Assembly (NCBI GenBank): GCA_000169115.1
Contig: AAVV01000012.1
Span: 1 to 64,000 of the forward strand
DNA: 64,000 bases
Source: a marine gamma proteobacterium HTCC2080
GTDB taxonomy: Bacteria > Pseudomonadota > Gammaproteobacteria > Pseudomonadales > Halieaceae
Direction of reading: 5' to 3'
This document shows positions 1 through 64,000 of the stretch, piece after piece. The notes under the pieces are model-generated. The model ran no database searches. It was not told where the DNA came from and saw only the letters and a program-made list of their open reading frames with translations. The stretch's first letter is position 1. Every line of letters begins with the position of its first letter. Position numbers and translations under genes: made by a program.

Positions 1-545
1 ATGACGTGCGTCATAAAACCCAAAGCCGTTTGGGGACACGATCCCAGACCGTGAGCGGAAAAACCCAGCATCACCGTTTGTGTAAACATGCCCAAGTCGC
101 AGGCCTCTCTCAAGCCAAAGTCTTTAGGCATAGTGAAAAAGGCAACGCCTGGCGCATTGAAAAATCGAAAGTTGTTGAGAAACCAGGCCTGTCGCTCCGT
201 TTTCTGCTCTCTTGGAATGCCAAGCGCGTCATATAACGCTTTGGCAGAGGCATACTGGCGGTCACGGAAAACACCCTCATATTTGCCATCGTAGGGATGA
301 TCTACGGCAATGTCTCCGGCCATAAAACGCCGAGGAAGCTCTTCCCGTAGCGCCTCCAAGGTGGCACCCGTTGCAACATGAACGTACCAAGGCTGGGTAT
401 TGCAGTTACTGGGCGCCTGTATCGCAGTCTCAAAAATAGTTTTTAACAGTTCAGTGGCTACGGGTTGATCGGTGAATGCACGAATCGAGCGCCGCGCTTT
501 TGCAACCTCACTAAATTGCTCTCCAAGATTTAAAGGTGCCGTCAT
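1..545 (-). CDS. Nitroreductase family protein (C-terminus cut by window edge)
   Basis: An open reading frame runs leftward from an ATG at 545 and leaves the window, so about 181 residues are visible. The N-terminus carries the nitroreductase FMN-site signature RRSIRAF (around residues 18-24), then APSNCNTQPW (around 45-54). Further on, DLGMFTQTVMLGFSAHGLGSC matches the conserved helix and dimer region of the family. These are FMN-dependent NAD(P)H oxidoreductases acting on nitro-aromatics, quinones or enones; the substrate cannot be told here. A good AGGAG lies six bases before the ATG. The CofD-like gene ends 42 bases upstream on the same strand, so co-transcription is possible. Confidence 0.85.
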   Translation of the reverse strand, partial: MTAPLNLGEQFSEVAKARRSIRAFTDQPVATELLKTIFETAIQAPSNCNTQPWYVHVATGATLEALREELPRRFMAGDIAVDHPYDGKYEGVFRDRQYASAKALYDALGIPREQKTERQAWFLNNFRFFNAPGVAFFTMPKDFGLREACDLGMFTQTVMLGFSAHGLGSCPQTALGFMTHV

Positions 546-587
546 CGTTAACTCCTACCATGGGGCCGAATAATCATGCTATCGCTG

Positions 588-1790
588 TTACGTCAGCGAA
601 ACTAAAACCTGTGCCAATCGCTCGTCGTCGTAATAAGGAGCGCTTTGGGATGTTACGAGAGGCAGCTCCAGTAACTCGACACCTAGACTCTCCAGCAACT
701 CAAGATCGAGTTCATAGGGGTACCGCGAGCGATCGCTATCGATGACCACGTAATTTAAAAGATCCGAGACCGGCTTGTCACCACTGCAATGCCGCAGCTG
801 TCTAATTAAAGCCTGAATCGTCGCCGAAAAGTTCATTCCCAACTGCTCCGGATCAACACCAAGATTAGGGATAAATACCTTAGGGCAAGGCGCCTTCCCC
901 ACCGCATCAGCCACCCCATCAGGCAGTAAGTTAGCAATAAGGCTAGAGTAAAAACTACCCGGCGCGTAACAAATAATATTGGCTTCTGTGATCAGCTGAC
1001 TGTTTTCTCGATTGACCAGAGCAGTGACTGGATCAGGCTCAAGAGCGCTTCGACTGAGAAAAATTGAACTGACGGGAGACAATATGTCGGGAGACTCCTT
1101 TCCCGTTAACAAATGCTGACCGATAAATGTGTGACCGTTGTCCAAATGCACGCCCAAGTGCAAGGGATCATCGACAATAGCGCGGACGGTGCCACGAATA
1201 TTGATCAGCGCTGAAAAGCGGTTGAGGCTGGCGCTCATATCATTGCCGCTAGCGAGATACCCACCTGCAAGCACCAAATTACCCACCGAGGCCATGTGCA
1301 AGTCAAAGCCAGTAGGGAGCCGTTTGCAAAGCGTAGCGAGTTGGCTAGTGATATCGTTACGCGTCCCAGATGGAACAGCACACATCAGCTCATGTTGACC
1401 TGAGATAATCTCGGTCAGCTCTCGGTGTAAAGCCTCGTTGCTTTTATGCTCTGAAAGCCGATGCCGCAAAAGCTGACAGAGCTCGCGTTGATTCGGAGCC
1501 GATTGATCTGCCAGCGCTAACAGACGCTGGCGCAAGTCACCCACTCCCGGCATATCAAATGCCTGGCGCAGAGCAGCAGAGCTACCACCACTGTCAAATG
1601 GCGTGATTAGATGAATGCTGTTGTGAGTGTAGACCGTAAGGTGCTGACTTAGACCGTTGAAGGCTGAACCACCGCTGAAAAATAGCACTCGTGGACCATG
1701 CTCGGGAGCCCCAAGACAATTATTTATCTTGACGGAATCCGGCATTACATCAGGAGCTTTGAAGGGCTCTGTTGAGCGGGTCTGCAACAT
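588..1790 (-). CDS. CofD/YvcK-like family protein
   Basis: A protein of about 400 residues of the 2-phospho-L-lactate transferase (CofD)/YvcK superfamily. The N-terminal nucleotide loop is FFSGGSAFNGLS (around 37-48). It is followed by the family hallmark FDSGGSSAALR, a GDLRQRLLALAD stretch, and later YAPGSFYSSLIANLLP, which corresponds to the GPGSLYTS segment of YvcK. CofD builds coenzyme F420; YvcK controls cell-wall and carbon metabolism. No F420 genes are in this window, so a CofD transferase role is not supported by context. Some proteobacterial relatives belong to the so-called GAK system with kinase and ATP-grasp partners; no such partner is adjacent. The ATG at 1790 has no strong ribosome site, and an internal start near 1745 is possible. 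Confidence 0.75.
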   Translation of the reverse strand: MLQTRSTEPFKAPDVMPDSVKINNCLGAPEHGPRVLFFSGGSAFNGLSQHLTVYTHNSIHLITPFDSGGSSAALRQAFDMPGVGDLRQRLLALADQSAPNQRELCQLLRHRLSEHKSNEALHRELTEIISGQHELMCAVPSGTRNDITSQLATLCKRLPTGFDLHMASVGNLVLAGGYLASGNDMSASLNRFSALINIRGTVRAIVDDPLHLGVHLDNGHTFIGQHLLTGKESPDILSPVSSIFLSRSALEPDPVTALVNRENSQLITEANIICYAPGSFYSSLIANLLPDGVADAVGKAPCPKVFIPNLGVDPEQLGMNFSATIQALIRQLRHCSGDKPVSDLLNYVVIDSDRSRYPYELDLELLESLGVELLELPLVTSQSAPYYDDERLAQVLVSLT

Positions 1791-2027
1791 GAACCGCAGT
1801 GTCCGTGCTGGCTAAGCAACAGGCAAGCCTAAAGCCACGCCTATAACGGGCATTATTTCCGTGACGTCGCTGAATCAATCGTGCACCACCTCCCTCTTGT
1901 CTTTGGACAGTAACCGCATCCTCAAGGGTGATATCCATCACGGTTTTGGGTATAGTTTTCTGAGGCTTACTACTTTAAGTTTGGCCTAAAAAATATCTTA
2001 AGACTTCAAACCGCATAGGCAATCACG

Positions 2028-2288
2028 ATGACACAAGGGAGCGAAAGCCTCGAAGAATCTTGTAAGCGCGGGCTAAAAGCAGAGGTTCCTTTTGGCTATG
2101 AAGCGCTGCTAACCGACGGCCAGCGTCAACGCTTGGACGATTGTCGCCAGCTCGGTTGGGAACTGCAGTTTATTCGGCGATCGCTGGCTAACTGCCCCAC
2201 AGTAATAGTGCGAGACACGCGGGAGCGCCAGAGTTGGCGTATATGCGACGACGGGACCCTAGCGCCCTTTGAAGGGAATCGAGGCTAG
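2028..2288 (+). CDS. Conserved small hypothetical protein
   Basis: A protein of 86 residues with no signal peptide or membrane segment. The central stretch LTDGQRQRLDDCRQLGWELQFIRR followed by a short strand and SWRICDDGTL resembles small conserved proteins of unknown function in Pseudomonas-like bacteria. That recognition is from memory of the sequence pattern and was not searched. It is rich in charged residues and likely cytosolic. It stands alone between two minus-strand genes and converges on the MOSC gene with a 21-base gap. No function is proposed. Confidence 0.6.
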   Translation: MTQGSESLEESCKRGLKAEVPFGYEALLTDGQRQRLDDCRQLGWELQFIRRSLANCPTVIVRDTRERQSWRICDDGTLAPFEGNRG

Positions 2289-2309
2289 CAACCAGAGTTT
2301 TGACGCCGC

Positions 2310-3149
2310 TCAAATCACTTCAAGGGTTTGGCCTAGCTTTAGTGTTCCGGCCGTCACCACCTTAGCGTAAACACCTAAATTACCCTCTGCTTCTTTCACT
2401 AAATGTCGCATAATCGAGGTATCCCTCGGTAAATCACTCGTTGCATGGGTTGTCATGGAGCAACGCGGACACGTGCCCACAATTTCCAACACAACATCAC
2501 CAATACGCAGCTGCTTACCAATCCATGTCTGCTCGGGAAATGGCGATGTATCGTCAACCGCGTCTACCAATAGGTTCGGCCTAAACCGTCGAGCATCAAA
2601 CTGCCCTTTTGGATGGCGCTTTGCCAACGTCGCCATAGACTGGTACGTCATCACTAAGATGGGGAAAGCATCAAAGTAGGTGCCTGGCGGCGATTCAAAC
2701 TCAAGCACCTCGGCAAACATCGTCAAGTCAGGGATAGGCTCATCGGGAAGGCGTCCAAATACTGACCTCAGCTCCTGCTCAAAATCTTCGTCGTCGGGTG
2801 CTCCGCGACGGTAATGGTCTAAATTTTCCGCGGGTAGTAGCGGCCAGAGCGTTACAGGATGGTCGAGCTTTTCAGACAACCAACGATGTACCTCGTCACT
2901 ACTCGCAGCACAGGTGTCGCCATCGGGAGCCGTGATCATTGGCGCAGAACCCGTTCCGGTAGCAGCACTGAACATCATCAACTGGGGCAGTTTTTTGCCG
3001 CCCCGAATTCCCCCACGCTGCTCATCGCGAGTCGCCCAAATACGATCACCCGGCATTCCTTTCTCCCCGACAGCAGTCTCCGATAAGGATTCCCCCAACA
3101 TAGATTTCACGGGGTAGCGCAGCAGTTCACGAAGATGCAGGGACGGCAT
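2310..3149 (-). CDS. MOSC-domain protein (YcbX/mARC type)
   Basis: About 279 residues with the two-part MOSC layout: an N-terminal beta-barrel domain starting LRELLRYPVKSMLGE, then the C-terminal MOSC sulfurase-fold domain with RRFRPNLLVD and a CPRCSMTT motif whose cysteine would bind the molybdenum cofactor in mARC/YcbX relatives. Those relatives reduce N-hydroxylated compounds using Moco and an electron donor. E. coli YcbX carries a C-terminal ferredoxin domain; this protein ends right after MOSC, so it needs a separate reductase. I chose the ATG at 3149 because GGAG lies nine bases before it; the longer reading starts with TTG at 3164. Confidence 0.85.
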   Translation of the reverse strand: MPSLHLRELLRYPVKSMLGESLSETAVGEKGMPGDRIWATRDEQRGGIRGGKKLPQLMMFSAATGTGSAPMITAPDGDTCAASSDEVHRWLSEKLDHPVTLWPLLPAENLDHYRRGAPDDEDFEQELRSVFGRLPDEPIPDLTMFAEVLEFESPPGTYFDAFPILVMTYQSMATLAKRHPKGQFDARRFRPNLLVDAVDDTSPFPEQTWIGKQLRIGDVVLEIVGTCPRCSMTTHATSDLPRDTSIMRHLVKEAEGNLGVYAKVVTAGTLKLGQTLEVI

Positions 3150-3544
3150 AAAGATAAGCTCCAAAAGGTCTGATAGGCATCATAAACGGATGGAAGCCAT
3201 TGATGTAGGGCCATTTATGACGACTCTGCAGTGCTGTGCTGGTAACTTTGGCCATTAACCTCGATTGGACATCTCAAAGCCATGGCGCCGTAACCTTCAG
3301 CAGGATTGCCAAAAATTTGCGGGTGCCCCACTAAAAAAACCTTCTAGCGATTTGAACACCCCGGTGATAAACAAAGCCTTTGATAACACCTGAGAACGCT
3401 ATCAATGCCCAAGAACTTCAGCTTAATGCGCTTTCGGCAATCCACGAGCGCACTCTGCTAGATAACGGCTTGCTCTACCTTGCGTGTGTGGCCATGATCA
3501 TAGCTCAGGCAAATCGCCAAAAAACTCATCAGGAGCCTGTTTTA
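3150..3544. other. Divergent intergenic region
   Basis: This holds the start regions of the minus-strand MOSC gene and the plus-strand oxygenase. An in-frame upstream extension of the oxygenase begins at 3380, but its 55 residues look unlike the family. No clear promoter or operator was recognised. Confidence 0.4.
3531..3535 (+). promoter_or_regulatory. Ribosome binding site deciding the oxygenase start
   Basis: AGGAG sits nine bases before the ATG at 3545. This supports the internal start rather than the upstream one at 3380. Confidence 0.65.
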
Positions 3545-4429
3545 ATGCCTATCATTACACTAGAGCCCTCAGCAGAGGCCGCAACAGCGAGTGAAGTGCT
3601 GCGTCGCGATGGCGCGGTGATTATCAAAAACCTCGCCGAGCCTGAACTCATCAATGCTGTGAGCGCAGAATTAAAGGATGAGTTTGATGCAGACCGAGGA
3701 ACCGAACACTCGGGTTTTGATGGTTCTTTGACCTTGCGCTGCTCTGCGTCGCTGCTACGAGCTGCACCAAGCGCAGCCCACCTGATGGACCATGACATGC
3801 TGATTGCCATTGCAGACGCCATACTGCTGCCCCATTGCGCCACCTATCAACTGGGGAGCATGACCGGCATTGAAATCCACCCCGGTGAAAAGGCCCAACC
3901 TCTACATCGTGATGACTCGCTATACCCCATTGAAATATCAGGACTGGAACTTCAAATCGGCGTTATGTGGGCGTTGGATGATTTTACTGAAGAAAATGGT
4001 GGCACACGCGTGGTGCCTAATAGCCACCGCTTTATGCGGTCTTGGCATTTGCCCGACCTTTCAGCGTGGGAGTCTACAGTGATGCCGGCGGGCTCTGCGC
4101 TGTTCTATCTGGGATCTACCTGGCACGGCGGCGGCGCCAATAACAGCACCGCACCCCGGGCCGGCTTAATTAACACCTACTCACTTGGCTGGTTGCGACA
4201 AGAGTCAAACCACTACCTCGAATTGCCTTCTAGTACCGCCATGCAATTTACCCCTCGTCAGCGTGCACTGCTGGGTTACACGGCCCATGGGTGCGGTGAC
4301 GATAGCATTGGAAAATACGATGGTGATGACTGTCCTGCCTGGCTTGATACTCCACCAGAACCTGCTTGGCGTGACGAACGTGGGCAAGTTGGAACCGCAG
4401 AGAATGTGCAAGCTCAAACCGGCGACTAG
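3545..4429 (+). CDS. Phytanoyl-CoA dioxygenase (PhyH) family protein
   Basis: About 294 residues of a non-haem Fe(II)/2-oxoglutarate oxygenase. The iron facial triad is visible: LHRDD gives the HxD pair, and STWHGGG gives the distal histidine, followed about ten residues later by APRAG whose arginine would bind 2-oxoglutarate. The conserved GVMWALDDFTEENGGTRVVP stretch is typical of PhyH proteins, which hydroxylate CoA esters or many small molecules; the substrate is unknown. The gene ends sharing the bases CTAG with the stop of the convergent permease. Start chosen from the AGGAG at 3531-3535; the reading frame stays open back to 3380. Confidence 0.85.
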   Translation: MPIITLEPSAEAATASEVLRRDGAVIIKNLAEPELINAVSAELKDEFDADRGTEHSGFDGSLTLRCSASLLRAAPSAAHLMDHDMLIAIADAILLPHCATYQLGSMTGIEIHPGEKAQPLHRDDSLYPIEISGLELQIGVMWALDDFTEENGGTRVVPNSHRFMRSWHLPDLSAWESTVMPAGSALFYLGSTWHGGGANNSTAPRAGLINTYSLGWLRQESNHYLELPSSTAMQFTPRQRALLGYTAHGCGDDSIGKYDGDDCPAWLDTPPEPAWRDERGQVGTAENVQAQTGD

Positions 4430-5775
4430 GGGTCGTGCTGCTGCCGTGTGAGATAACGATAGACCGGCCAAGCCACTAGTATCATCGCGAGGGCATAGAG
4501 GGCGGTCTGCCGCTCTGCGTAGGCCTGAAACGCTGTAATAACCGACCAGCCCAGCAAACATAAATACGTGCTGTAGGGGTGCGCCCAGGCAAGATAGGGG
4601 CGATCCACATTGGGCTCTGCTTTCTTCAAAATTAAAACCCCAACAATGAGCGCCAAATACAGCGGCACATAGAAAAATATCGATAACAGCAGCAGAAAAT
4701 CGAAGCCGCCAACCATAATTAGAACGACCACGAGCAACCAGGTGATGAGCACAGCAAAAACCGGATTACCTCCTCGACCCTGTTTGCCTACCTGCTTAGA
4801 TGCAAGACCATCAACGGCGAGTGCCTGTAATATTCTTGGCCCACTCATGTATTCTAAATTTTGATGACTTAGCAGAATGAGAATGGCAGCTACAACAATT
4901 AGATCCCCCGCCAGAGGAAAGTTGACGAACTCTAATGCTGTTGCCAGTGCTAACTCACTGCCCGCGAGAGGCGTTAACCCCGTGCTATGCACTAGGGCGA
5001 AATTAATCAGCATGTATAGGCCGATCACAACTACCAGCCCCTTAATACTCGCTCGCGCAGCCGCACCGGCTCCTCCTTGTATTTCACCGTTGAAATACGA
5101 AGCGTAAATCCAGCCGTCGTAAGTAAAAATGATAGCCGCTACGACAATGCTCCACTTACTGAGCGGAGTGTCTGAAGGCTGCCACAAGATTGTCTCTACG
5201 CCAGCAGCGGGGGCCACAAGTAATGCCAGTGACAGCGCGACAATGATGAGGCCAATCGCAGAGGTTGCGCCTTCCTGAATAATGGCACCGAAGGAAATTC
5301 CCCTGAGTTGAATAGCCGCAAATACAGACGTCACTACAATCGCTAGCAACACGCGCCATTCTTCAGCTTGCGGGATCAATATGGCGATAAAGGTCACAAT
5401 CACTACCGCCTTCAAAGCGAGATCTGCCGCAAAACTCAACCAATCGATCCAGCCTAAAACGAAGCCTGCAAAGGGGCCGTAAGCACGGCGCACCAAAGCA
5501 TAAGTGCCACCCGAGCGGGGTGTCATACCCAGCAATTCAGCCACAACCGAAGTGGTCAGCAAGACAAAAAGGCCAGAAAAAAACCACAACCCCAGATACA
5601 ACTTTGGCTCGGGAATCGCTTGGGCGATTTCCCCGGGCCCCCGTAAAATCCCCAAACCAATGACACCGCCGACCGTAACGGCTAGAACAAAACGAGAGGG
5701 AAGCTTTCTCTCTGCAGTGCTATCGCTCACAGAAAAACCGGCATTTACGGCGTGCTCTAGTTCAATGAAACCCAA
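4426..5775 (-). CDS. APC-family amino acid permease
   Basis: 449 residues with about twelve hydrophobic segments. The first helix contains VGGVIGLGILRGPGEIA, the glycine-rich unwound helix that binds substrate in the APC superfamily. The SGGTYALVRRAYGPFAGFVLGW motif of TM3 follows. It is therefore an inner-membrane secondary transporter of amino acids or related amines; specificity cannot be read. The apparent start is TTG at 5775 without a clear ribosome site; a GTG at 5730 is an alternative that still leaves TM1 intact. Stop codons of this gene and the oxygenase overlap. Confidence 0.85.
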   Translation of the reverse strand: MGFIELEHAVNAGFSVSDSTAERKLPSRFVLAVTVGGVIGLGILRGPGEIAQAIPEPKLYLGLWFFSGLFVLLTTSVVAELLGMTPRSGGTYALVRRAYGPFAGFVLGWIDWLSFAADLALKAVVIVTFIAILIPQAEEWRVLLAIVVTSVFAAIQLRGISFGAIIQEGATSAIGLIIVALSLALLVAPAAGVETILWQPSDTPLSKWSIVVAAIIFTYDGWIYASYFNGEIQGGAGAAARASIKGLVVVIGLYMLINFALVHSTGLTPLAGSELALATALEFVNFPLAGDLIVVAAILILLSHQNLEYMSGPRILQALAVDGLASKQVGKQGRGGNPVFAVLITWLLVVVLIMVGGFDFLLLLSIFFYVPLYLALIVGVLILKKAEPNVDRPYLAWAHPYSTYLCLLGWSVITAFQAYAERQTALYALAMILVAWPVYRYLTRQQHDP

Positions 5776-5813
5776 CCATAGAATAAAAGCACGCGTCGCG
5801 TCGCGGTATTTAT

Positions 5814-6674
5814 TTAAGCATCGGGTTCATCGGCGCTGCGAATTCTCGCCTGACGTTCTTCCTCTTCTTCAAAAGCTGCTTTGATTTCCAGCAAGACGCT
5901 ATCAACGTCGGCCGACGTTTGGTCATCTTCAAAGTAGCCCGTCAATTGACTCTCTGAATGCAACTCACCGTCCTCATACAGTGCCCACATTTCTTTAGCG
6001 TATTGCGTCTCGAGTAGCTCTGGCGCTGAAAGTCCATAGTAGGCGGTCATATTGTTCACATCGCGCTCTAACATAGATTTTGCGTGGTTGTTCGCCGCTG
6101 CATCTACCGCCTGAGGAAGATCGATGATGACAGGCCCATAGTCGTCGACCAAGACATTGAACTCAGACAGGTCACCATGCACCAAGCCTGCACACAGCAT
6201 TTTAACCACGTAGCCCATCATGACCTCATGATCCTCAAGCGCTTGCTCTCGGGTTAGCACTACGTCATTGAGACGCGGCGCTACTTCGCCATCCTCCGTA
6301 GTGACAAGCTCCATGAGTAAGACACCGTCAAAGCAACCGTATGGCGTAGGCACACGAACTCCAGCACGGTCTAGTTTATACAGAGCATCAACCTCCGCAT
6401 TGTGCCAAGCCTCTTCCTGCTGCTTGCGCCCGTACTTTGAACGCTTTTCCATCGCTCGCTGGCGGCGACTATTGCGACCCTTGCGCCCTTCCTGATACTC
6501 GACCGCCTGTTTAAAGCTACGCTTTGCCGCTTCTTTATAGACTTTAGCGCAGCGAATTTCTCGACCACAGCGCACAACATAGACCGTGGCTTCTTTGCCA
6601 CTCATTAGCTGGCGCAGCACTTCATCGACAACCCCATCTTCGACCAGGGGGATAATGCGTTTAGGGATTTTCAT
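5814..6674 (-). CDS. RIO-type serine protein kinase
   Basis: About 286 residues with the RIO kinase core. SGKEATVY is the RIO version of the P-loop, CAKVYK carries the ATP-anchoring lysine, LVHGDLSEFNVLV is the catalytic loop with Asp and Asn, and IIDLPQAVD carries the metal-binding aspartate. A very basic insert rich in RRQR and KRSKYGRK lies after the lysine, as in RIO1 proteins. The C-terminal tail is acidic (EEEEER). Archaeal and eukaryotic RIO kinases act in small-ribosomal-subunit maturation; the role of the bacterial members is poorly known. I prefer ATG at 6674; an in-frame TTG lies at 6695. It lies 38 bases upstream of the permease on the same strand. Confidence 0.9.
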   Translation of the reverse strand: MKIPKRIIPLVEDGVVDEVLRQLMSGKEATVYVVRCGREIRCAKVYKEAAKRSFKQAVEYQEGRKGRNSRRQRAMEKRSKYGRKQQEEAWHNAEVDALYKLDRAGVRVPTPYGCFDGVLLMELVTTEDGEVAPRLNDVVLTREQALEDHEVMMGYVVKMLCAGLVHGDLSEFNVLVDDYGPVIIDLPQAVDAAANNHAKSMLERDVNNMTAYYGLSAPELLETQYAKEMWALYEDGELHSESQLTGYFEDDQTSADVDSVLLEIKAAFEEEEERQARIRSADEPDA

Positions 6675-7389
6675 GAGTCGGTTAGGCAACGCCAAAAATT
6701 AGTGATCACTGCATCGCCGGCTACACCGACGGATTATTAGTTTGAGTAACGCCACAAGCACTGAGATATGCAAATATCAACTCATCATCGCCCAGCTGTT
6801 CATCGGGCAATGAAACACTCGCAGCCAGCTGTTAAAGCGCGAGATAACCCTCGGTTTGCTTTAGCCATGTTCACTGCTTACCGAATGGAGTTTACAACAT
6901 AAATTGCAGAGCGCGTTGATACGTCGGAATAGACCCCCAACTGAGTTAGTGGCAGGGGTATTAAGGTGCCACAATGCTGAATAACGCCTCAAAATGTACC
7001 GCTATGATTCAGAAGGTGCGTTAACCATAACCGGGAGCACGGCAACTCCTCATCTTTGGGATTTCACCGCAGTAACTGCCGTCACAAAACTCCCATCGTT
7101 GTCGGTAGCCCAGTTCCCGGCTGGCAGCGTCACCGAATGCATGCGCGCTAGCACACTACCTAACCCTGCGTATTTGCATCCGTCCCAGAGTGCGACAAAC
7201 CGTTTTGCCGACTAATAGCCCCTAGAAACGTCGCAACTCGCAGTCGAGCAAAGCGCGATATAAATTAGTAAATCATGTCCAAACGAGCTGACAATCAACG
7301 ATACCTGCAACAAGAGGTCCACTGGCAAAGGTTACGATTGCGACTCTGCCACCTCTTACGTACTAACAGCACCTTCTCGACTCACGCCA
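6675..7389. other. Non-coding gap
   Basis: About 0.7 kb between the RIO kinase start and the stop of the acyl-CoA dehydrogenase. Short open frames at 6994-7215 and 7275-7508 have no family-like features. No RNA or repeat was recognised; a decayed gene is possible but unsupported. Confidence 0.4.
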
Positions 7390-9183
7390 TTAAAACGCTT
7401 CCACCTCTAACGACATCACGTTGTCCGCTCCCGAAAGTATGGCGGCCTCGCAAGTGCTGGTGCGCGGTAAAATGCGCTGATAATAAAAACGCGCGGTTTT
7501 TAGTTTAGCTTCATAAAACTCGCCTTCTGAGTTCTCCGCGGCCAGTGCAGCTCGTGCTTTAAAGGCTGCCTTTGCCCAAAAATAAGCAAGGCAGGAATAC
7601 CCCGAGAACATCAGGTAGTCGACTGAAGCCGCTCCCGCCTCATCGGCATTTTCCATCGCTTTAGTGCCAATGTGCAGCGTTAACTCGCCCCATTTTTTAT
7701 TGAGCGCCTGTAGTGGTTCAATAAACTCCTGCAGCTCTGCTACCTCTGCATTCTCCTTGCAAAAGTGATGTATTTCCCGAGTGAAGTTTTGCAGCAGCAC
7801 ACCGCCAGATCCCAGAACTTTTCGCCCAATAAAATCGAGCGCTTGTATACCCGTTGTGCCTTCATAGAGCATGCCAATACGCGCATCTCTAACATTTTGC
7901 TCTACGCCCCATTCTTTGATGTAGCCGTGACCGCCAAAGCATTGTAGTGCCAGATTTGCCGATTCAAATCCTGTTTCGGTAAGAAATGCCTTTGCAATTG
8001 GCGTCATAAAGGACAGCATGTCTTCCGCAGACTTTTTTTCCATCTCATCGGTAGTGCACTCGATGACATCGACTAGCTTGCCCGTGTAGGCGACCATCAT
8101 CCGTCCACCCTCCGAGAGGGCCTTTTGAGTGAGCAGCATGCGCCTGACATCGGGGTGTACGATAATGGGGTCTGCTGGGCCGTCGGGATTTTTGGGGCCG
8201 GTAACCGAACGCATCTGCAAGCGATCTTTGGCATAGGCCAATGACTTCTGATAACCCAATTCCATGTGGGCAATACCTTGCAACGCAGTCCCAATTCTTG
8301 CGGTATTCATAAATGTAAACATGGCCTGAAGACCTTGATTGGGCTCTCCTAATAAATATCCCCTCGCCCCATCAAAATTCATGACACAAGTGGCATTGCC
8401 GTGAATACCCATCTTGTGCTCGATAGATCCACAGCGAACGGTGTTTCGCTCACCCATGGAACCATCGTCGTTTACATTGAACTTTGGAATGATAAACAGT
8501 GAAATGCCTTTGACGCCAATAGGTGCGTCCGGGAGCCTTGCAAGCACAATATGGACAATATTTTCAGTGAGATCGTGTTCACCCGAAGAGATAAAAATCT
8601 TTGTTCCAGTAATCTGATAGCTTCCGTCCGCAGCAGCCTCCGCCTTGGTTCGCAGTAGCCCCAAATCGGTACCACAATGCGCTTCAGTTAAACACATTGT
8701 GCCTGTCCAAGTGCCTTCTACTAACGGGGTAAGGAAGCGCTGTTTTTGGCTCTCAGTACCATGCAGCTCGATGGTGTTTACGGCACCATGAGACAACCCC
8801 GGATACATTCCCCAAGACCAATTAGCGGTTCCTCGCATTTCTCCCAAAACTATAGATAGTGACTCAGGAAGTCCCTGCCCGCCGTATGCTGGCTCGTTTG
8901 CCAGCGCAGGCCAGCCAGCCTCGACGTATTGTCGATAAGCTTCTTTAAAGCCACTAGGGGTTGCAACTTCTCCGTCATTCCAGGTGCAGCCCTCCTTGTC
9001 ACCGACAGCATTGAGTGGCGACAAAATATTGCTGCAAAACTTATCAAACTCATTAAGGATAGTTGTAACCAGCTCGGCGCTAACGTCTTCATAACCAGAC
9101 AGCGACTGATAGTGTGCCTCGTAGTCGAACAGCTCAAACAAATTGAACTGGAGATCTCTTAAAGGCGCTTTGTAATCACTCAT
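7390..9183 (-). CDS. Acyl-CoA dehydrogenase, large (about 600 aa) type
   Basis: 597 residues, the size of the long acyl-CoA dehydrogenases that include DmdC-like enzymes. After an N-terminal helical extension come the mid-domain flavin motifs TGTMCLTEAHCGTDLG and TKIFISSGEHD, then YEGTTGIQALDFIGRKVL, where the glutamate of YEGTT is the usual catalytic base. An additional C-terminal helical domain follows. It oxidises an acyl-CoA to the enoyl-CoA, passing electrons to ETF. Chain length or a 3-methylmercaptopropionyl substrate cannot be decided. ATG at 9183 is preceded by AGGA eight bases away. A crotonase gene lies upstream on the same strand about 0.5 kb away. Confidence 0.9.
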   Translation of the reverse strand: MSDYKAPLRDLQFNLFELFDYEAHYQSLSGYEDVSAELVTTILNEFDKFCSNILSPLNAVGDKEGCTWNDGEVATPSGFKEAYRQYVEAGWPALANEPAYGGQGLPESLSIVLGEMRGTANWSWGMYPGLSHGAVNTIELHGTESQKQRFLTPLVEGTWTGTMCLTEAHCGTDLGLLRTKAEAAADGSYQITGTKIFISSGEHDLTENIVHIVLARLPDAPIGVKGISLFIIPKFNVNDDGSMGERNTVRCGSIEHKMGIHGNATCVMNFDGARGYLLGEPNQGLQAMFTFMNTARIGTALQGIAHMELGYQKSLAYAKDRLQMRSVTGPKNPDGPADPIIVHPDVRRMLLTQKALSEGGRMMVAYTGKLVDVIECTTDEMEKKSAEDMLSFMTPIAKAFLTETGFESANLALQCFGGHGYIKEWGVEQNVRDARIGMLYEGTTGIQALDFIGRKVLGSGGVLLQNFTREIHHFCKENAEVAELQEFIEPLQALNKKWGELTLHIGTKAMENADEAGAASVDYLMFSGYSCLAYFWAKAAFKARAALAAENSEGEFYEAKLKTARFYYQRILPRTSTCEAAILSGADNVMSLEVEAF

Positions 9184-9686
9184 TAACTTGTTCCTATTTT
9201 GTTAAATCAAATTATGACGAATCTGCATTTACACGCTGGTGCCATTTTTGAGAGACATTACGTCGTTTCCAAAGATCAGTACTGCTATCCCCGTGTCAGC
9301 TCGAAATTTGTGGTACTCGGGCCACATAAAGGAAGGCGACAGCAATTAAATTCGCGACTGGGTAGCGCTAGGCAACGTCACATAAGGCAGCAATAATACT
9401 TGCTTCGAATTCTTAAAAACATAAGGGGCAACGCAATTTTATCAGCGTAAAACCGTTCTGGCATTACAGGGAATCATTAACGGCCAAAACAACCGTTACG
9501 CATTCACCGCTCTCAAACACCCAACGCCGAAACTGCTGTGTAAATGGGCATAACTACCGGCTCCGAGGCAACTTATACACCCATGCTTTCGACTTCAAAC
9601 TAAAAAAGCACGCAGCGCACACACCAATGCTAAAACAATAACTCGTGCCTAAAGTATCGTATCGCGCCGCTGAGAGAACCGCGCCG
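9184..9686. other. Non-coding gap
   Basis: About 0.5 kb between two minus-strand fatty-acid genes. Its length suggests that each has its own promoter. No gene, repeat or clear terminator was seen. Confidence 0.4.
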
Positions 9687-10463
9687 TTATCGGAATTCAG
9701 CGAGGCGCTCTGCAGTGTCTAGAATATCGGTGTACTCAGTCTCCAGCTCTTTAGCAAGCGCTTGTTCAATAGCATGCCCCTGCTGACTCATGCGATACAG
9801 GTCTTTCATTGCAGCTACCCCAGCACGAGAGTTACTAGAAATTTGACGAACCCGGTTAGCCACAAGCTCGTCGAGCTCAGCTACTGTGGGTACCGAATTG
9901 TTAACCAACCCTAGTCTTTCAGCTTCCTCCCCTCTGACCACTCGCCCAGTGAAAGACAGCTCACGAGCCCTACGAAGCCCTATCGCTTGAGCCAATGTTT
10001 GAGACATACCCCAGGTTGGACGCAAGCCAAATCGGGTGTGCGTATCGCCAAATTTTGTCGCGTCGGTAGTGAACATAAAATCGCAGTGCAGTGCCAGCTC
10101 AAGAGCTCCAGTGAAGCAAGCACCATGCACACTGGCGATGACCGGGATATCGGCCTTACGAATGGCAGAACAGGCTTGCTTAGCCGGTTCGTCGAAGAGA
10201 TCTCCAATGCGACCATAGGCTGGCTCGATATCTTGTAGAACCTTGAGATCAACGCCCGCAGAAAATGCGCGCCCCTCCCCTTTTAAAACCACGGCACAAA
10301 CCCCCTCGTCTGCGCTGGCCTGTGAGACCAACTGGGCAACGCCACTGAGCATCTCCGGATGGAGGGCATTCATGGCGTCCGGTCGGTTAAAGCTGAGGGT
10401 TAGAACATCTTCGTTAATTTGCGCTAACAGCTTGTTTGTCGTGGGTTGATAATTTTGAGTCAT
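9687..10463 (-). CDS. Enoyl-CoA hydratase/isomerase (crotonase) family
   Basis: About 258 residues of the crotonase fold. GEGRAFSAGVDLKVL and HGACFTGALELALHCD form the oxyanion-hole regions, and the glutamate of GALEL matches the first catalytic Glu of enoyl-CoA hydratase. In the second catalytic segment the classical P-E-I is replaced by DTHTRFG, so the second glutamate appears to be missing and ordinary hydration is doubtful. It may act as an isomerase or thioesterase-like crotonase. I prefer the ATG at 10463; a longer reading starts at 10505 without a ribosome site. Confidence 0.85.
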   Translation of the reverse strand: MTQNYQPTTNKLLAQINEDVLTLSFNRPDAMNALHPEMLSGVAQLVSQASADEGVCAVVLKGEGRAFSAGVDLKVLQDIEPAYGRIGDLFDEPAKQACSAIRKADIPVIASVHGACFTGALELALHCDFMFTTDATKFGDTHTRFGLRPTWGMSQTLAQAIGLRRARELSFTGRVVRGEEAERLGLVNNSVPTVAELDELVANRVRQISSNSRAGVAAMKDLYRMSQQGHAIEQALAKELETEYTDILDTAERLAEFR

Positions 10464-10766
10464 AAAATTTCTCTGTTTGTGAATAAACGATGAACCCGGT
10501 TTCATTGTTAAACGGTCTGCTACCAGCTCTGATACATATGCTTGTCAAAGCCTAGTTACTTACAACATGCTGGCTTAACCCTTGCTATCGGCTGCCGCTA
10601 TGGATTTTTCGGTGAGGTACCATAGCGTCCTACTATTATTTAGCCCTGGGCTGCTGCATTTCGCTGGCCTAGGCATCTCTTATAGAGAGCGCACCTTTTC
10701 AGCTCTGCGACACTTCATTGTGTACAGACCCATCGCCTTGAAGGACGCCAGCGGAGGTTATCTGCA
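10464..10766. other. Non-coding gap
   Basis: About 0.3 kb between the crotonase start and the end of the AraC-type regulator. No feature recognised. Confidence 0.35.
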
Positions 10767-11774
10767 TTAGGGTCGTGTCTGCTGCCGGTAAGCGCTGGGG
10801 GTCATCCCGCGCCAGCGTAAAAATGCCCTGCGAAAATTGACAGTTTCTGAGTATTCCAGCAAGTGAGCAATCTCACCAACGGCCAAATCGGTTTTGGTTA
10901 AATACTCAGAAGCCAACAGGTTTCTCACTTCCTCTAAGATCGATCTAAACGTATTCGACTCCCGTGAGAGATGCCGCCGCAATGTGCGTTCACTCATGTA
11001 AAGGCTATCTGCCACCCCAGCAATGCTGGGAAACTGGCCTGCAGACTGAATAAGAAGGCGCCGTACTTCGGATGTTATTTTTTCAGCACGCCCAAGGCCG
11101 CGTAACATTTCTTCACACTGTTGATGAAATACAACGTATTGAGAGGGATCCGAGGTCCTGACTGGCGTGTCTAGGGCATGAGCTGGCAGATATAGCTGAC
11201 TGTACTGACAGTCGAAAGCGACATCGACATTGAGCGCAAATTTATAAGACGCAGAGTGCGCCGGTTTAGGAAATGCAAACTGCAGCTCTGCCCCTTGAAT
11301 CTGACCGCGGTAAAGCGAGCTCCCAGTCACACTGAGCTGGGCAAAGCATAGCTCGGTCACGGGTCTAATATGCTCAGGCGCCGTCGATAACACGCCCAGG
11401 CGCAATAAAAGCCCCCCGTTATGTTCGTGAGCCTCCCACTGAGGGAGCGAAAAAGCCTTCCCGTATCGCAACAAAAGCAAGATTGATTCTCTGAGATTTG
11501 CACAAGTCATTAATGCAAAACCAAGCGTACCGTAGCTGGTGATATCGACGCTCCGCCCGAGTCTCATAGCAAAACTGGGGTCTTTTGTGAGTTCGATCGC
11601 TGTCATCAATAAAATAACCGAATCGAAACCATTAAATGCCGGATGTGCTGAGTTGGCGGTAGACCAACCTTTAGCAGCCGCTCTTTTAAAAAATTTATCG
11701 GGCATCACACCTGATTTTTTGAGCTCTGCAAGTAACTGCTCGTAAAGGTCTAGCTGAAGTCGAGTTGGTGTCAA
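10767..11774 (-). CDS. AraC-family transcriptional regulator
   Basis: 335 residues. The N-terminal two thirds is the arabinose-binding-like ligand domain seen in OruR/ArgR-type regulators (SYGTLGFALMTCANLRESI). The C-terminal about 100 residues form the double helix-turn-helix: SLYMSERTLRRHLSRES, then the AraC signature around IAHLLEYSETVNFRRAFLRW and TPSAYR. It likely controls the divergent MFS gene 0.2 kb away, or the fatty-acid genes downstream. Start is TTG at 11774 with GGGG seven bases before it. Confidence 0.9.
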   Translation of the reverse strand: MTPTRLQLDLYEQLLAELKKSGVMPDKFFKRAAAKGWSTANSAHPAFNGFDSVILLMTAIELTKDPSFAMRLGRSVDITSYGTLGFALMTCANLRESILLLLRYGKAFSLPQWEAHEHNGGLLLRLGVLSTAPEHIRPVTELCFAQLSVTGSSLYRGQIQGAELQFAFPKPAHSASYKFALNVDVAFDCQYSQLYLPAHALDTPVRTSDPSQYVVFHQQCEEMLRGLGRAEKITSEVRRLLIQSAGQFPSIAGVADSLYMSERTLRRHLSRESNTFRSILEEVRNLLASEYLTKTDLAVGEIAHLLEYSETVNFRRAFLRWRGMTPSAYRQQTRP

Positions 11775-11992
11775 GTACTAGCCCCATAAACTACCACCAG
11801 CATCGAGTCGCGGGCGGTCACCATACATGGCCGAATATGATTCGGCTCAATTCGCAAACCACTATACTGTGGATAGGCCCACGCTGGAAACACACGTAGC
11901 CGTCTGCGGGTGATACCCTCATTGAAAACATGCTCCCGAGGCTTGGGATTGGTTGCCTCGCCGAGTCAGCATTAGAGATCAGGCCAGCCGCC

Positions 11993-13270
11993 ATGACGAT
12001 ACCGCCTCCACTTGCAGGTTCTCGCACCACGATAACCTTACTGCTCCTCGCCTATGCCCTGTCCATGTGCGACAGGATGGTCTTGTCAATCCTGTTCCCA
12101 GATATAAAAACTGAGTTTGGTTTGAGTGACACTCAGCTCGGGTTGTTAGGTGGCATCTCATTCGCCCTGTTTTACGCCACAATGGGGCTTCCTATCGCGC
12201 GCCTGTCCGATCAGTACAGCCGCAAGTGGATCGTGATCATAAGCCTCATCATATTTTCGCTAATGACTGTCTTGAGCGGTTTAGCCGCTGGCTTTGTCAG
12301 CCTCCTGATATTACGCATTGGCGTGGGCATTGGTGAGGCGGGAGTGAACCCCGCAAGCCACTCTATTATTGCTGACTACTTTCCGCCACAACGCCGGGCT
12401 TTTGCTATGGCCACGCTAATGCTAGGTGCAAGCATCGGCATGATACTGGGCTTTGTCCTGGGTGGTTCGATCGCCGAGGCCCACGGTTGGCGCACAGCCC
12501 TCATAGCGGTAGGCGCTCCGGGGATGCTCCTCGCCCTTGTCATGGCGAAACTTTTGATCGAACCCCGTCGAGGCACCTTTGAGGCTCATAGCGGCGCACC
12601 GTCGCCGCCAATACGAACCACCGCTGTGGCCATGTGGTCCAACAAGGCCATGCGCCATCTAATAGCGGGCGCAGTGGTCGCTGGATTGTTGGGCTATGGA
12701 TTAACGCAATGGTTACCCACCTTTTTTAGCCGACAGCACGACCTAGGCCAGTCCCAGACCGGGCTTTTAATGGCCGGCATTTTTGGCATCCCCGGAGCAC
12801 TGGGGGCGCTGGCTGCGGGCAAACTGTTCGACCGACTTGCTGTGCGTGGTTTCCAATACGGAATGCGAATGCTGGCTGTTATACCGTTCGTTACGCTCCC
12901 GTTTTTTATCATGGGGCTACTGGCAGATGACCTCACCACGGCAGTCCTGCTGTTCATTATTCCGGGCTTCGCCGGCAATTATGCGCTGGGTCCGACTCTG
13001 GCCATGATACAAACCCTGTCGCCGGTGAACATGCGAGCGGTTTCCGCAGCGATCAAAATGTTGTTCCTCAATCTCATAGGCCTGGGCTTGGGCCCCCTAC
13101 TGGTCGGTGCTATTAGTGATGTCCTAGCGCCGCGGTACGGTGATGATGCTTTGGGTATTGCACTGGCCTATTTCACCCTAGTGGGTCTGTGGGGGTCTTA
13201 CCATTTTTGGCTTTGCGCCCGAGCTTTAGCCGAAAATCAAGTAACTGATCACCATCGCACAGGCACATAG
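11993..13270 (+). CDS. MFS transporter (spinster-like)
   Basis: About 425 residues with twelve predicted membrane segments. The N-terminal helix YALSMCDRMVLSILFPDIK is typical of the spinster-like branch of the major facilitator superfamily, and the loop 2-3 motif IARLSDQYSRKW is the MFS motif A region. GIGEAGVNPASHSIIADYFPP is also typical. The substrate is unknown; many relatives lie in catabolic clusters of marine bacteria. It is divergent from the AraC regulator, which may control it. I prefer ATG at 11993, ten residues before TM1; an in-frame ATG at 11930 would add 21 residues. Confidence 0.85.
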   Translation: MTIPPPLAGSRTTITLLLLAYALSMCDRMVLSILFPDIKTEFGLSDTQLGLLGGISFALFYATMGLPIARLSDQYSRKWIVIISLIIFSLMTVLSGLAAGFVSLLILRIGVGIGEAGVNPASHSIIADYFPPQRRAFAMATLMLGASIGMILGFVLGGSIAEAHGWRTALIAVGAPGMLLALVMAKLLIEPRRGTFEAHSGAPSPPIRTTAVAMWSNKAMRHLIAGAVVAGLLGYGLTQWLPTFFSRQHDLGQSQTGLLMAGIFGIPGALGALAAGKLFDRLAVRGFQYGMRMLAVIPFVTLPFFIMGLLADDLTTAVLLFIIPGFAGNYALGPTLAMIQTLSPVNMRAVSAAIKMLFLNLIGLGLGPLLVGAISDVLAPRYGDDALGIALAYFTLVGLWGSYHFWLCARALAENQVTDHHRTGT

Positions 13271-13666
13271 GCCCGCCTACTTGAGTAACCAGTAAATTTC
13301 TATGAGCATCAAAACAGGGCCTATCGCCCTATCATCCTGACCCAGAGTCGCCCACACTCCGAACAGCAGCATTGTTGATGTGCTGAAATCTATTCACAAG
13401 GATCGTGCCAACGGAAATCATTTGCGGCCAGTTATGACGACACAATTTTGCCAGCAGTCTCGCAGCAACAACTAAAGTCGCTGCCCTGTGATTTACCAAC
13501 ATATAGAAGGCAGGCTCGCTATCGGCACTTTAAATTTGGCCGAATAGGATTCTATTTTTCCAGTGATGCTCTCTAGACTGGCGAACTGAAACAGCAACAG
13601 GGTTTACCCGAAGATGCTCCAGAAAAAAGGATCTGTAACATCGTCAATTCCAGAGTGGCAGCCGTT
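13271..13666. other. Non-coding gap
   Basis: Between the MFS gene and the beta-propeller gene, both on the plus strand. A short GGGC/GCCC hairpin lies near 13316-13332 but lacks a T-tract. Nothing else recognised. Confidence 0.35.
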
Positions 13667-15619
13667 ATGAAAAAGATTTTTCTGATAGCCACAGTAATCG
13701 GCATAGCCGGCTTTACGATCAACCTACTTTTTTTGGGTGACAGGGCGCACAACCCGAGAATTTTTACTGCTCCCGAAAAAACCCAGTGGCGGCCAATGGG
13801 CGCCCGGGTTACTGGACAGCACGGCTACGACATCATTCCAGAGCCCACAAAGTGGAATGCGATTCACGTAGGCGTGGCCAATTCGGACAGCGTTTGGGGC
13901 GTTGCAGCACCGATGTTTGAGCTGGATTGGGTCGCGGAACCAAGCTACTTCATCGGCAACGGTCCCCTCTTTGATAACCAGGGCAACCTGTACTTCAGTC
14001 CTCAGTTTTATCACGGTGAGCGTGTGGTGCTGGTGTCACTCGACGCCAAAACGGGGGCGCGGCGCTGGGCGTTACCGGCTGACGAAAACATTCAGACCAG
14101 CAGCCCTGCTTTTATTTTGAATGATCCCGAAAATTTGGATTCACAAATACTTTATATCGTGGGCTATGACCGTATTGCCGCACTGAGACCCGATGGTTCT
14201 AAAATTTGGAGTCGATCTACAGGCCTAAAACTCACGGCGAAGGAGCTGCTCAACACAGACAACAAAAAGTTCCACAGTCTCAACTACCACCCGGCCACCG
14301 ATTCTTTAATCACGGTCACCAAGACAGGAGCGTTATTTGCCTTTGACCGAAAAACAGGCCATTCCATAGCGCCCATCGGACAGCTCCCCGGTGCACCTGC
14401 GATCAGCGGCAAGGGTACAAAGATACCCGAATTCATTCTCGATAGAGTCGATCCATTAATGGACGCCGCTTTTGGAAAAACCGATGCCGGTTTGAGTTTA
14501 TTTTCCTCGGCGGTGAGCTATATCTATGGCGGTGGCGGCGTCGTCACCAACTACTTCAGCATTGATCCAGACAGTAGCCGCATCTACATGGCAGCTACTG
14601 CCCCAGATGCCGAAGACGGTACGATCGATGGCAAATCTGAACTGGGCGCAATTTACGCCCTTAACCTAGTCAACAATAATCATGGCCTCGAGTTTCAGGT
14701 ATTGGCTCGCGCCGTGTTTCAAGGTGGGACGGGCTCTACGCCGGCGCTGAGTGCAGACGGTCACCGCCTGTATGTTTCAGACAACGAGGGGCACGTTATT
14801 GCCCTCAACAGCGAGCTCGACGAAATATGGCGGGTCGACGTTGGGGAGCCTTTAGTGGGCTCCATCACAGTATCGCCCGACAACCACGAACTGTATGCCG
14901 TCACTGCCAATGACGTCATCCAACTCATTGACCACGGAGAATACGGCAACCGAGCTTGGACTGCAGAACTTAACGGTTTTGACGGCTATGCCAATGTGGA
15001 CACACAATCTAACGCCCTCACAGCTACCGTCACTGCCAATGGCGTCGTCATTATGATGGGTGGTGGAAAATCGCTCTTGGGCCGCACCATTATGCTGCAC
15101 ACGGGCATGGGTTTACTGGACCGTGAAACCGGTAAGCTGCGCTACTTTGCCGAGGGCCGGGAGGATTCTTTGGCGATGAGTGTCGTCGCACCTGATGGTA
15201 GCTTATACGTGGCCCATTCACCCTTGCGCCGAGCGGTGGGTAAGGCTATTTATCCAGACTTAACCCCGAAGATGACGGGCGGCATCGCCCGTTTTAAACC
15301 GATTCGCCTCGACCTTCTTGCCCGGGACGCCGTTTGTGCCGCCGAGGCACGCAGTGCTAACACCAGCCAGCTAGACAAGGTCACCGAGCTCACTGCTATA
15401 AACACCGATATACGACAGATTCAGGTATTAATGACCCAAGCCAATGGCGCTGTCGAGATGGCAGTAAACGAGGGCGATATGTCACGGGAGACCGCAAGCA
15501 CGCTGCGCTCAATGCTGAACCAGATCACCGCAACACCACTCACCACCGAGACACTGGCTGCAGCACACGCACAACTTGTAAATGCCTGCGGTCTGCTAGA
15601 TTCAACACCTCAACAATGA
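13667..15619 (+). CDS. Secreted PQQ-like beta-propeller protein
   Basis: About 650 residues. An N-terminal signal or membrane anchor (KKIFLIATVIGIAGFTINLLFL) is followed by repeated propeller blades, for example LVSLDAKTGARRWAL, LFAFDRKTGHSI, and GSTPALSADGHRLYVSDNEG with VIALNSELDEIWRVDVG. These D-x-x-T-G-x-x-x-W type repeats are those of PQQ-binding-like propellers. Whether it binds PQQ is not visible. The C-terminal about 100 residues are helical. It probably works in the periplasm. The gene begins an all-plus run with two DUF3604 genes and a flavin monooxygenase, which suggests a shared pathway. ATG at 13667 is chosen; an in-frame GTG lies at 13655. Confidence 0.8.
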   Translation: MKKIFLIATVIGIAGFTINLLFLGDRAHNPRIFTAPEKTQWRPMGARVTGQHGYDIIPEPTKWNAIHVGVANSDSVWGVAAPMFELDWVAEPSYFIGNGPLFDNQGNLYFSPQFYHGERVVLVSLDAKTGARRWALPADENIQTSSPAFILNDPENLDSQILYIVGYDRIAALRPDGSKIWSRSTGLKLTAKELLNTDNKKFHSLNYHPATDSLITVTKTGALFAFDRKTGHSIAPIGQLPGAPAISGKGTKIPEFILDRVDPLMDAAFGKTDAGLSLFSSAVSYIYGGGGVVTNYFSIDPDSSRIYMAATAPDAEDGTIDGKSELGAIYALNLVNNNHGLEFQVLARAVFQGGTGSTPALSADGHRLYVSDNEGHVIALNSELDEIWRVDVGEPLVGSITVSPDNHELYAVTANDVIQLIDHGEYGNRAWTAELNGFDGYANVDTQSNALTATVTANGVVIMMGGGKSLLGRTIMLHTGMGLLDRETGKLRYFAEGREDSLAMSVVAPDGSLYVAHSPLRRAVGKAIYPDLTPKMTGGIARFKPIRLDLLARDAVCAAEARSANTSQLDKVTELTAINTDIRQIQVLMTQANGAVEMAVNEGDMSRETASTLRSMLNQITATPLTTETLAAAHAQLVNACGLLDSTPQQ

Positions 15620-16034
15620 CTTATACGTGCAGGTCACTTCACGCTGAGTCAATCGCTTAACCCATAGCTGACTTCTAGCGGTTGCTACGCTATGTCCTCG
15701 AAGAACTCTGAGGTCGATTAGGCCAAGGACGGCCCCGCGCCGCTGCCGAAAGACCCGCCACCAGACTGACATAACCCCGATTTACACCGACAGTTACGGC
15801 GGCTTAGCACGCACAACTCTTGCCTTTACTATTTGTGGCATGCTGCTCTGAAGGTGAGTGAAAAAATGTCCGAAGATGATTCCTGCGCCACATGCCGACG
15901 GCACTATCTTGGGGGCGAGTTAACAATGAGGCTAAACACATCAAAACGACCTTCAGCCTCAGAAAATCCATCAGAATAAATTGCCCAAGCAACCGAATTC
16001 AGCGACAAAGTAATGAGGATGGCACGAGAGCAAA
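15620..16034. other. Non-coding gap
   Basis: Between the propeller gene and the first DUF3604 gene. No gene, hairpin with T-tract or repeat was recognised. Confidence 0.35.
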
Positions 16035-18077
16035 ATGCTAAAGAAAATTGCCCTAGTGATCACCATAGTATTACTCGCAAGTCTTGGCTTCATAACGGCT
16101 AAAGTTGTGCTTCCATTACAAGCATCAGCCGAGAAAAATGGGCCCACCACCGCTGCTCGTGATTATGCCCTGCAAGACAACAACCGACTTACGCTGCCAC
16201 GAGCAAAGAGCCACGCTTACCAACCCTCCCCCGATCCCAATAAAAATTTATATTGGGGCGAACTACATATTCACACTCGGGAAAGTTTCGATGCCACGTT
16301 ATTTGGTAATACGCTGAGCATCGAAGATGCCTACCGTTTCGCCATGGGGGAAACGCTGAAAACTGCAGGCGGCGAAGCAATGCAGCTGAGTCGCCCTTTA
16401 GACTTTGTGGCGATCACTGATCATGCCGAAGGCTTTGGTACACGCACCCATTGCCAAGAGACTGGACTCTCTCTTTCTGAACGCGCGGCCTGCTGGCTGG
16501 CAAACGAACCCAACCCAATGATCTTTAGGTTACTGGTTGATCGTGTCCGAGGCGCTGAAATTATCGGCGACCCTTCGAAGCCTGCTGGCGTATACCAACA
16601 AACCCAGCGTACCTCGCCAAAACCAGGCTCGTTTCCTACTTGCAGATTTGGGCATGGAAGTCTTGAGCGCTGTCAGAGAAATGCAAAAACTGATTGGGCT
16701 AAGTATATCGAACTGGCCAATCAATATAATGTTCCCGGGGAGCTCACTACACTGATTGGCTACGAATTTTCTCCAGGTCTTCCGGCTCAAGGCAAACACC
16801 ATCGCAATATCATTTTTCGCACCGAAACCGTGCCTGAGCGAGCAATCTCAAGCCTTGATGTTCCCAACGCCATCACGCTTTGGCAGGGGCTTGAGGCCAC
16901 CTGCAGCGGAGATTGCGATTTCCTCACAATGCCCCACAACCCCAATAAGGCCTGGGGCCTGACCTACTCGCCCTACACTTGGGATGGACAGGCCTATACC
17001 AAGAATGACTGGCGGCTGCGTCAAAAATACGAACCACAGGTCGAAATATTTCAGGTAAAAGGCGCACAGGAATGTGCGCTAGGCGTTGGCGCCACCGATG
17101 AAGAATGCGCCTTCGAACAGGTACTTGATCCATGCCAACCCGGAGAAACAACCGGCTGCGCTTTTAAAACGGGATTCGTTCGGCAGGGCCTTAAAGTCGG
17201 CTTGGAACTCGAACAGAGCCTGGGTTTTAATCCATTGCAAACGGGCTTTATTGCCGCAACTGACAGCCACAACTCAAACCCTGGTGATGTAGAAGAGTGG
17301 GATTTTCCCGGCGCAGTGGGCGCCGTCACATCTTCGGCAACACGGCGTTTACGCTACAACTCAGAGAGCGCCGACTACCAGTCGACGCTTAAATTTCATA
17401 CATCCGGAGGGCTGGCGGCGGTGTGGGCCCCAGAAAATACTCGTGAAGCTGTTTTCGATGCCCTCGTCCGCCGTGAAACGTATGCAACATCGGGGCCCCG
17501 CATAGCCCTGCGCTTTTACGCTGGCTGGAATATTGATCCGAGTGTGACCTCAGATCCCAATGCTATTGAATCACTCAGCGATAATGCCGTGCCCATGGGC
17601 GGCGTACTTAAAATTCCGGCAAGTGAAGCAACTAACCAGAAAAACGCGTCTCCACAGTTTTATGTTTGGGCCACCCAGGATGCCATGGATGCACCCTTAC
17701 AAAGACTACAAATAATCAAGGGCTGGATCGACAAACAGGGAAAAACTCACGAACGCGTGGTAGATATAGCGTGCGCTGACGGCGCATCTGTTGATCCCTC
17801 CAATCAGCGCTGCCCAGATAACAACGCAAGCGTTGATCTCAACAACTGTAGCTTTAGCATCGACTCAGGTGCCAGTGAGTTGAAGACACTGTGGCAGGAC
17901 CCCCACTACAACCCAGAGCAGAGCGCTTTTTACTATGTCCGTGCTCTGATGAACCCAACCTGCAGGTGGTCTACCTATGATGCTATTCGCCTCAATCAAC
18001 CACCCAGTCCACACGTTCCCAGCACGATTCAGGAGCGTGCATGGAGCAGCCCTATTTGGATAAGCTCTAATGACTAA
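16035..18077 (+). CDS. DUF3604 protein with PHP-like metal motifs (copy A)
   Basis: 680 residues with an N-terminal signal or anchor (LALVITIVLL-like, residues 4-25). It carries the DUF3604 start WGELHIHT (His78, His80) followed by SFDA, then ITDHAEG (Asp129, His130), MPHNPNKAWG, and ATDSHNSNPG. The order HxH, DH, H and DSH is that of PHP-superfamily metallohydrolases, so I infer a metal-dependent hydrolase exported from the cytoplasm. It contains clustered cysteines absent from copy B. The C-terminal ETYATSGPRI, CPDNN and IQERAWSSPIW motifs are shared with copy B. Substrate unknown. Signal peptide and surroundings suggest periplasmic substrate processing. Confidence 0.85.
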   Translation: MLKKIALVITIVLLASLGFITAKVVLPLQASAEKNGPTTAARDYALQDNNRLTLPRAKSHAYQPSPDPNKNLYWGELHIHTRESFDATLFGNTLSIEDAYRFAMGETLKTAGGEAMQLSRPLDFVAITDHAEGFGTRTHCQETGLSLSERAACWLANEPNPMIFRLLVDRVRGAEIIGDPSKPAGVYQQTQRTSPKPGSFPTCRFGHGSLERCQRNAKTDWAKYIELANQYNVPGELTTLIGYEFSPGLPAQGKHHRNIIFRTETVPERAISSLDVPNAITLWQGLEATCSGDCDFLTMPHNPNKAWGLTYSPYTWDGQAYTKNDWRLRQKYEPQVEIFQVKGAQECALGVGATDEECAFEQVLDPCQPGETTGCAFKTGFVRQGLKVGLELEQSLGFNPLQTGFIAATDSHNSNPGDVEEWDFPGAVGAVTSSATRRLRYNSESADYQSTLKFHTSGGLAAVWAPENTREAVFDALVRRETYATSGPRIALRFYAGWNIDPSVTSDPNAIESLSDNAVPMGGVLKIPASEATNQKNASPQFYVWATQDAMDAPLQRLQIIKGWIDKQGKTHERVVDIACADGASVDPSNQRCPDNNASVDLNNCSFSIDSGASELKTLWQDPHYNPEQSAFYYVRALMNPTCRWSTYDAIRLNQPPSPHVPSTIQERAWSSPIWISSND

Positions 18078-18143
18078 TTGTAAAACCGGCACACATTGCC
18101 GATGCGACTCTGCACCTTTCCCAGCGATAGGGAGCATAAGTCT

Positions 18144-20186
18144 ATGTTGATGCGTCTAGCATTCCTTATGGTCATCATACTTTCCGTTGCTTGCTCTGGA
18201 GATAGCCTCGAAGCCGAAAAGCGCACAGCTGCACAACAACACTACCGGACAACTAACACGGTCATACCCGGTAATAATCAAATTATATCGTTCTCTAAAC
18301 CTGCCTTCTCTGAAGCAGAGCGCCCAAAAACCAACCCCGACCGCAACGCGTTTTTTGGCGACTTACATGTGCATACAGCTCTGTCATTTGATGCCTCGGC
18401 ATTTGGCACGACGGCCTCTCCGTCTGATGCTTATCGCTATGCTCAAGGTGAAGCAATTGCACACCCCAGTGGCTTCGAAGTACAACTCACCCAACCTCTA
18501 GATTTCTATGCCGTGACAGATCATGGAGTCTTATTGGGTCTCATTAACGAGGCTATCGATACTAACTCTGCGTTTTCACAATACGAGCTTGCCAAGCCTT
18601 ATCATAATATCAACGATTCAATCGACGGTGGTCTTCTAGATCTCGCCAAGAGAAGTAAAGCCTTTTACAATTTTGTCAGCGATGTTGTTGCCAACCTGCT
18701 AGATGGCACAATCGATGAAAACTCTATTAATAGCGCTAGTAAATCTGCCTGGCAGCAAACGATCGAAGCCACCAACGCCGCCTACAAGCCGGGGGTATTT
18801 ACCACCTTTGCAGCTTACGAATTCACCTCATCGACGCAAGCGCGAGAAGCACTTCATCGCAATGTCATCTTCCGATCAACACAACGCCTACCCGCACAAC
18901 CGTTCTCCCGCTTCAACAGCATTAACCCCGAAGGCTTGTGGGACTGGATGGATCAGTTACGTCAGCAAGACGTGGAAAGCCTAGCCATACCTCATAACAG
19001 CAACGGCTCCAATGGCGCGATGTTTGCCTTTACCGACTGGGCTGGCAGGCCCATTGATGTCGATTACGCAGCGAAGCGGCTGCGTAACGAGCCACTCGTA
19101 GAAATCACTCAAGTCAAAGGAACTTCAGAAACCCATCCCCTCCTATCGCAAAACGACGAATGGGCCAATTTCGAAATCTTCCCTCTTCGCACCTCTACTC
19201 GTCTTCCCAGCAACCCGCAAGGTAGCTATGTACGTAATGCTTGGCAGCGCGGGCTGAGTCTGACTACTCGTGACTCGGGAAACCCCTATAAATTTGGAGT
19301 TATTGGCTCTAGCGATACGCACACAGGCGCGGCCTCGCTAGAGGAAAACAACTATTTCGGGAAAATTGGTGCATTCGATAGCACACCCGAAAAACGGGGT
19401 TCGATACCCGCGAGTTTTCTGTATGGCACCTTAGTCAAACTAGCGGCGTCCGAAATGGTGGAAGAAGTCGATGGCCAACGTTATCTCGATTTCTCCGGTT
19501 ACAAATATTGGGGGGCCTCTGGAATCGCGGGCGTTTGGGCAGAAGCCAATACTCGTGAAGCGATATACGACGCCTTGCGTCGTAAAGAAACCTTTGCCAC
19601 CAGTGGCACTCGCATCAAACTGCGCTTTTTTTCCGGTTACGATTTCGCAGAGGATCAGCTAAGTGAGACGGACCTGATCAAAGAGGCGTACCGCTCAGGT
19701 GCCACAATGGGGGCTACCTTGCAGGCTCAAGGTAAGCGCCAGCCTTCATTTCTAACCTGGGCCATAGCCGACCCAAATACTGCACCTCTGCAGCGCCTTC
19801 AGATAGTAAAAGGATGGTTAACAAACGGCGAGCACCAAGAGAAAGTTTACGATGTCGCTTGCTCAAACAACCTTCAGGTAAATCAGGAGACCCACCGCTG
19901 CCCAGATAATAATGCGCGGGTCGATCTAGGTGACTGCTCTACCACCGCCAACGTGGGCGCAGCAGAATTAAAAGTACTGTGGCAAGACCCCGACTTTGTT
20001 CCAGAACAAGAAGCCTTTTATTATGCTCGGGCACTTGAAAACCCGGTTTGCCGATGGTCCACTTGGGACGCGATTCGCAGCGGCAAATTGCCTCGCGGAG
20101 ACTTGCCCGCAACGATACAGGAGCGCGCCTGGTCCTCGCCCATATGGTACAGCGCGCTCGATGACAGTGGTAATTTTGTAGAATAG
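18144..20186 (+). CDS. DUF3604 protein with PHP-like metal motifs (copy B)
   Basis: About 680 residues, a tandem paralogue of the preceding gene. The N-terminus MLMRLAFLMVIILSVACSG looks like a lipoprotein signal, with Cys17 the likely lipid site, though the lipobox is not ideal. Metal motifs are FGDLHVHT (His75, His77), AVTDHGV, IPHNSNGSNG and SSDTHTG. C-terminal ETFATSGTRI, CPDNN and IQERAWSSPIW match copy A closely, while the middle differs and lacks its cysteines. AGGGAG lies about nine bases before the ATG at 18144; an in-frame ATG at 18096 is less likely. It is followed by the monooxygenase after 6 bases, so the two are surely co-transcribed. Confidence 0.85.
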   Translation: MLMRLAFLMVIILSVACSGDSLEAEKRTAAQQHYRTTNTVIPGNNQIISFSKPAFSEAERPKTNPDRNAFFGDLHVHTALSFDASAFGTTASPSDAYRYAQGEAIAHPSGFEVQLTQPLDFYAVTDHGVLLGLINEAIDTNSAFSQYELAKPYHNINDSIDGGLLDLAKRSKAFYNFVSDVVANLLDGTIDENSINSASKSAWQQTIEATNAAYKPGVFTTFAAYEFTSSTQAREALHRNVIFRSTQRLPAQPFSRFNSINPEGLWDWMDQLRQQDVESLAIPHNSNGSNGAMFAFTDWAGRPIDVDYAAKRLRNEPLVEITQVKGTSETHPLLSQNDEWANFEIFPLRTSTRLPSNPQGSYVRNAWQRGLSLTTRDSGNPYKFGVIGSSDTHTGAASLEENNYFGKIGAFDSTPEKRGSIPASFLYGTLVKLAASEMVEEVDGQRYLDFSGYKYWGASGIAGVWAEANTREAIYDALRRKETFATSGTRIKLRFFSGYDFAEDQLSETDLIKEAYRSGATMGATLQAQGKRQPSFLTWAIADPNTAPLQRLQIVKGWLTNGEHQEKVYDVACSNNLQVNQETHRCPDNNARVDLGDCSTTANVGAAELKVLWQDPDFVPEQEAFYYARALENPVCRWSTWDAIRSGKLPRGDLPATIQERAWSSPIWYSALDDSGNFVE

Positions 20187-20192
20187 GAAGCT

Positions 20193-21647
20193 ATGTCTAA
20201 AGAACTCGAGTCGGTCGATGTCCTCATTATAGGTGCCGGGCTCTCCGGCATTGGCGGGGCCTGCCAGCTTCGGCGCAACTGCCCCCAACGCAGCTTTATG
20301 ATTTTTGAGTCCCGTGCCGCTAGCGGCGGAACCTGGGACTTGTTCCGCTATCCTGGCATTCGATCAGACAGCGACATGTATACCTTCAGCTATGGCTTCA
20401 AGCCCTGGCGCGATCCATCGGCCATCGCCGATGGTGCCAAAATCCTTAACTACATCCGTGAAACGGCAGCAGAATATGATGTGGAACGTCATATTCAATA
20501 CCAGCGTAAAGTCGTTTCCGCGCGCTGGTCGTCCACTGAGAAACGGTGGACCGTTACGGCTGAGTGCGGCAATACTGGCGAAACCGTCACTGTTAGCTGC
20601 CAATTCATTTTTAGCTGTAGCGGCTATTACGACTATGAACAGGGCTATACCCCCGAATTTTCCGGCATCAACAATTTTGCAGGAACCATCGTGCACCCCC
20701 AACAATGGCCTAAAGATCTCGACTACGAAGGCCAGCGTGTTGTTGTAATTGGCAGCGGTGCAACCGCGATAACACTTGTGCCAACTATGTCAAAGACCAC
20801 TGCGAGCATGATTATGCTGCAACGCTCACCTACCTACATTGCCGACGTGCCCCTAGAGGACCCCATGGCCTTGAGACTGCGCAAATGGCTGCCAGTGGCG
20901 TGGGCATCTCGTTTGACCCGCTGGAAAAAAGTGTTGTTTCAAATTTATATTTACCAGTTGTCCCGAAAACGTCCCAAGCAGTTGCGGCATTTTCTGTTGA
21001 GCGAAGTACGTAAACAATTGGGACCCGATTATGACGTGGCGACCCATTTCACGCCGAACTACAACCCCTGGGATCAACGCCTCTGCGCAGTCCCCAATGG
21101 CGATTTGTTTACCGCGATTCGTGAAAAACGCGCTGAAGTCGTTACCGACCATATTGATGAATTCAATGCGGCGGGGATTCAGCTCAAGTCGGGTAAACAG
21201 CTGGACGCCGACATTATTATTGTGGCGACGGGGCTCAATTTGAAATTTGCAGGTGGTGTTGATTACAGTATTGACGAGCAAAAGCTCGACTTCACCGATC
21301 GCTTTATTTTCCGCGGCATGATGTTTTCCGACCTGCCAAATATGGCGTTTACCGTGGGATACACCAACTCGTCGTGGACCCTCAAAGCCGACCTCACGGC
21401 CAGCTACGTTTGCCGTCTACTGAATAAAATGGCGAGTGGGAAATACTCGACAGTTACTCCGCGCATGATAGGCACTGTTGACGAGGAGCCTCTGCTCGAC
21501 TTTGACGCGGGCTATGTCTTGCGGGCGCAGGATCAGTTCCCGAAACAAGGCAATCGACTACCCTGGAAAAACTACCAAAATTACATTAAAGATTTTATCA
21601 CCCTGCGCCTTGGGGGACTTAAAGATAAAGAGCTTGAATTTCGATAG
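20193..21647 (+). CDS. Flavin-containing (Baeyer-Villiger type) monooxygenase
   Basis: 484 residues. It has the FAD Rossmann motif GAGLSGIG near the N-terminus, the second nucleotide motif GSGATA, and between them FAGTIVHPQQWP, which fits the Baeyer-Villiger fingerprint FxGxxxHxxxW. GGTWDLFRYPGIRSDSD is also typical. Enzymes of this class insert oxygen into ketones (or oxidise heteroatoms) with NADPH and O2. The substrate is unknown; relatives act on steroids, terpenes and aliphatic ketones. ATG at 20193 lies 6 bases after the stop of DUF3604 copy B, with AGGAAG just before it. Confidence 0.9.
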   Translation: MSKELESVDVLIIGAGLSGIGGACQLRRNCPQRSFMIFESRAASGGTWDLFRYPGIRSDSDMYTFSYGFKPWRDPSAIADGAKILNYIRETAAEYDVERHIQYQRKVVSARWSSTEKRWTVTAECGNTGETVTVSCQFIFSCSGYYDYEQGYTPEFSGINNFAGTIVHPQQWPKDLDYEGQRVVVIGSGATAITLVPTMSKTTASMIMLQRSPTYIADVPLEDPMALRLRKWLPVAWASRLTRWKKVLFQIYIYQLSRKRPKQLRHFLLSEVRKQLGPDYDVATHFTPNYNPWDQRLCAVPNGDLFTAIREKRAEVVTDHIDEFNAAGIQLKSGKQLDADIIIVATGLNLKFAGGVDYSIDEQKLDFTDRFIFRGMMFSDLPNMAFTVGYTNSSWTLKADLTASYVCRLLNKMASGKYSTVTPRMIGTVDEEPLLDFDAGYVLRAQDQFPKQGNRLPWKNYQNYIKDFITLRLGGLKDKELEFR

Positions 21648-21931
21648 CCGCGGGAGCCCATGACAGGAAACCTATTCGAATTATCAGCGTCTTGAGTACG
21701 GGTACAAATAGGAACAACCACGTTGCCGTTTTAGAGTAACCCCATACTAGTTGAGCTCTAGGGTAATCAAGAAAATGTGCGACGGAGGCTATGGCACGAC
21801 CATTGAAGCAGCATGAGCTACGCTGTAATATTATGACACTAGGTATGACTTAAGGTGCTAGACCCGCAGGAAGGCCAAAACTCCGGGGACGCTGGAGCAG
21901 TGATACATACACAAATTTGGGGAGCAAACGC

Positions 21932-22972
21932 ATGAAAAAATTGGGCCTCGTATTCTTCGGATTGTTGATACTTTTTCTTGTGGGTCGAGGCTTAGTTAAC
22001 GTCCCCGCTGTGCAAGATATTTTGCTTGAGCGTGCCACAGCAGCCCTCGCCAAAAATGCGGCTCAACCGCTGAAGAATCCAGAAGGTTTGAGAGTCTATG
22101 TTTGCGGTAGCGCATCGCCCTTAGGCATGGGGCAGGCTCAAGCTTGCATTGCCGTAGTAACATCCGAGCACTTTTATCTTATCGATTCTGGCGTAGGTTC
22201 CACAGATAACATTAACCTTTTGAGGTTACCTACAGCACGGCTAGACGGCCTATTACTGACACACTTTCACTCTGATCATATTGCCGAAATTTATGAAGTA
22301 AATCTGGGTTCTTGGGTCAATGGCAGGCCAGCTCCACTGAAGGTCTGGGGACCACGTGGCGTCGATGAAGTCGTCAGTGCGGTGAATGCAGGCTACCGCC
22401 AAGATCGCATCTATCGGGTTGGACATCACGGCGAGGACTTACTGCAACCCGCACTCGGTGTTTTGGCCCATGAAACCATTGAGCCAGGTGTTGTCCTACA
22501 AGACGGTGAACTGAAGATTACGGCGTACGTAGGGGAACACCCACCCATTGAACCTGCGGTAGGGTATCGATTTGACTACCGTGGCCGCAGCGTCGTGATT
22601 TCAGGGGACAGCAATGTCAATGAAAACACCCTAAAGATCGCGGAGGGAGCCGATCTATTACTCCATGACGCCTTATCACTGCCTACCCTTACTGCACTTT
22701 CGGGCGCCTTAGCGGCAGCGGGTCAAACGCGGCAATCCAAGATTGTCACGGATGTTATGGACTACCATGCTTCCACGGGCTCATTGGTTGCACTGGGAGA
22801 ACAATCAAACGTCGCCATGGTCGCTTACTATCACCTAGTGCCGGTACCGCCCAACGCCATATTAAAAACAATCTTTATGCGCGGAGCTCCCGACAACTTC
22901 GTTCTAACCGAGGATCGTATGTGGTTTGAACTGCCGGTCGACAGTGACGAAATTGTTGTGCATCGCCCCTGA
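21932..22972 (+). CDS. Exported metallo-beta-lactamase-fold hydrolase
   Basis: About 346 residues with an N-terminal hydrophobic signal (LGLVFFGLLILFLVG). It has the metal motif THFHSDH, a later GDSNVN aspartate, and C-terminal DYHAS and AYYHLVP histidines, the layout of the RNase Z / alkylsulfatase-like branch of the superfamily. With a signal peptide it is more likely a periplasmic hydrolase or lactonase than tRNase Z. Ribosome site GGGGAG precedes the ATG at 21932; an in-frame TTG at 21917 is the longer reading. A short inverted repeat (22968-22975 with 22994-23001) overlaps its end. Confidence 0.85.
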   Translation: MKKLGLVFFGLLILFLVGRGLVNVPAVQDILLERATAALAKNAAQPLKNPEGLRVYVCGSASPLGMGQAQACIAVVTSEHFYLIDSGVGSTDNINLLRLPTARLDGLLLTHFHSDHIAEIYEVNLGSWVNGRPAPLKVWGPRGVDEVVSAVNAGYRQDRIYRVGHHGEDLLQPALGVLAHETIEPGVVLQDGELKITAYVGEHPPIEPAVGYRFDYRGRSVVISGDSNVNENTLKIAEGADLLLHDALSLPTLTALSGALAAAGQTRQSKIVTDVMDYHASTGSLVALGEQSNVAMVAYYHLVPVPPNAILKTIFMRGAPDNFVLTEDRMWFELPVDSDEIVVHRP

Positions 22973-23439
22973 TCATAGGTTACTTCCTCTGTCTGATCAG
23001 GACGTAGTATCTGCTGAAGTTTTTTTGCGGTAAGTCACAGCGCTTTAACGCGGAGACCGTTAAGAGCATTCTGACTCAGGTATCAATCGGGCGTTTATAA
23101 AGCCTTTGCAGATGTCGTTACTCAGCTTGAGGTTCTGGTCTGGAAAAGCCAATGAGTCGCATCTCCAAAGTTTTTTATTTTTTTCTTACTTCTGGCCGCT
23201 GCCCTGCCAACTAAAATTACTCCTACATACAAACCGGTCCGATGATGACGGATTTTGCGCCCCCCTAACCCAGTGCCGGCTTGTAACTTTTTAGCGTAAC
23301 CTAAAAAATTCGAAACACCCGTTTTGTATCGATAAGCGATTAAAGAATTTGGTGTCACCAGAATTTTGAACTACTATCAGTCCGGCAGTTAGCCTTTCTC
23401 CTCAAAAAGTAACGTCGCCAGTATGAACGCCTAATCATT
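22973..23439. other. Non-coding gap
   Basis: Between two plus-strand genes. An inverted repeat, CCTGATCA with TGATCAGG separated by 18 bases, spans 22968-23001; no T-tract follows directly, though a T-run appears about 20 bases on. No gene recognised. Confidence 0.35.
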
Positions 23440-24537
23440 GTGGACTCACTCATCGACTCCAAAACTAAAGTTCTGTCGCGTGCTGACGTAGTCAATGAGT
23501 TCGCAATAAAAATGGTTTCGGTTATCAACGCCAAAGACCTGGCATGGTTTGTTGCCCGGGAAATCGTCGGCAGCCTAGGATATGAAGATTGTGTTATTTA
23601 TTATTTGAATGAAGAAGCAAACTGCCTGATTCAGACAGCTGCTATCGGAATCAAAAATCCCGCTGACGAGCAAATTTTAAACCCTCTGACCATTGAAATG
23701 GGCGTCGGGGTCACCGGGAACGTCGCTTTAACAAAACAATCGGCGCTAATTTCCAATATGAATGATCATGACAACTATGTGACAGACATTGAGCCTGCCC
23801 TCTCAGAGCTGTGCGTGCCGATAATGTTTGGTGATCGACTCTATGGCGTCCTTGACAGCGAGTCCAAAATTGCCCTTGGGTACGGCGAGGAAGACAAAAA
23901 GGTTTTCGAGACGATTGCCAGAATGATTGCCGCGAAACTGGCATTAATCGAACAAACCGAACTCGTAAAAAAATACATGGCGGAGTTAGAGGCGAAAGTT
24001 GAGGAACGGACGCTAGAGCTTAAAAGAGCGAACGAAAAACTAGAGTACTTGGCCTCAACCGATCCGCTAACGGAACTGGTGAATCGCAGGCGCCTCGATG
24101 AAGTATTAGAGCAAGAATTCGAGAGAACGAGCCGTTACCAAGGCGAACTCTCACTAATTTTGCTAGATATCGATCACTTTAAGGCGGTAAACGATACTCG
24201 GGGTCACCAAGTTGGGGACGAGGTCATTGCCGGTGTTGGCAATATTGCGAAACAGATGTCCAGAAAATCCGATACGGCAGGAAGATGGGGCGGGGAGGAG
24301 TTTTTGATCGTTGCGCCCCAAACGAGCTGCGATAACGCAGTAGCCTTCGCAGAAAAATTGCGCCTGTCCATAGAGAACACCGAGTTTTCAAGTGGTGTGC
24401 GCGTTTCAGCCAGTTTTGGCGTTGCCAGCCTCGAAACGGGTGAAACAATTCAGCTTGTGCTTAAACGAGCTGATGAGGCGCTGTACCGAGCCAAACATAA
24501 CGGACGCAATCGGGTGGAAACCCGCATTAACTTGTAG
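23440..24537 (+). CDS. GAF-GGDEF diguanylate cyclase
   Basis: 365 residues. The N-terminal half (about 20-170) looks like a GAF sensor domain, then a coiled-coil linker (LEAKVEERTLELKRANEKLEYL), then a GGDEF domain from STDPLTELVNRRRLDE. The active-site loop is GGEEF, a functional variant for making cyclic-di-GMP from two GTP. RKSD lies five residues before it, matching the RxxD inhibitory site, so product feedback is expected. It is a cytosolic signalling enzyme; no membrane segment is seen. Start is GTG at 23440, since no in-frame ATG is better placed. Confidence 0.9.
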   Translation: MDSLIDSKTKVLSRADVVNEFAIKMVSVINAKDLAWFVAREIVGSLGYEDCVIYYLNEEANCLIQTAAIGIKNPADEQILNPLTIEMGVGVTGNVALTKQSALISNMNDHDNYVTDIEPALSELCVPIMFGDRLYGVLDSESKIALGYGEEDKKVFETIARMIAAKLALIEQTELVKKYMAELEAKVEERTLELKRANEKLEYLASTDPLTELVNRRRLDEVLEQEFERTSRYQGELSLILLDIDHFKAVNDTRGHQVGDEVIAGVGNIAKQMSRKSDTAGRWGGEEFLIVAPQTSCDNAVAFAEKLRLSIENTEFSSGVRVSASFGVASLETGETIQLVLKRADEALYRAKHNGRNRVETRINL

Positions 24538-24996
24538 CGTTCAGAGGGTGATCGGTGTTGTCGAGCTTGGGCAGCCAAGAAATAGGTCTGAACATTTTGC
24601 AAAGCAGCATCATGCACTAAGGCGCACCTACCTCTGATTTCAGCAATTTTTGTCGTCTCGCGCTCACGACCACATTGCTCATTTCATTAGCCTACACAAC
24701 AAAAATCTACGAGAGCTTTAGCTGAGCATGGACAATGTGAAACCTTAAAAAAACTAAGCCCATCCTCACATACCACTGGCGTGATTTTAAAGTTTCATTT
24801 CTTAAAGAAAGCGCCCCCACTCGAAAATTGTGAGTTCCACAGCCAGCATTTCGGCTTTACAAAAATTTTAGTCCTTAAGAGTTTACAAGGTGTTTACGCT
24901 GGCCACACAACATCTCAGGCTTTTACAAGGTCAGCAGACTCAATGTTGACCAAAATAGGGGTTGCCTCATATCAGCGACACGATGCAACGCATGAT
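24538..24996. other. Non-coding gap between convergent genes
   Basis: Between the diguanylate cyclase stop and the stop of the minus-strand aldose epimerase. An open frame at 24781-25203 overlaps the epimerase antisense and has no family features. No clear terminator. Confidence 0.35.
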
Positions 24997-25953
24997 CTAC
25001 CCTTCGCTAACTTTTGGTTCAGCCACCGGATTTTCTATAATGTGATAAACGATGCGCTGGCTGACCGAATGACCTGCCCTGACCACAGATTCATTGCGAC
25101 CCAGCATATAGCTTGGACCGTTTGGGAAGCCCTGAGCCTCAAGACAAACAGCACTGTAGGGTTTCAAGGGCTCCGAGAGTTGCGATGCGGTGTATGCCTG
25201 TAGACAAGGCTGTGTCGTTGAAACATTCAGACTGATGCCGTTGGCCGAGTTCGCCAGTATCGCCGCATGATGGGGCACAAGCCCCTGCTCCCCCTCCGCC
25301 GAGTCGAGCACATAGCTATGATCAAGATCCAGTGGGCCTTGGACGTCAGCGAGCAACCGCTGACCTGTAAAATCTAGCCGTGTATTTGCAACCGGCAGCA
25401 GCGCCCCAGTCGCACACTGGAGACTATCGGTCTCCAAAACTGAGTGCGCGTTTATTTGCAGTGACAGGTCACTAACCGATCGCGCACCTAGGGTAAAGTA
25501 GGCGTGGTTAGTCAAGCTGATCGGAGTATCCCTGTTTGAGGTGGCGGCCAAATCGATAACGAGGCGGTCATTTTCAAGGGTATACCTCACAGAAAATTCA
25601 CGATCGCCGGGCAAACCGCCATCACCATGATTGAGACTTGTTGAATAACTCGCGGTAATCGCATGATCCGTATGATCAAGCCGCCAGTCCAATCGATGTA
25701 GTCCGGAATTACTGCCATGGAGCAACACAGATGATTCTCCAGTAACTCCATTTTTATGCTGTAAACGGCCCGCATACGGACCGACAGTGCCACCGATGCA
25801 AAACTGGTCAATAAGATCGGCGGCCCACTGAGACGCATCAAGCAACAACTCAATATTGCGCCCCTTGGATATCAGCTGGGCCAAACCAGCACCACGACTG
25901 GTCAGCATGACGCCCAAATTTGATGATTCAAGGTAGGTGAAATTGGACATCAT
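24997..25953 (-). CDS. Aldose 1-epimerase (galactose mutarotase-like)
   Basis: About 318 residues of the galactose mutarotase fold. Family motifs are GGTVGPYAGRL, LLHGSNSGLHRLDW, LTNHAYFTLG (catalytic histidine) and VCLEAQGFPNGPSY (catalytic glutamate). It interconverts alpha and beta anomers of aldoses, and D-galactose or D-glucose are usual substrates. No sugar operon is adjacent, so it appears to act alone. The longer reading starts with TTG at 25998; ATG at 25953 or 25950 is more likely. Confidence 0.85.
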   Translation of the reverse strand: MMSNFTYLESSNLGVMLTSRGAGLAQLISKGRNIELLLDASQWAADLIDQFCIGGTVGPYAGRLQHKNGVTGESSVLLHGSNSGLHRLDWRLDHTDHAITASYSTSLNHGDGGLPGDREFSVRYTLENDRLVIDLAATSNRDTPISLTNHAYFTLGARSVSDLSLQINAHSVLETDSLQCATGALLPVANTRLDFTGQRLLADVQGPLDLDHSYVLDSAEGEQGLVPHHAAILANSANGISLNVSTTQPCLQAYTASQLSEPLKPYSAVCLEAQGFPNGPSYMLGRNESVVRAGHSVSQRIVYHIIENPVAEPKVSEG

Positions 25954-26223
25954 TAAAGGCTCGGTCAACGGTTTAGGGAGCAACTCGAAGCGGATCAATT
26001 ACCCATATTAGTCGCGAGTCTTGCAAACAGTCACGGTGACTATTCTGGTCACCAAATATTAGCAGTCAAAGCCTCAGCGCGTTATACCCTTACAACGGAG
26101 GAAAAATAAACTCACGATTACCAATTAGCGCATCCATGTATCCCATTTCGTGCTAAAACGGCTGTCTCTAGTAAAAGATTTTAGCACTGGCACAGCGACC
26201 CAATTTTGGAACCGAGCATAAAC

Positions 26224-27990
26224 ATGAACATTTTAGTCATTAACTGTGGTTCATCCAGCGTCAAATATCAGCTAATAGACTGTCTACACGAAGTGACCGT
26301 GACCGAAGGAGTCACTGAGTTGAGCGCTAACGTTGATGCTGCTGTTGCAGTCAAGCAGCTCCTCCAAAAATTCCGAAATGAAATTATCGATGCAGTGGGT
26401 CATCGAGTTGTTCACGGCGGCGATACTTTTCGAGATGCCGTTTTGATCGACGCAGCTGTGCTTGCGAAAATTCAGGAATGGGTTCCACTAGCGCCACTGC
26501 ATAACCCCCCGGCCTTGGCAGGTATTGAAGCTTCACAGACTGTGCTGGCAGACGTTCCCCACGTGGCGGTTTTTGACACAGCCTTTCATGCGACTCTGCC
26601 CCGCCGGGCTAGTCACTATGCCATCGACACCACGCTAGCTGAAAAACACCGTATCCGCCGCTATGGATTTCACGGCACGTCACACCAGTTTGTTGCCCTC
26701 GAGGCCGCACGGTATCTAGGCCGTCCTCTTAATGAACTCCGGCTGATCACGCTTCATCTGGGAAATGGCGCTAGTGCCTGTGCGGTAGAGATGGGCAGCT
26801 CAACAGAGACCAGCATGGGCATGACCCCGCTAGAAGGGTTAGTTATGGGGTCACGCTCAGGTGATATAGATGCGGGCGTTATTTTCAAACTGCTGCGTGA
26901 CGAAGTTAAAAATGTTGATGAGTTGGACAAGCTACTCAATCTTCGAAGCGGCATCAAAGGTCTATCTGGTCTGAGTCATGATATTAGAGAAATCGAAGCT
27001 GCGGCTGCCTCAGGCCATGACGGTGCGCGCTTGAGCATTGCCGTCTTTGCCCATCGCGTTAAAAAATATATTGGCGCCTACGCCGCAGCAATGGGCGGGG
27101 TTGATGCGGTCATTCTTACCGGTGGCATTGGTGAGAACAGCGCAAGCCTGCGCCAGCGAATATTACAAAGGCTCGAATTTTTAGGCATACAGGTCGATGA
27201 GGATAATAACCAGCACGCTGAAGTTGATCATCAAAATAAAGTTGCGCTCATCACTACAGACAACTCTAGAGTTCCTGCGCTGGTGGTTAAGACAAACGAA
27301 GAGCTTATGATCGCTAGGCAAGCTGCCTGTTTAATCGGGCAACAAGCAAGTCTAAAAACCGATCTCAGTATTCCAATCGCGGTCAGCGCGAGACACTTAC
27401 ACTTAGACAAGCACACCTTCGCTCTTTTGTTTGGGGACGATGCAGAACCCACTCATCATGCAGATCTGTCCCAACCCGGACAATTTTCCTGTAAAGAAAA
27501 GGTTACCTTGGTAGGCACTCGAAATACCATTGAGGGCGTGCGTTTACTTGGCCCGTTACGCAGCAAAAATCAAATCGAAGTTTCCCGTACTGACGAATAC
27601 CTATTGGGTATCGACGCACCGGTCAGAGACTCTGGCAGGGTAAAAGATTCTGCGCCAATAACCCTGAAGGGGCCCAAGGGAATCGTAAAACTGAAGGAGG
27701 GGTTAATCTGTGCTCGCCGACATATTCATATGCATCCAGATGATGCCGAGCGCTTTGGTGTAAAGAATAAAGATGAGGTCGAAGTTGCCATAACTGGAGG
27801 CCCTAGAGACCTTATTTTTTGTGATGTGCTAGTTCGGGTAAGTCATGGCTATCGACTTGAGATGCACATCGATACTGACGAAGCCAACGCTGCCGAGCTT
27901 GATAGACAGTCTATTGGTGAACTTGTTTACAGCGGTGTAAATGACCGTTTGGCATCTATCAGGTGCGCTAAAACAACAAATCAAAATTGA
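26224..27990 (+). CDS. Acetate kinase - PduL phosphotransacylase fusion
   Basis: 588 residues. Residues 1 to about 375 are acetate/propionate kinase: NCGSSSVKY with Asn7, GHRVVHGG with Arg61, YGFHGTSH with His150, MGSRSGDIDAG with Arg211, and NEELMIA with Glu360, all matching catalytic positions. From about 382 a PduL-type phosphotransacylase follows: SARHLHL (His391, His393), SCKEKV (Glu425), ARRHIHM (His500, His502) and EMHIDTDEAN (His548), which match the zinc ligands of PduL. Together the two halves would turn acyl-CoA plus phosphate plus ADP into acid, CoA and ATP in one chain. Most bacteria keep the two as separate genes. An in-frame TTG lies at 26206. No partner gene is adjacent. Confidence 0.9.
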   Translation: MNILVINCGSSSVKYQLIDCLHEVTVTEGVTELSANVDAAVAVKQLLQKFRNEIIDAVGHRVVHGGDTFRDAVLIDAAVLAKIQEWVPLAPLHNPPALAGIEASQTVLADVPHVAVFDTAFHATLPRRASHYAIDTTLAEKHRIRRYGFHGTSHQFVALEAARYLGRPLNELRLITLHLGNGASACAVEMGSSTETSMGMTPLEGLVMGSRSGDIDAGVIFKLLRDEVKNVDELDKLLNLRSGIKGLSGLSHDIREIEAAAASGHDGARLSIAVFAHRVKKYIGAYAAAMGGVDAVILTGGIGENSASLRQRILQRLEFLGIQVDEDNNQHAEVDHQNKVALITTDNSRVPALVVKTNEELMIARQAACLIGQQASLKTDLSIPIAVSARHLHLDKHTFALLFGDDAEPTHHADLSQPGQFSCKEKVTLVGTRNTIEGVRLLGPLRSKNQIEVSRTDEYLLGIDAPVRDSGRVKDSAPITLKGPKGIVKLKEGLICARRHIHMHPDDAERFGVKNKDEVEVAITGGPRDLIFCDVLVRVSHGYRLEMHIDTDEANAAELDRQSIGELVYSGVNDRLASIRCAKTTNQN

Positions 27991-28330
27991 TAAAACGTAA
28001 TTAAAATCCCAACATCGTTCAATGCAATAATTAGCCACTGAAGAGCCCTCACACTGCTACTGCAGCGACACGCTATGAACCAATAAGTACTTCCATGCCT
28101 ACTTTTTGTGGCCATTATGCCAATATCGTAATTCAGGTCCTGCACTGCGGTTATCTGCACAGCGCAATATGGATCAAAAATTATATTGCACTGCTGTACA
28201 CTTTTCGAAAAATAGAAGAACCTCCTCTTTTTCCTGATTATGCTGTGGACGGCGTTAATACTTACGTTGATGTGAGTTCATATCACTAACCCATCAAAAC
28301 TCTGTATTTGAGATTAATGAGAAGATCGAA
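27991..28330. other. Non-coding gap
   Basis: Between the kinase fusion and the membrane spermidine-synthase-like gene. An open frame at 28095-28289 shows no family features. AT-rich; a promoter for the next gene is likely but not pinned. Confidence 0.35.
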
Positions 28331-30679
28331 GTGCATACTAGGTTAGATAATGAGAGCTTAGCTCTGTCGGCTATTATTTTAATCGCTTGGTGCTCGGGCT
28401 TCGCATCACTGATTTATCAAATCAACTGGCAGCGACAACTCACCACGGTTTTTGGATTAGCTCATTACGCAACAACACTCACCATCCTCGCATTCTTTGT
28501 GGGTTTTGCTTTGGGTGCGTATTTTATAAAACGCTATTCCCATCGGCTGCAAAAGATACTAGTGGTAATCGCCGGCCTCGAAGTCATTATCGGAACTTTT
28601 GGAGTCTTGTCTTTTGATGCTTTTGACTTGCTGAGAAATCTCAATGGAGCTGTGAGCCTAATTCTGGTTGACGCCAACACCGCATTATTGAGCACCCGCA
28701 TGGCGTTGTGCTTGTTTTTTTTGTTGGTCCCAACCGCCTGTATGGGCGCTACTTTGCCCTGCTTTTTTACCGCTTGCATCTATTCGTCTGAAAGCCGAGG
28801 CCAGCGTATTGGCTGGATTACAGGCGCCAATACCCTTGGCGCTCTTGCAGGTAGTGTATGTACCACTTGGATATTAATGGGGCTGCTTCATGGACAGACT
28901 CAAATGTTTATTGCTGCCGCACTCAACCTTTTTGGTGCTGCCATTGCAATGCTTTTGCACGCATCCAATGTGCCTTCTCCCATCGCGCTAAAAACAACTT
29001 CAGTTCATAGGGAGGCCAAGACGTCTGCCAAGCCCAATTCATTGAGCTATGCATTTATGCTTTCAGGAGCTGCTTCGCTTGGCCTTCAAATTTTGTGGAA
29101 CCGATTAGCCTACATAAGCTTGGAACACACTATCTTCACCTTCGCGTTAGTACTGTCGGTTTTTTTGACCGCCTATGCAGCTGGTGCCCTCTGCTCGGGT
29201 TTATGGCTCCGCAAAAATATTGCTAGACGCAGTACTGCCGCGTTGCTGCAACTCTCCGCAATGAGTTGCACTCTGATTGGTTTTCTATTGTTTGCTGAAG
29301 GACTCCAATCTGAGACGCTATCCCAAGTAATGCCCTATCAGCTTTCAGCACTAGTCGTTGTATGTATGTATACCTTTTTGCCCATGTTTTTCATCGGTTG
29401 GTCCACACCCATTGTTTTGGATTTGCTCAGCGGCAGTCAGAAAACGCTGGTATTGGACACCAGCCGAGCCATGATGATGAACAATGCCGGCTCAATCGTC
29501 GCGATCCTAATTGTTGGATTCATTTTGATACCGGCGTTCAATTTATACGCAGTGATACTGTTTTGCTCATTGTTGCTCACCGGCTCAGCAATACTTACCG
29601 CCGGTTTTCCTCGAGCTAAAATTCAAACACAAATTTATTATCCTCTAGCAGCCCTTGCTGTCACTGGGCTATTTTGGCTAGTACCAATTGATCCCTATGG
29701 GGTCAGGCACTTTAAGCTCTACGGGGAGTACCCTCGTTTGTCTGCAGAAGATGAATCTGGGTACTGGGCAGTGAGTAGAAAATCTTCGCCAAAGGGTGAA
29801 ATGCATTACCTTTATCTGAACGATATGTATGAGAATTATTTGCAAAATCCTGATTACGGAACCATTGAGGGCGACTTTTTACTGGCGGCAATGATCAAGC
29901 CCGAAATTCAATCCGCGTACTCCATTGGCTTAGGACTTGCACTCGAGCCATACGAATTACTAAGGTTCCCAGAACTAAAACAATTTACCACGGCAGAAAT
30001 CTCCCCAGCGTCACTTGATCTAGCGCAAAAAATTTGGAGCGAGTACGAGTCCACTCCTTTTGATGATCCGCGCTTTGAAGTCGTCATTGAAGATGGAAGA
30101 ATCTGGCTAGAGCACAAGACAAAAAGCTTCGACTTGATTTTCTCGGGGACCAATCGCTCCTTTTATCCGGGCAGCACAAACCTATTTTCCGTCGAATACC
30201 TACAGATGTTAAAAGGCAAGCTCAATCCGGGCGGTGTCGTTCAACAGTGGATACCCCGCTATCCAGACCATCAATCGGTAGTGCTAATCAAGACGTTTTT
30301 ATCGGTATTCCCTGATGGTTTGTTGGTGGCTTATCGCGATCCCAGTCGCAGGGTCGCTTACTATTACATGCTTGGGTTTGGTGATGGCACGCCATTTGAC
30401 TTGACCACACAAATTGAAAACGCGTTTCGTCGAGCTCCTGAAATTTTCAGTACAGCCGCTATCTCAACACCTGAAGAATTTTTGGCAACATTAAAAATTC
30501 CAAGAAGAGCGATTCTTGCAGAGCTCGATACGCCCTTAGTCTACGACGATTTACCCGTTGTAGAGTATGATCGCTCAGCCAAAAAGTTAGGCGTGTGGGT
30601 CGATATGAATAAATTTACACAGGACTATAGCCCAAGCACGCTTAAGCAATATTTGCAGCCTATGCCTCAACCAGAGTAA
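28331..30679 (+). CDS. Membrane protein with spermidine-synthase-like domain
   Basis: 782 residues. The first about 430 have many hydrophobic helices, resembling the MFS-like membrane part fused to spermidine synthase domains in many bacteria. The soluble C-terminus has the methyltransferase-like fold: IGLGLALEPYELLRFPEL, EISPASLDLA, DPRFEVVIEDGRIWL and LNPGGVVQQWIP. The usual GGGDGG loop is GLGLALE and the aspartate-bearing segment after FDLI is SGTNRSF, so aminopropyl transfer is doubtful. Its role is unknown. Start is GTG at 28331 with GAGAAG upstream; the first membrane helix begins about residue 13. Confidence 0.8.
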   Translation: MHTRLDNESLALSAIILIAWCSGFASLIYQINWQRQLTTVFGLAHYATTLTILAFFVGFALGAYFIKRYSHRLQKILVVIAGLEVIIGTFGVLSFDAFDLLRNLNGAVSLILVDANTALLSTRMALCLFFLLVPTACMGATLPCFFTACIYSSESRGQRIGWITGANTLGALAGSVCTTWILMGLLHGQTQMFIAAALNLFGAAIAMLLHASNVPSPIALKTTSVHREAKTSAKPNSLSYAFMLSGAASLGLQILWNRLAYISLEHTIFTFALVLSVFLTAYAAGALCSGLWLRKNIARRSTAALLQLSAMSCTLIGFLLFAEGLQSETLSQVMPYQLSALVVVCMYTFLPMFFIGWSTPIVLDLLSGSQKTLVLDTSRAMMMNNAGSIVAILIVGFILIPAFNLYAVILFCSLLLTGSAILTAGFPRAKIQTQIYYPLAALAVTGLFWLVPIDPYGVRHFKLYGEYPRLSAEDESGYWAVSRKSSPKGEMHYLYLNDMYENYLQNPDYGTIEGDFLLAAMIKPEIQSAYSIGLGLALEPYELLRFPELKQFTTAEISPASLDLAQKIWSEYESTPFDDPRFEVVIEDGRIWLEHKTKSFDLIFSGTNRSFYPGSTNLFSVEYLQMLKGKLNPGGVVQQWIPRYPDHQSVVLIKTFLSVFPDGLLVAYRDPSRRVAYYYMLGFGDGTPFDLTTQIENAFRRAPEIFSTAAISTPEEFLATLKIPRRAILAELDTPLVYDDLPVVEYDRSAKKLGVWVDMNKFTQDYSPSTLKQYLQPMPQPE

Positions 30680-30791
30680 TACTCGCTCCTACGACAGCCT
30701 GCCAGGTCTAGTTTTATCCATCATCAAAAATCTGTGTAGGCATGCGGTGATTTTTCTTATACTTGAATTCTTTCAACGCCAAAGTACAGCC

Positions 30792-31871
30792 ATGACTGCT
30801 CGTCCTCTCAATATTTTTTTGGGCCGTAAAGCGGCGCAGCTCATAACAAACCAGGGCTGGTCGGGGCGCGATGTTTCACTTCTCTTAGGCGCCTCAGGAG
30901 GGCCCAAGTGGCTTATTCTTAGTCAGCTCGACCGGCTGCTCTTTGGGCGCTTTCTGATGGAAGATCGGGCTGACGCGCTAGTCGCTGTGGGGTCTTCGAT
31001 TGGCTCTTGGCGTCATGCCTGTCTGTCCCAGAATGATCCCGTCGCGGCTGTAGCACGGCTAGAAGATATTTACGTTAACTGGCAGTACAGCAAGCGCCTT
31101 GATATTCAGGAAATTAGTTCCGCCAGTATTGCCATGCTAGACCACGTACTTGGCGATACCGGGGCCAGCGCCCTCATAAATCATCCGCGACTGCACAGTT
31201 ATATTGTTACTGCACGGGGGCGTGGCCTAAATTCTTCTCGATATCGAGCTGCCTTGGCTCTGGGTATGGGCACGGCCGCGATCACCAACACCGCCCACCG
31301 CGCGCTTCTAGCTTCACAATTTCAGCGGATCTTATTTACCAGCGCAGCGGCCCCTCCACTGCCTTATACAGATTTCAATACGAGCCAAATCAGTCTGCGT
31401 GACGAAACCGTCACAACTGCGCTCCATGCCAGCGGCTCTATTCCTTTTTTACTGGCAGGTGAACGTAATGTTTCAAGAGCACCCAAGGGTCATTATTGGG
31501 ACGGGGGCATTATTGACTATCACTTTGATCTCAAACCCTTTGCCGAACAGCGACTGATTTTTTACCCTCATTTTCGTGGCGATCTGACTCAGGGTTGGTT
31601 TGACAAGTTTTTACCCTGGCGCCGACATCGTCCTCCCTTAGCCGAAAACCTGGTCTTGGTTTGTCCAAGCCAAGACTTCATTGACTCACTACCCCATGGA
31701 AAAATACCTGATCGCAGTGATTTTTCCCGCATGTCTACACCCGAACGGGTCACTTACTGGCGCACTTGCATGGAACGGAGTCGAGAGCTTGCAGAGGACT
31801 TCCAAAGCCAACTCAACAACCCAGACCCTCTTTCAGGTACTCATGTTTTAAGAAACGCGTACCGGCGCTAG
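30792..31871 (+). CDS. Patatin-like phospholipase family protein
   Basis: About 359 residues. The oxyanion-type loop GASGGPKW and the nucleophile elbow VGSSIGSW (GxSxG, serine the likely nucleophile) are in the N-terminal third, and DGGIIDYHFD supplies the aspartate of the Ser-Asp dyad. It is predicted to cleave acyl esters of lipids. No signal peptide is clear, so it is probably cytosolic or membrane-associated. ATG at 30792 is chosen; an in-frame GTG at 30747 would give a 15-residue longer start. Confidence 0.8.
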   Translation: MTARPLNIFLGRKAAQLITNQGWSGRDVSLLLGASGGPKWLILSQLDRLLFGRFLMEDRADALVAVGSSIGSWRHACLSQNDPVAAVARLEDIYVNWQYSKRLDIQEISSASIAMLDHVLGDTGASALINHPRLHSYIVTARGRGLNSSRYRAALALGMGTAAITNTAHRALLASQFQRILFTSAAAPPLPYTDFNTSQISLRDETVTTALHASGSIPFLLAGERNVSRAPKGHYWDGGIIDYHFDLKPFAEQRLIFYPHFRGDLTQGWFDKFLPWRRHRPPLAENLVLVCPSQDFIDSLPHGKIPDRSDFSRMSTPERVTYWRTCMERSRELAEDFQSQLNNPDPLSGTHVLRNAYRR

Positions 31872-32214
31872 CCTAGAGGCCTGCTGTATCCAGTACTTCA
31901 TTCGGTAAACCCAAGAAACAGCGTAGAAATATATAAAACCTTTGATCAGTTGAGGGCTAGCACTTCTCCACAAAAATTTGCCGCACCCGCACTGCCAACA
32001 TCTTCTTCGAGTCTATCTTTACCCTAAAGCCATAAGAGGCTAAAAGCCCTACCCAACCCTCCGGCTTTCACCGCGGCTCTGATTGAATCGGCCGTGCAGT
32101 GGCTTTAAGTCAGCTTCACACAGTTGACTAAGAGGGAGTGAACACGCAAGGTGACCAGCCTAAACAAACAGACCGCAAAGCAATCAACTTAGGCCCGCAA
32201 AGAGCGTTATAACT
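31872..32214. other. Non-coding gap
   Basis: Between the patatin and the glycosyltransferase gene. No gene, terminator or repeat recognised. Confidence 0.35.
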
Positions 32215-32997
32215 ATGCCAAGACGCAAAATCTCCTGCTTCCTTATCGTTTGCAACGAAGCTGATCGATTAGAGGCCAGCCTGCGGCCTTTAGCTGGCTG
32301 GGTTGATCAGTTAATCGTTTTAGATTCAGGCAGCACCGATGGCTCAGTTGAGATCGCACAAAGATACTCAGACGACGTTTATCAAACCGATTGGCCCGGT
32401 TTTGGGCCTCAACGAAATCGCGCTCTAGCGTATTGCAAACACGATTGGGTCATGACCATTGATGCCGACGAGGTAATGACGGAGGAACTCAAGGCAGAGA
32501 TCGATACGGTACTATCAAAACCAAATCTTACGGCAAATTTTATCCGATTGCCTTGGCACACCTTCTTATTTGGAAAGCCCCTAAAATACGGCCGCTACTC
32601 AACACCCCAGGGTAAATTATTTCTAAAGACAGGCGCCAAATTTAAGGACCGGCAAGTTCACGAAACTTTAATAATGCCCAAGCGTCAGACGATTACTCTG
32701 AAAAGCCCCCTACTGCATTACTCCTGGCGAGATTATCAGCACGTATCAGAAAAACATCTGAGATACGGTGTTTTGGGTGCTCAGGATAAAGCCAAAAACA
32801 ATAAAAAAGCCTCTATCGTGTACGCGTTTTTTAGGTCGATCACCGACTTCTTACAGCAGTACATACTGCGATTAGGCTTTCTAGACGGCCAAAGAGGTTT
32901 GCTTATGGCGGTAATTCTTAGTCAATATGCTTTTCACAAATACGCGGCCCTTTGGACTATGACGGATGACATTAGCAAACAGTCTGGGAATCACTAA
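32215..32997 (+). CDS. Glycosyltransferase family 2 (WaaE-like)
   Basis: 260 residues. The N-terminal GT-A fold shows SCFLIVCNEADRLEASL, VLDSGSTDGS, GPQRNRAL and TIDADEVMTEEL, the DxD-type metal site. The following PWHTFLFGKPLKYG, KFKDRQVHE and LLHYSWRDY resemble the WaaE/KdtX group that adds sugars to the lipopolysaccharide inner core. It would act at the cytoplasmic face of the inner membrane. Followed by a galactofuranosyltransferase gene and a mutase, which suggests a surface-polysaccharide role. Confidence 0.85.
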   Translation: MPRRKISCFLIVCNEADRLEASLRPLAGWVDQLIVLDSGSTDGSVEIAQRYSDDVYQTDWPGFGPQRNRALAYCKHDWVMTIDADEVMTEELKAEIDTVLSKPNLTANFIRLPWHTFLFGKPLKYGRYSTPQGKLFLKTGAKFKDRQVHETLIMPKRQTITLKSPLLHYSWRDYQHVSEKHLRYGVLGAQDKAKNNKKASIVYAFFRSITDFLQQYILRLGFLDGQRGLLMAVILSQYAFHKYAALWTMTDDISKQSGNH

Positions 32998-33063
32998 CAG
33001 AAGGCCCGCTAAAGCTTTCGCCGAACTCCGCTGCCGCATTAAATTTCACAACAAGAAAATGAT

Positions 33064-34110
33064 ATGACCGAAGATAAAGTTTTCATCTCGAGAAATTACA
33101 AGGCGCGCTTTTCTGCAGCAGGCAAAGCTAAGATCGATTGTGAAGATGCGCTGGAAAAAAATGGATTTAAAAATATTGGGCTGCCCAGAGCAACCTATAC
33201 CTCTACCCTACCCAATTTTTTCTGGACGTTGTTCGGTACCATCCTTGGGTTACTAAGGCTCAAGCGTCATAGTATCTTGGTGGTGCAATATCCAACCAAA
33301 AAATACTACGACTTCATTGTTCAGATTGCCAAGCTCAAACACTGCAAAGTGATCACCATTATTCATGACTTGCGGTCCCACCGAAAACAAAAAATGCACG
33401 TCGACAAAGAGATGGCCTCTTTAAACAAAAATGATGTGGTCATTGCGCACAACTCATTCATGACAGCCTGGTTACAGGATCATGGCCTAACATCAAAAGC
33501 CGTCAACCTTAATATTTTTGATTATCTGTGCGAGTTAAAAGCTTCAAGCACCCCAACACCACCTAGGGACAAATTCAGGCTTGTATTTGCAGGCGTCTTG
33601 GAAAAAAGAAAAAATGGCTTTCTTTACTCACTGGATGCGCTTAATGCCAAAAGCTTTACCTGCAACCTATATGGCATCGGATTTAATGACTCAGAGTTAC
33701 CCCAAGACAGCATAGTGACTTACCAAGGGGTGTTTCCCGCCGACGAAATTGTTGATCGCGTTGAGGGGGAGTTTGGCATCGTATGGGATGGCACCTCACT
33801 TGATGAGTGCAAAGGCAGCTTTGGTGAGTACCTTAAAATCAATAACCCGCATAAAACCTCGATGTACCTCAGAGCGGGTTTGCCGATTATTATCTGGGAC
33901 CAAGCGGCGATAGCGACATTTGTACAAGATAAAAATGTTGGCATTGCCGTTGCTTCACTCGCTCAGGTTGATGAAGCGCTGCAAAGCGTCAGTGACGATG
34001 ATTATCGAGAGATGAAGAGAAATGCAGAGTCAGTTTCACAGCAGCTCGGTGAGGGCGCCTTTCTAACGGCAGCAGTAGAGGAAGCAATGTCACAGTTAGC
34101 CAGTGATTAG
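33064..34110 (+). CDS. Galactofuranosyltransferase (WbbI-like)
   Basis: 348 residues with strong resemblance to E. coli WbbI, a beta-1,6-galactofuranosyltransferase, especially the stretch GIVWDGTSLDECKG followed by FGEYLKINNPHKTSMYLRAGLP and IIWDQAAIA. It uses UDP-galactofuranose to build surface glycans. This fits the convergent UDP-galactopyranose mutase gene, which makes the donor. No membrane helix is required. It lies 66 bases after the GT2 gene, likely in one transcript. The acceptor is unknown. Confidence 0.85.
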   Translation: MTEDKVFISRNYKARFSAAGKAKIDCEDALEKNGFKNIGLPRATYTSTLPNFFWTLFGTILGLLRLKRHSILVVQYPTKKYYDFIVQIAKLKHCKVITIIHDLRSHRKQKMHVDKEMASLNKNDVVIAHNSFMTAWLQDHGLTSKAVNLNIFDYLCELKASSTPTPPRDKFRLVFAGVLEKRKNGFLYSLDALNAKSFTCNLYGIGFNDSELPQDSIVTYQGVFPADEIVDRVEGEFGIVWDGTSLDECKGSFGEYLKINNPHKTSMYLRAGLPIIIWDQAAIATFVQDKNVGIAVASLAQVDEALQSVSDDDYREMKRNAESVSQQLGEGAFLTAAVEEAMSQLASD

Positions 34111-34138
34111 CCATCACAGTTTTAAACCATTCAGGCCC

Positions 34139-35266
34139 TTAATCCTGCGTTAGCTCTTTCTGACAGAGGGACAGCGCTGCCTCGATCGTGTCATCCATGT
34201 CGTAGTATTTGTAATCCGCCAGTCGCCCTCCAAATATAACTTTCTCCGCATACTCTGGAGCGTTTGCAAGGATCTTGTACTGCTTCACAAGTGCGTTATT
34301 TAACTCGTCGTTAATCGGATAGTATGGCTCATTATCTTTACTAAATTCGTGGGGATACTCTTTGGTGACAACAGTTTTTTCTTGCGTGCCAAACTCAAAA
34401 TGTTTGTGCTCCAAAATGCGCGTGTAAGGCACATCTTTATCGGTGTAGTTAATAACCGCGTTGCCTTGATAATTCTCTTGATCGAGAACTTGTGTTTCAA
34501 AATGCAAACTTCGGTATTCCAGTTCACCTAAGGCACAACCGAAAAACTCGTCGATCTTTCCTGTGTAAAGCACCTTCTTGCCAAGTCCATTCCAATGCTG
34601 CTGATCATCGAAGTAGTTAATGTCAGTTCTTGTCTCAACGCCTTCAAGCAGCGCATTAGTTAAGGTGTTGTAGCCTCCAATCGGAATGCCTTGGTACAGG
34701 TCATTAAAGTAATTGTTATCAAAGGTAAATCGGAAGGGTAGCCGTTGAATGATAAATGCAGGAATCTGGGTGGCCGGCCGGCCCCACTGTTTTTCTGTAT
34801 AACCTTTTATCAGAGTCTCATATAAGGCTCGGCCACCTAAAAATAGGGCCTGCTCTTCAAGGTTACTGGGGTCCATATCCTTAAACTCAGCGCGCTCTTC
34901 CTCAATCTTGGCTTTTGCTTGTTCAGGCGTGGTTACCCCCCAAAGCTGGTAAAACGTGTTCATGTTGAAGGGTAAGTTAAAGAGCTTGCCGCGAAAATTG
35001 GCTACCGGTGAATTAACGTAACCATTGAAAGAAACGTATCGATTAACATAGTCCCACACCTCTTGATTGCTCGTATGAAATATATGGGCCCCATATTTAT
35101 GGACATTTATGCCTTCAATGTTTTCGCAATAAATATTGCCCCCGACGTGATTTCGCTTGTCGATAACCAGCACATTCTTGCCTGCGTCGGTTGCTTCCCG
35201 CGCGAAAACAGAGCCAAAAAGACCCGCGCCTACAATAATATAATCGTACTGACTCATTGAAGACAT
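34139..35266 (-). CDS. glf: UDP-galactopyranose mutase
   Basis: 375 residues, the standard size. The FAD motif GAGLFGSVFAREA is followed by NHVGGNIYCE, YGAHIFHTSN, PFNMNTFYQLWG and GRPATQIPAFIIQRLPFR; GGRLADYKYYDMDD near the end is also typical. It converts UDP-galactopyranose to UDP-galactofuranose, using reduced FAD. It supplies the donor for the neighbouring WbbI-like transferase, which converges on it. Two starts are possible, ATG at 35266 and ATG at 35257; the ribosome site does not settle it. Confidence 0.95.
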   Translation of the reverse strand: MSSMSQYDYIIVGAGLFGSVFAREATDAGKNVLVIDKRNHVGGNIYCENIEGINVHKYGAHIFHTSNQEVWDYVNRYVSFNGYVNSPVANFRGKLFNLPFNMNTFYQLWGVTTPEQAKAKIEEERAEFKDMDPSNLEEQALFLGGRALYETLIKGYTEKQWGRPATQIPAFIIQRLPFRFTFDNNYFNDLYQGIPIGGYNTLTNALLEGVETRTDINYFDDQQHWNGLGKKVLYTGKIDEFFGCALGELEYRSLHFETQVLDQENYQGNAVINYTDKDVPYTRILEHKHFEFGTQEKTVVTKEYPHEFSKDNEPYYPINDELNNALVKQYKILANAPEYAEKVIFGGRLADYKYYDMDDTIEAALSLCQKELTQD

Positions 35267-35498
35267 TGCCTTTTCACGTCTTGGGGGACCTCAACTATAC
35301 AGCAATATTTTTTCACCCAAAGACTGCAGCACAACGAAATAAGTGTCGAAAAATAGGCCAATTCAAGGCAGCTCATTTTTTTAAACAAAGCAATTTCAGC
35401 CAGAAGCCAGGCAATCACTTGTATTCCCAAGCGTCGCACTTAAAATTACCTTGGTCCCGCGTGCCGCATCGTCGGAACCACTGCAAACCCACTCACTT

Positions 35499-36524
35499 TT
35501 AACGTATGGCCAAATAAGCTTCTGCCAGACCGCAGCAGATATCTACCAACACAGGTGTGAGTTCTTCAGCTGTTTGAGTACCGGGTCGCGTGTGTACCCA
35601 ACCCAAATAAGTAAAACTGCGCGCCAACATAAATAACGGTAAGGCCGTGAGACCAGCCTCAGCTAACGGTCGCTCAGCCAAATACGCTGTTATCAGCGCG
35701 CTCTTTGCCAACAAATAATTTGCATCATCCTGAATAAAAAATAGAGCCGTCGCTATATCGAACAGATACCAGCCAAGGCCAGCATCATCGAAGTCGATGA
35801 CACGAATATCGTGGTCGTTGACCAGCAAATTTTCTGGCACGAAGTCGGCATGAATCATGCCGTAGTTTGATGGACCACAATCTATAAGCGATAAATCTGC
35901 CGCCAGGCTTTTACGGGCAGCCTTGATGAGAGAGCGTTGTGCGGTGGTGAGTACCTCCAACTCCCAAAATCGCCCCCACAAGGGCGTCTCTCCCACTAGG
36001 CCAGCGTGATCCCAAGCCTGCCGGACGAAACCGGCTGGTGGAACCCACTGACTGCTGTGCGCATGTAAATGCGCCATTTTTCTGCCTATAGTTGAATAAA
36101 TATGTTCAATTTGAGCGGCGTTTTCTCCCAGCCCATCCTCAACTGAGCCCAGCTGATCGCCAGCTATCCATTGCAGGACATCAATTTGACGAGGCTCCGG
36201 TATATTCTGATGTTCAACCACAGCGAAACGCTTGCCGTTAGCACAGGGTAAAACCTCAGGCACGTGAATACCGGCCTTTGCCAATGCATCGATCCATGTG
36301 AACTCAGAATTCAATGCAGCGTTGCTGTGATAACCACTGCGATGAACCCGCACAGCAAATAGTTCATCGTCTTCTGTCAGTAGGCGGTAAACCGCATTTT
36401 CTCGGTGCTTAATCAGGCTGAGACTTTTGCAACTCAGCCCCCAGTATGGCAAAGCCTGCAACGCGAGCTCCTGAAGCAGCGCCAACTGATCAGCCAAAGG
36501 ACGCGCAGAAAAATCGACACTCAC
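35499..36524 (-). CDS. APH-fold kinase (hydroxylysine-kinase-like)
   Basis: 341 residues of the aminoglycoside-phosphotransferase/choline-kinase fold. VYRLLTEDDELFAVRVHRSGYH holds the nucleotide lobe, GMIHADFVPENLLV is the catalytic loop (HxDxxxxN) and RVIDFDDAG carries the metal aspartate. It overlaps the upstream class III PLP enzyme by four bases (GTGA; the start is GTG). That enzyme is of the phospho-lyase type, so I infer this kinase phosphorylates the hydroxyl of an amino alcohol or hydroxy-amino acid, as human HYKK does for 5-hydroxylysine. The real substrate is unknown. Confidence 0.85.
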   Translation of the reverse strand: MSVDFSARPLADQLALLQELALQALPYWGLSCKSLSLIKHRENAVYRLLTEDDELFAVRVHRSGYHSNAALNSEFTWIDALAKAGIHVPEVLPCANGKRFAVVEHQNIPEPRQIDVLQWIAGDQLGSVEDGLGENAAQIEHIYSTIGRKMAHLHAHSSQWVPPAGFVRQAWDHAGLVGETPLWGRFWELEVLTTAQRSLIKAARKSLAADLSLIDCGPSNYGMIHADFVPENLLVNDHDIRVIDFDDAGLGWYLFDIATALFFIQDDANYLLAKSALITAYLAERPLAEAGLTALPLFMLARSFTYLGWVHTRPGTQTAEELTPVLVDICCGLAEAYLAIR

Positions 36525-37855
36525 AGGACACCGTCTTCGAGGGCCAGCTCTTTTAAAACAAGATCTAGTGTCTCCAGCAGCTGATCTGCATTTTCTTTTG
36601 AAAAAACGATAGGCGGTCGAATTTTTAAGACATTATCGAAGGGTCCGATCTTACTAATCAGCACGTGCTTAGCTTTCATTTTGTTGATCACCCTGGCGGC
36701 CAACTCGGGGGCCGGCGCTTTGGAAATCCGATCGCGAACCAACTCCACACCGATAAAAAGTCCGGGACCGCGCACATCACCAATAGCGTCATAATGCTGT
36801 TGCAAGTCACACAACCCTGCGCGCAAGTAATGGCCGACGTCCTCGGCGTTCTGCACCAATTTTTCCTCGTGAACAACCTCCAAAACCGCTTTTGCAACCG
36901 CGCAGGAGACCGGATTTCCCGCGAAAGTATTGAAGTACATAACATCCGCACGAAAGCTATTCACCAACTCAGGGCTTGCCACCACACCGGCAATCGGATG
37001 GCCGTTACCCATCGGCTTACCCAGCGTCACTATATCGGGCTGAACGCCGACAAACTCATAACCCCACATAGACCCTGTTCGTCCAAAGCCCGACTGAACT
37101 TCGTCAAATATCAACAGGCCGTTGTTGGCGCGCACCCTATCTGCCACACCACTGAGATAACCAGCGGGCACTGAAGGCACGGCCTCGTTGGCAAAAATCG
37201 GACACATGAGAACACCCGCAAAGCCAACGCCCTCCTCTTCGAATTCTGCAATGGCTTGATCGATCGCTCGCAAATACGCATCGCACAGTGCCCTACCGTG
37301 CAAATTATCCTGCGGCCGATAACCGTCAGGAAAAGGCACCGACTTAACGTTCTCTCCTCGCGGTTGACCGCCACCAAACAGTGTAGCGAGTGCATCGACA
37401 GCCGCAGTATTGCCGTGATAAGTCTCGTTGGTGCAAATAATCCCTTTGGCGCCCGTTGTGTGCCGCGCCATACGCATGGCGAGATCGTTCGCCTCACTCC
37501 CGGTGCAGGTGAACATCACCATAGATAAGGGATCTGCAAAGGTTTTCGTCAGGTTTTCACCGTATTCAAGAATAGTTTCGTGCAGGTAACGTGTATGAAT
37601 ATTTAATGTAGCCGCCTGTGTACTCAGCGCCTGCACAACACGCGGATGGCAGTGTCCCACATTGGCCACATTGTTATACACATCGAGATACTGCTGACCA
37701 TCAGCATCATAGAGATGCACGCCCTCCCCTCTCACAAGGTGAAGCGGTTGTTCATAAAACAGGGGCGCATTTTTACCCAACAGCTTTTCTCTTCGAATCA
37801 ACAATCCAGCATCACTGTCGGCAGGATTACCATACGGAAAATCGGTATCACTCAT
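36521..37855 (-). CDS. Class III PLP enzyme of AGXT2L / phospho-lyase type
   Basis: 444 residues. It is close to human ETNPPL and PHYKPL, not just to ordinary aminotransferases. NVGHCHPRVVQAL is followed by TRYLHETILEYGENL, CTGSEANDLAMR, FDEVQSGFGRTG, TLGKPMGNGHPIAG (the PLP lysine), FNTFAGNPVSCAVAKAVL, GDVRGPGLFIGVELV and NVLKIRPPIVF. Human relatives remove phosphate and ammonia from phosphoethanolamine or 5-phosphohydroxylysine. In this operon it follows the SDR with a four-base overlap and overlaps the kinase, fitting a phosphorylate-then-eliminate route. Transaminase activity remains the alternative. Confidence 0.9.
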   Translation of the reverse strand: MSDTDFPYGNPADSDAGLLIRREKLLGKNAPLFYEQPLHLVRGEGVHLYDADGQQYLDVYNNVANVGHCHPRVVQALSTQAATLNIHTRYLHETILEYGENLTKTFADPLSMVMFTCTGSEANDLAMRMARHTTGAKGIICTNETYHGNTAAVDALATLFGGGQPRGENVKSVPFPDGYRPQDNLHGRALCDAYLRAIDQAIAEFEEEGVGFAGVLMCPIFANEAVPSVPAGYLSGVADRVRANNGLLIFDEVQSGFGRTGSMWGYEFVGVQPDIVTLGKPMGNGHPIAGVVASPELVNSFRADVMYFNTFAGNPVSCAVAKAVLEVVHEEKLVQNAEDVGHYLRAGLCDLQQHYDAIGDVRGPGLFIGVELVRDRISKAPAPELAARVINKMKAKHVLISKIGPFDNVLKIRPPIVFSKENADQLLETLDLVLKELALEDGVL

Positions 37856-38661
37856 GTTTGTCCTCGCTCTTCATAGAAGGCCCGCAAGACAACAGGGCTT
37901 TCAGGTAGAGTAGAACCACCATCGACAACAATGGTTTGACCCGTAATGTAAGAGGCCTGATCGCTGGCTAAAAACAACATGGTGTAGGCTATGTCCTCCG
38001 GAACACCTATTTCCCCCTTGGGAATAAATGATGCCATCTCCTTAAGCTCTTCCTCACCGGCTAAAAGACCCATTGCCTGCGTCATAATGTATCCTGGCTC
38101 CACGCCATTAACGGTTATATTTTCTCGCGCTAATTCAAGGGCAGCAGTCCTGATAAATGCATTCATGCCCCCCTTAGATGCCGCATAATTTGAGGTGCCG
38201 GGCATGGCTACCGAGGGCCCGGTAACCGATGAAGTGAATATTATTCGTCCCCCGCCCTGCTTCCTGAAAAATGGCAGCGCTTCCTGCGTCAGCCAAAAGC
38301 CCGCTTTCAGATTCACTGCCAACGTTTCGTCTAGCACCTCATCGGGCATTTCGGCAACGCTATAGATTGGAAAGATAGCCGCATTATGAATTCCTATATC
38401 GATGCGTCCCCAACGGTCTATAGTGGCCGCCACCATTCGTTCAATTTCTGAACGCTGTCCCACATCACACTGCACCAACATAGCTTCGCCACCATCCGCG
38501 CAAATATCGTCGACCGTCTGCTGGCCATTGGCGGCAGTGCGCGTTGCTACCACAACTTTCGCGCCGGCATGGGCAAATACCTTGGCAATACCCTCACCAA
38601 TACCTTGCCCTGCGCCCGTAACAATGGCGACACGTCCACTCAGATCCACTTGAAGTGTCAT
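37852..38661 (-). CDS. Short-chain dehydrogenase/reductase
   Basis: 269 residues of the classical SDR fold. TGAGQGIGEGIA is the cofactor motif, HNAAIFP corresponds to NNAG, and the active-site pair is SSVTG with YAASKGG (YxxxK). The C-terminus ends with TGQTIVVDGGSTL, as usual. It oxidises or reduces an alcohol or ketone with NAD(P). Its stop overlaps the next gene's start (ATGA) and it lies 6 bases after the MFS gene, so all four genes of 35.5-39.8 kb form one operon. In that pathway it may reduce or oxidise the aldehyde product of the lyase. Confidence 0.9.
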   Translation of the reverse strand: MTLQVDLSGRVAIVTGAGQGIGEGIAKVFAHAGAKVVVATRTAANGQQTVDDICADGGEAMLVQCDVGQRSEIERMVAATIDRWGRIDIGIHNAAIFPIYSVAEMPDEVLDETLAVNLKAGFWLTQEALPFFRKQGGGRIIFTSSVTGPSVAMPGTSNYAASKGGMNAFIRTAALELARENITVNGVEPGYIMTQAMGLLAGEEELKEMASFIPKGEIGVPEDIAYTMLFLASDQASYITGQTIVVDGGSTLPESPVVLRAFYEERGQT

Positions 38662-38667
38662 ATTATT

Positions 38668-39846
38668 TTATTCCCCTGTTGCAGACGGACGGGCTGCTTT
38701 AAGACCAGCTAGCATGAGGAACAGACCCAAACTGAAGACAAGTGCTCCTGCCGCTGCCCAATTAACCGCCGAATAATCACCGTCACTCACTAAACTAGCG
38801 GCAATAGACGGCCCCAGCGCGGCCCCCAAACCCTGTAGCGCGGTCATGATTACGATAAATTTTCCTTTGTTATCTAGCGTTGCAACCACACCCAGCTGGT
38901 AGGAGGTCGCCATTACATACAAGCCTTGATAGGCACAAGCACCGGCATAAAATGCCAAGGAGGAAAACTGGCCGACAAGCAACCAGAGCACACAAAGCTG
39001 ACCTAGCAACGCGACTAATAAAGGCATAAACCGCCCAAAGCGCTGAGCGGCGCCCGCAGCGATTAAAGCACCCATAATCGCTGCTAGTTGGGAAACCCCT
39101 AGCGCAAGGCCAATCGCATCTTGCTCAAGGCCCGCTTGCATGCCTATGCGCTCTATGAATCCCCAAAATCCGAAAACTGCCAGGTAGTAAACAAAACCGC
39201 CCAAGAGGCTGAGATACAATAAAGCGATAACCTTGACCGGGGTTTTACCACCGCCATTGCTATCAGTAACGGCGGTCTGAATAACACCTGATTGAGGAAA
39301 TCGAGGCAAAAAAGGTATCGCCAGTAGGGCTAAGGCAGCCATCATATAGAACACACCATTAACGCCAAAGATTGACATAAGAAGGGGCGCCAGCATAAAC
39401 AAAAGCCCCATCAACAAGCCCTGTACGGCTTGACCAATACCAAATGCTCTGTCGGGCTCACGGTTATCGCCGAGTGCTGCAACAACGATTGCGAAAACAC
39501 AACCGCCGATGTAGCCAGATAAAAAACGTAAAGCCATTATTTGAGTATGACCCTCGGCCATCGAGCTGCCAAAATTCAGCAATGCGTACCCTGCCAATCC
39601 CACAAACAAGGAGGACCGCCACCGCACTGTGCGCACCCAAAGCGCAGCCATCAAGAGCCCAAGCACCAATCCCACACCCTCCGCCGAAGCCACCGCACCC
39701 GCTTGCTGCTCACTGAACCCATAGCTGTCGATTAATCCACCAACAATCATGGGCATAACAATAATGGCTGCCGGACCGACCGGGTAGATCGCAGAAATTA
39801 ACGTGGTCTGGCTAAGACTGTGATCAAGTAGGTGCGTATTCGACAT
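38668..39846 (-). CDS. MFS transporter, first gene of the amino-alcohol-type operon
   Basis: 392 residues with about twelve hydrophobic segments, including SGYIGGCVFAIVVAALGD and LALLAIPFLPRFP. It belongs to the major facilitator superfamily, branch not recognised. As the first gene of a tight operon with an SDR, a phospho-lyase-type enzyme and a kinase, it is probably the uptake carrier for the pathway's substrate. ATG at 39846 is preceded by AGGGCGG. A TetR-family gene lies 0.4 kb upstream on the same strand. Confidence 0.85.
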   Translation of the reverse strand: MSNTHLLDHSLSQTTLISAIYPVGPAAIIVMPMIVGGLIDSYGFSEQQAGAVASAEGVGLVLGLLMAALWVRTVRWRSSLFVGLAGYALLNFGSSMAEGHTQIMALRFLSGYIGGCVFAIVVAALGDNREPDRAFGIGQAVQGLLMGLLFMLAPLLMSIFGVNGVFYMMAALALLAIPFLPRFPQSGVIQTAVTDSNGGGKTPVKVIALLYLSLLGGFVYYLAVFGFWGFIERIGMQAGLEQDAIGLALGVSQLAAIMGALIAAGAAQRFGRFMPLLVALLGQLCVLWLLVGQFSSLAFYAGACAYQGLYVMATSYQLGVVATLDNKGKFIVIMTALQGLGAALGPSIAASLVSDGDYSAVNWAAAGALVFSLGLFLMLAGLKAARPSATGE

Positions 39847-40250
39847 GTATCCGCCCTGTTTTGGTTAATTATTTTTCTGCGCTTTAAACTTCTGGTAACA
39901 GGTTACGCTTAAGCAACACCCTTTAACTTAATCATGTCGCGTTAGCGCTGACAAGACGGTGGTATTCGAGGGTTAGTGCGCCCGAAAACAAAAATATATG
40001 GCACAAGCCCGAATAATCGATTGATCGACACATCGACTGATCCACAAGAAAATCCAAGGTAGTTGGGCCGCTTTGAGCTAGCTTAAATCGTAATTTTGAT
40101 CGACTAATGCTTATCAGGTAACGCCTTGTTTTGGCATTTCCTGGACTTGAGGTTGATAAAAACCGTCAATGGAGACCCAACTCGCTGGCCAAAGAACGTG
40201 TTTAAGCGAAGGAGAGATTTAAGCGGAGATTAAGACCATATAGGTTGCAC
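39847..40250. other. Promoter region of the MFS operon
   Basis: About 0.4 kb between the TetR gene and the MFS operon, both on the minus strand. It contains an inverted repeat, TCGAT with ATCGA and a 2-base centre (40017-40028), and other copies of GATCGAC-like words nearby (40023-40029, about 40098). It could hold operators, but this is weak. Confidence 0.4.
40017..40028. promoter_or_regulatory. Candidate operator: TCGAT-N2-ATCGA inverted repeat
   Basis: Perfect 5-base arms around a two-base centre, about 170 bases before the MFS operon start. Such short repeats arise by chance, so a TetR-operator role is only a guess. Confidence 0.25.
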
Positions 40251-40877
40251 CTAGAGCTTCGGCTCGAGCGCAATTTTGAGTGCGGCCTGAAAGATCAAAT
40301 CAACGGTGCGCTTAGTTGTCGCGCGCTTCTTAGACGTGTCACCCACGACAACCATTAGACCCTCAACAAGACTAGCGATGACCAGCGCTCTTTCGCGGAC
40401 CTCAACCTTATTCAAGTTCGTATGCAGCGCTGCAATTGGCTCGCTCAATATCTCTATGTCATAGGCGTATAGCTGCTCAAGATAGCGCCCAGAAAAATCG
40501 TCCATAGATCCCAACAATGCCCATAGCTGAATAAAGAATTGTCGCGTTTGAGTCTGAGTTCCGTCTTCCAACTGAAAGCTCAACACTGCCTTAATCTGCT
40601 CCTCTGGAGCACTCGCCGATTTTGCGCTGATCGCATTTTGGCAGGCGAGACGATAGCGGCGGTTGATATCTACCAGCACGGCGTCGATCAGTGCATCTCG
40701 ACGTGGGTAGTAATATTGCAAATTAGCCAAGCTCACGCCGGCCTTGGTCGCAATATTTCGCATTGTGAAATATACAAGCGCCTCCGTAGCCAGCAAGTCA
40801 TGTGCAGCTTGAAGAATTTTTGCTGCAGTTTCCTTACCCGACCTGCGCGTCGCTGTGCCTTCCTTTGAGCTCACCAT
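40251..40877 (-). CDS. TetR-family transcriptional regulator
   Basis: 208 residues. The N-terminal helix-turn-helix spans about residues 15-60, with ILQAAHDLLA, MRNIATKAGVSLANLQYYYPRRDALIDAVL. The C-terminal ligand domain is of the usual length. It sits between the MFS operon (same strand, downstream) and the first TonB receptor (divergent), and could repress either. The palindrome at 41090-41101 in the divergent region is a candidate binding site. Confidence 0.9.
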   Translation of the reverse strand: MVSSKEGTATRRSGKETAAKILQAAHDLLATEALVYFTMRNIATKAGVSLANLQYYYPRRDALIDAVLVDINRRYRLACQNAISAKSASAPEEQIKAVLSFQLEDGTQTQTRQFFIQLWALLGSMDDFSGRYLEQLYAYDIEILSEPIAALHTNLNKVEVRERALVIASLVEGLMVVVGDTSKKRATTKRTVDLIFQAALKIALEPKL

Positions 40878-41177
40878 AATTGCATTTGCTATCAGTTTTT
40901 CACGACGCTCAAGAGTTTAACAGCAACGCTTTTATTATTCTGTCGTTCCGGGCCAGCTTGAGGAGGAACGTACAACAGCGCTCGGTGTTAACCCTATCTA
41001 GCGTTGTAATTGAGGGGGAAGTGTGGGTTGGAAGGGCGTGATGCCTGATACCTTTTCAACACAAATTTCGTGAAAAGCCTTGCATAAACGTAACGCGTTA
41101 CCTAATACTAAGTGTGAATCGGCCTAGATTCGTTGTTCTAAAAAAAAATAATATCAACGGTACTTTGGGGAAGCCTT
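40878..41177. other. Divergent promoter region, TetR / TonB receptor
   Basis: 300 bases between the divergent TetR and TonB-receptor starts. It contains the palindrome GTAACGCGTTAC at 41090-41101, with weak promoter-like words TTGCAT (41080-41085) and TAATAC (41103-41108) spaced 17 bases apart on either side. No gene was seen. Confidence 0.45.
41090..41101. promoter_or_regulatory. Perfect 12-bp palindrome, candidate operator
   Basis: GTAACGCGTTAC is its own reverse complement and lies 77 bases before the TonB-receptor ATG. A repressor bound here would sit in the spacer between the flanking TTGCAT and TAATAC words if these are the promoter. Those words match the sigma-70 consensus at only three of six positions each. 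Confidence 0.45.
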
Positions 41178-43664
41178 ATGAATAATTCAATAATCGGTTG
41201 GGGACGGCAAGCTGCACGAGTCTCTGGATTTACCCTCACAACACTAAGTATTGCAATAAGTGCTCAGGCGTCAGTACTCGAAGAAATAGTGGTTACGGCT
41301 CAGAAACGCGAACAGAATTTACAAGACGTTGGTGTATCGGTTACCGCTTACTCGGGCGATCAAATGAAGGCGCTGGGCGTGACCAACACCACAGAAATCA
41401 CAGAACAAATAGCCGGGCTGCAAATGACCAGCTTTTCACCCAACTTAGTGACGTTTAATATTCGTGGCGTGTCACAGAACAACTTCACCGACAACAACGA
41501 GGCCCCTGTAGCGGTTTATATTGACGACGCCTACGTTGCAAGCATGAACGCCATTAGTGGTCAGCTGTTTGATATCGATCGTGTGGAGGTACTGCGGGGC
41601 CCACAGGGCACCTTATTCGGTCGCAACGCGACCGGCGGCGTCATTCATTACGTGACTAAAGGCGCTGATTCCGCTGAGTTTAATGGCTACGTTGAAGGGA
41701 CTTACTCCGACTATTCCAAATACAGCATTGAGACTGCATTTGGTGGCTCTATGTCTGCCAATGCCCGTTACCGCATTGCACTGCGTAAGGAGGAGTCAGA
41801 TGGCTACATTGAGTCGGCAAGCTACCCTCAGGATTTAACTGTCGTACCGGTCAGTGCTCTTCCCCCCGCTAGCGGTCAGGATTTGGGGGGATCGAATGGC
41901 TACGCATTGCGGGCTGCATTTGAATTTGATCTGTCTGACGCCGCAACGTTATCGCTTAGCGCTAAGTATTCAGAAGACAGCGACGTACCAACCGGAGGCT
42001 ACAGCTTTCTACCCTATGGTGACGCCAGTATTCCACCAACAGATCCCGCAGATCCCAATGCTTACGTTCCACCAGAATTTACTGCGTTTGTTACAGATAT
42101 CATTGGAGCACCCGCAGGCGCCACGTCGGCAATTTTCTTTTGTAACGACCAGATCAATTGCTTCACTCCAGTAGACACTGCGGGGCGAACAACGTTTACC
42201 GGTGACTCTCCAGAACCCTTCAAGAGTTACTCCGATTACGCGGGCTATATGGATCGGGATACGACTAACTTAACAGCGCGGCTTGACTGGGCGCTAAATG
42301 ACAACTTGGAATTAGTTTCGATCACAAACTATTCGGCAACTGATAAGTTTTATACAGAAGACGGCGACGGCATTCCTGCTCCTATTATCGAATTCACCAC
42401 GGTGGCCGACTTTTCTCAGTTGTCTCAGGAAATCAGGCTCTCCAGCGAAGGAGAAACGTTGCGCTGGACGGCTGGCGTCTACTTCCTTGATATGGAAACA
42501 GACGCCGACGTGGTTACCGTAGGCGCCCCCGTTGGTGGCGTAGCCGCTGAGCTGGGCTTTTTTGATGGCGCCGGTAACAACCTCGCAGTCAATGCTCGGG
42601 TTGCCCAAGATTATCTACTGGAATCACAAAACTGGTCGGTATTCGGACAGGTAGAGCTTGATCTTAGTGACCGGCTGACCCTGATTGGTGGTTACCGATA
42701 CTCGCAGGATGACAAAGACCTAGACTTTACAACCACTTTTCAGGCCGATGGTTTGATCACCGATGTCGCTACGGGCGCCACTGACGGCACCGCAGTTGCC
42801 GTCGAGACCTTAAATTTGGGCAACGCCGTAGCGGCTGCCGGTGGCGATCCACAGAACAAAGTGGACTATAGCGATTACGCTGCGCGCCTACAGCTTGATT
42901 ATCGAATGAACGACACCATGTTGCTGTTTGCCTCTTACAACCGAGGCATAAAAGGTGGCAACTTCGCGCCCTCTGCCAATGTCACGCTGGAACAGATACG
43001 CCACGAGGAGGAGGTACTCGACGCTTTTGAAGTGGGTGCAAAAACTGAATTTCTTGATGGCAGGGCTCGACTGAACGCCACAGCCTTTTACTATGATTAC
43101 AGCGACTATCAGGCTTTCACCTTCTCGGGAGGCACTCCCAGCGTAAGTAATGCGCAAGCTGAAAACCAAGGTGCCGAAATTGAGCTGACATTACTACCTA
43201 CAGAGAACTGGGACATACTGCTAGGAGTTTCTCTGCAAGACTCTTCGGTCGACAATGTGGAAACACCCCAATCTCAAGGTACACCGGTAGGTTTTTCGGT
43301 TGACTGGCCTGTTGATTTCCTTAATGACATGGAACTACCGAATACTCCTGATGTGAGCTTCAATTACCTGTTCCGCTACAATTTTGATGTGGGTCAAGGC
43401 AACCTAGCTTTCCAGTTTGATGGCGTGTACTACGGCGATCAATATCTGGAAGTGACAAATGGTGCTGCCGCATTCCAAAAGTCTTATAACGTTTCTAACG
43501 TTAGTGCGACCTATGCAACCGATGCGTGGAGCGTCCGTGCTTGGGTTAAGAACGTTGGAGATGAAGAGTACAAACAGTACGCTCTCGATCTGGGTATTCT
43601 AGGAGGCACGGCTGTTTATGGGCCGCCACAATGGTGGGGAGTCACAGCCTCTTATAACTTCTAG
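41178..43664 (+). CDS. TonB-dependent receptor (copy 1)
   Basis: 828 residues. A signal peptide (about 1-31, ending AQA) is followed by LEEIVVTAQKREQNLQDVGVSV, the TonB box and start of the plug, then plug motifs FNIRGVSQNNF, VEVLRGPQGTLFGRNATGG. Beta-barrel repeats fill the rest, and the protein ends in aromatic WGVTASYNF. It imports a large or hydrophobic ligand across the outer membrane using TonB energy. It is closely related to the receptor at 48938-51142. ATG at 41178 is preceded by GGGGAAG. The sulfatase starts 8 bases after its stop. Confidence 0.95.
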   Translation: MNNSIIGWGRQAARVSGFTLTTLSIAISAQASVLEEIVVTAQKREQNLQDVGVSVTAYSGDQMKALGVTNTTEITEQIAGLQMTSFSPNLVTFNIRGVSQNNFTDNNEAPVAVYIDDAYVASMNAISGQLFDIDRVEVLRGPQGTLFGRNATGGVIHYVTKGADSAEFNGYVEGTYSDYSKYSIETAFGGSMSANARYRIALRKEESDGYIESASYPQDLTVVPVSALPPASGQDLGGSNGYALRAAFEFDLSDAATLSLSAKYSEDSDVPTGGYSFLPYGDASIPPTDPADPNAYVPPEFTAFVTDIIGAPAGATSAIFFCNDQINCFTPVDTAGRTTFTGDSPEPFKSYSDYAGYMDRDTTNLTARLDWALNDNLELVSITNYSATDKFYTEDGDGIPAPIIEFTTVADFSQLSQEIRLSSEGETLRWTAGVYFLDMETDADVVTVGAPVGGVAAELGFFDGAGNNLAVNARVAQDYLLESQNWSVFGQVELDLSDRLTLIGGYRYSQDDKDLDFTTTFQADGLITDVATGATDGTAVAVETLNLGNAVAAAGGDPQNKVDYSDYAARLQLDYRMNDTMLLFASYNRGIKGGNFAPSANVTLEQIRHEEEVLDAFEVGAKTEFLDGRARLNATAFYYDYSDYQAFTFSGGTPSVSNAQAENQGAEIELTLLPTENWDILLGVSLQDSSVDNVETPQSQGTPVGFSVDWPVDFLNDMELPNTPDVSFNYLFRYNFDVGQGNLAFQFDGVYYGDQYLEVTNGAAAFQKSYNVSNVSATYATDAWSVRAWVKNVGDEEYKQYALDLGILGGTAVYGPPQWWGVTASYNF

Positions 43665-43672
43665 CCCAAGCA

Positions 43673-45343
43673 ATGACCCACAACAAAACAACTGGAGGGG
43701 TTAGCACCCTCCATTTTTATTTCAAGGTCATTTTCCTAAGTGTCATTCTTGCCACTTTTGGCGCGGGGCTTGCGGGCTGCGAGGTCGGGGAACCCCACGA
43801 TCATCACGGCAAATCAGTCCAGAATGACGCAACAGCAGTTGTAGAAAGTCAAAAGCCCAATGTTTTGATTATTGTGGTCGACGATGCCGGCTTTGCAGAC
43901 TTGGGTTTCATGGGTGGAGAGATCCCCACGCCTAATCTCGATGCTTTAGCAGACGACGGCGTGATACTCACCAACTTTCATGCTGCACCTACCTGCTCAC
44001 CAACCCGCTCCATGCTGTTATCGGGCGTCGATAGTCATATTGCCGGCTTGGGCAATATGTTTGAGGAACTCGCGCCCAACCAAAAGAACAAGCCAGGCTA
44101 TGAGGGTTATCTTCATAAGCGTATCGCACCACTACCCGCCTTGTTTCAAGATGCTGGTTATGAAACCTTCATGAGCGGTAAATGGCACCTTGGCTTGGCA
44201 GATGACCAAGCCCCCACGCAGCGTGGCTTTGATAAAGCGTTTGCACTGTTACAAGGAGGGGCGGGGCATTTTTCCGATATGCAATCACTGTGGGAAACTG
44301 AGGTGGGACAGCGTGGCAAAGCCAAGTATCGGGAAAACGGCAAAATACTGAATAAATTGCCCGACAACTTCAAATACTCCAGTCAGTTTTATGTCGACAA
44401 AATGCTGGATTACATTGAACAACGTGACAACGACAACAGAGCAAAAAGCAGCCCGTTTTTTGGATACCTGTCATTTACTGCGCCTCATTGGCCACTTCAA
44501 GCACCACCTGAGGCTATTGCACGGCACCACGGACAATATGATTTGGGATATGAGGCACTGGCTCAGCAGCGGCTTGCACGCCAGATTGAACTGGGCATAC
44601 TTCCCCCCAACACACCCCTTAGCTCAAGACCTAGTGACGCCCCAGCATGGAAGGACCTGTCACCAGCGGAAAAAGCTTTATCAGTCAGGCGTATGGAAAT
44701 TTATGCTGCGATGGTCGATGAAACCGACAGGCACATTGGTCGACTGATCAATGCATTAGAAGTTAAGGGACTACTCGATAACACCATAATTGTATTTATG
44801 TCTGACAACGGTGCTGAGGGGCACAGCTTAGACGCGCTTTTTCCCGAAGCGGTTTTCCCGAAAGCTCGAGAGTGGGTTCTGGGCACCTTTGACTATGAGC
44901 TAGAAGCACTGGGCAGCGCAGACTCTTACGTTCTCTATGGTCCCGGCTGGGGCTGGGCGGCAACGCCCGCGTTCAGAGGCTACAAAGCCTACGTATCTCA
45001 AGGCGGAACAAGGGCCCCAGCGTTTGTATCCTTTCCGAAGCGACTCGCTAGCGGAGTAAAGCGCTCAGAGCTACTGAGCGTTCAAGATATTACCCCTACA
45101 TTGTTGGAGCTAGCCGCCATTCCTGCCCCAGAGGGCATCTTCGCAGGCCGGCCAGTGAGCACGATTACCGGTCGATCAATGTTACCCCTGTTACGGCAAA
45201 ATTCTGAAGCGACCAGTAACAACGCCGAACCTCGAATACTGGGGTTTGAGCTGTTTGGAAAACGCAGTGTTCGGCAAGGCTCTTGGACCTGCTGGAAATG
45301 TATTCACCTCAGGGGACGGGTAAATGGCAACTCTATGATGTAA
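43673..45343 (+). CDS. Sulfatase (arylsulfatase family), frameshifted near the end
   Basis: An exported lipoprotein-type sulfatase. A signal ends in GLAGC (Cys36), and Asp70-Asp71 of VVVDDAGFADLG are metal ligands. TCSPTRSMLLSG gives the C-x-P-x-R motif, with Cys108 the one converted to formylglycine. It removes sulfate esters in the periplasm. At about 45289 the frame shifts; the remaining reading TCWKCIHL is non-family, whereas the conserved tail continues in another frame (45283-45474). One C lost from a CCC run in TGGACC(C)TGCTG would explain it. Only the end is affected. It follows the TonB receptor directly, suggesting that uptake and desulfation are linked. Confidence 0.85.
   Translation: MTHNKTTGGVSTLHFYFKVIFLSVILATFGAGLAGCEVGEPHDHHGKSVQNDATAVVESQKPNVLIIVVDDAGFADLGFMGGEIPTPNLDALADDGVILTNFHAAPTCSPTRSMLLSGVDSHIAGLGNMFEELAPNQKNKPGYEGYLHKRIAPLPALFQDAGYETFMSGKWHLGLADDQAPTQRGFDKAFALLQGGAGHFSDMQSLWETEVGQRGKAKYRENGKILNKLPDNFKYSSQFYVDKMLDYIEQRDNDNRAKSSPFFGYLSFTAPHWPLQAPPEAIARHHGQYDLGYEALAQQRLARQIELGILPPNTPLSSRPSDAPAWKDLSPAEKALSVRRMEIYAAMVDETDRHIGRLINALEVKGLLDNTIIVFMSDNGAEGHSLDALFPEAVFPKAREWVLGTFDYELEALGSADSYVLYGPGWGWAATPAFRGYKAYVSQGGTRAPAFVSFPKRLASGVKRSELLSVQDITPTLLELAAIPAPEGIFAGRPVSTITGRSMLPLLRQNSEATSNNAEPRILGFELFGKRSVRQGSWTCWKCIHLRGRVNGNSMM
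43693..43713 (+). terminator. Terminator-like hairpin inside the sulfatase start
   Basis: A seven-base stem TGGAGGG/CCCTCCA with a seven-base loop is followed by ATTTTTATTT. It lies within the first dozen codons of the sulfatase and 29 bases after the TonB-receptor stop. It may be the receptor's terminator or an attenuator that lowers sulfatase expression. Confidence 0.5.
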
Positions 45344-45474
45344 GCACAGACCTAGCTGAGGAGATCGATCTTGCAAACTCTAGACCTGATAAGCTCAAGG
45401 AACTCATCGAACTGTGGGACGTATACGCCGATGAGAATAATGTTGTCCTTCCCGATTGGAACAGTGGTTACTAA
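45283..45474 (+). pseudogene. C-terminal tail of the sulfatase, out of frame
   Basis: This 63-codon frame reads LLEMYSPQGTGKWQLYDVSTDLAEEIDLA, which is the typical end of arylsulfatases (WQLYDV.. DPAE..DLA), and stops after DWNSGY. It joins the upstream frame if one base is restored around 45287-45290. It is either a true deletion in this strain or a sequencing/assembly error. Confidence 0.75.
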
Positions 45475-45716
45475 TAAAATGGGGGCTTGCACCAAGGCAG
45501 GCAAGCGGAAGCACTGTGAACAGCAAACGTAGAAACATCTGCGCATCAACACGCCAATATTGGCCAACATTACAAGATCCCAAGAGTTCGTGAGCCCCTG
45601 TGCTAGCGTGCCTTAGAAACTCAAGCGCCAATGGGTCCATCCAAAACCAAAGTCTTTAGCCAGTGCAGTTCGGTGGGCAGTTTTTGTCTCTGATAGGCAT
45701 ACATGGCCAACGCTTA

Positions 45717-46310
45717 TCATACGTGCTTGCCTGGCTCCCAACCCCACCCTCCCAATGTACGCTCCGCCACTCCTGCGGGATATTCTTCTAACTGAGTCGC
45801 CATGGTGTCATTCCAGCGGTTGAGATATCCGAAGAGCCCAAGGGACGCCACGATCTCTACAATCTGACCCTCATCCCAATGCTCTTTAAGCGCAGTAAAA
45901 TCATCGGCATTACATTCATTCGGTAGTTGGCCCGCCTTCATGCCCACCCGAAGGGCTGCACGTTCTGCGGGCGAAAAAAGGGCATTACTTTCGAACTCCC
46001 AAAGGTGTGCAATCTTTTCGTCTGACGCCTTATAGATACTGCTCAAGTTAGCCATGTGCGACTGGCAGTAGCGACAACCGCTGGCCTGGCTGCTAATCAG
46101 CGCAACCAGCATTTTAGTTTCTTCGGGTACAGTGCCCTCATAGAGAATCGCCTGATTGAGCTGGGCGAAAGCTTTTGCAATTGACGGCCTTCGTGCCATG
46201 GTCAAAACGCTATTGGGTATAAACTTGCGGATGTCGAGGTACCGCTTGAGCATGCGCTGTAAATCGGCATCTTCAATGTCAGCCGCATTGAGCGGATTCA
46301 AGTGGGCCAT
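45717..46310 (-). CDS. Carboxymuconolactone decarboxylase / AhpD-like protein
   Basis: About 197 residues of the AhpD-like fold. SGCRYCQSHMA contains the CxxC pair and following histidine of peroxidase-type members, in the middle of the protein. It may be an alkylhydroperoxidase-type enzyme or act on lactones. It is the last gene of the minus-strand cluster and lies 51 bases after the FAD oxidoreductase. AGGAG precedes the ATG at 46310 by seven bases. Confidence 0.85.
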   Translation of the reverse strand: MAHLNPLNAADIEDADLQRMLKRYLDIRKFIPNSVLTMARRPSIAKAFAQLNQAILYEGTVPEETKMLVALISSQASGCRYCQSHMANLSSIYKASDEKIAHLWEFESNALFSPAERAALRVGMKAGQLPNECNADDFTALKEHWDEGQIVEIVASLGLFGYLNRWNDTMATQLEEYPAGVAERTLGGWGWEPGKHV

Positions 46311-46361
46311 CAAAGATCTCCTAAATTACAGGCCTCCTTACAGCGTAATACTGCAGGCCAT

Positions 46362-48317
46362 CTAGATCTGAAGCATTTGCTTTGCCGCTCGGTCGCCTTC
46401 ATGGGCTGCACCCTCCCACATTTGATAACCCATCAACTCTGAGTGAGCAAATGCAATACGCCCGTGAGGTTTTCTAATCACATCGCTGGGAGGCGGATTT
46501 CCATCTTTTCCAAAGAAGAAGCCGGGTGGCGTGACCAAGTAGGCGTGTCCCTGCCGGTTAAGCGTAATGCCCGCAATATCACGATCTGCATCGAAACCAC
46601 CTGGACCAAACATTTTTGTGAACTGGCTGCGTATTTCATTCTCCACATCGGCATAGCTGAGTGAGAACAGCTGCATGCGGGCCGCAACAGTTTGTTCATG
46701 CAAAGGCAACCCCGGGGTGCAAAATGAATTGTAGAGCGTCAAAACCGTAGGTTTTTCTGGATCTAAGGGCATGGGCTCCTCACCATCGAGAACCATTTGC
46801 TTGCGCAGGCTAGTGAACCAGCCTCCCATGTTGTCGCCAAACCATCGCACCGACGCAACGCCCATGTTATCCATAAACTTCCAGTTACGAAGCGCCACGT
46901 TGACGGTCAACATGGGCGAGTGCTTAAACTCGTCCATGGCCGCTCGATACGCTTCGGGTAAGTCAGTCACCACCCGTTTATTGAGGTGCTGCTGACCCGC
47001 CATTACAACGCGATCGGCCGTCACCTGATGCATCTTCTCGTCGTTGAGGTAAGTAATCTGAACTTTCTCAGCCGATTCTGCAGGACCCTCATGATGAACA
47101 TTGACCACCAGAGAACTCAGTCTCATTTTCACTGCCTGCGCAGCTCCGTCCAGTGCCGCGAAGTTAACCGGGTTCGAAATAATCTCGGTCAAAGACTCCG
47201 CGTCGCCGAAGACGTTGGGAATAATGCGGTGTACAAGGTGGCGTAAAATACCGGTGTTTCCGCCAGGAAAGCTCGCTAAATACACATAGTCTGTCGGATC
47301 GCCAATACCAAATTGTCGGCCGTACTGATTCACGCCGGGCTGAATAAAATTAAACGCCTGATAGGCCGAAATTACATCAGTGCCCAAACCACATCCCATT
47401 GCTGCGGCAAATGGATTGAGATACTCGTCAATAAACTCATTGTCGATGCCCATCTCGTTTTTCATGAACTCTTTGTAGGTCATGGAATCGAGCCACTGAG
47501 CCCAGTCTTCACGCTCTTGAGGCTGGCGATAAAGCTCCATCCAAATCAAATCATTTTTTGTTTTGTCGTCTAGGGGCACATCCCTGAATCGATTCGACCA
47601 AGGGTTAACAGCCATGCCGGTTTCGTCGTGAAACCACCCTAAATCGGTTTCTTCCCAGGTGAGGTGCATGGGTGAATAAATATCTTTTGGTATTTTTAGA
47701 TCGCTGTTGCTGGCCTCCTGCCACTCGAGCTCGGTGGGAAGGTCCAACTCAGCCCAAAGATCTGAATACATCCCAATTTTCTTTGCACCATCGAGGGGCC
47801 AAACGGCTCCATTAGACCCCTGAGGACCCCACAATCGATAGCCATCAACTTCGAACTCGTTTTGTCTCGCCTCACCACCGAACATAGCGTGGTTTTCAAG
47901 TATCAATATGCGCGCCTCGGGTTTCGACTTTAAATAGGTATAAGCCGCGCTAATACCGGCAAATCCTGCGCCTACAATCACTAGATCAAAGTGCTCCCCA
48001 GTTGCTTCGGCATTTGCAAGCTGGGTATCAAAATCGCGATTTCGAAACGTATGAGCGGCATTTACGACATCGTGGGTATTGCCATTGGCTTTTGCATAAC
48101 TGCCAACGCCTCCGGGGCCGGTCCACGAGGCATCGAGTGTATTCAGAGGCGCGGCTATAGATTGCGGAAATTCGGGGGGTAAATTGGCCCCGCCTTTTGC
48201 AGTTGCCCATCGGGGTGCCAGTGCACTGAGCAGTGCAACACCACTACCAATCAATGTGCCACCAACAAAGTCGCGTCGGGAGATAGAAGACACTTTTTTA
48301 TCAAACTTTTTTTTCAT
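46362..48317 (-). CDS. Tat-exported FAD-dependent oxidoreductase
   Basis: 651 residues. The N-terminus SSISRRDFVGG plus a hydrophobic run ending WATA is a twin-arginine signal, so it is exported folded. The FAD motif FDLVIVGAGFAGISAAY with ILILENH follows at about 105-145. Near the C-terminus, GRIAFAHSELMGYQMWEGAAHEGDRAA resembles the amine-oxidase-type FAD end. It probably oxidises a substrate taken up by the neighbouring TonB receptor. The substrate is unknown. It lies 17 bases after the NTF2-like gene in the operon. Confidence 0.85.
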   Translation of the reverse strand: MKKKFDKKVSSISRRDFVGGTLIGSGVALLSALAPRWATAKGGANLPPEFPQSIAAPLNTLDASWTGPGGVGSYAKANGNTHDVVNAAHTFRNRDFDTQLANAEATGEHFDLVIVGAGFAGISAAYTYLKSKPEARILILENHAMFGGEARQNEFEVDGYRLWGPQGSNGAVWPLDGAKKIGMYSDLWAELDLPTELEWQEASNSDLKIPKDIYSPMHLTWEETDLGWFHDETGMAVNPWSNRFRDVPLDDKTKNDLIWMELYRQPQEREDWAQWLDSMTYKEFMKNEMGIDNEFIDEYLNPFAAAMGCGLGTDVISAYQAFNFIQPGVNQYGRQFGIGDPTDYVYLASFPGGNTGILRHLVHRIIPNVFGDAESLTEIISNPVNFAALDGAAQAVKMRLSSLVVNVHHEGPAESAEKVQITYLNDEKMHQVTADRVVMAGQQHLNKRVVTDLPEAYRAAMDEFKHSPMLTVNVALRNWKFMDNMGVASVRWFGDNMGGWFTSLRKQMVLDGEEPMPLDPEKPTVLTLYNSFCTPGLPLHEQTVAARMQLFSLSYADVENEIRSQFTKMFGPGGFDADRDIAGITLNRQGHAYLVTPPGFFFGKDGNPPPSDVIRKPHGRIAFAHSELMGYQMWEGAAHEGDRAAKQMLQI

Positions 48318-48334
48318 TACCTACCCCTTTGTTT

Positions 48335-48847
48335 TTACTTACTGGGTATATCGAAGGCGCCTGGCACGTACATTTCACCGTGTGACCACCACTCACCCTC
48401 CATGTTTTCCCATAAAAATAGCATTTTAAAGCTAAATGGATCCATCGCCGCTTCCGGGGGAAAACTTACGTGAAAGTTGACCCAGTCCCAGCCCGCATTG
48501 CCATTTACAAAGGATTGGTAGGATTCGATGGCCACTAACGAACCAATAACCTGCTCATAGACGGGGCGAATGCCCGCTCTTCCAAGGTGCACAGCCCCCT
48601 CACTATCGACGGAGATAACACGCTCAGAATAAAAATTGTTAATGATGGGCTCGATATCGTTCGCTCTAAACGCGGCTTCCTTCATGTCGTACTTGGCACG
48701 TGTGGCCAACTTGAACGCTTCGAGCGCGTCTGAATCGGCCGATACGTCCTCCATGCTACTGGCTAGTTCTGCGTTGGTACCCACCGATATAAACAGCAGC
48801 GCGGCGCATGTAATTAAAAAGCCTTTTCTTACCTTTTTCGTCGGCAT
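48335..48847 (-). CDS. Exported NTF2-like (SnoaL-type) protein
   Basis: About 170 residues. A signal peptide (KGFLITCAALLFISVGTNA) precedes an NTF2-like fold: KEAAFRANDIEPIINNFYSERVISVDSEG, then HLGRAGIRPVYEQVIG and DWVNFHVSF. The family includes isomerases, cyclases and non-catalytic binders. Its place between the TonB receptor and FAD oxidoreductase suggests a periplasmic step. GGAG precedes the ATG at 48847; an alternative start lies 24 bases upstream. Confidence 0.75.
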   Translation of the reverse strand: MPTKKVRKGFLITCAALLFISVGTNAELASSMEDVSADSDALEAFKLATRAKYDMKEAAFRANDIEPIINNFYSERVISVDSEGAVHLGRAGIRPVYEQVIGSLVAIESYQSFVNGNAGWDWVNFHVSFPPEAAMDPFSFKMLFLWENMEGEWWSHGEMYVPGAFDIPSK

Positions 48848-48937
48848 AGCTTGCTCCGTTACTTTTAACAATTAGTTAGCACCAGACTTGCTCTGCGTTC
48901 GCAGCATTAATAACGGACAGCAAGTCTGGCTTTGCGT

Positions 48938-51142
48938 TTAAAAGTTTAATTGCGCGGTCACGCCATACTGTCTGGGTGGCGCATAAACCTGCTCAATGAA
49001 CCCTGCATATGCGATGTCTAGGTTGTAGAGCAAGTAGTCCTCGTCTCCGGCATTTTTGACCCAAGCCGTTAACGAAAAGGTATCCGTGCTGTAACCGACG
49101 CTGAGGTTAGCAACGCTATAAGCCTCTTGCAGTGAAACCTCAGCATTTGAGCCTTCAAAATATTGGTCATCGTTGTGAACGCCATCAAGCTGAAACGCAA
49201 CGTTGCCACCCATGAGATCTACGTTGTATCTCACTAGATAATTGAAACTCATTGCCGGTGCCTGAGGCAGTTCTGTGTCGTAAGCCCCAGTTCCTGGGGA
49301 AACACCCGGTATAAAATCCACCTCGGATTCGAGCAGCGATAAACCCAAACTGATATCCCAATTGCTATTGGGTAGGATAACTAGCTCGACTTCACCACCG
49401 TAAACCGTGGCATCTTGGTTGGTGATCTGGGGTGTGGCCCCAGTTAGCGAAAACGCCTGGTAGTCTTCGTAGTCATAGTAAAAAGCACCCGCGTTAAATC
49501 GCATTGCGCCATCCATAAATACGCCTTTATAACCCGTCTCATAAGACCAGATGACTTCCTCTTTGTGCTGAAAATCGTCGAGGCTTACGCTGGAACTAGG
49601 TGACCAATTTCCACCTTTAATTCCACGATTAACCGAGGCATAAAGTAAAGCTGATTCGAGGGCATAATTGAGCTGGAAGCGACCCGCCCAGTCTCCGTAA
49701 TCTACTTCATCCACATTTGCATAATTCGGGTTTGCTGCTATCTGATCTGCCAGATCGAAGAGAATAGTTCCATCCGGCAGAGGGGCTTCACTAAAGTTCT
49801 CTGCCGTATTCCTGTATCTAATTGTTTTATCGTCTTGGGACCATCGCAAACCCGCAATAGCCGTAACACGCTCGGACAGTGCAAGCTCTACTTCGCCAAA
49901 AATCGACCAGTTCTCAGAGTCTATTGCGGCGGCCTGATGTACCTCTCCAGTCGAGTCACCCACGATCGCCGGACCAGCCACTACGGCTATGCCACTATAA
50001 TCAATGTCTAGAAAATAAGCCCCCGCCTGCCACTTCAATCTCTCATTTTCCGCGGACAAACGAATTTCATGAGTGATGGTTTCGTATTCTGCCTGTGTTG
50101 AGAAGGGGAAATAGACTAGCCCGCCACCCGCATCTTCAATGTAATATTTATACATGTCGTTCCATGCGCCGATGTAGTCCAGCGATAGTCCATTGTCAAA
50201 AGCGTGGGAAAGCTTCGCCGATAATGTAGTGCTATCACGATCCATCCCTGGGTAATTAGCGTCAGAGGCGTGTCGGTGCACGTCTCCCGTAATTGGTGCT
50301 CCTGCATTTTGACCAAAGGAAGTCTCAGGGTTTTGATCAGCAAAACGCACCACATACTGACCAGTAGGTACACGATCATCCTCAAGGTAGGTTGCGCCCA
50401 AAGTTAGAAGGGTGTTGCTAGTGACATCGACTTGCAGATTACCGCGAAGGCTGTAACCGTCGGCGCCTCCTGCATTTCTTCCCGACGCTTCAATGTCAGG
50501 GCCTGCCCAAAAACCGGGTTTGATATAACCATCGTGCGTCTCATACATTCCTGCAACACGCAGGCGAACTCTTTCGGAGCCACCGCCCACAGCACCTTCA
50601 ATAGCCTGGTTACCAAATTCTCCAACGCTGGCGCGGATATAACCGTTCAAATCGGTCTCGTCAGCCTGATTCGTTCGATAATGAACCAAACCGCCTGTTG
50701 CATTGCGCCCGTAAAGCGTTCCCTGAGGCCCTCTTAGAACCTCGACACTATTCATATCGAACATCTGTGCATTGACCGCATTCATATTAGAGGTATAGAC
50801 ATCATCAACATACACAGCGATTGGTGGTTCCAAATTGTCCTGAAAGTTATTCTGTGAGATGCCGCGAAGATTAAAGATGGTGAAGCCAGGCATGTAGGTT
50901 GAGACCTGCAGTCCCGGTATCTGCTGCGTAACTTGAATAGTATTGTTCAAGTTGAGGGCTTGTAATTGATCCCCACTCAGTGCCGATACGGACAATCCAA
51001 CATCCTGAAGGTTTTCCTCACGTTTTTGAGCCGTGACAAGGACTTCCTCCAATACATTGGCGTATCCGTAATTTGCGCCAAGCCCAATAGTAATGGCAGA
51101 CAATGTTCCCACATAAATTCTGAGATCTTTTTTTATTTTCAT
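48938..51142 (-). CDS. TonB-dependent receptor (copy 2)
   Basis: About 734 residues. It has a signal sequence, LEEVLVTAQKREENLQDVGLSVSAL (TonB box and plug start), FNLRGISQNNF, VEVLRGPQGTLYGRNATGG, and a barrel ending QYGVTAQLNF. It is paralogous to the receptor at 41178 and, like it, probably imports a large hydrophobic substrate. It begins the operon NTF2-like - FAD oxidoreductase - AhpD-like. The ATG at 51142 is chosen over the in-frame TTG at 51160, as AGGGAG precedes it. Confidence 0.95.
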   Translation of the reverse strand: MKIKKDLRIYVGTLSAITIGLGANYGYANVLEEVLVTAQKREENLQDVGLSVSALSGDQLQALNLNNTIQVTQQIPGLQVSTYMPGFTIFNLRGISQNNFQDNLEPPIAVYVDDVYTSNMNAVNAQMFDMNSVEVLRGPQGTLYGRNATGGLVHYRTNQADETDLNGYIRASVGEFGNQAIEGAVGGGSERVRLRVAGMYETHDGYIKPGFWAGPDIEASGRNAGGADGYSLRGNLQVDVTSNTLLTLGATYLEDDRVPTGQYVVRFADQNPETSFGQNAGAPITGDVHRHASDANYPGMDRDSTTLSAKLSHAFDNGLSLDYIGAWNDMYKYYIEDAGGGLVYFPFSTQAEYETITHEIRLSAENERLKWQAGAYFLDIDYSGIAVVAGPAIVGDSTGEVHQAAAIDSENWSIFGEVELALSERVTAIAGLRWSQDDKTIRYRNTAENFSEAPLPDGTILFDLADQIAANPNYANVDEVDYGDWAGRFQLNYALESALLYASVNRGIKGGNWSPSSSVSLDDFQHKEEVIWSYETGYKGVFMDGAMRFNAGAFYYDYEDYQAFSLTGATPQITNQDATVYGGEVELVILPNSNWDISLGLSLLESEVDFIPGVSPGTGAYDTELPQAPAMSFNYLVRYNVDLMGGNVAFQLDGVHNDDQYFEGSNAEVSLQEAYSVANLSVGYSTDTFSLTAWVKNAGDEDYLLYNLDIAYAGFIEQVYAPPRQYGVTAQLNF

Positions 51143-51170
51143 CTTCCATTTCTCCCTCAATTTTATTTTT

Positions 51171-51192
51171 GGTACCGCCAGCGTGGTACCGC
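51171..51192. repeat. Direct repeat GGTACCGC, two copies
   Basis: Copies at 51171-51178 and 51185-51192, 14 bases apart start to start, about 30-50 bases before the receptor ATG. The inner GGTACC is itself a palindrome. It may be an operator or chance. Confidence 0.3.
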
Positions 51193-51867
51193 TCTCGCAT
51201 CTAATCTCTATCCTCGTTCATCTTTAGCGATCCAGCGCCGCTAGGTCGTACATTACCTTCTTGATCCTTGGTCGATATTTTTATGGCTCACCTCTTCATG
51301 TGTGTTCTTTAGTCATTAACAGGCACTTTGACGGCGAAAAAATGTGCCCACCCTGCGCAGCGATTCAAACCAGCAGCAGGGGCAAATTTCACCGAACTGG
51401 GCCTATCACTGTTTAGACTTTTATTTTGTCATGTGACCAAAAATAGGCGAGATTTTTACGGATGTCAAATAAACCCAACCTACGCTTAAGGATTAGTACT
51501 ACGGCAAATGCGCCATGAACCCAAAAACCACGGCAATGCAGTACGGATAGTCAAAAGAGGAATACTGGCGTTATCAATGATTTAGAGGCCAACGGTTTTC
51601 AGTCAGATCAACGGACTCACCGAGGCGTTACCCGCAGCTCTGATAGTAGATACCATCATGGACCTGGTAACGGTCTAAAACTGATGAGCACGAATCGTGT
51701 CGCAAAACAGCGCGCTCTTTAACCTTTGACTGAGCTCACTTGCTAAAACACTTCACAAGATGAATGGTTGGTACAACGTCTTTTTCCCATCCTGTCAAAG
51801 CTCGTCAAACCCTTGGTCTGTATAGCCACCAAAATAGGGCCCCATATCGCCTCTCGTTTATGCCGCA

Positions 51868-51898
51868 CAAAAAACCCGCCTGAAGGCGGGTTTTTTTG
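51868..51898. terminator. Rho-independent terminator, bidirectional
   Basis: Stem CCCGCC/GGCGGG with a TGAA loop, flanked by an A-run before and a T-run after, so it can end transcription from both sides. It lies about 50 bases downstream of the minus-strand lipoprotein stop and is most likely its terminator. Confidence 0.85.
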
Positions 51899-51947
51899 TG
51901 CTAACAAGGCTGTTTGTATTCACAAATACAACCAAGCAAAGAGTAAC

Positions 51948-52730
51948 CTAACGGCTGATAGTCCAACCCGCCTGCTCTAGGGCAAAGCGATCTTCACTCA
52001 GACTGGCCACACGAGTCACCAGCCCAGCCTCATTAAAGACGAAACGTGTCACAACGTGAGTATCCACCGGCAGACCGCTGTTTTCATCGGTATCCCAGTT
52101 TTGAGTCCATACGTAGACCACATTGTCATTGCCCACGGCCTCATGAAGCTCCCACTTATCGGGCGCCCAATTTTCGCTATCGCCTGTGGCCATCCACTCT
52201 AGGCTTTGCGCCTTCGAGATAGGCGTAGAAATAACGCCACGGGTGACCGCTATATCCATGGTCTCCTCGCCCCGAAGAATAACGGCTTCAACGACTTCTT
52301 CCGGCTTACCTCGAAAATCCAGCTTACCCATGTTGGCTTCATTTACTTCAACACCGCGGACAGAGACAAATTCGTCGCCGGCCTGCAATACTGCTGCCGC
52401 TGGACTTTCCGGAGTAACCGTGCCGACGATCATTCGTCCTTCACCGTCAGAGGGGTCCCAAGTGAAGCCAAACCCTACGTAACGCCCTCTAATCAGATTA
52501 CCGTCATCGGCCATGAGTGATTCAACGGCAGCCAGCCCTTCAGCCTGTCCAGTATTCATCGCTGTGACCCACTGTTTCGCAGTTTCGAGGTTTGTATTCA
52601 CCGCCGGAGCGGCCATCTCAGCAACAGGCGCATCATTGGCGCCGCAAGCAGCCAGCGAAAGAAGCGTCATTGCGCCAAATGCTTTTACGCTGCGGTACAT
52701 TGTTGTACTCATTGTTATGTGTTTTTTCAT
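51948..52730 (-). CDS. Lipoprotein with NTF2-like fold and inserted PDZ-like domain
   Basis: About 260 residues. The signal ends LLSLAAC, a good lipobox. Residues after it (ETAKQWVTAMNTG to LMADDG) look like the first half of an NTF2-like domain. Then a PDZ-like stretch follows: GTVTPESPAAAV, AGDEFVSVRGVEV, EEVVEAVILRGEETMDIAV. The final VVYVWTQNWDTDENSG to FNEAGLVTRVASLSEDRF looks like the second NTF2 half. If correct, a PDZ domain is inserted into an NTF2 fold. Function unknown. Start ATG 52730 has GGGGA before it. Confidence 0.7.
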   Translation of the reverse strand: MKKHITMSTTMYRSVKAFGAMTLLSLAACGANDAPVAEMAAPAVNTNLETAKQWVTAMNTGQAEGLAAVESLMADDGNLIRGRYVGFGFTWDPSDGEGRMIVGTVTPESPAAAVLQAGDEFVSVRGVEVNEANMGKLDFRGKPEEVVEAVILRGEETMDIAVTRGVISTPISKAQSLEWMATGDSENWAPDKWELHEAVGNDNVVYVWTQNWDTDENSGLPVDTHVVTRFVFNEAGLVTRVASLSEDRFALEQAGWTISR

Positions 52731-52989
52731 AAAAATCCCCGGAGAAAAATGAATGGCCCTATCGATTAAAACCCCATGGAGCCACAACGAACCTACGTGA
52801 TCGATGATAGGGATTCAACCGCCCATTTTTTTACCTGATTGAACAACAAAATACGATAGTCTTAGAGATCGGGCGTCTAGGCAACTGCCCACGAAGCTGC
52901 TTATGTGTTGGCCGATGCGATCAACGTCCCATCAGTCATAGATATAGGCATCACCCAGAGCACTCCGGCTAAATCGAGGCCTTTAAGTT

Positions 52990-53280
52990 GTGAATAAAGA
53001 CCAACCTAACAACCCGCTCCATGGCATAACCCTAGAGGCTATTGTAACGAGTCTCCAGGAGCAGTACGGATGGGACGGTTTAGCCGGGAAAATCAATGTG
53101 AATTGTTTTAAAAATGACCCCTCGGTGAAATCCTCATTGAAGTTTTTGCGAAAAACCCCTTGGGCCAGAAGTCAGGTCGAAGACCTCTACGTATCGAGCC
53201 GCACACCAACCTCACCATGGGATAAAGCTGCGGAACAGTTTAAGGCATCGAATAAATTGGAGAATTCAGAGGACAAGTGA
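52990..53280 (+). CDS. VF530 family (DUF2132) DNA-binding-like protein
   Basis: 96 residues. [45 protein letters not shown] are the family's conserved words. VF530 proteins are small helical proteins suspected to bind DNA. The start is GTG at 52990. Stop is followed by an overlapping 19-codon frame starting at 53280 whose meaning is unclear. Confidence 0.85.
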
Positions 53281-53461
53281 TGGCAAAGAAGTATCGGCAA
53301 GCTGCACTTTACTTGTCGTTGACTGGGGCATTTTTTTAAGGCCTATCCAATCATCATTTTATGCCCCGTGGAGGCGCAATATAGATCACGATTCCAAGGC
53401 TAATAGCGTCGACAAGCTCGAGCCGCTAAACTGGCTCAGTCATAAAAAGAAACCTTGTGAA

Positions 53462-55558
53462 ATGCAAAAAAGTCGAATCAAACGCCCCCATTACCTCCTA
53501 GCTCTGTCACTGATAAACGCCGTTTTACTCGCCATTTTTTCGCTATCGGTATTTGCTCAGGAACCTTCGCCAGTTTTTAAAGCCATGGATGTGTTCGAGC
53601 TCGAATGGGCGTCGGATCCACAAATCTCTCCAGATGGTCGGCAAGTCGTTTACCGTCGCATGGGCTTTGACATGATGAAAGATAAGCGCCGCGGTGATTT
53701 ATGGCTGGTGAATACTGATGGCGAAAACCACCGGAAGCTAACCAGCTTTGAGGGCAATGAGACAAGTCCACAATGGTCTCCCGATGGTCAGCGTATCGCC
53801 TATGTCCGAAGAGCGGGCAAAGAAGGCGCAGAAATATATGTGCACTGGCTGGTGAGTGGCCACAGCGCACGTATCACCCGTGTTGAGGGTTCGCCCAGCC
53901 ACTTGCGCTGGTCCCCCAGCGGCGCCCACATTGCCTTTGCCATGACCGCGAAAAGCCCACCACCTGTATTGGCCAAACGCCCCTCTGCCCCAGAAGGTGC
54001 AAAATGGGCTGATAAACCCAGAGTCACTGACCGGCTCTACCATGAGCGTGATGGTAGTGGCTATGTTGAACCTGGGTTCAGCCATGTATATGTAATTCCT
54101 GCCGACGGGGGTACACCACGGCAACTCAGTGATGGAAATTTCCATCACCGCAGTCCAGAGTGGCGCAGCGATGGTCAGGCACTCGTTGTAACGGGCAACC
54201 GCAGTGAAGATTGGCAGTATGACTTCCGCAACAGTGAGGTCTACACCATTGATTTAGGGTCGGGAAATATCCAATCCCTGACGTCAATCTCAGGCCCCGA
54301 TGACAGCCCCCTCCCCTCACCCGATGGACAATGGGTGGCATGGCTGGGCTTTACTGACAAACGTCAGGCCTACCAAGTTAGCCGCTTGCGAGTCGCCGAG
54401 CCCGACGGCAGCAATGTGAGGGAACTTCTCGTCAGTCTCGATCGCAGTGTCGATGCCATTCAATGGGCGGCAGATGCCGCCGGCATTTACTACCAATACG
54501 ATGACAGAGGCCGCACTAAAATTGGCTACGTCACCATCGACGATCGTAATAATTTGATCGCAGACAATTTAGGGGGAACCAGTATAGGACGGCCCTATGG
54601 CGGAGGTTCTTTTAGCGTATCCGCCAAAGGTGATGTTCCCTATACCTACACTCGACCAGAATTTCCTGCCGATGTGGCGATAGCGACCCCAAATGGTCCA
54701 CGGCAAATCACCCATCTCAATTCGGACATACTGGATCATAGGGCGTTGGGCCAAACTCAAGAGCTTTGGTGGCAGAGTCAGGTTGATGGTCGTGACATTC
54801 AGGGCTGGATAACGCTCCCTCCACATTTTGATCCTGCAAAAAAATATCCGCTGCTGGTCGAAAATCACGGCGGCCCGATCAGTAATTACGGCGAGCGATT
54901 TTCACCGGAGATACAGCTTTATGCTGCGGCTGGCTACGTGGTGTTTTTCCCTAATGCTAGAGGCAGCACGGGCTACGGGGAAGAGTTTGGCAATTTGCTT
55001 TACCACAACTACCCCGGGGAGGATTACAACGATGTGATGGATGGTGTGGATGCTGTCATCAACCAAGGTTTTGTCGACCCCAAGCAGCTCTATGTTACCG
55101 GTGGTAGCGCTGGAGGCATTATGACAGCTTGGATGATTGGCAAGAACGACCGCTTTCGCGCCGCCGCTGTGATCAAGCCAGTAATGAACTGGTACAGCAA
55201 AACCCTCAACGCCGATAACTGGTTTTATTACTTTGAGACTCGGATTCCCGGCACACCTTGGACCCACCCTAATGACTATTTGCGCTTCTCACCCATAAGC
55301 CTGGTTGGGAATGTCACCACCCCCACGCTGGTGATGGTGGGGCTTGATGATCTTCGTACACCGCCCTCTCAAGCGAAACAGCTTTACCACGCCCTAAAAT
55401 ACCGCAAGGTGCCCACGGTGCTGGTCGAGCTGCCCGGCGCGTCACATTTTATTGCCAGAAGGCCCAGCCAACTGATCGATAAAATTGGCCATATTCTCGC
55501 GTGGTTCGAACGCTATAAAGATATGGAGACCGTACCTGAGGAAACGTTGGCGCCGTAA
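53462..55558 (+). CDS. S9 family prolyl oligopeptidase-type peptidase
   Basis: 698 residues with a signal peptide (LLALSLINAVLLAIFSLSVFA). The N-terminal half is a beta-propeller of TolB-like repeats (SPDGRQVVY, SPDGQRIAYVRR). The C-terminal alpha/beta hydrolase has the catalytic serine in GGSAGG (VTGGSAGGIMTAW), the aspartate in VGLDDLRTPP, and the histidine in ASHFI. It cleaves peptides or acyl-amino acids in the periplasm. It converges with the dipeptidase gene. Confidence 0.9.
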   Translation: MQKSRIKRPHYLLALSLINAVLLAIFSLSVFAQEPSPVFKAMDVFELEWASDPQISPDGRQVVYRRMGFDMMKDKRRGDLWLVNTDGENHRKLTSFEGNETSPQWSPDGQRIAYVRRAGKEGAEIYVHWLVSGHSARITRVEGSPSHLRWSPSGAHIAFAMTAKSPPPVLAKRPSAPEGAKWADKPRVTDRLYHERDGSGYVEPGFSHVYVIPADGGTPRQLSDGNFHHRSPEWRSDGQALVVTGNRSEDWQYDFRNSEVYTIDLGSGNIQSLTSISGPDDSPLPSPDGQWVAWLGFTDKRQAYQVSRLRVAEPDGSNVRELLVSLDRSVDAIQWAADAAGIYYQYDDRGRTKIGYVTIDDRNNLIADNLGGTSIGRPYGGGSFSVSAKGDVPYTYTRPEFPADVAIATPNGPRQITHLNSDILDHRALGQTQELWWQSQVDGRDIQGWITLPPHFDPAKKYPLLVENHGGPISNYGERFSPEIQLYAAAGYVVFFPNARGSTGYGEEFGNLLYHNYPGEDYNDVMDGVDAVINQGFVDPKQLYVTGGSAGGIMTAWMIGKNDRFRAAAVIKPVMNWYSKTLNADNWFYYFETRIPGTPWTHPNDYLRFSPISLVGNVTTPTLVMVGLDDLRTPPSQAKQLYHALKYRKVPTVLVELPGASHFIARRPSQLIDKIGHILAWFERYKDMETVPEETLAP

Positions 55559-55641
55559 CACCAACCTGCACTGAGGCGTGGGCAGCATTAAAAGAGGAAC
55601 CGATCGTCAATGAACAGCCAATTTCTCTTGCAGCCACTGAG

Positions 55642-56904
55642 TTAAGGTATCGACCGTCGTTCCTCAACCGCCTTCCAGACGCGCAAAAAGTTACCGCCCC
55701 AGATTTTTTGAACCTCGGCCTCTGAATAGCCCCGGCGTAATAAACCCGCGGTAACATTGAAGGACTCACTGGCATCAATATAGCCGGAAATACCACTTCC
55801 GTGATTGAAGTCGGTGCCAATGCCAACGTGATCAATTCCCACTAGCCCCACAACGTAATCGATGTGGTTCAGCATGGTGGCTAAAGAAATGGGGCCTAAC
55901 AAATCTCGTGCGCTACGAAGAAATGTTGTCTTCACCGCGGGATCGTCTATTTCCCAATAGAGCTCAAAAGGATACAGGTAGTCTTCATCAATGCCCGCTT
56001 CCCGGCGAAGGGATCGAAGCGCTGTATCAATGCCGGGATCCTGAGAATCGAACAAGTAGCCGGCAAAAGGAGCGACATGAATAACCCCTCCACCTGCAAC
56101 AAGCCGCTTAATTTCTACATCGTTCAAATTGCGACTGACATCAGTCAATGCTCGAGCGTTGGAATGGCTCGCAACAACCGGTGCCGCCGAATTGTCTATT
56201 ACTTGCAGCGCAGCCTCGGTCGATAACTGTGAAATATCAATGACTGCACCCAGAGCGTTAAGGCGTTGTACCGCGGCCACCCCCTTGCTCGAAAGACCAC
56301 CATGCTCGGCACTGGGCTCACGAACTCCTGTTGCCGCGTTGAATAATGGTCGAGAGGAGTCTGCAAAGTCGTTATGGCCCATGTGGGTCAGCGCAAACAT
56401 TCGAACGCCCAGATCAAAAAAATAGTCCACTGTCGTCAACTCGGTCCCGAGGATCAGGGCATTTTGTAAGCTCAGGATAATGGCCTTATCACCATCGGCA
56501 ATCGTGGCCAAAAATTGATCACTATCTGTCACTAACCGAATGCCATTACTGTCCTTGGCGATCAGCGTTTTTACTGCCATAAGCTTTTCTTCTGCGATAG
56601 TTTTTGCCGCCGCGTAGCCATCAGCAGTCCGTGGCATTGGCCCCACGGCAAGCGCCATTACGACAGCATTTAGCCCGCCTTGATCCATCTTTTCAGGGCT
56701 TACTTTCGAGAGGCCATCGGCACCGACATACATTGAGGGCTTCCCAGGAATCTCAATATCTGCGTGGGCATCGAGAGTAAAAACTCGCGCATGGACAGCT
56801 CGAGCATGCTCTATGAAATCAGATTCTTCATTGGCTGTAGCCGGCACATAAAAACCAGCGACCACTAGCACAAACAGTACCTGCATTGCTGTCTTCAAGT
56901 TCAT
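55642..56904 (-). CDS. Membrane dipeptidase (peptidase M19)
   Basis: About 420 residues with a signal peptide (MNLKTAMQVLFVLVVAGFYVPATA). LDAHADIEI gives the HxD zinc pair, ALTHMGHNDFADSS and ASHSNARAL further ligand regions, and GIDHVGIGTDFNHGSG closes the site. It hydrolyses dipeptides, in some members beta-lactams or D-amino dipeptides. The ATG at 56904 lies 19 bases after the crotonase stop, so the two form an operon; an in-frame upstream start at 56961 would overlap the crotonase. Confidence 0.9.
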   Translation of the reverse strand: MNLKTAMQVLFVLVVAGFYVPATANEESDFIEHARAVHARVFTLDAHADIEIPGKPSMYVGADGLSKVSPEKMDQGGLNAVVMALAVGPMPRTADGYAAAKTIAEEKLMAVKTLIAKDSNGIRLVTDSDQFLATIADGDKAIILSLQNALILGTELTTVDYFFDLGVRMFALTHMGHNDFADSSRPLFNAATGVREPSAEHGGLSSKGVAAVQRLNALGAVIDISQLSTEAALQVIDNSAAPVVASHSNARALTDVSRNLNDVEIKRLVAGGGVIHVAPFAGYLFDSQDPGIDTALRSLRREAGIDEDYLYPFELYWEIDDPAVKTTFLRSARDLLGPISLATMLNHIDYVVGLVGIDHVGIGTDFNHGSGISGYIDASESFNVTAGLLRRGYSEAEVQKIWGGNFLRVWKAVEERRSIP

Positions 56905-56923
56905 CGCTTGCACCACCGTCCTA

Positions 56924-57769
56924 TTATTCACCTGCAGTCTTTTTGACGGGGAGTAAAGCATCGTACTGGGGCTTTTCGCCCTCAGCCTGTGCAGTATAGG
57001 AACTGCGGATGGCGTCTACATCGAGCATTGATGCATTCCATGTGGCAATGTAATCGAGGCCGTCTGCCGTGGTGTGATCACGGGCGTAATTAACCATGCG
57101 TTTGGCACCGGACACCGCCAACGGCGCGTGTCCGGCAATCTGTTTGGCAATGACCATCACCGCCTCCAGCATTTGCTCTGCCGTGTCATACACCTCATTA
57201 ACAAGGCCAATGTCCCGTGCTTTTTCGGCACCAACACGTTCAGCGGTGTAGGACATTTGACGCGCCCAACCCTCAGGAATGAGCTTCACCAAGCGAGGGT
57301 AGGTTCCGACGTCGGCGGTCATACCAATGGCCGTCTCGTGTACAGAGAAAAAAGCATCTCGAGTAGCATAGCGACAGTCACAAGCGGTGATGAGATCCAT
57401 AGCCCCTCCGACCGCGGCGCCCTGAATGGCCACCAAAACGGGCATACGTGCTTCTTCTAAGCACGTAAAAGCGTCCTGCAGCTCCATACAGTGATGGCGA
57501 AACGCCTCAGCACGAACGAAGCGGCTGCCACTTGCGGGCCCATCCAGCCCACCCTCTGTAAACACAGAGATGTCCATACCCGAAGAAAAGTGCCGACCTT
57601 CCGCTGAAAGCACAATGACCCGTGCAGAAGCATCTCTAGAAAGCGCATTCACCGCTTCGGGCAGCTCGCTCCAGAACGAGGGAATCATTGAATTCGCCTT
57701 ATCTGGGCGATTAAAGCGAATGTGCGCAATACCCTCGGCAACGGTTAAATCAAAACACTCGTAACTCAT
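56924..57769 (-). CDS. Crotonase family, dienoyl-CoA isomerase-like
   Basis: About 281 residues. GRHFSSGMDISVF and GAAVGGAMDLITACDCRYATRDAFFS are oxyanion regions. The catalytic positions of delta3,5-delta2,4-dienoyl-CoA isomerase (ECH1) are all present: Asp in GGAMDL, Glu in VHETAIGM, and Asp in TADVGTYPRL. It would shift double bonds when unsaturated fatty acyl-CoAs are degraded. The start chosen is ATG 57769, with GGAG eight bases upstream; the longer frame to 57877 is unlikely. Confidence 0.85.
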   Translation of the reverse strand: MSYECFDLTVAEGIAHIRFNRPDKANSMIPSFWSELPEAVNALSRDASARVIVLSAEGRHFSSGMDISVFTEGGLDGPASGSRFVRAEAFRHHCMELQDAFTCLEEARMPVLVAIQGAAVGGAMDLITACDCRYATRDAFFSVHETAIGMTADVGTYPRLVKLIPEGWARQMSYTAERVGAEKARDIGLVNEVYDTAEQMLEAVMVIAKQIAGHAPLAVSGAKRMVNYARDHTTADGLDYIATWNASMLDVDAIRSSYTAQAEGEKPQYDALLPVKKTAGE

Positions 57770-58031
57770 GACTTTTCTCTCCACTGTAAAGCGCGTCGCT
57801 GCGTTAGGGCTCAGATTCTCGCACAGTCCCCCGCCTAACACCGCAAGGTGTTTAACACCCCCTAACCGTGCCAACATTAGAGCGTGAAGCGCACTGCATA
57901 ATAGGTGCCAAATAAGCTAAATTATCTCTGCTATTTTCCTCATTGCTGTTGGCTTCTCTATACTTACACAGCACAAACCGCCTAATGACCTTACACCCGT
58001 CGATTACGATGCGAACAATCAGGGAACCTGC

Positions 58032-58541
58032 ATGGAAATCGTTCAAAGCCTTCCCGAAGACATTCCTACCATTTTGTCACTGTACGACGCAGCAACGGCC
58101 CTTCAAGCGGAGAAAACAATGTCCCAGTGGCCAAAGATTGATAGACGGCTGGTAGAAGAGGAGATTGCCGAAAAGCGGCAGTGGAAAATGGTTGAAGGCC
58201 ATCAAATAGTCTGCGTTTGGGTGGTCACGTTTGAGGACCCACAGATTTGGGGCGAGCGCAGCCATGAGCCGTCGGTGTTCATCCACCGCATTGCCAACCA
58301 TCCGCAGTTTAGAGGTCGCGGGCTCGTTGGGGTGATTGTCGACTGGGCAAAATCTCGATACGCCAGCGGCCCCATACAGTTTCTGCGCCTCGATACCGTG
58401 GGCTACAACGAGGCCCTCATTCGGGTCTACACATCCCATGGATTCAAACTGCTGGCACCCGTTGAACTCGAGGACACAACTGGGCTCCCGGCACACTACA
58501 AAGAGGACAAAGTGTACCTATTTGAAATGGCGTTGGAATAA
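58032..58541 (+). CDS. GNAT-family N-acetyltransferase
   Basis: 169 residues of the GNAT fold. IHRIANHPQFRGRGLVG contains the acetyl-CoA binding loop (R/Q-x-x-G-x-G), then DWAKSRY, LRLDTVGYNEALIRVYTSHGF near the end. It transfers an acetyl group to an unknown amine. AGGGA precedes the ATG. It is a stand-alone gene just upstream of the tRNA. Confidence 0.85.
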   Translation: MEIVQSLPEDIPTILSLYDAATALQAEKTMSQWPKIDRRLVEEEIAEKRQWKMVEGHQIVCVWVVTFEDPQIWGERSHEPSVFIHRIANHPQFRGRGLVGVIVDWAKSRYASGPIQFLRLDTVGYNEALIRVYTSHGFKLLAPVELEDTTGLPAHYKEDKVYLFEMALE

Positions 58542-58715
58542 GAGCGTTAGTCCAGGACATAGGTGACCCATCAAGCCATGCTGAGCTAGACAAAGCTTTA
58601 AAGTCTGCAGTGTCAGTAAAACAACTTAGAGCAACTGGTGAGGGCCAGTCGCACTGGGCTGAAGAAAATACTTCTCTCAAGACACGCGGATGAGCCGGAT
58701 AGGTTTTACTTTGAA

Positions 58716-58791
58716 TGGTGGAGCCAGACGGGATCGAACCGACGACCTCAACACTGCCAGTGTTGCGCTCTCCCAACTGAGCTATGGCCCC
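58716..58791 (-). tRNA. tRNA-Ala, anticodon GGC
   Basis: Reads GGGGCCATAGCTCAGTTGGG at its 5' end and carries an encoded CCA. The acceptor stem pairs with a G3-U70 wobble, the alanine identity element. The anticodon loop is CTGGCAG with anticodon GGC at 58756-58758. The T loop GGTTCGATC is standard. It is 76 nt long and lies near gltX, as alaWX do in E. coli. Confidence 0.95.
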
Positions 58792-58968
58792 ACAGAACCC
58801 TCTTAGAACTAGAGGGAGGCGCATGCTAGTAATATAGCTGTGCTGTGTCAACTTAACCGCGAAAACTCCTTTAATTCGTCCGCATCGGTTATGCTTTAGT
58901 CTCAAAAGACGGCCCGAATGCTGATGCGTTTGGCGCCCCTGTTTGCAACACGTCATGGAGCTAAACTT

Positions 58969-59394
58969 ATGTATCCCAAAGTTCTACTCGCCCTCTGCGG
59001 CATTATCTTTCTCGCTTACGGCATCGTGTGCTGGGTAGATCCGGAAATACCGGCTCAACAGGCAGGCTTATTTATTGCCACTCATAACGGTTATGCAGAA
59101 ATGGCGGCCATGTACGGTGGTTTGCAGGGCAGCTTTGGCGCCATATTGATCGCATCTGCCTTCATTAAAGGCTACGTGCGCCCCGGACTGTGGCTCATCC
59201 TCATTTGCATTGGCACCCTTGCCGCCGCCCGAGGCAGCGTTGCTTTAAGCGACCTCGACTCGAGTTTTCAGGTGGCCAATAGTTCATTAGGCATTGATAT
59301 GAGTTCGAGCTTCACCGCCTACACCTGGGGAGCACTGGCGTTTGAAGTCTTCGTAGCTGTCTGGGCTGGCATTTCGCTGCTCAAGACGCGCTGA
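58969..59394 (+). CDS. DUF4345 family membrane protein
   Basis: About 141 residues with four hydrophobic helices. [17 protein letters not shown] is typical of the DUF4345 family of small inner-membrane proteins of unknown function. GGAG lies eight bases before the ATG at 58969, which is why it is chosen over 58918. Its 3' end overlaps the gltX 3' end by 14 bases (convergent). Confidence 0.75.
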
Positions 59395-60871
59395 GGCTCG
59401 CGAATTCTTTCTCTAGTCGCTTGGCGGCTTTTTTGGAGACCCCACCCAAGACGTCTATACCCGAACGCAGTCTTGCTCGGGTCATATCGGGTCCCAGAAT
59501 TGCCATGGAATCGGGCATTGAATAACCCGAATTGCCCCCGGCAATTGCCACAAATAATGGCGCAAATAGCACCTTGGGCTTGAGCTCCATGGCCGTCGAC
59601 AACGACTTTAATGCTGCGAACAACGCGTCTCTGCTCCAGTCTTGCTGAGTTTCGAGGGTCCATAAAACGAACTGCAGGCATCGCACGGTGGCATCGGCGT
59701 CGCTATTGGCACCGTTAAAATCTTCGGCGGTGATGGGCAAGGTCCCTGATACTAAATAGGCCGACAAAGGAATGAAGTCTGACAAGACATTCATGCGCGA
59801 TTGGGCGTGGGGTAGAATTTTTTCCAGCATTTCAGCATTGAGCGCCCAGTCTTGCAGGCGCTGACCCAACTGCGTTGTGGTCAAGTCCTCACGAATCCAG
59901 AGGCCATTAAGCCAGTTTAGTTTTTCAACATCGAAGATAGGCCCTCCCAAGGAAACCCGCTGAATATCGAAAACCTGCTCCATTTCTGTCAGCGTAAACT
60001 TCTCCCGCTCATCAGGCATAGACCAGCCCATGCGACCCAAATAGTTCAGCAACGCTTCGGGCAAAAAGCCCATGCGCTGGTAATACAAAATACTGGTCGG
60101 GTTTTTACGCTTGCTAAGTTTTGATTTGTCGGGGTTTCGCAACAGCGGTAAATGACAAAGTTCAGGCATGTCCCAACCAAAGTACTCGTACAACAACTGG
60201 TGCTTAGGTGCTGAATTAATCCACTCCTCACCCCGAATGACATGACTGATTTCCATAAGGTGGTCATCGACAACATTAGCCAAGTGGTAAGTGGGCATGC
60301 CATCCGACTTCAGCAAAATCTGAGCATCAACCATGCTCCAGTCCAACTCAATCGTGCCTCGCAGCATATCTTTAATGGCGCAGGCACCGGCAACCTCGGG
60401 CACCATCATACGAATCACAAAAGGCGCATCGGCCGCCTTTCGAAGGGCCTGCTCTTCAGACGACAAAATAAGGTCTGAGGGCTTCAGCGCCGTGCTAGTG
60501 CCCGACTCTCTACGAGCCTCGCGCAGCGTATTGAGCTCCTCGGTTGTCCGGTAACACACAAACGCCTTGCCCGCCTCCACTAGCTGCCAGGCATACTGAG
60601 CGTAGGTGTCTCCTCGCTCACTTTGCCGATACGGCCCGTGCTGACCGCCTATATCGGGGCCTTCATCCCAGTCGAGTCCTAGCCAACGTAAAGACTTCAA
60701 TACCGCCTGTTCCGCTTCGGGAGTACTGCGAGCACGATCGGTGTCTTCGATACGCAAAATAAACTGGCCACCGTGGGCACGAGCAAAGCACCGGTTAAAG
60801 AGGGCCATGTAGGCAGTTCCCACATGAGGGTCACCGGTGGGGGACGGGGCAACGCGAGTGCGCACAGTCAC
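59381..60871 (-). CDS. gltX: Glutamyl-tRNA synthetase
   Basis: 496 residues of class I Glu[18 protein letters not shown] contains the HIGH-type signature, [15 protein letters not shown] follows, and KLSKRKNP is the KMSKS loop. It charges tRNA-Glu with glutamate. The sequence resembles Pseudomonas GltX more than E. coli: it keeps only one cysteine of the zinc knuckle ([10 protein letters not shown]). Together with tRNA-Ala(GGC) 0.6 kb away this is typical gammaproteobacterial context. Confidence 0.95.
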
Positions 60872-61118
60872 GGGTCAATACTCCAGATTTAAACAACACA
60901 ATGGCGGCAAGTTTACCAGAGGCAGCGGGTTATCTGCTGCTATTACTCACAATGTGCACGACGATTGGCATTTATGATTGGCGCTAATGGAACCGAACTC
61001 AGGGCTGCAAGAAGGCCTGCTCCTATGTCATAGTGCACCCCGCAGCTGTAAGCCCTCTTGGGCCCTATAAAACTGATGCAGCGCCCATTTCAGAATTTGT
61101 AATTAAGGCAGTGACCAC

Positions 61119-62780
61119 GTGAAAATCGCAAATGTTTCCGGGGAATTACTTCGAGCACTATTCTCGATAGTAATCGCAACCAGCTTAATGGCCTGCGGTG
61201 CGGGCGAGAGTAACGTGCTCGAAGGCAACCGCACCGGAATTTTACACTACGGCAATGGCGCCGAACCTCAGGGCCTAGATCCTCACGTAGTGACAGGCGT
61301 TCCTGAAAACCACCTCATCAGAGCACTCTTTGAAGGACTGGCGGTTAAAAATCCCATTACGCTCGAGCCAGAGCCCGGTGTCGCTCAGCGCTGGGAGTTC
61401 AGCGATGAGGGAAAAGTGATCACTTTTTTCCTCAATCCTGAGGCGCGCTGGTCCAACGGCGAGCAAATGACGGCCGGTGACTATGTGTGGAGCTGGAATC
61501 GGGCACTGCACCCGGAAACCGGCAACCTCTACGCCTACATGTTGTACCCCGTTAAAAACGCCGAGGCCTACGCCAAGGGTAAAATTAAGGACTTTGCCGA
61601 AGTTGGGGTAAAAGCACTAAATGACACAACGCTGGAAGTCACTCTAAATGCCCCGACCCCCTATTTCATTCAGCTTATGGATCACTACAGCACCTTTGCC
61701 GTGCACCCGGAAACACTGCTTAAATTTGGCAAGATGACCGATCGCTTCACGCCCTGGACCCGAGTCGGCAGCATGGTGAGCAACGGCGCCTTTGTATTAA
61801 CAGATTGGGCACTCAACCGTCACATCAAAATGGCCAAGAGCGAGCACTATTGGGACAGGGACAAGGTGAGCTTAAATGGTGTGGTGTTCTACCCCACTGA
61901 AAACGTGGTCAGCGAAGAACGCATGTTCCGGGTCGAGCAGCTTCACTACACCGCCGTGGTACCACTCGATAAAATACCCGTGTATCGCGAACGGCCAAAC
62001 ACACCCTATCTGCAATCGCCTTATCTGGGGACCTATTACTATTTGGTAAACACAGAACGTCCACCGGTAGACAATGTAAAAGTACGACAAGCGCTGTCGA
62101 TGGCAGTCGATAGAGAGAAACTGGTTCGCAGCGTGCTGCAGGAAACGGCCGTACCGGCCTATAGCATTACGCCTCCAGACACGCTTGGGTATTTCCCACC
62201 TCAAGTATTCCGCTACGATCCCGATAAGGCCCGTGCCCTACTGGCAGAGGCCGGCTACCCCAACGGCGAGGGTTGGCCAGGACTTGAGATTATTTACAAC
62301 ACGCAGGAAGCACATCGAAAAATAGCCGTTGCCATTCAGCAAATGTGGAAGTCGGAGCTTAATGTCGACATCACGCTGGCAAACCAAGAGTGGAAGGTTT
62401 ATCTCAACTCGGTGTCCCAGCGCGATTTCCAAGTGGCCCGACGAGGCTGGATTGGCGACTACGTGGATGCCAACAACTTTTTAGATTTATTCATTACCGA
62501 CGGCGGTAACAACAACACCGGATACAGCAACCCCATTTACGACGACCTGATTCTTCAGAGAGCACCCAGGGCCCAATCACGGGAAGAGCGCTATGCGCTG
62601 TTCACCGAGGCAGAAACTATGCTCATGGAGGAGATGCCCATCATTCCGATTTACACCTACACCAGTAAACATCTCATCCATCCCAGCGTAGAAGGTATTT
62701 ACCCCAACCTTATGGATTCACTAAATTTGAAGTACGTCAAACTGCACCCCGAGCAAACGCTCTCTGGGGAGGTGAAGTAA
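61119..62780 (+). CDS. Peptide ABC transporter substrate-binding lipoprotein (OppA-like)
   Basis: 553 residues. The signal ends SLMACG, a good lipobox. GNGAEPQGLDPHVVTG and ENHLIRALFEGLA, FFLNPEARWSNGE, RQALSMAVDREKLV and GYPNGEGWPGLEIIYNTQE are typical of DppA/OppA family binding proteins. It binds peptides outside the inner membrane. Start is GTG at 61119. The permease begins within its stop codon (TAATG), so they form one operon. Confidence 0.9.
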   Translation: MKIANVSGELLRALFSIVIATSLMACGAGESNVLEGNRTGILHYGNGAEPQGLDPHVVTGVPENHLIRALFEGLAVKNPITLEPEPGVAQRWEFSDEGKVITFFLNPEARWSNGEQMTAGDYVWSWNRALHPETGNLYAYMLYPVKNAEAYAKGKIKDFAEVGVKALNDTTLEVTLNAPTPYFIQLMDHYSTFAVHPETLLKFGKMTDRFTPWTRVGSMVSNGAFVLTDWALNRHIKMAKSEHYWDRDKVSLNGVVFYPTENVVSEERMFRVEQLHYTAVVPLDKIPVYRERPNTPYLQSPYLGTYYYLVNTERPPVDNVKVRQALSMAVDREKLVRSVLQETAVPAYSITPPDTLGYFPPQVFRYDPDKARALLAEAGYPNGEGWPGLEIIYNTQEAHRKIAVAIQQMWKSELNVDITLANQEWKVYLNSVSQRDFQVARRGWIGDYVDANNFLDLFITDGGNNNTGYSNPIYDDLILQRAPRAQSREERYALFTEAETMLMEEMPIIPIYTYTSKHLIHPSVEGIYPNLMDSLNLKYVKLHPEQTLSGEVK

Positions 62781-63718
62781 TGTTGCGCTTCATAATCAGC
62801 CGACTGCTGCAGGCCATACCGGTTATTTTTATCGTGATTACGGCCACCTTCTTTTTGGTTAGAGCTGCACCTGGCGGGCCTTTTGATGCTGAAAAAGTGG
62901 TGCTTCCTGAGGTCAAGCGGGCGCTGGAAGCCCAATACAAATTAGACTTACCGTTATATGAACAATACTTTGCTTACCTCACGGATCTAGCTCAAGGTGA
63001 ATTGGGGCCGTCTTTTAAGTACCCGGGGCGCAGCGTTAATGAAATTTTGTTTTCAGGGCTTCCTGTAACCGCGGAGCTGGGCTTCTACGCCCTACTTATT
63101 GCCCTGATAATCGGTGTCACCGCAGGTGTTCTAGCTTCTCTCAAACCGAATACCCGGCAAGATTACATTCCCATGAGCTTGGCAATGATTGGCATTTGTA
63201 TGCCGTCTTTTCTGTTGGGCCCTTTGTTAGTACTCGTTTTCGGAATTTATCTCGAATGGCTTCCGATCTCAGGCTGGGGATCGATTCCAGGAGACAAAAT
63301 ACTACCCTCCATTACTCTTGGCGCAGCATATGCGGCTTATGTGGCACGGTTATCCCGAGCAGGCATGCTAGAAATTTTATCTCAGGATTACATTCGCACC
63401 GCCCGTGCTAAAGGCCTGCCCGAGTGGCAAGTGGTGAGCAAGCACGCTTTGCGCGGCGGCCTCATCCCTGTGATCGCCTTCCTTGGCCCTGCCTTCGCCG
63501 GGCTACTCGCCGGATCCTTTGTGGTAGAAACCATTTTTCAAATCCCAGGTTTAGGGCGATTCTACGTGCAAGCCGCCTTCAACCGTGACTACACCATGAT
63601 TTTGGGCACCACGGTGTTCCTCTCTACGCTCATCGTGCTGTTCAACCTCATCAGCGACGTTGCAGCAGCGTGGCTCAACCCACGACTGCGCAGTCAGCTG
63701 TCTGGAGGTGGGAAATGA
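62780..63718 (+). CDS. oppB: Peptide ABC transporter permease (OppB-like)
   Basis: 312 residues, six predicted helices. The conserved cytoplasmic EAA-type loop YIRTARAKGLPEWQVVSKHALR is visible (positions about 205-226). Also FLVRAAPGGPFDAEK near the N-terminus is typical of OppB. It forms the membrane channel with the next gene. Starts overlap with its neighbours on both sides (TAATG, ATGA). Confidence 0.9.
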   Translation: MLRFIISRLLQAIPVIFIVITATFFLVRAAPGGPFDAEKVVLPEVKRALEAQYKLDLPLYEQYFAYLTDLAQGELGPSFKYPGRSVNEILFSGLPVTAELGFYALLIALIIGVTAGVLASLKPNTRQDYIPMSLAMIGICMPSFLLGPLLVLVFGIYLEWLPISGWGSIPGDKILPSITLGAAYAAYVARLSRAGMLEILSQDYIRTARAKGLPEWQVVSKHALRGGLIPVIAFLGPAFAGLLAGSFVVETIFQIPGLGRFYVQAAFNRDYTMILGTTVFLSTLIVLFNLISDVAAAWLNPRLRSQLSGGGK

Positions 63719-64000
63719 CAACACTCCAATCGAGCGAGTCTGCTGATCTGCTTGAAAACGCAGAAATGGGCGCCTCCCTTTGGCGCGACGCTTGGCAACG
63801 ACTGCGTAAAAACAAAATGGCGGTGGGTGGCGGTATTACCCTACTCCTGTTCATCGTAATAGCGCTGCTCACGCCATGGTTAGCGCCTTACAGCTATGAA
63901 GCACAGAATCTTGACCTTGGCGCATCACCCCCTTCAGCTGCGCATTGGTTGGGAACCGACGTTTTTGGTAGAGATGTGCTGACACAGGTGATGTACGGAG
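63715..64000 (+). CDS. oppC: Peptide ABC transporter permease (OppC-like), truncated by window
   Basis: About 95 residues are visible; ATG at 63715 overlaps the OppB stop. SLWRDAWQRLRKNKMAVGG leads to the first membrane helix, then HWLGTDVFGRDVL, a hallmark of OppC/DppC. The rest lies beyond the window edge. Confidence 0.9.
   Translation, partial: MTTLQSSESADLLENAEMGASLWRDAWQRLRKNKMAVGGGITLLLFIVIALLTPWLAPYSYEAQNLDLGASPPSAAHWLGTDVFGRDVLTQVMYG

Follow-up and report, generated by a model that had tools for sequence, protein, structure and literature searches.

Can a single bacterial gene cover the whole route between acetyl-CoA and acetate? The question is raised by an open reading frame of the marine gammaproteobacterium HTCC2080, located in a window of 64,000 nucleotides, which is the whole stretch of DNA analysed here. 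The frame (window 26224-27990, plus strand) starts with ATG and runs uninterrupted through 588 residues to its stop codon, with zero internal stops; of the two candidate starts, the ATG at 26224 is more likely than the in-frame TTG at 26206. Its parts are as follows.

26224..27333, plus strand: AckA domain, residues 1-370, with Asn7, Arg61, His93, Asp118, His150, Asn181, Arg211 and Glu359 (PF00871; alignment to 1g99/1tuu/2iir; AlphaFold model vs 4dq8)
27334..27369, plus strand: linker, about residues 371-382 (pLDDT dips to about 59 at residues 371-380)
27370..27903, plus strand: PduL phosphotransacylase domain, residues 383-560, with His391, His393 and Glu452 (Zn1), His500, His502 and His548 (Zn2) and Arg446 (phosphate) (PF06130; alignment and AlphaFold model vs 5cuo; ligands per PMC4784909)
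27904..27990, plus strand: poorly conserved, low-confidence C-terminal tail (residues 561-588) and stop codon (pLDDT mostly <55)

Both domains are full-length: PF00871 (Acetate_kinase) scored 435.8 bits against a cut-off of 22 bits, and PF06130 (PTAC, the PduL family) scored 237.2 bits against 25 bits. The NCBIfam models TIGR00016 (AckA; 426.3 bits, cut-off 293.4 bits) and NF011652 (PduL; 242.2 bits, cut-off 209 bits) were likewise matched, and the Pfam scan of the 588-residue chain at E 0.001 returned only Acetate_kinase and PTAC, with no further domain. Since the E-values were 1.6e-130 and 1.3e-70, chance domain matches are excluded. With an intact ORF and both profiles over their cut-offs, the chain is indeed AckA fused to PduL, as a sequence-only reading of this DNA had proposed. 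The spacing from the TNEE motif of AckA to the SxRH motif of PduL was 28-32 residues in all measured fusions except two. A microcompartment encapsulation peptide is absent, the chain beginning at AckA and the PduL domain lying directly behind it, which is expected for the non-BMC fused subgroup.

We mapped the AckA residues by alignment to 1g99/1tuu/2iir. The catalytic set (Asn7, Arg91, His123, Asp148, His180, Arg241 and Glu384 in Methanosarcina numbering) was matched completely, by Asn7, Arg61, His93, Asp118, His150, Arg211 and Glu359, and most of the catalytic residues checked were invariant across 49 fusions from several phyla. Asn181 is also kept (47 of the 49). Val63 aligns with Val93 of the Methanosarcina enzyme, and valine at this position is typical of acetate-preferring kinases; for this reason, acetyl-CoA/acetate is the likeliest substrate pair.

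The PduL residues were placed by alignment to R. palustris PduL (5cuo), whose zinc ligands are His48, His50, Glu109, His157, His159 and His204, with Arg103 binding phosphate (PMC4784909). Their counterparts in the fusion are His391, His393, Glu452, His500, His502 and His548, and Arg446, all of them invariant in the 49 fusions. The CoA contacts Ser45, Arg97, Leu99 and Asn211 (rPduL numbering) are kept as Ser388, Arg440, Leu442 and Asn555. A fifth contact, Lys70, is replaced by Ala413 in a column that varies among fusions; judging by the alignment, such a replacement could alter CoA affinity.

The residue mapping and the conservation in 49 fusions thus bear out the earlier view that both active sites are complete, bar two glutamate labels. 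In the AckA half, Asn7, Arg61, His150 and Arg211 were named correctly, but the catalytic glutamate is not Glu360, which is conserved in only 34 of the 49 fusions; it is the neighbouring Glu359, which aligns with Methanosarcina Glu384 and is invariant (49/49). In the PduL half, the five histidines stand, but the Zn1 glutamate, aligned with Glu109, is Glu452 rather than Glu425, another glutamate that is nearly invariant among fusions.

An AlphaFold2 model of the chain, with the alignment of 49 fusions as input, had a mean pLDDT of 84.9 and a pTM of 0.66. As a prediction of good confidence, it recovers both folds: the AckA part matched mycobacterial AckA 4dq8 (TMt 0.91) and the PduL part matched 5cuo (rmsd 1.3, TMt 0.90). 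The pTM of 0.66 leaves the placement of AckA relative to PduL uncertain. The closest solved structures by sequence were the acetate kinases 2iir and 1g99 and R. palustris PduL 5cuo, and no fused structure occurred among the 50 best structure matches listed for the model. The AckA half shares fold and catalytic residues with 2IIR, 1G99 and 4DQ8; its N-terminal region is shorter than in the Thermotoga and Methanosarcina enzymes, as in mycobacterial AckA, and, unlike all three, its C-terminus runs on into PduL. Similarly, the PduL half has the fold, zinc ligands and phosphate arginine of the standalone BMC PduL/EutD-type phosphotransacylase (5CUO) and differs from it in being fused behind AckA and in the exchange at Lys70 described above.

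In the genome (3.58 Mb, 99.4% complete), no substitute for either half was found. It contains one PTAC match, hence no other PduL, and no match to Pta; the full fused protein as a query also found one match, so there is no second AckA at E 0.001. Given that no other AckA-like match, PduL or Pta was found, the gene most likely covers the route from acetyl-CoA via acetyl phosphate to acetate and ATP, which most likely could run in either direction. The C-terminal PduL domain would convert acyl-CoA and Pi into acyl phosphate and CoA, reversibly, at its two-zinc site, and the N-terminal AckA domain would then interconvert acyl phosphate and ADP with carboxylic acid and ATP. Overall, the product is very probably a bifunctional AckA-PduL enzyme, with both activities predicted, that provides the whole reversible Pta-AckA pathway from one gene and replaces Pta; its location is most likely cytosolic. 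A complete Pta-AckA pathway would thus be packed into one gene. The genome also holds a strong match to AMP-forming acetyl-CoA synthetase, so acetate activation need not rely on the fusion enzyme. Pta was absent from three of eight other fusion-bearing genomes, and most of the remainder had PF01515 matches in long frames (757-1181 aa), as would be expected of MaeB-like proteins.

It is tempting to go one step further and suppose that acyl phosphate made at the PduL site reaches the AckA site directly and never escapes on the way. The chain would then act as a single-polypeptide ADP- and Pi-dependent acyl-CoA synthetase, and acetyl phosphate would be kept from signalling and protein acetylation. 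We regard this putative hand-over as rather unlikely. The idea, like the architecture, is already in print: passages of Erbilgin et al. (2016) report the PduL signature in multidomain proteins, most of them annotated as Acks, and propose that PduL may stand in for Pta there and that fusion may facilitate substrate channelling (PMC4784909). The earlier reading had allowed that the fusion might be known, which it was. As described in those passages, the PduL-Ack proteins resemble ours in having PF06130 and an acetate kinase in one chain and no encapsulation peptide, and we found no difference between them and the fusion of the window; the passages name no member proteins and report no assay of a fusion. 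Nor was there an assay of an AckA-PduL fusion among the open-access papers listed by our searches. The family is nevertheless a ready natural system for probing acetyl phosphate channelling.

A different role, as a hub for acetyl phosphate, has some backing among relatives. Here, the fusion would mainly clear acetyl phosphate made by phosphoketolase, PduL turning it into acetyl-CoA and AckA into ATP and acetate. At two related loci (L024, L038), the gene adjoining the fusion, and convergent with it, resembles a phosphoketolase C-terminus by eye; an Acidovorax plasmid has a Pfam-supported phosphoketolase (L175:10065-12485) some 3 kb away from a standalone AckA that is close to the alpha/beta fusions. 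However, clustering of neighbours revealed no phosphoketolase gene at the other fetched loci, and no match to phosphoketolase was found in the window's genome, so a partner of this kind is rejected there. We consider this role improbable overall and unlikely for the window's genome; it may be limited to some other branches.

The neighbours in the window are a divergent aldose epimerase, a spermidine-synthase-domain protein and a patatin-like protein, none of which suggests a shared pathway. The aldose epimerase has close relatives, at 60-63% identity, in G007, a genome of the same genus, and in G012, and lower-identity ones in several other genomes. No conserved operon partner that would pin down the enzyme's role in the cell emerged across the fetched loci, where neighbours were common only within local lineages. 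PADLOC gave no match that would link the locus to defence, and predicted sigma-70 promoters and terminators were about as numerous as in shuffles.

Returning to the bifunctional enzyme, one might ask whether activity is confined to one domain, with the other serving a regulatory role, given that MaeB carries a non-functional Pta-like domain (PMC4207490) and that the CoA-contact lysine column is relaxed among fusions. Against this, the zinc ligands, the phosphate arginine and the catalytic residues of AckA show no or almost no variation in 49 fusions from several phyla, which makes a single active domain very improbable.

The gene itself has an intact counterpart in G007, 84% identical and adjoining the same divergent aldose epimerase gene. 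Identity between the two is 93% across the PduL domain vs 34% in the tail (residues 561-588). Both halves are under purifying selection, dN/dS (Nei-Gojobori; dS near 1) being about 0.10 in the AckA part and 0.04 in the PduL part. In 131 fetched loci from several phyla, AckA and PduL share one reading frame, and over 60 proteins the distances of the AckA half correlate with those of the PduL half (0.78). Although broken copies exist in some relatives (S. meliloti pSmeRU11d, G123), the congener, the low dN/dS in both halves and the 131 one-frame loci rule out a decaying gene as well as the frameshift or misassembly that the earlier reading had named as a refutation, and such an origin is almost certainly wrong.

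Fused and standalone forms were called by frame length and HMM matches on fetched loci, and standalone PduLs were collected by HMM search. In the sample of the host's own class, 12/369 genomes had a PTAC match: nine fused (as a frame or contig-cut frame), two standalone and one remnant. Matches occurred in 7/398 genomes of the own phylum sample (four fused), 4/198 of Bacteroidota (two fused) and 21/198 of Planctomycetota (about eight fused). In Myxococcota, 42/141 genomes had a match, 41 of them with frames of at least 540 aa, the AckA half being HMM-checked in the fetched ones. Thus, the fused form is common among the sampled PduL-bearing genomes and the usual form in Myxococcota, which qualifies the earlier statement that the two enzymes are normally separate. 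A contig search with PduL halves of fusions found 80 loci, nearly all fused, as such a query favours fused ones. Overall, we conclude that the fusion is genuine, widespread in bacteria and an ordinary member of the type noted in 2016.

For most fetched standalone Planctomycetota PduLs, an AckA gene follows at a distance of about 1 kb, and two of the standalone Pseudomonadota PduLs lie beside a gene resembling, by eye, a glycyl-radical activase; these loci are presumably of the microcompartment type. The PduL halves of fusions fall largely together in quick trees. The AckA tree requires several label changes, yet one common origin for the AckA halves of fusions was not rejected (p-AU 0.63, which is compatible with one origin and does not prove it); many independent fusions were therefore not retained as an explanation. 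That run omitted L032 and four further rows that were long or odd, and the Acidovorax row was unconstrained. Within the host's genus, the fused protein was matched in 2/37 genomes, the window's included, while the other 35, many of them incomplete, matched neither it nor AckA; the gene may therefore have been gained or lost as a unit.

Several relatives depart from the two-domain form. In four frames (L188:228-2633:-, L189:1822-4182:+, L190:76-2478:+, L191:1166-3478:+), AckA-PduL is preceded in the same chain by a cyclic-nucleotide-binding domain (PF00027, 52-61 bits); the hosts are three genomes of the Planctomycetota sample and one of the Pseudomonadota sample, and a fifth frame, L129, has the same look by eye. 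Our literature search found nothing on this three-domain variant. Sinorhizobium meliloti pSmeRU11d (L019:7929-9798) carries a 548-aa frame of AckA and partial PduL with a separate PduL remnant, and an S. medicae replicon shows the same two-piece match. The AckA of L032 (G123) retains only a 35-codon PTAC remnant; its place in the tree, among the AckAs of fusions, looks like that of a protein whose PduL half has been lost. At a contig edge (L076:2-1168), a PduL domain is preceded not by AckA but by about 180 unrelated N-terminal residues. Finally, the Polaromonas plasmid pPNAP02 (L018:7236-11630) carries fabI, the fusion and a DUF3141 gene in a row.
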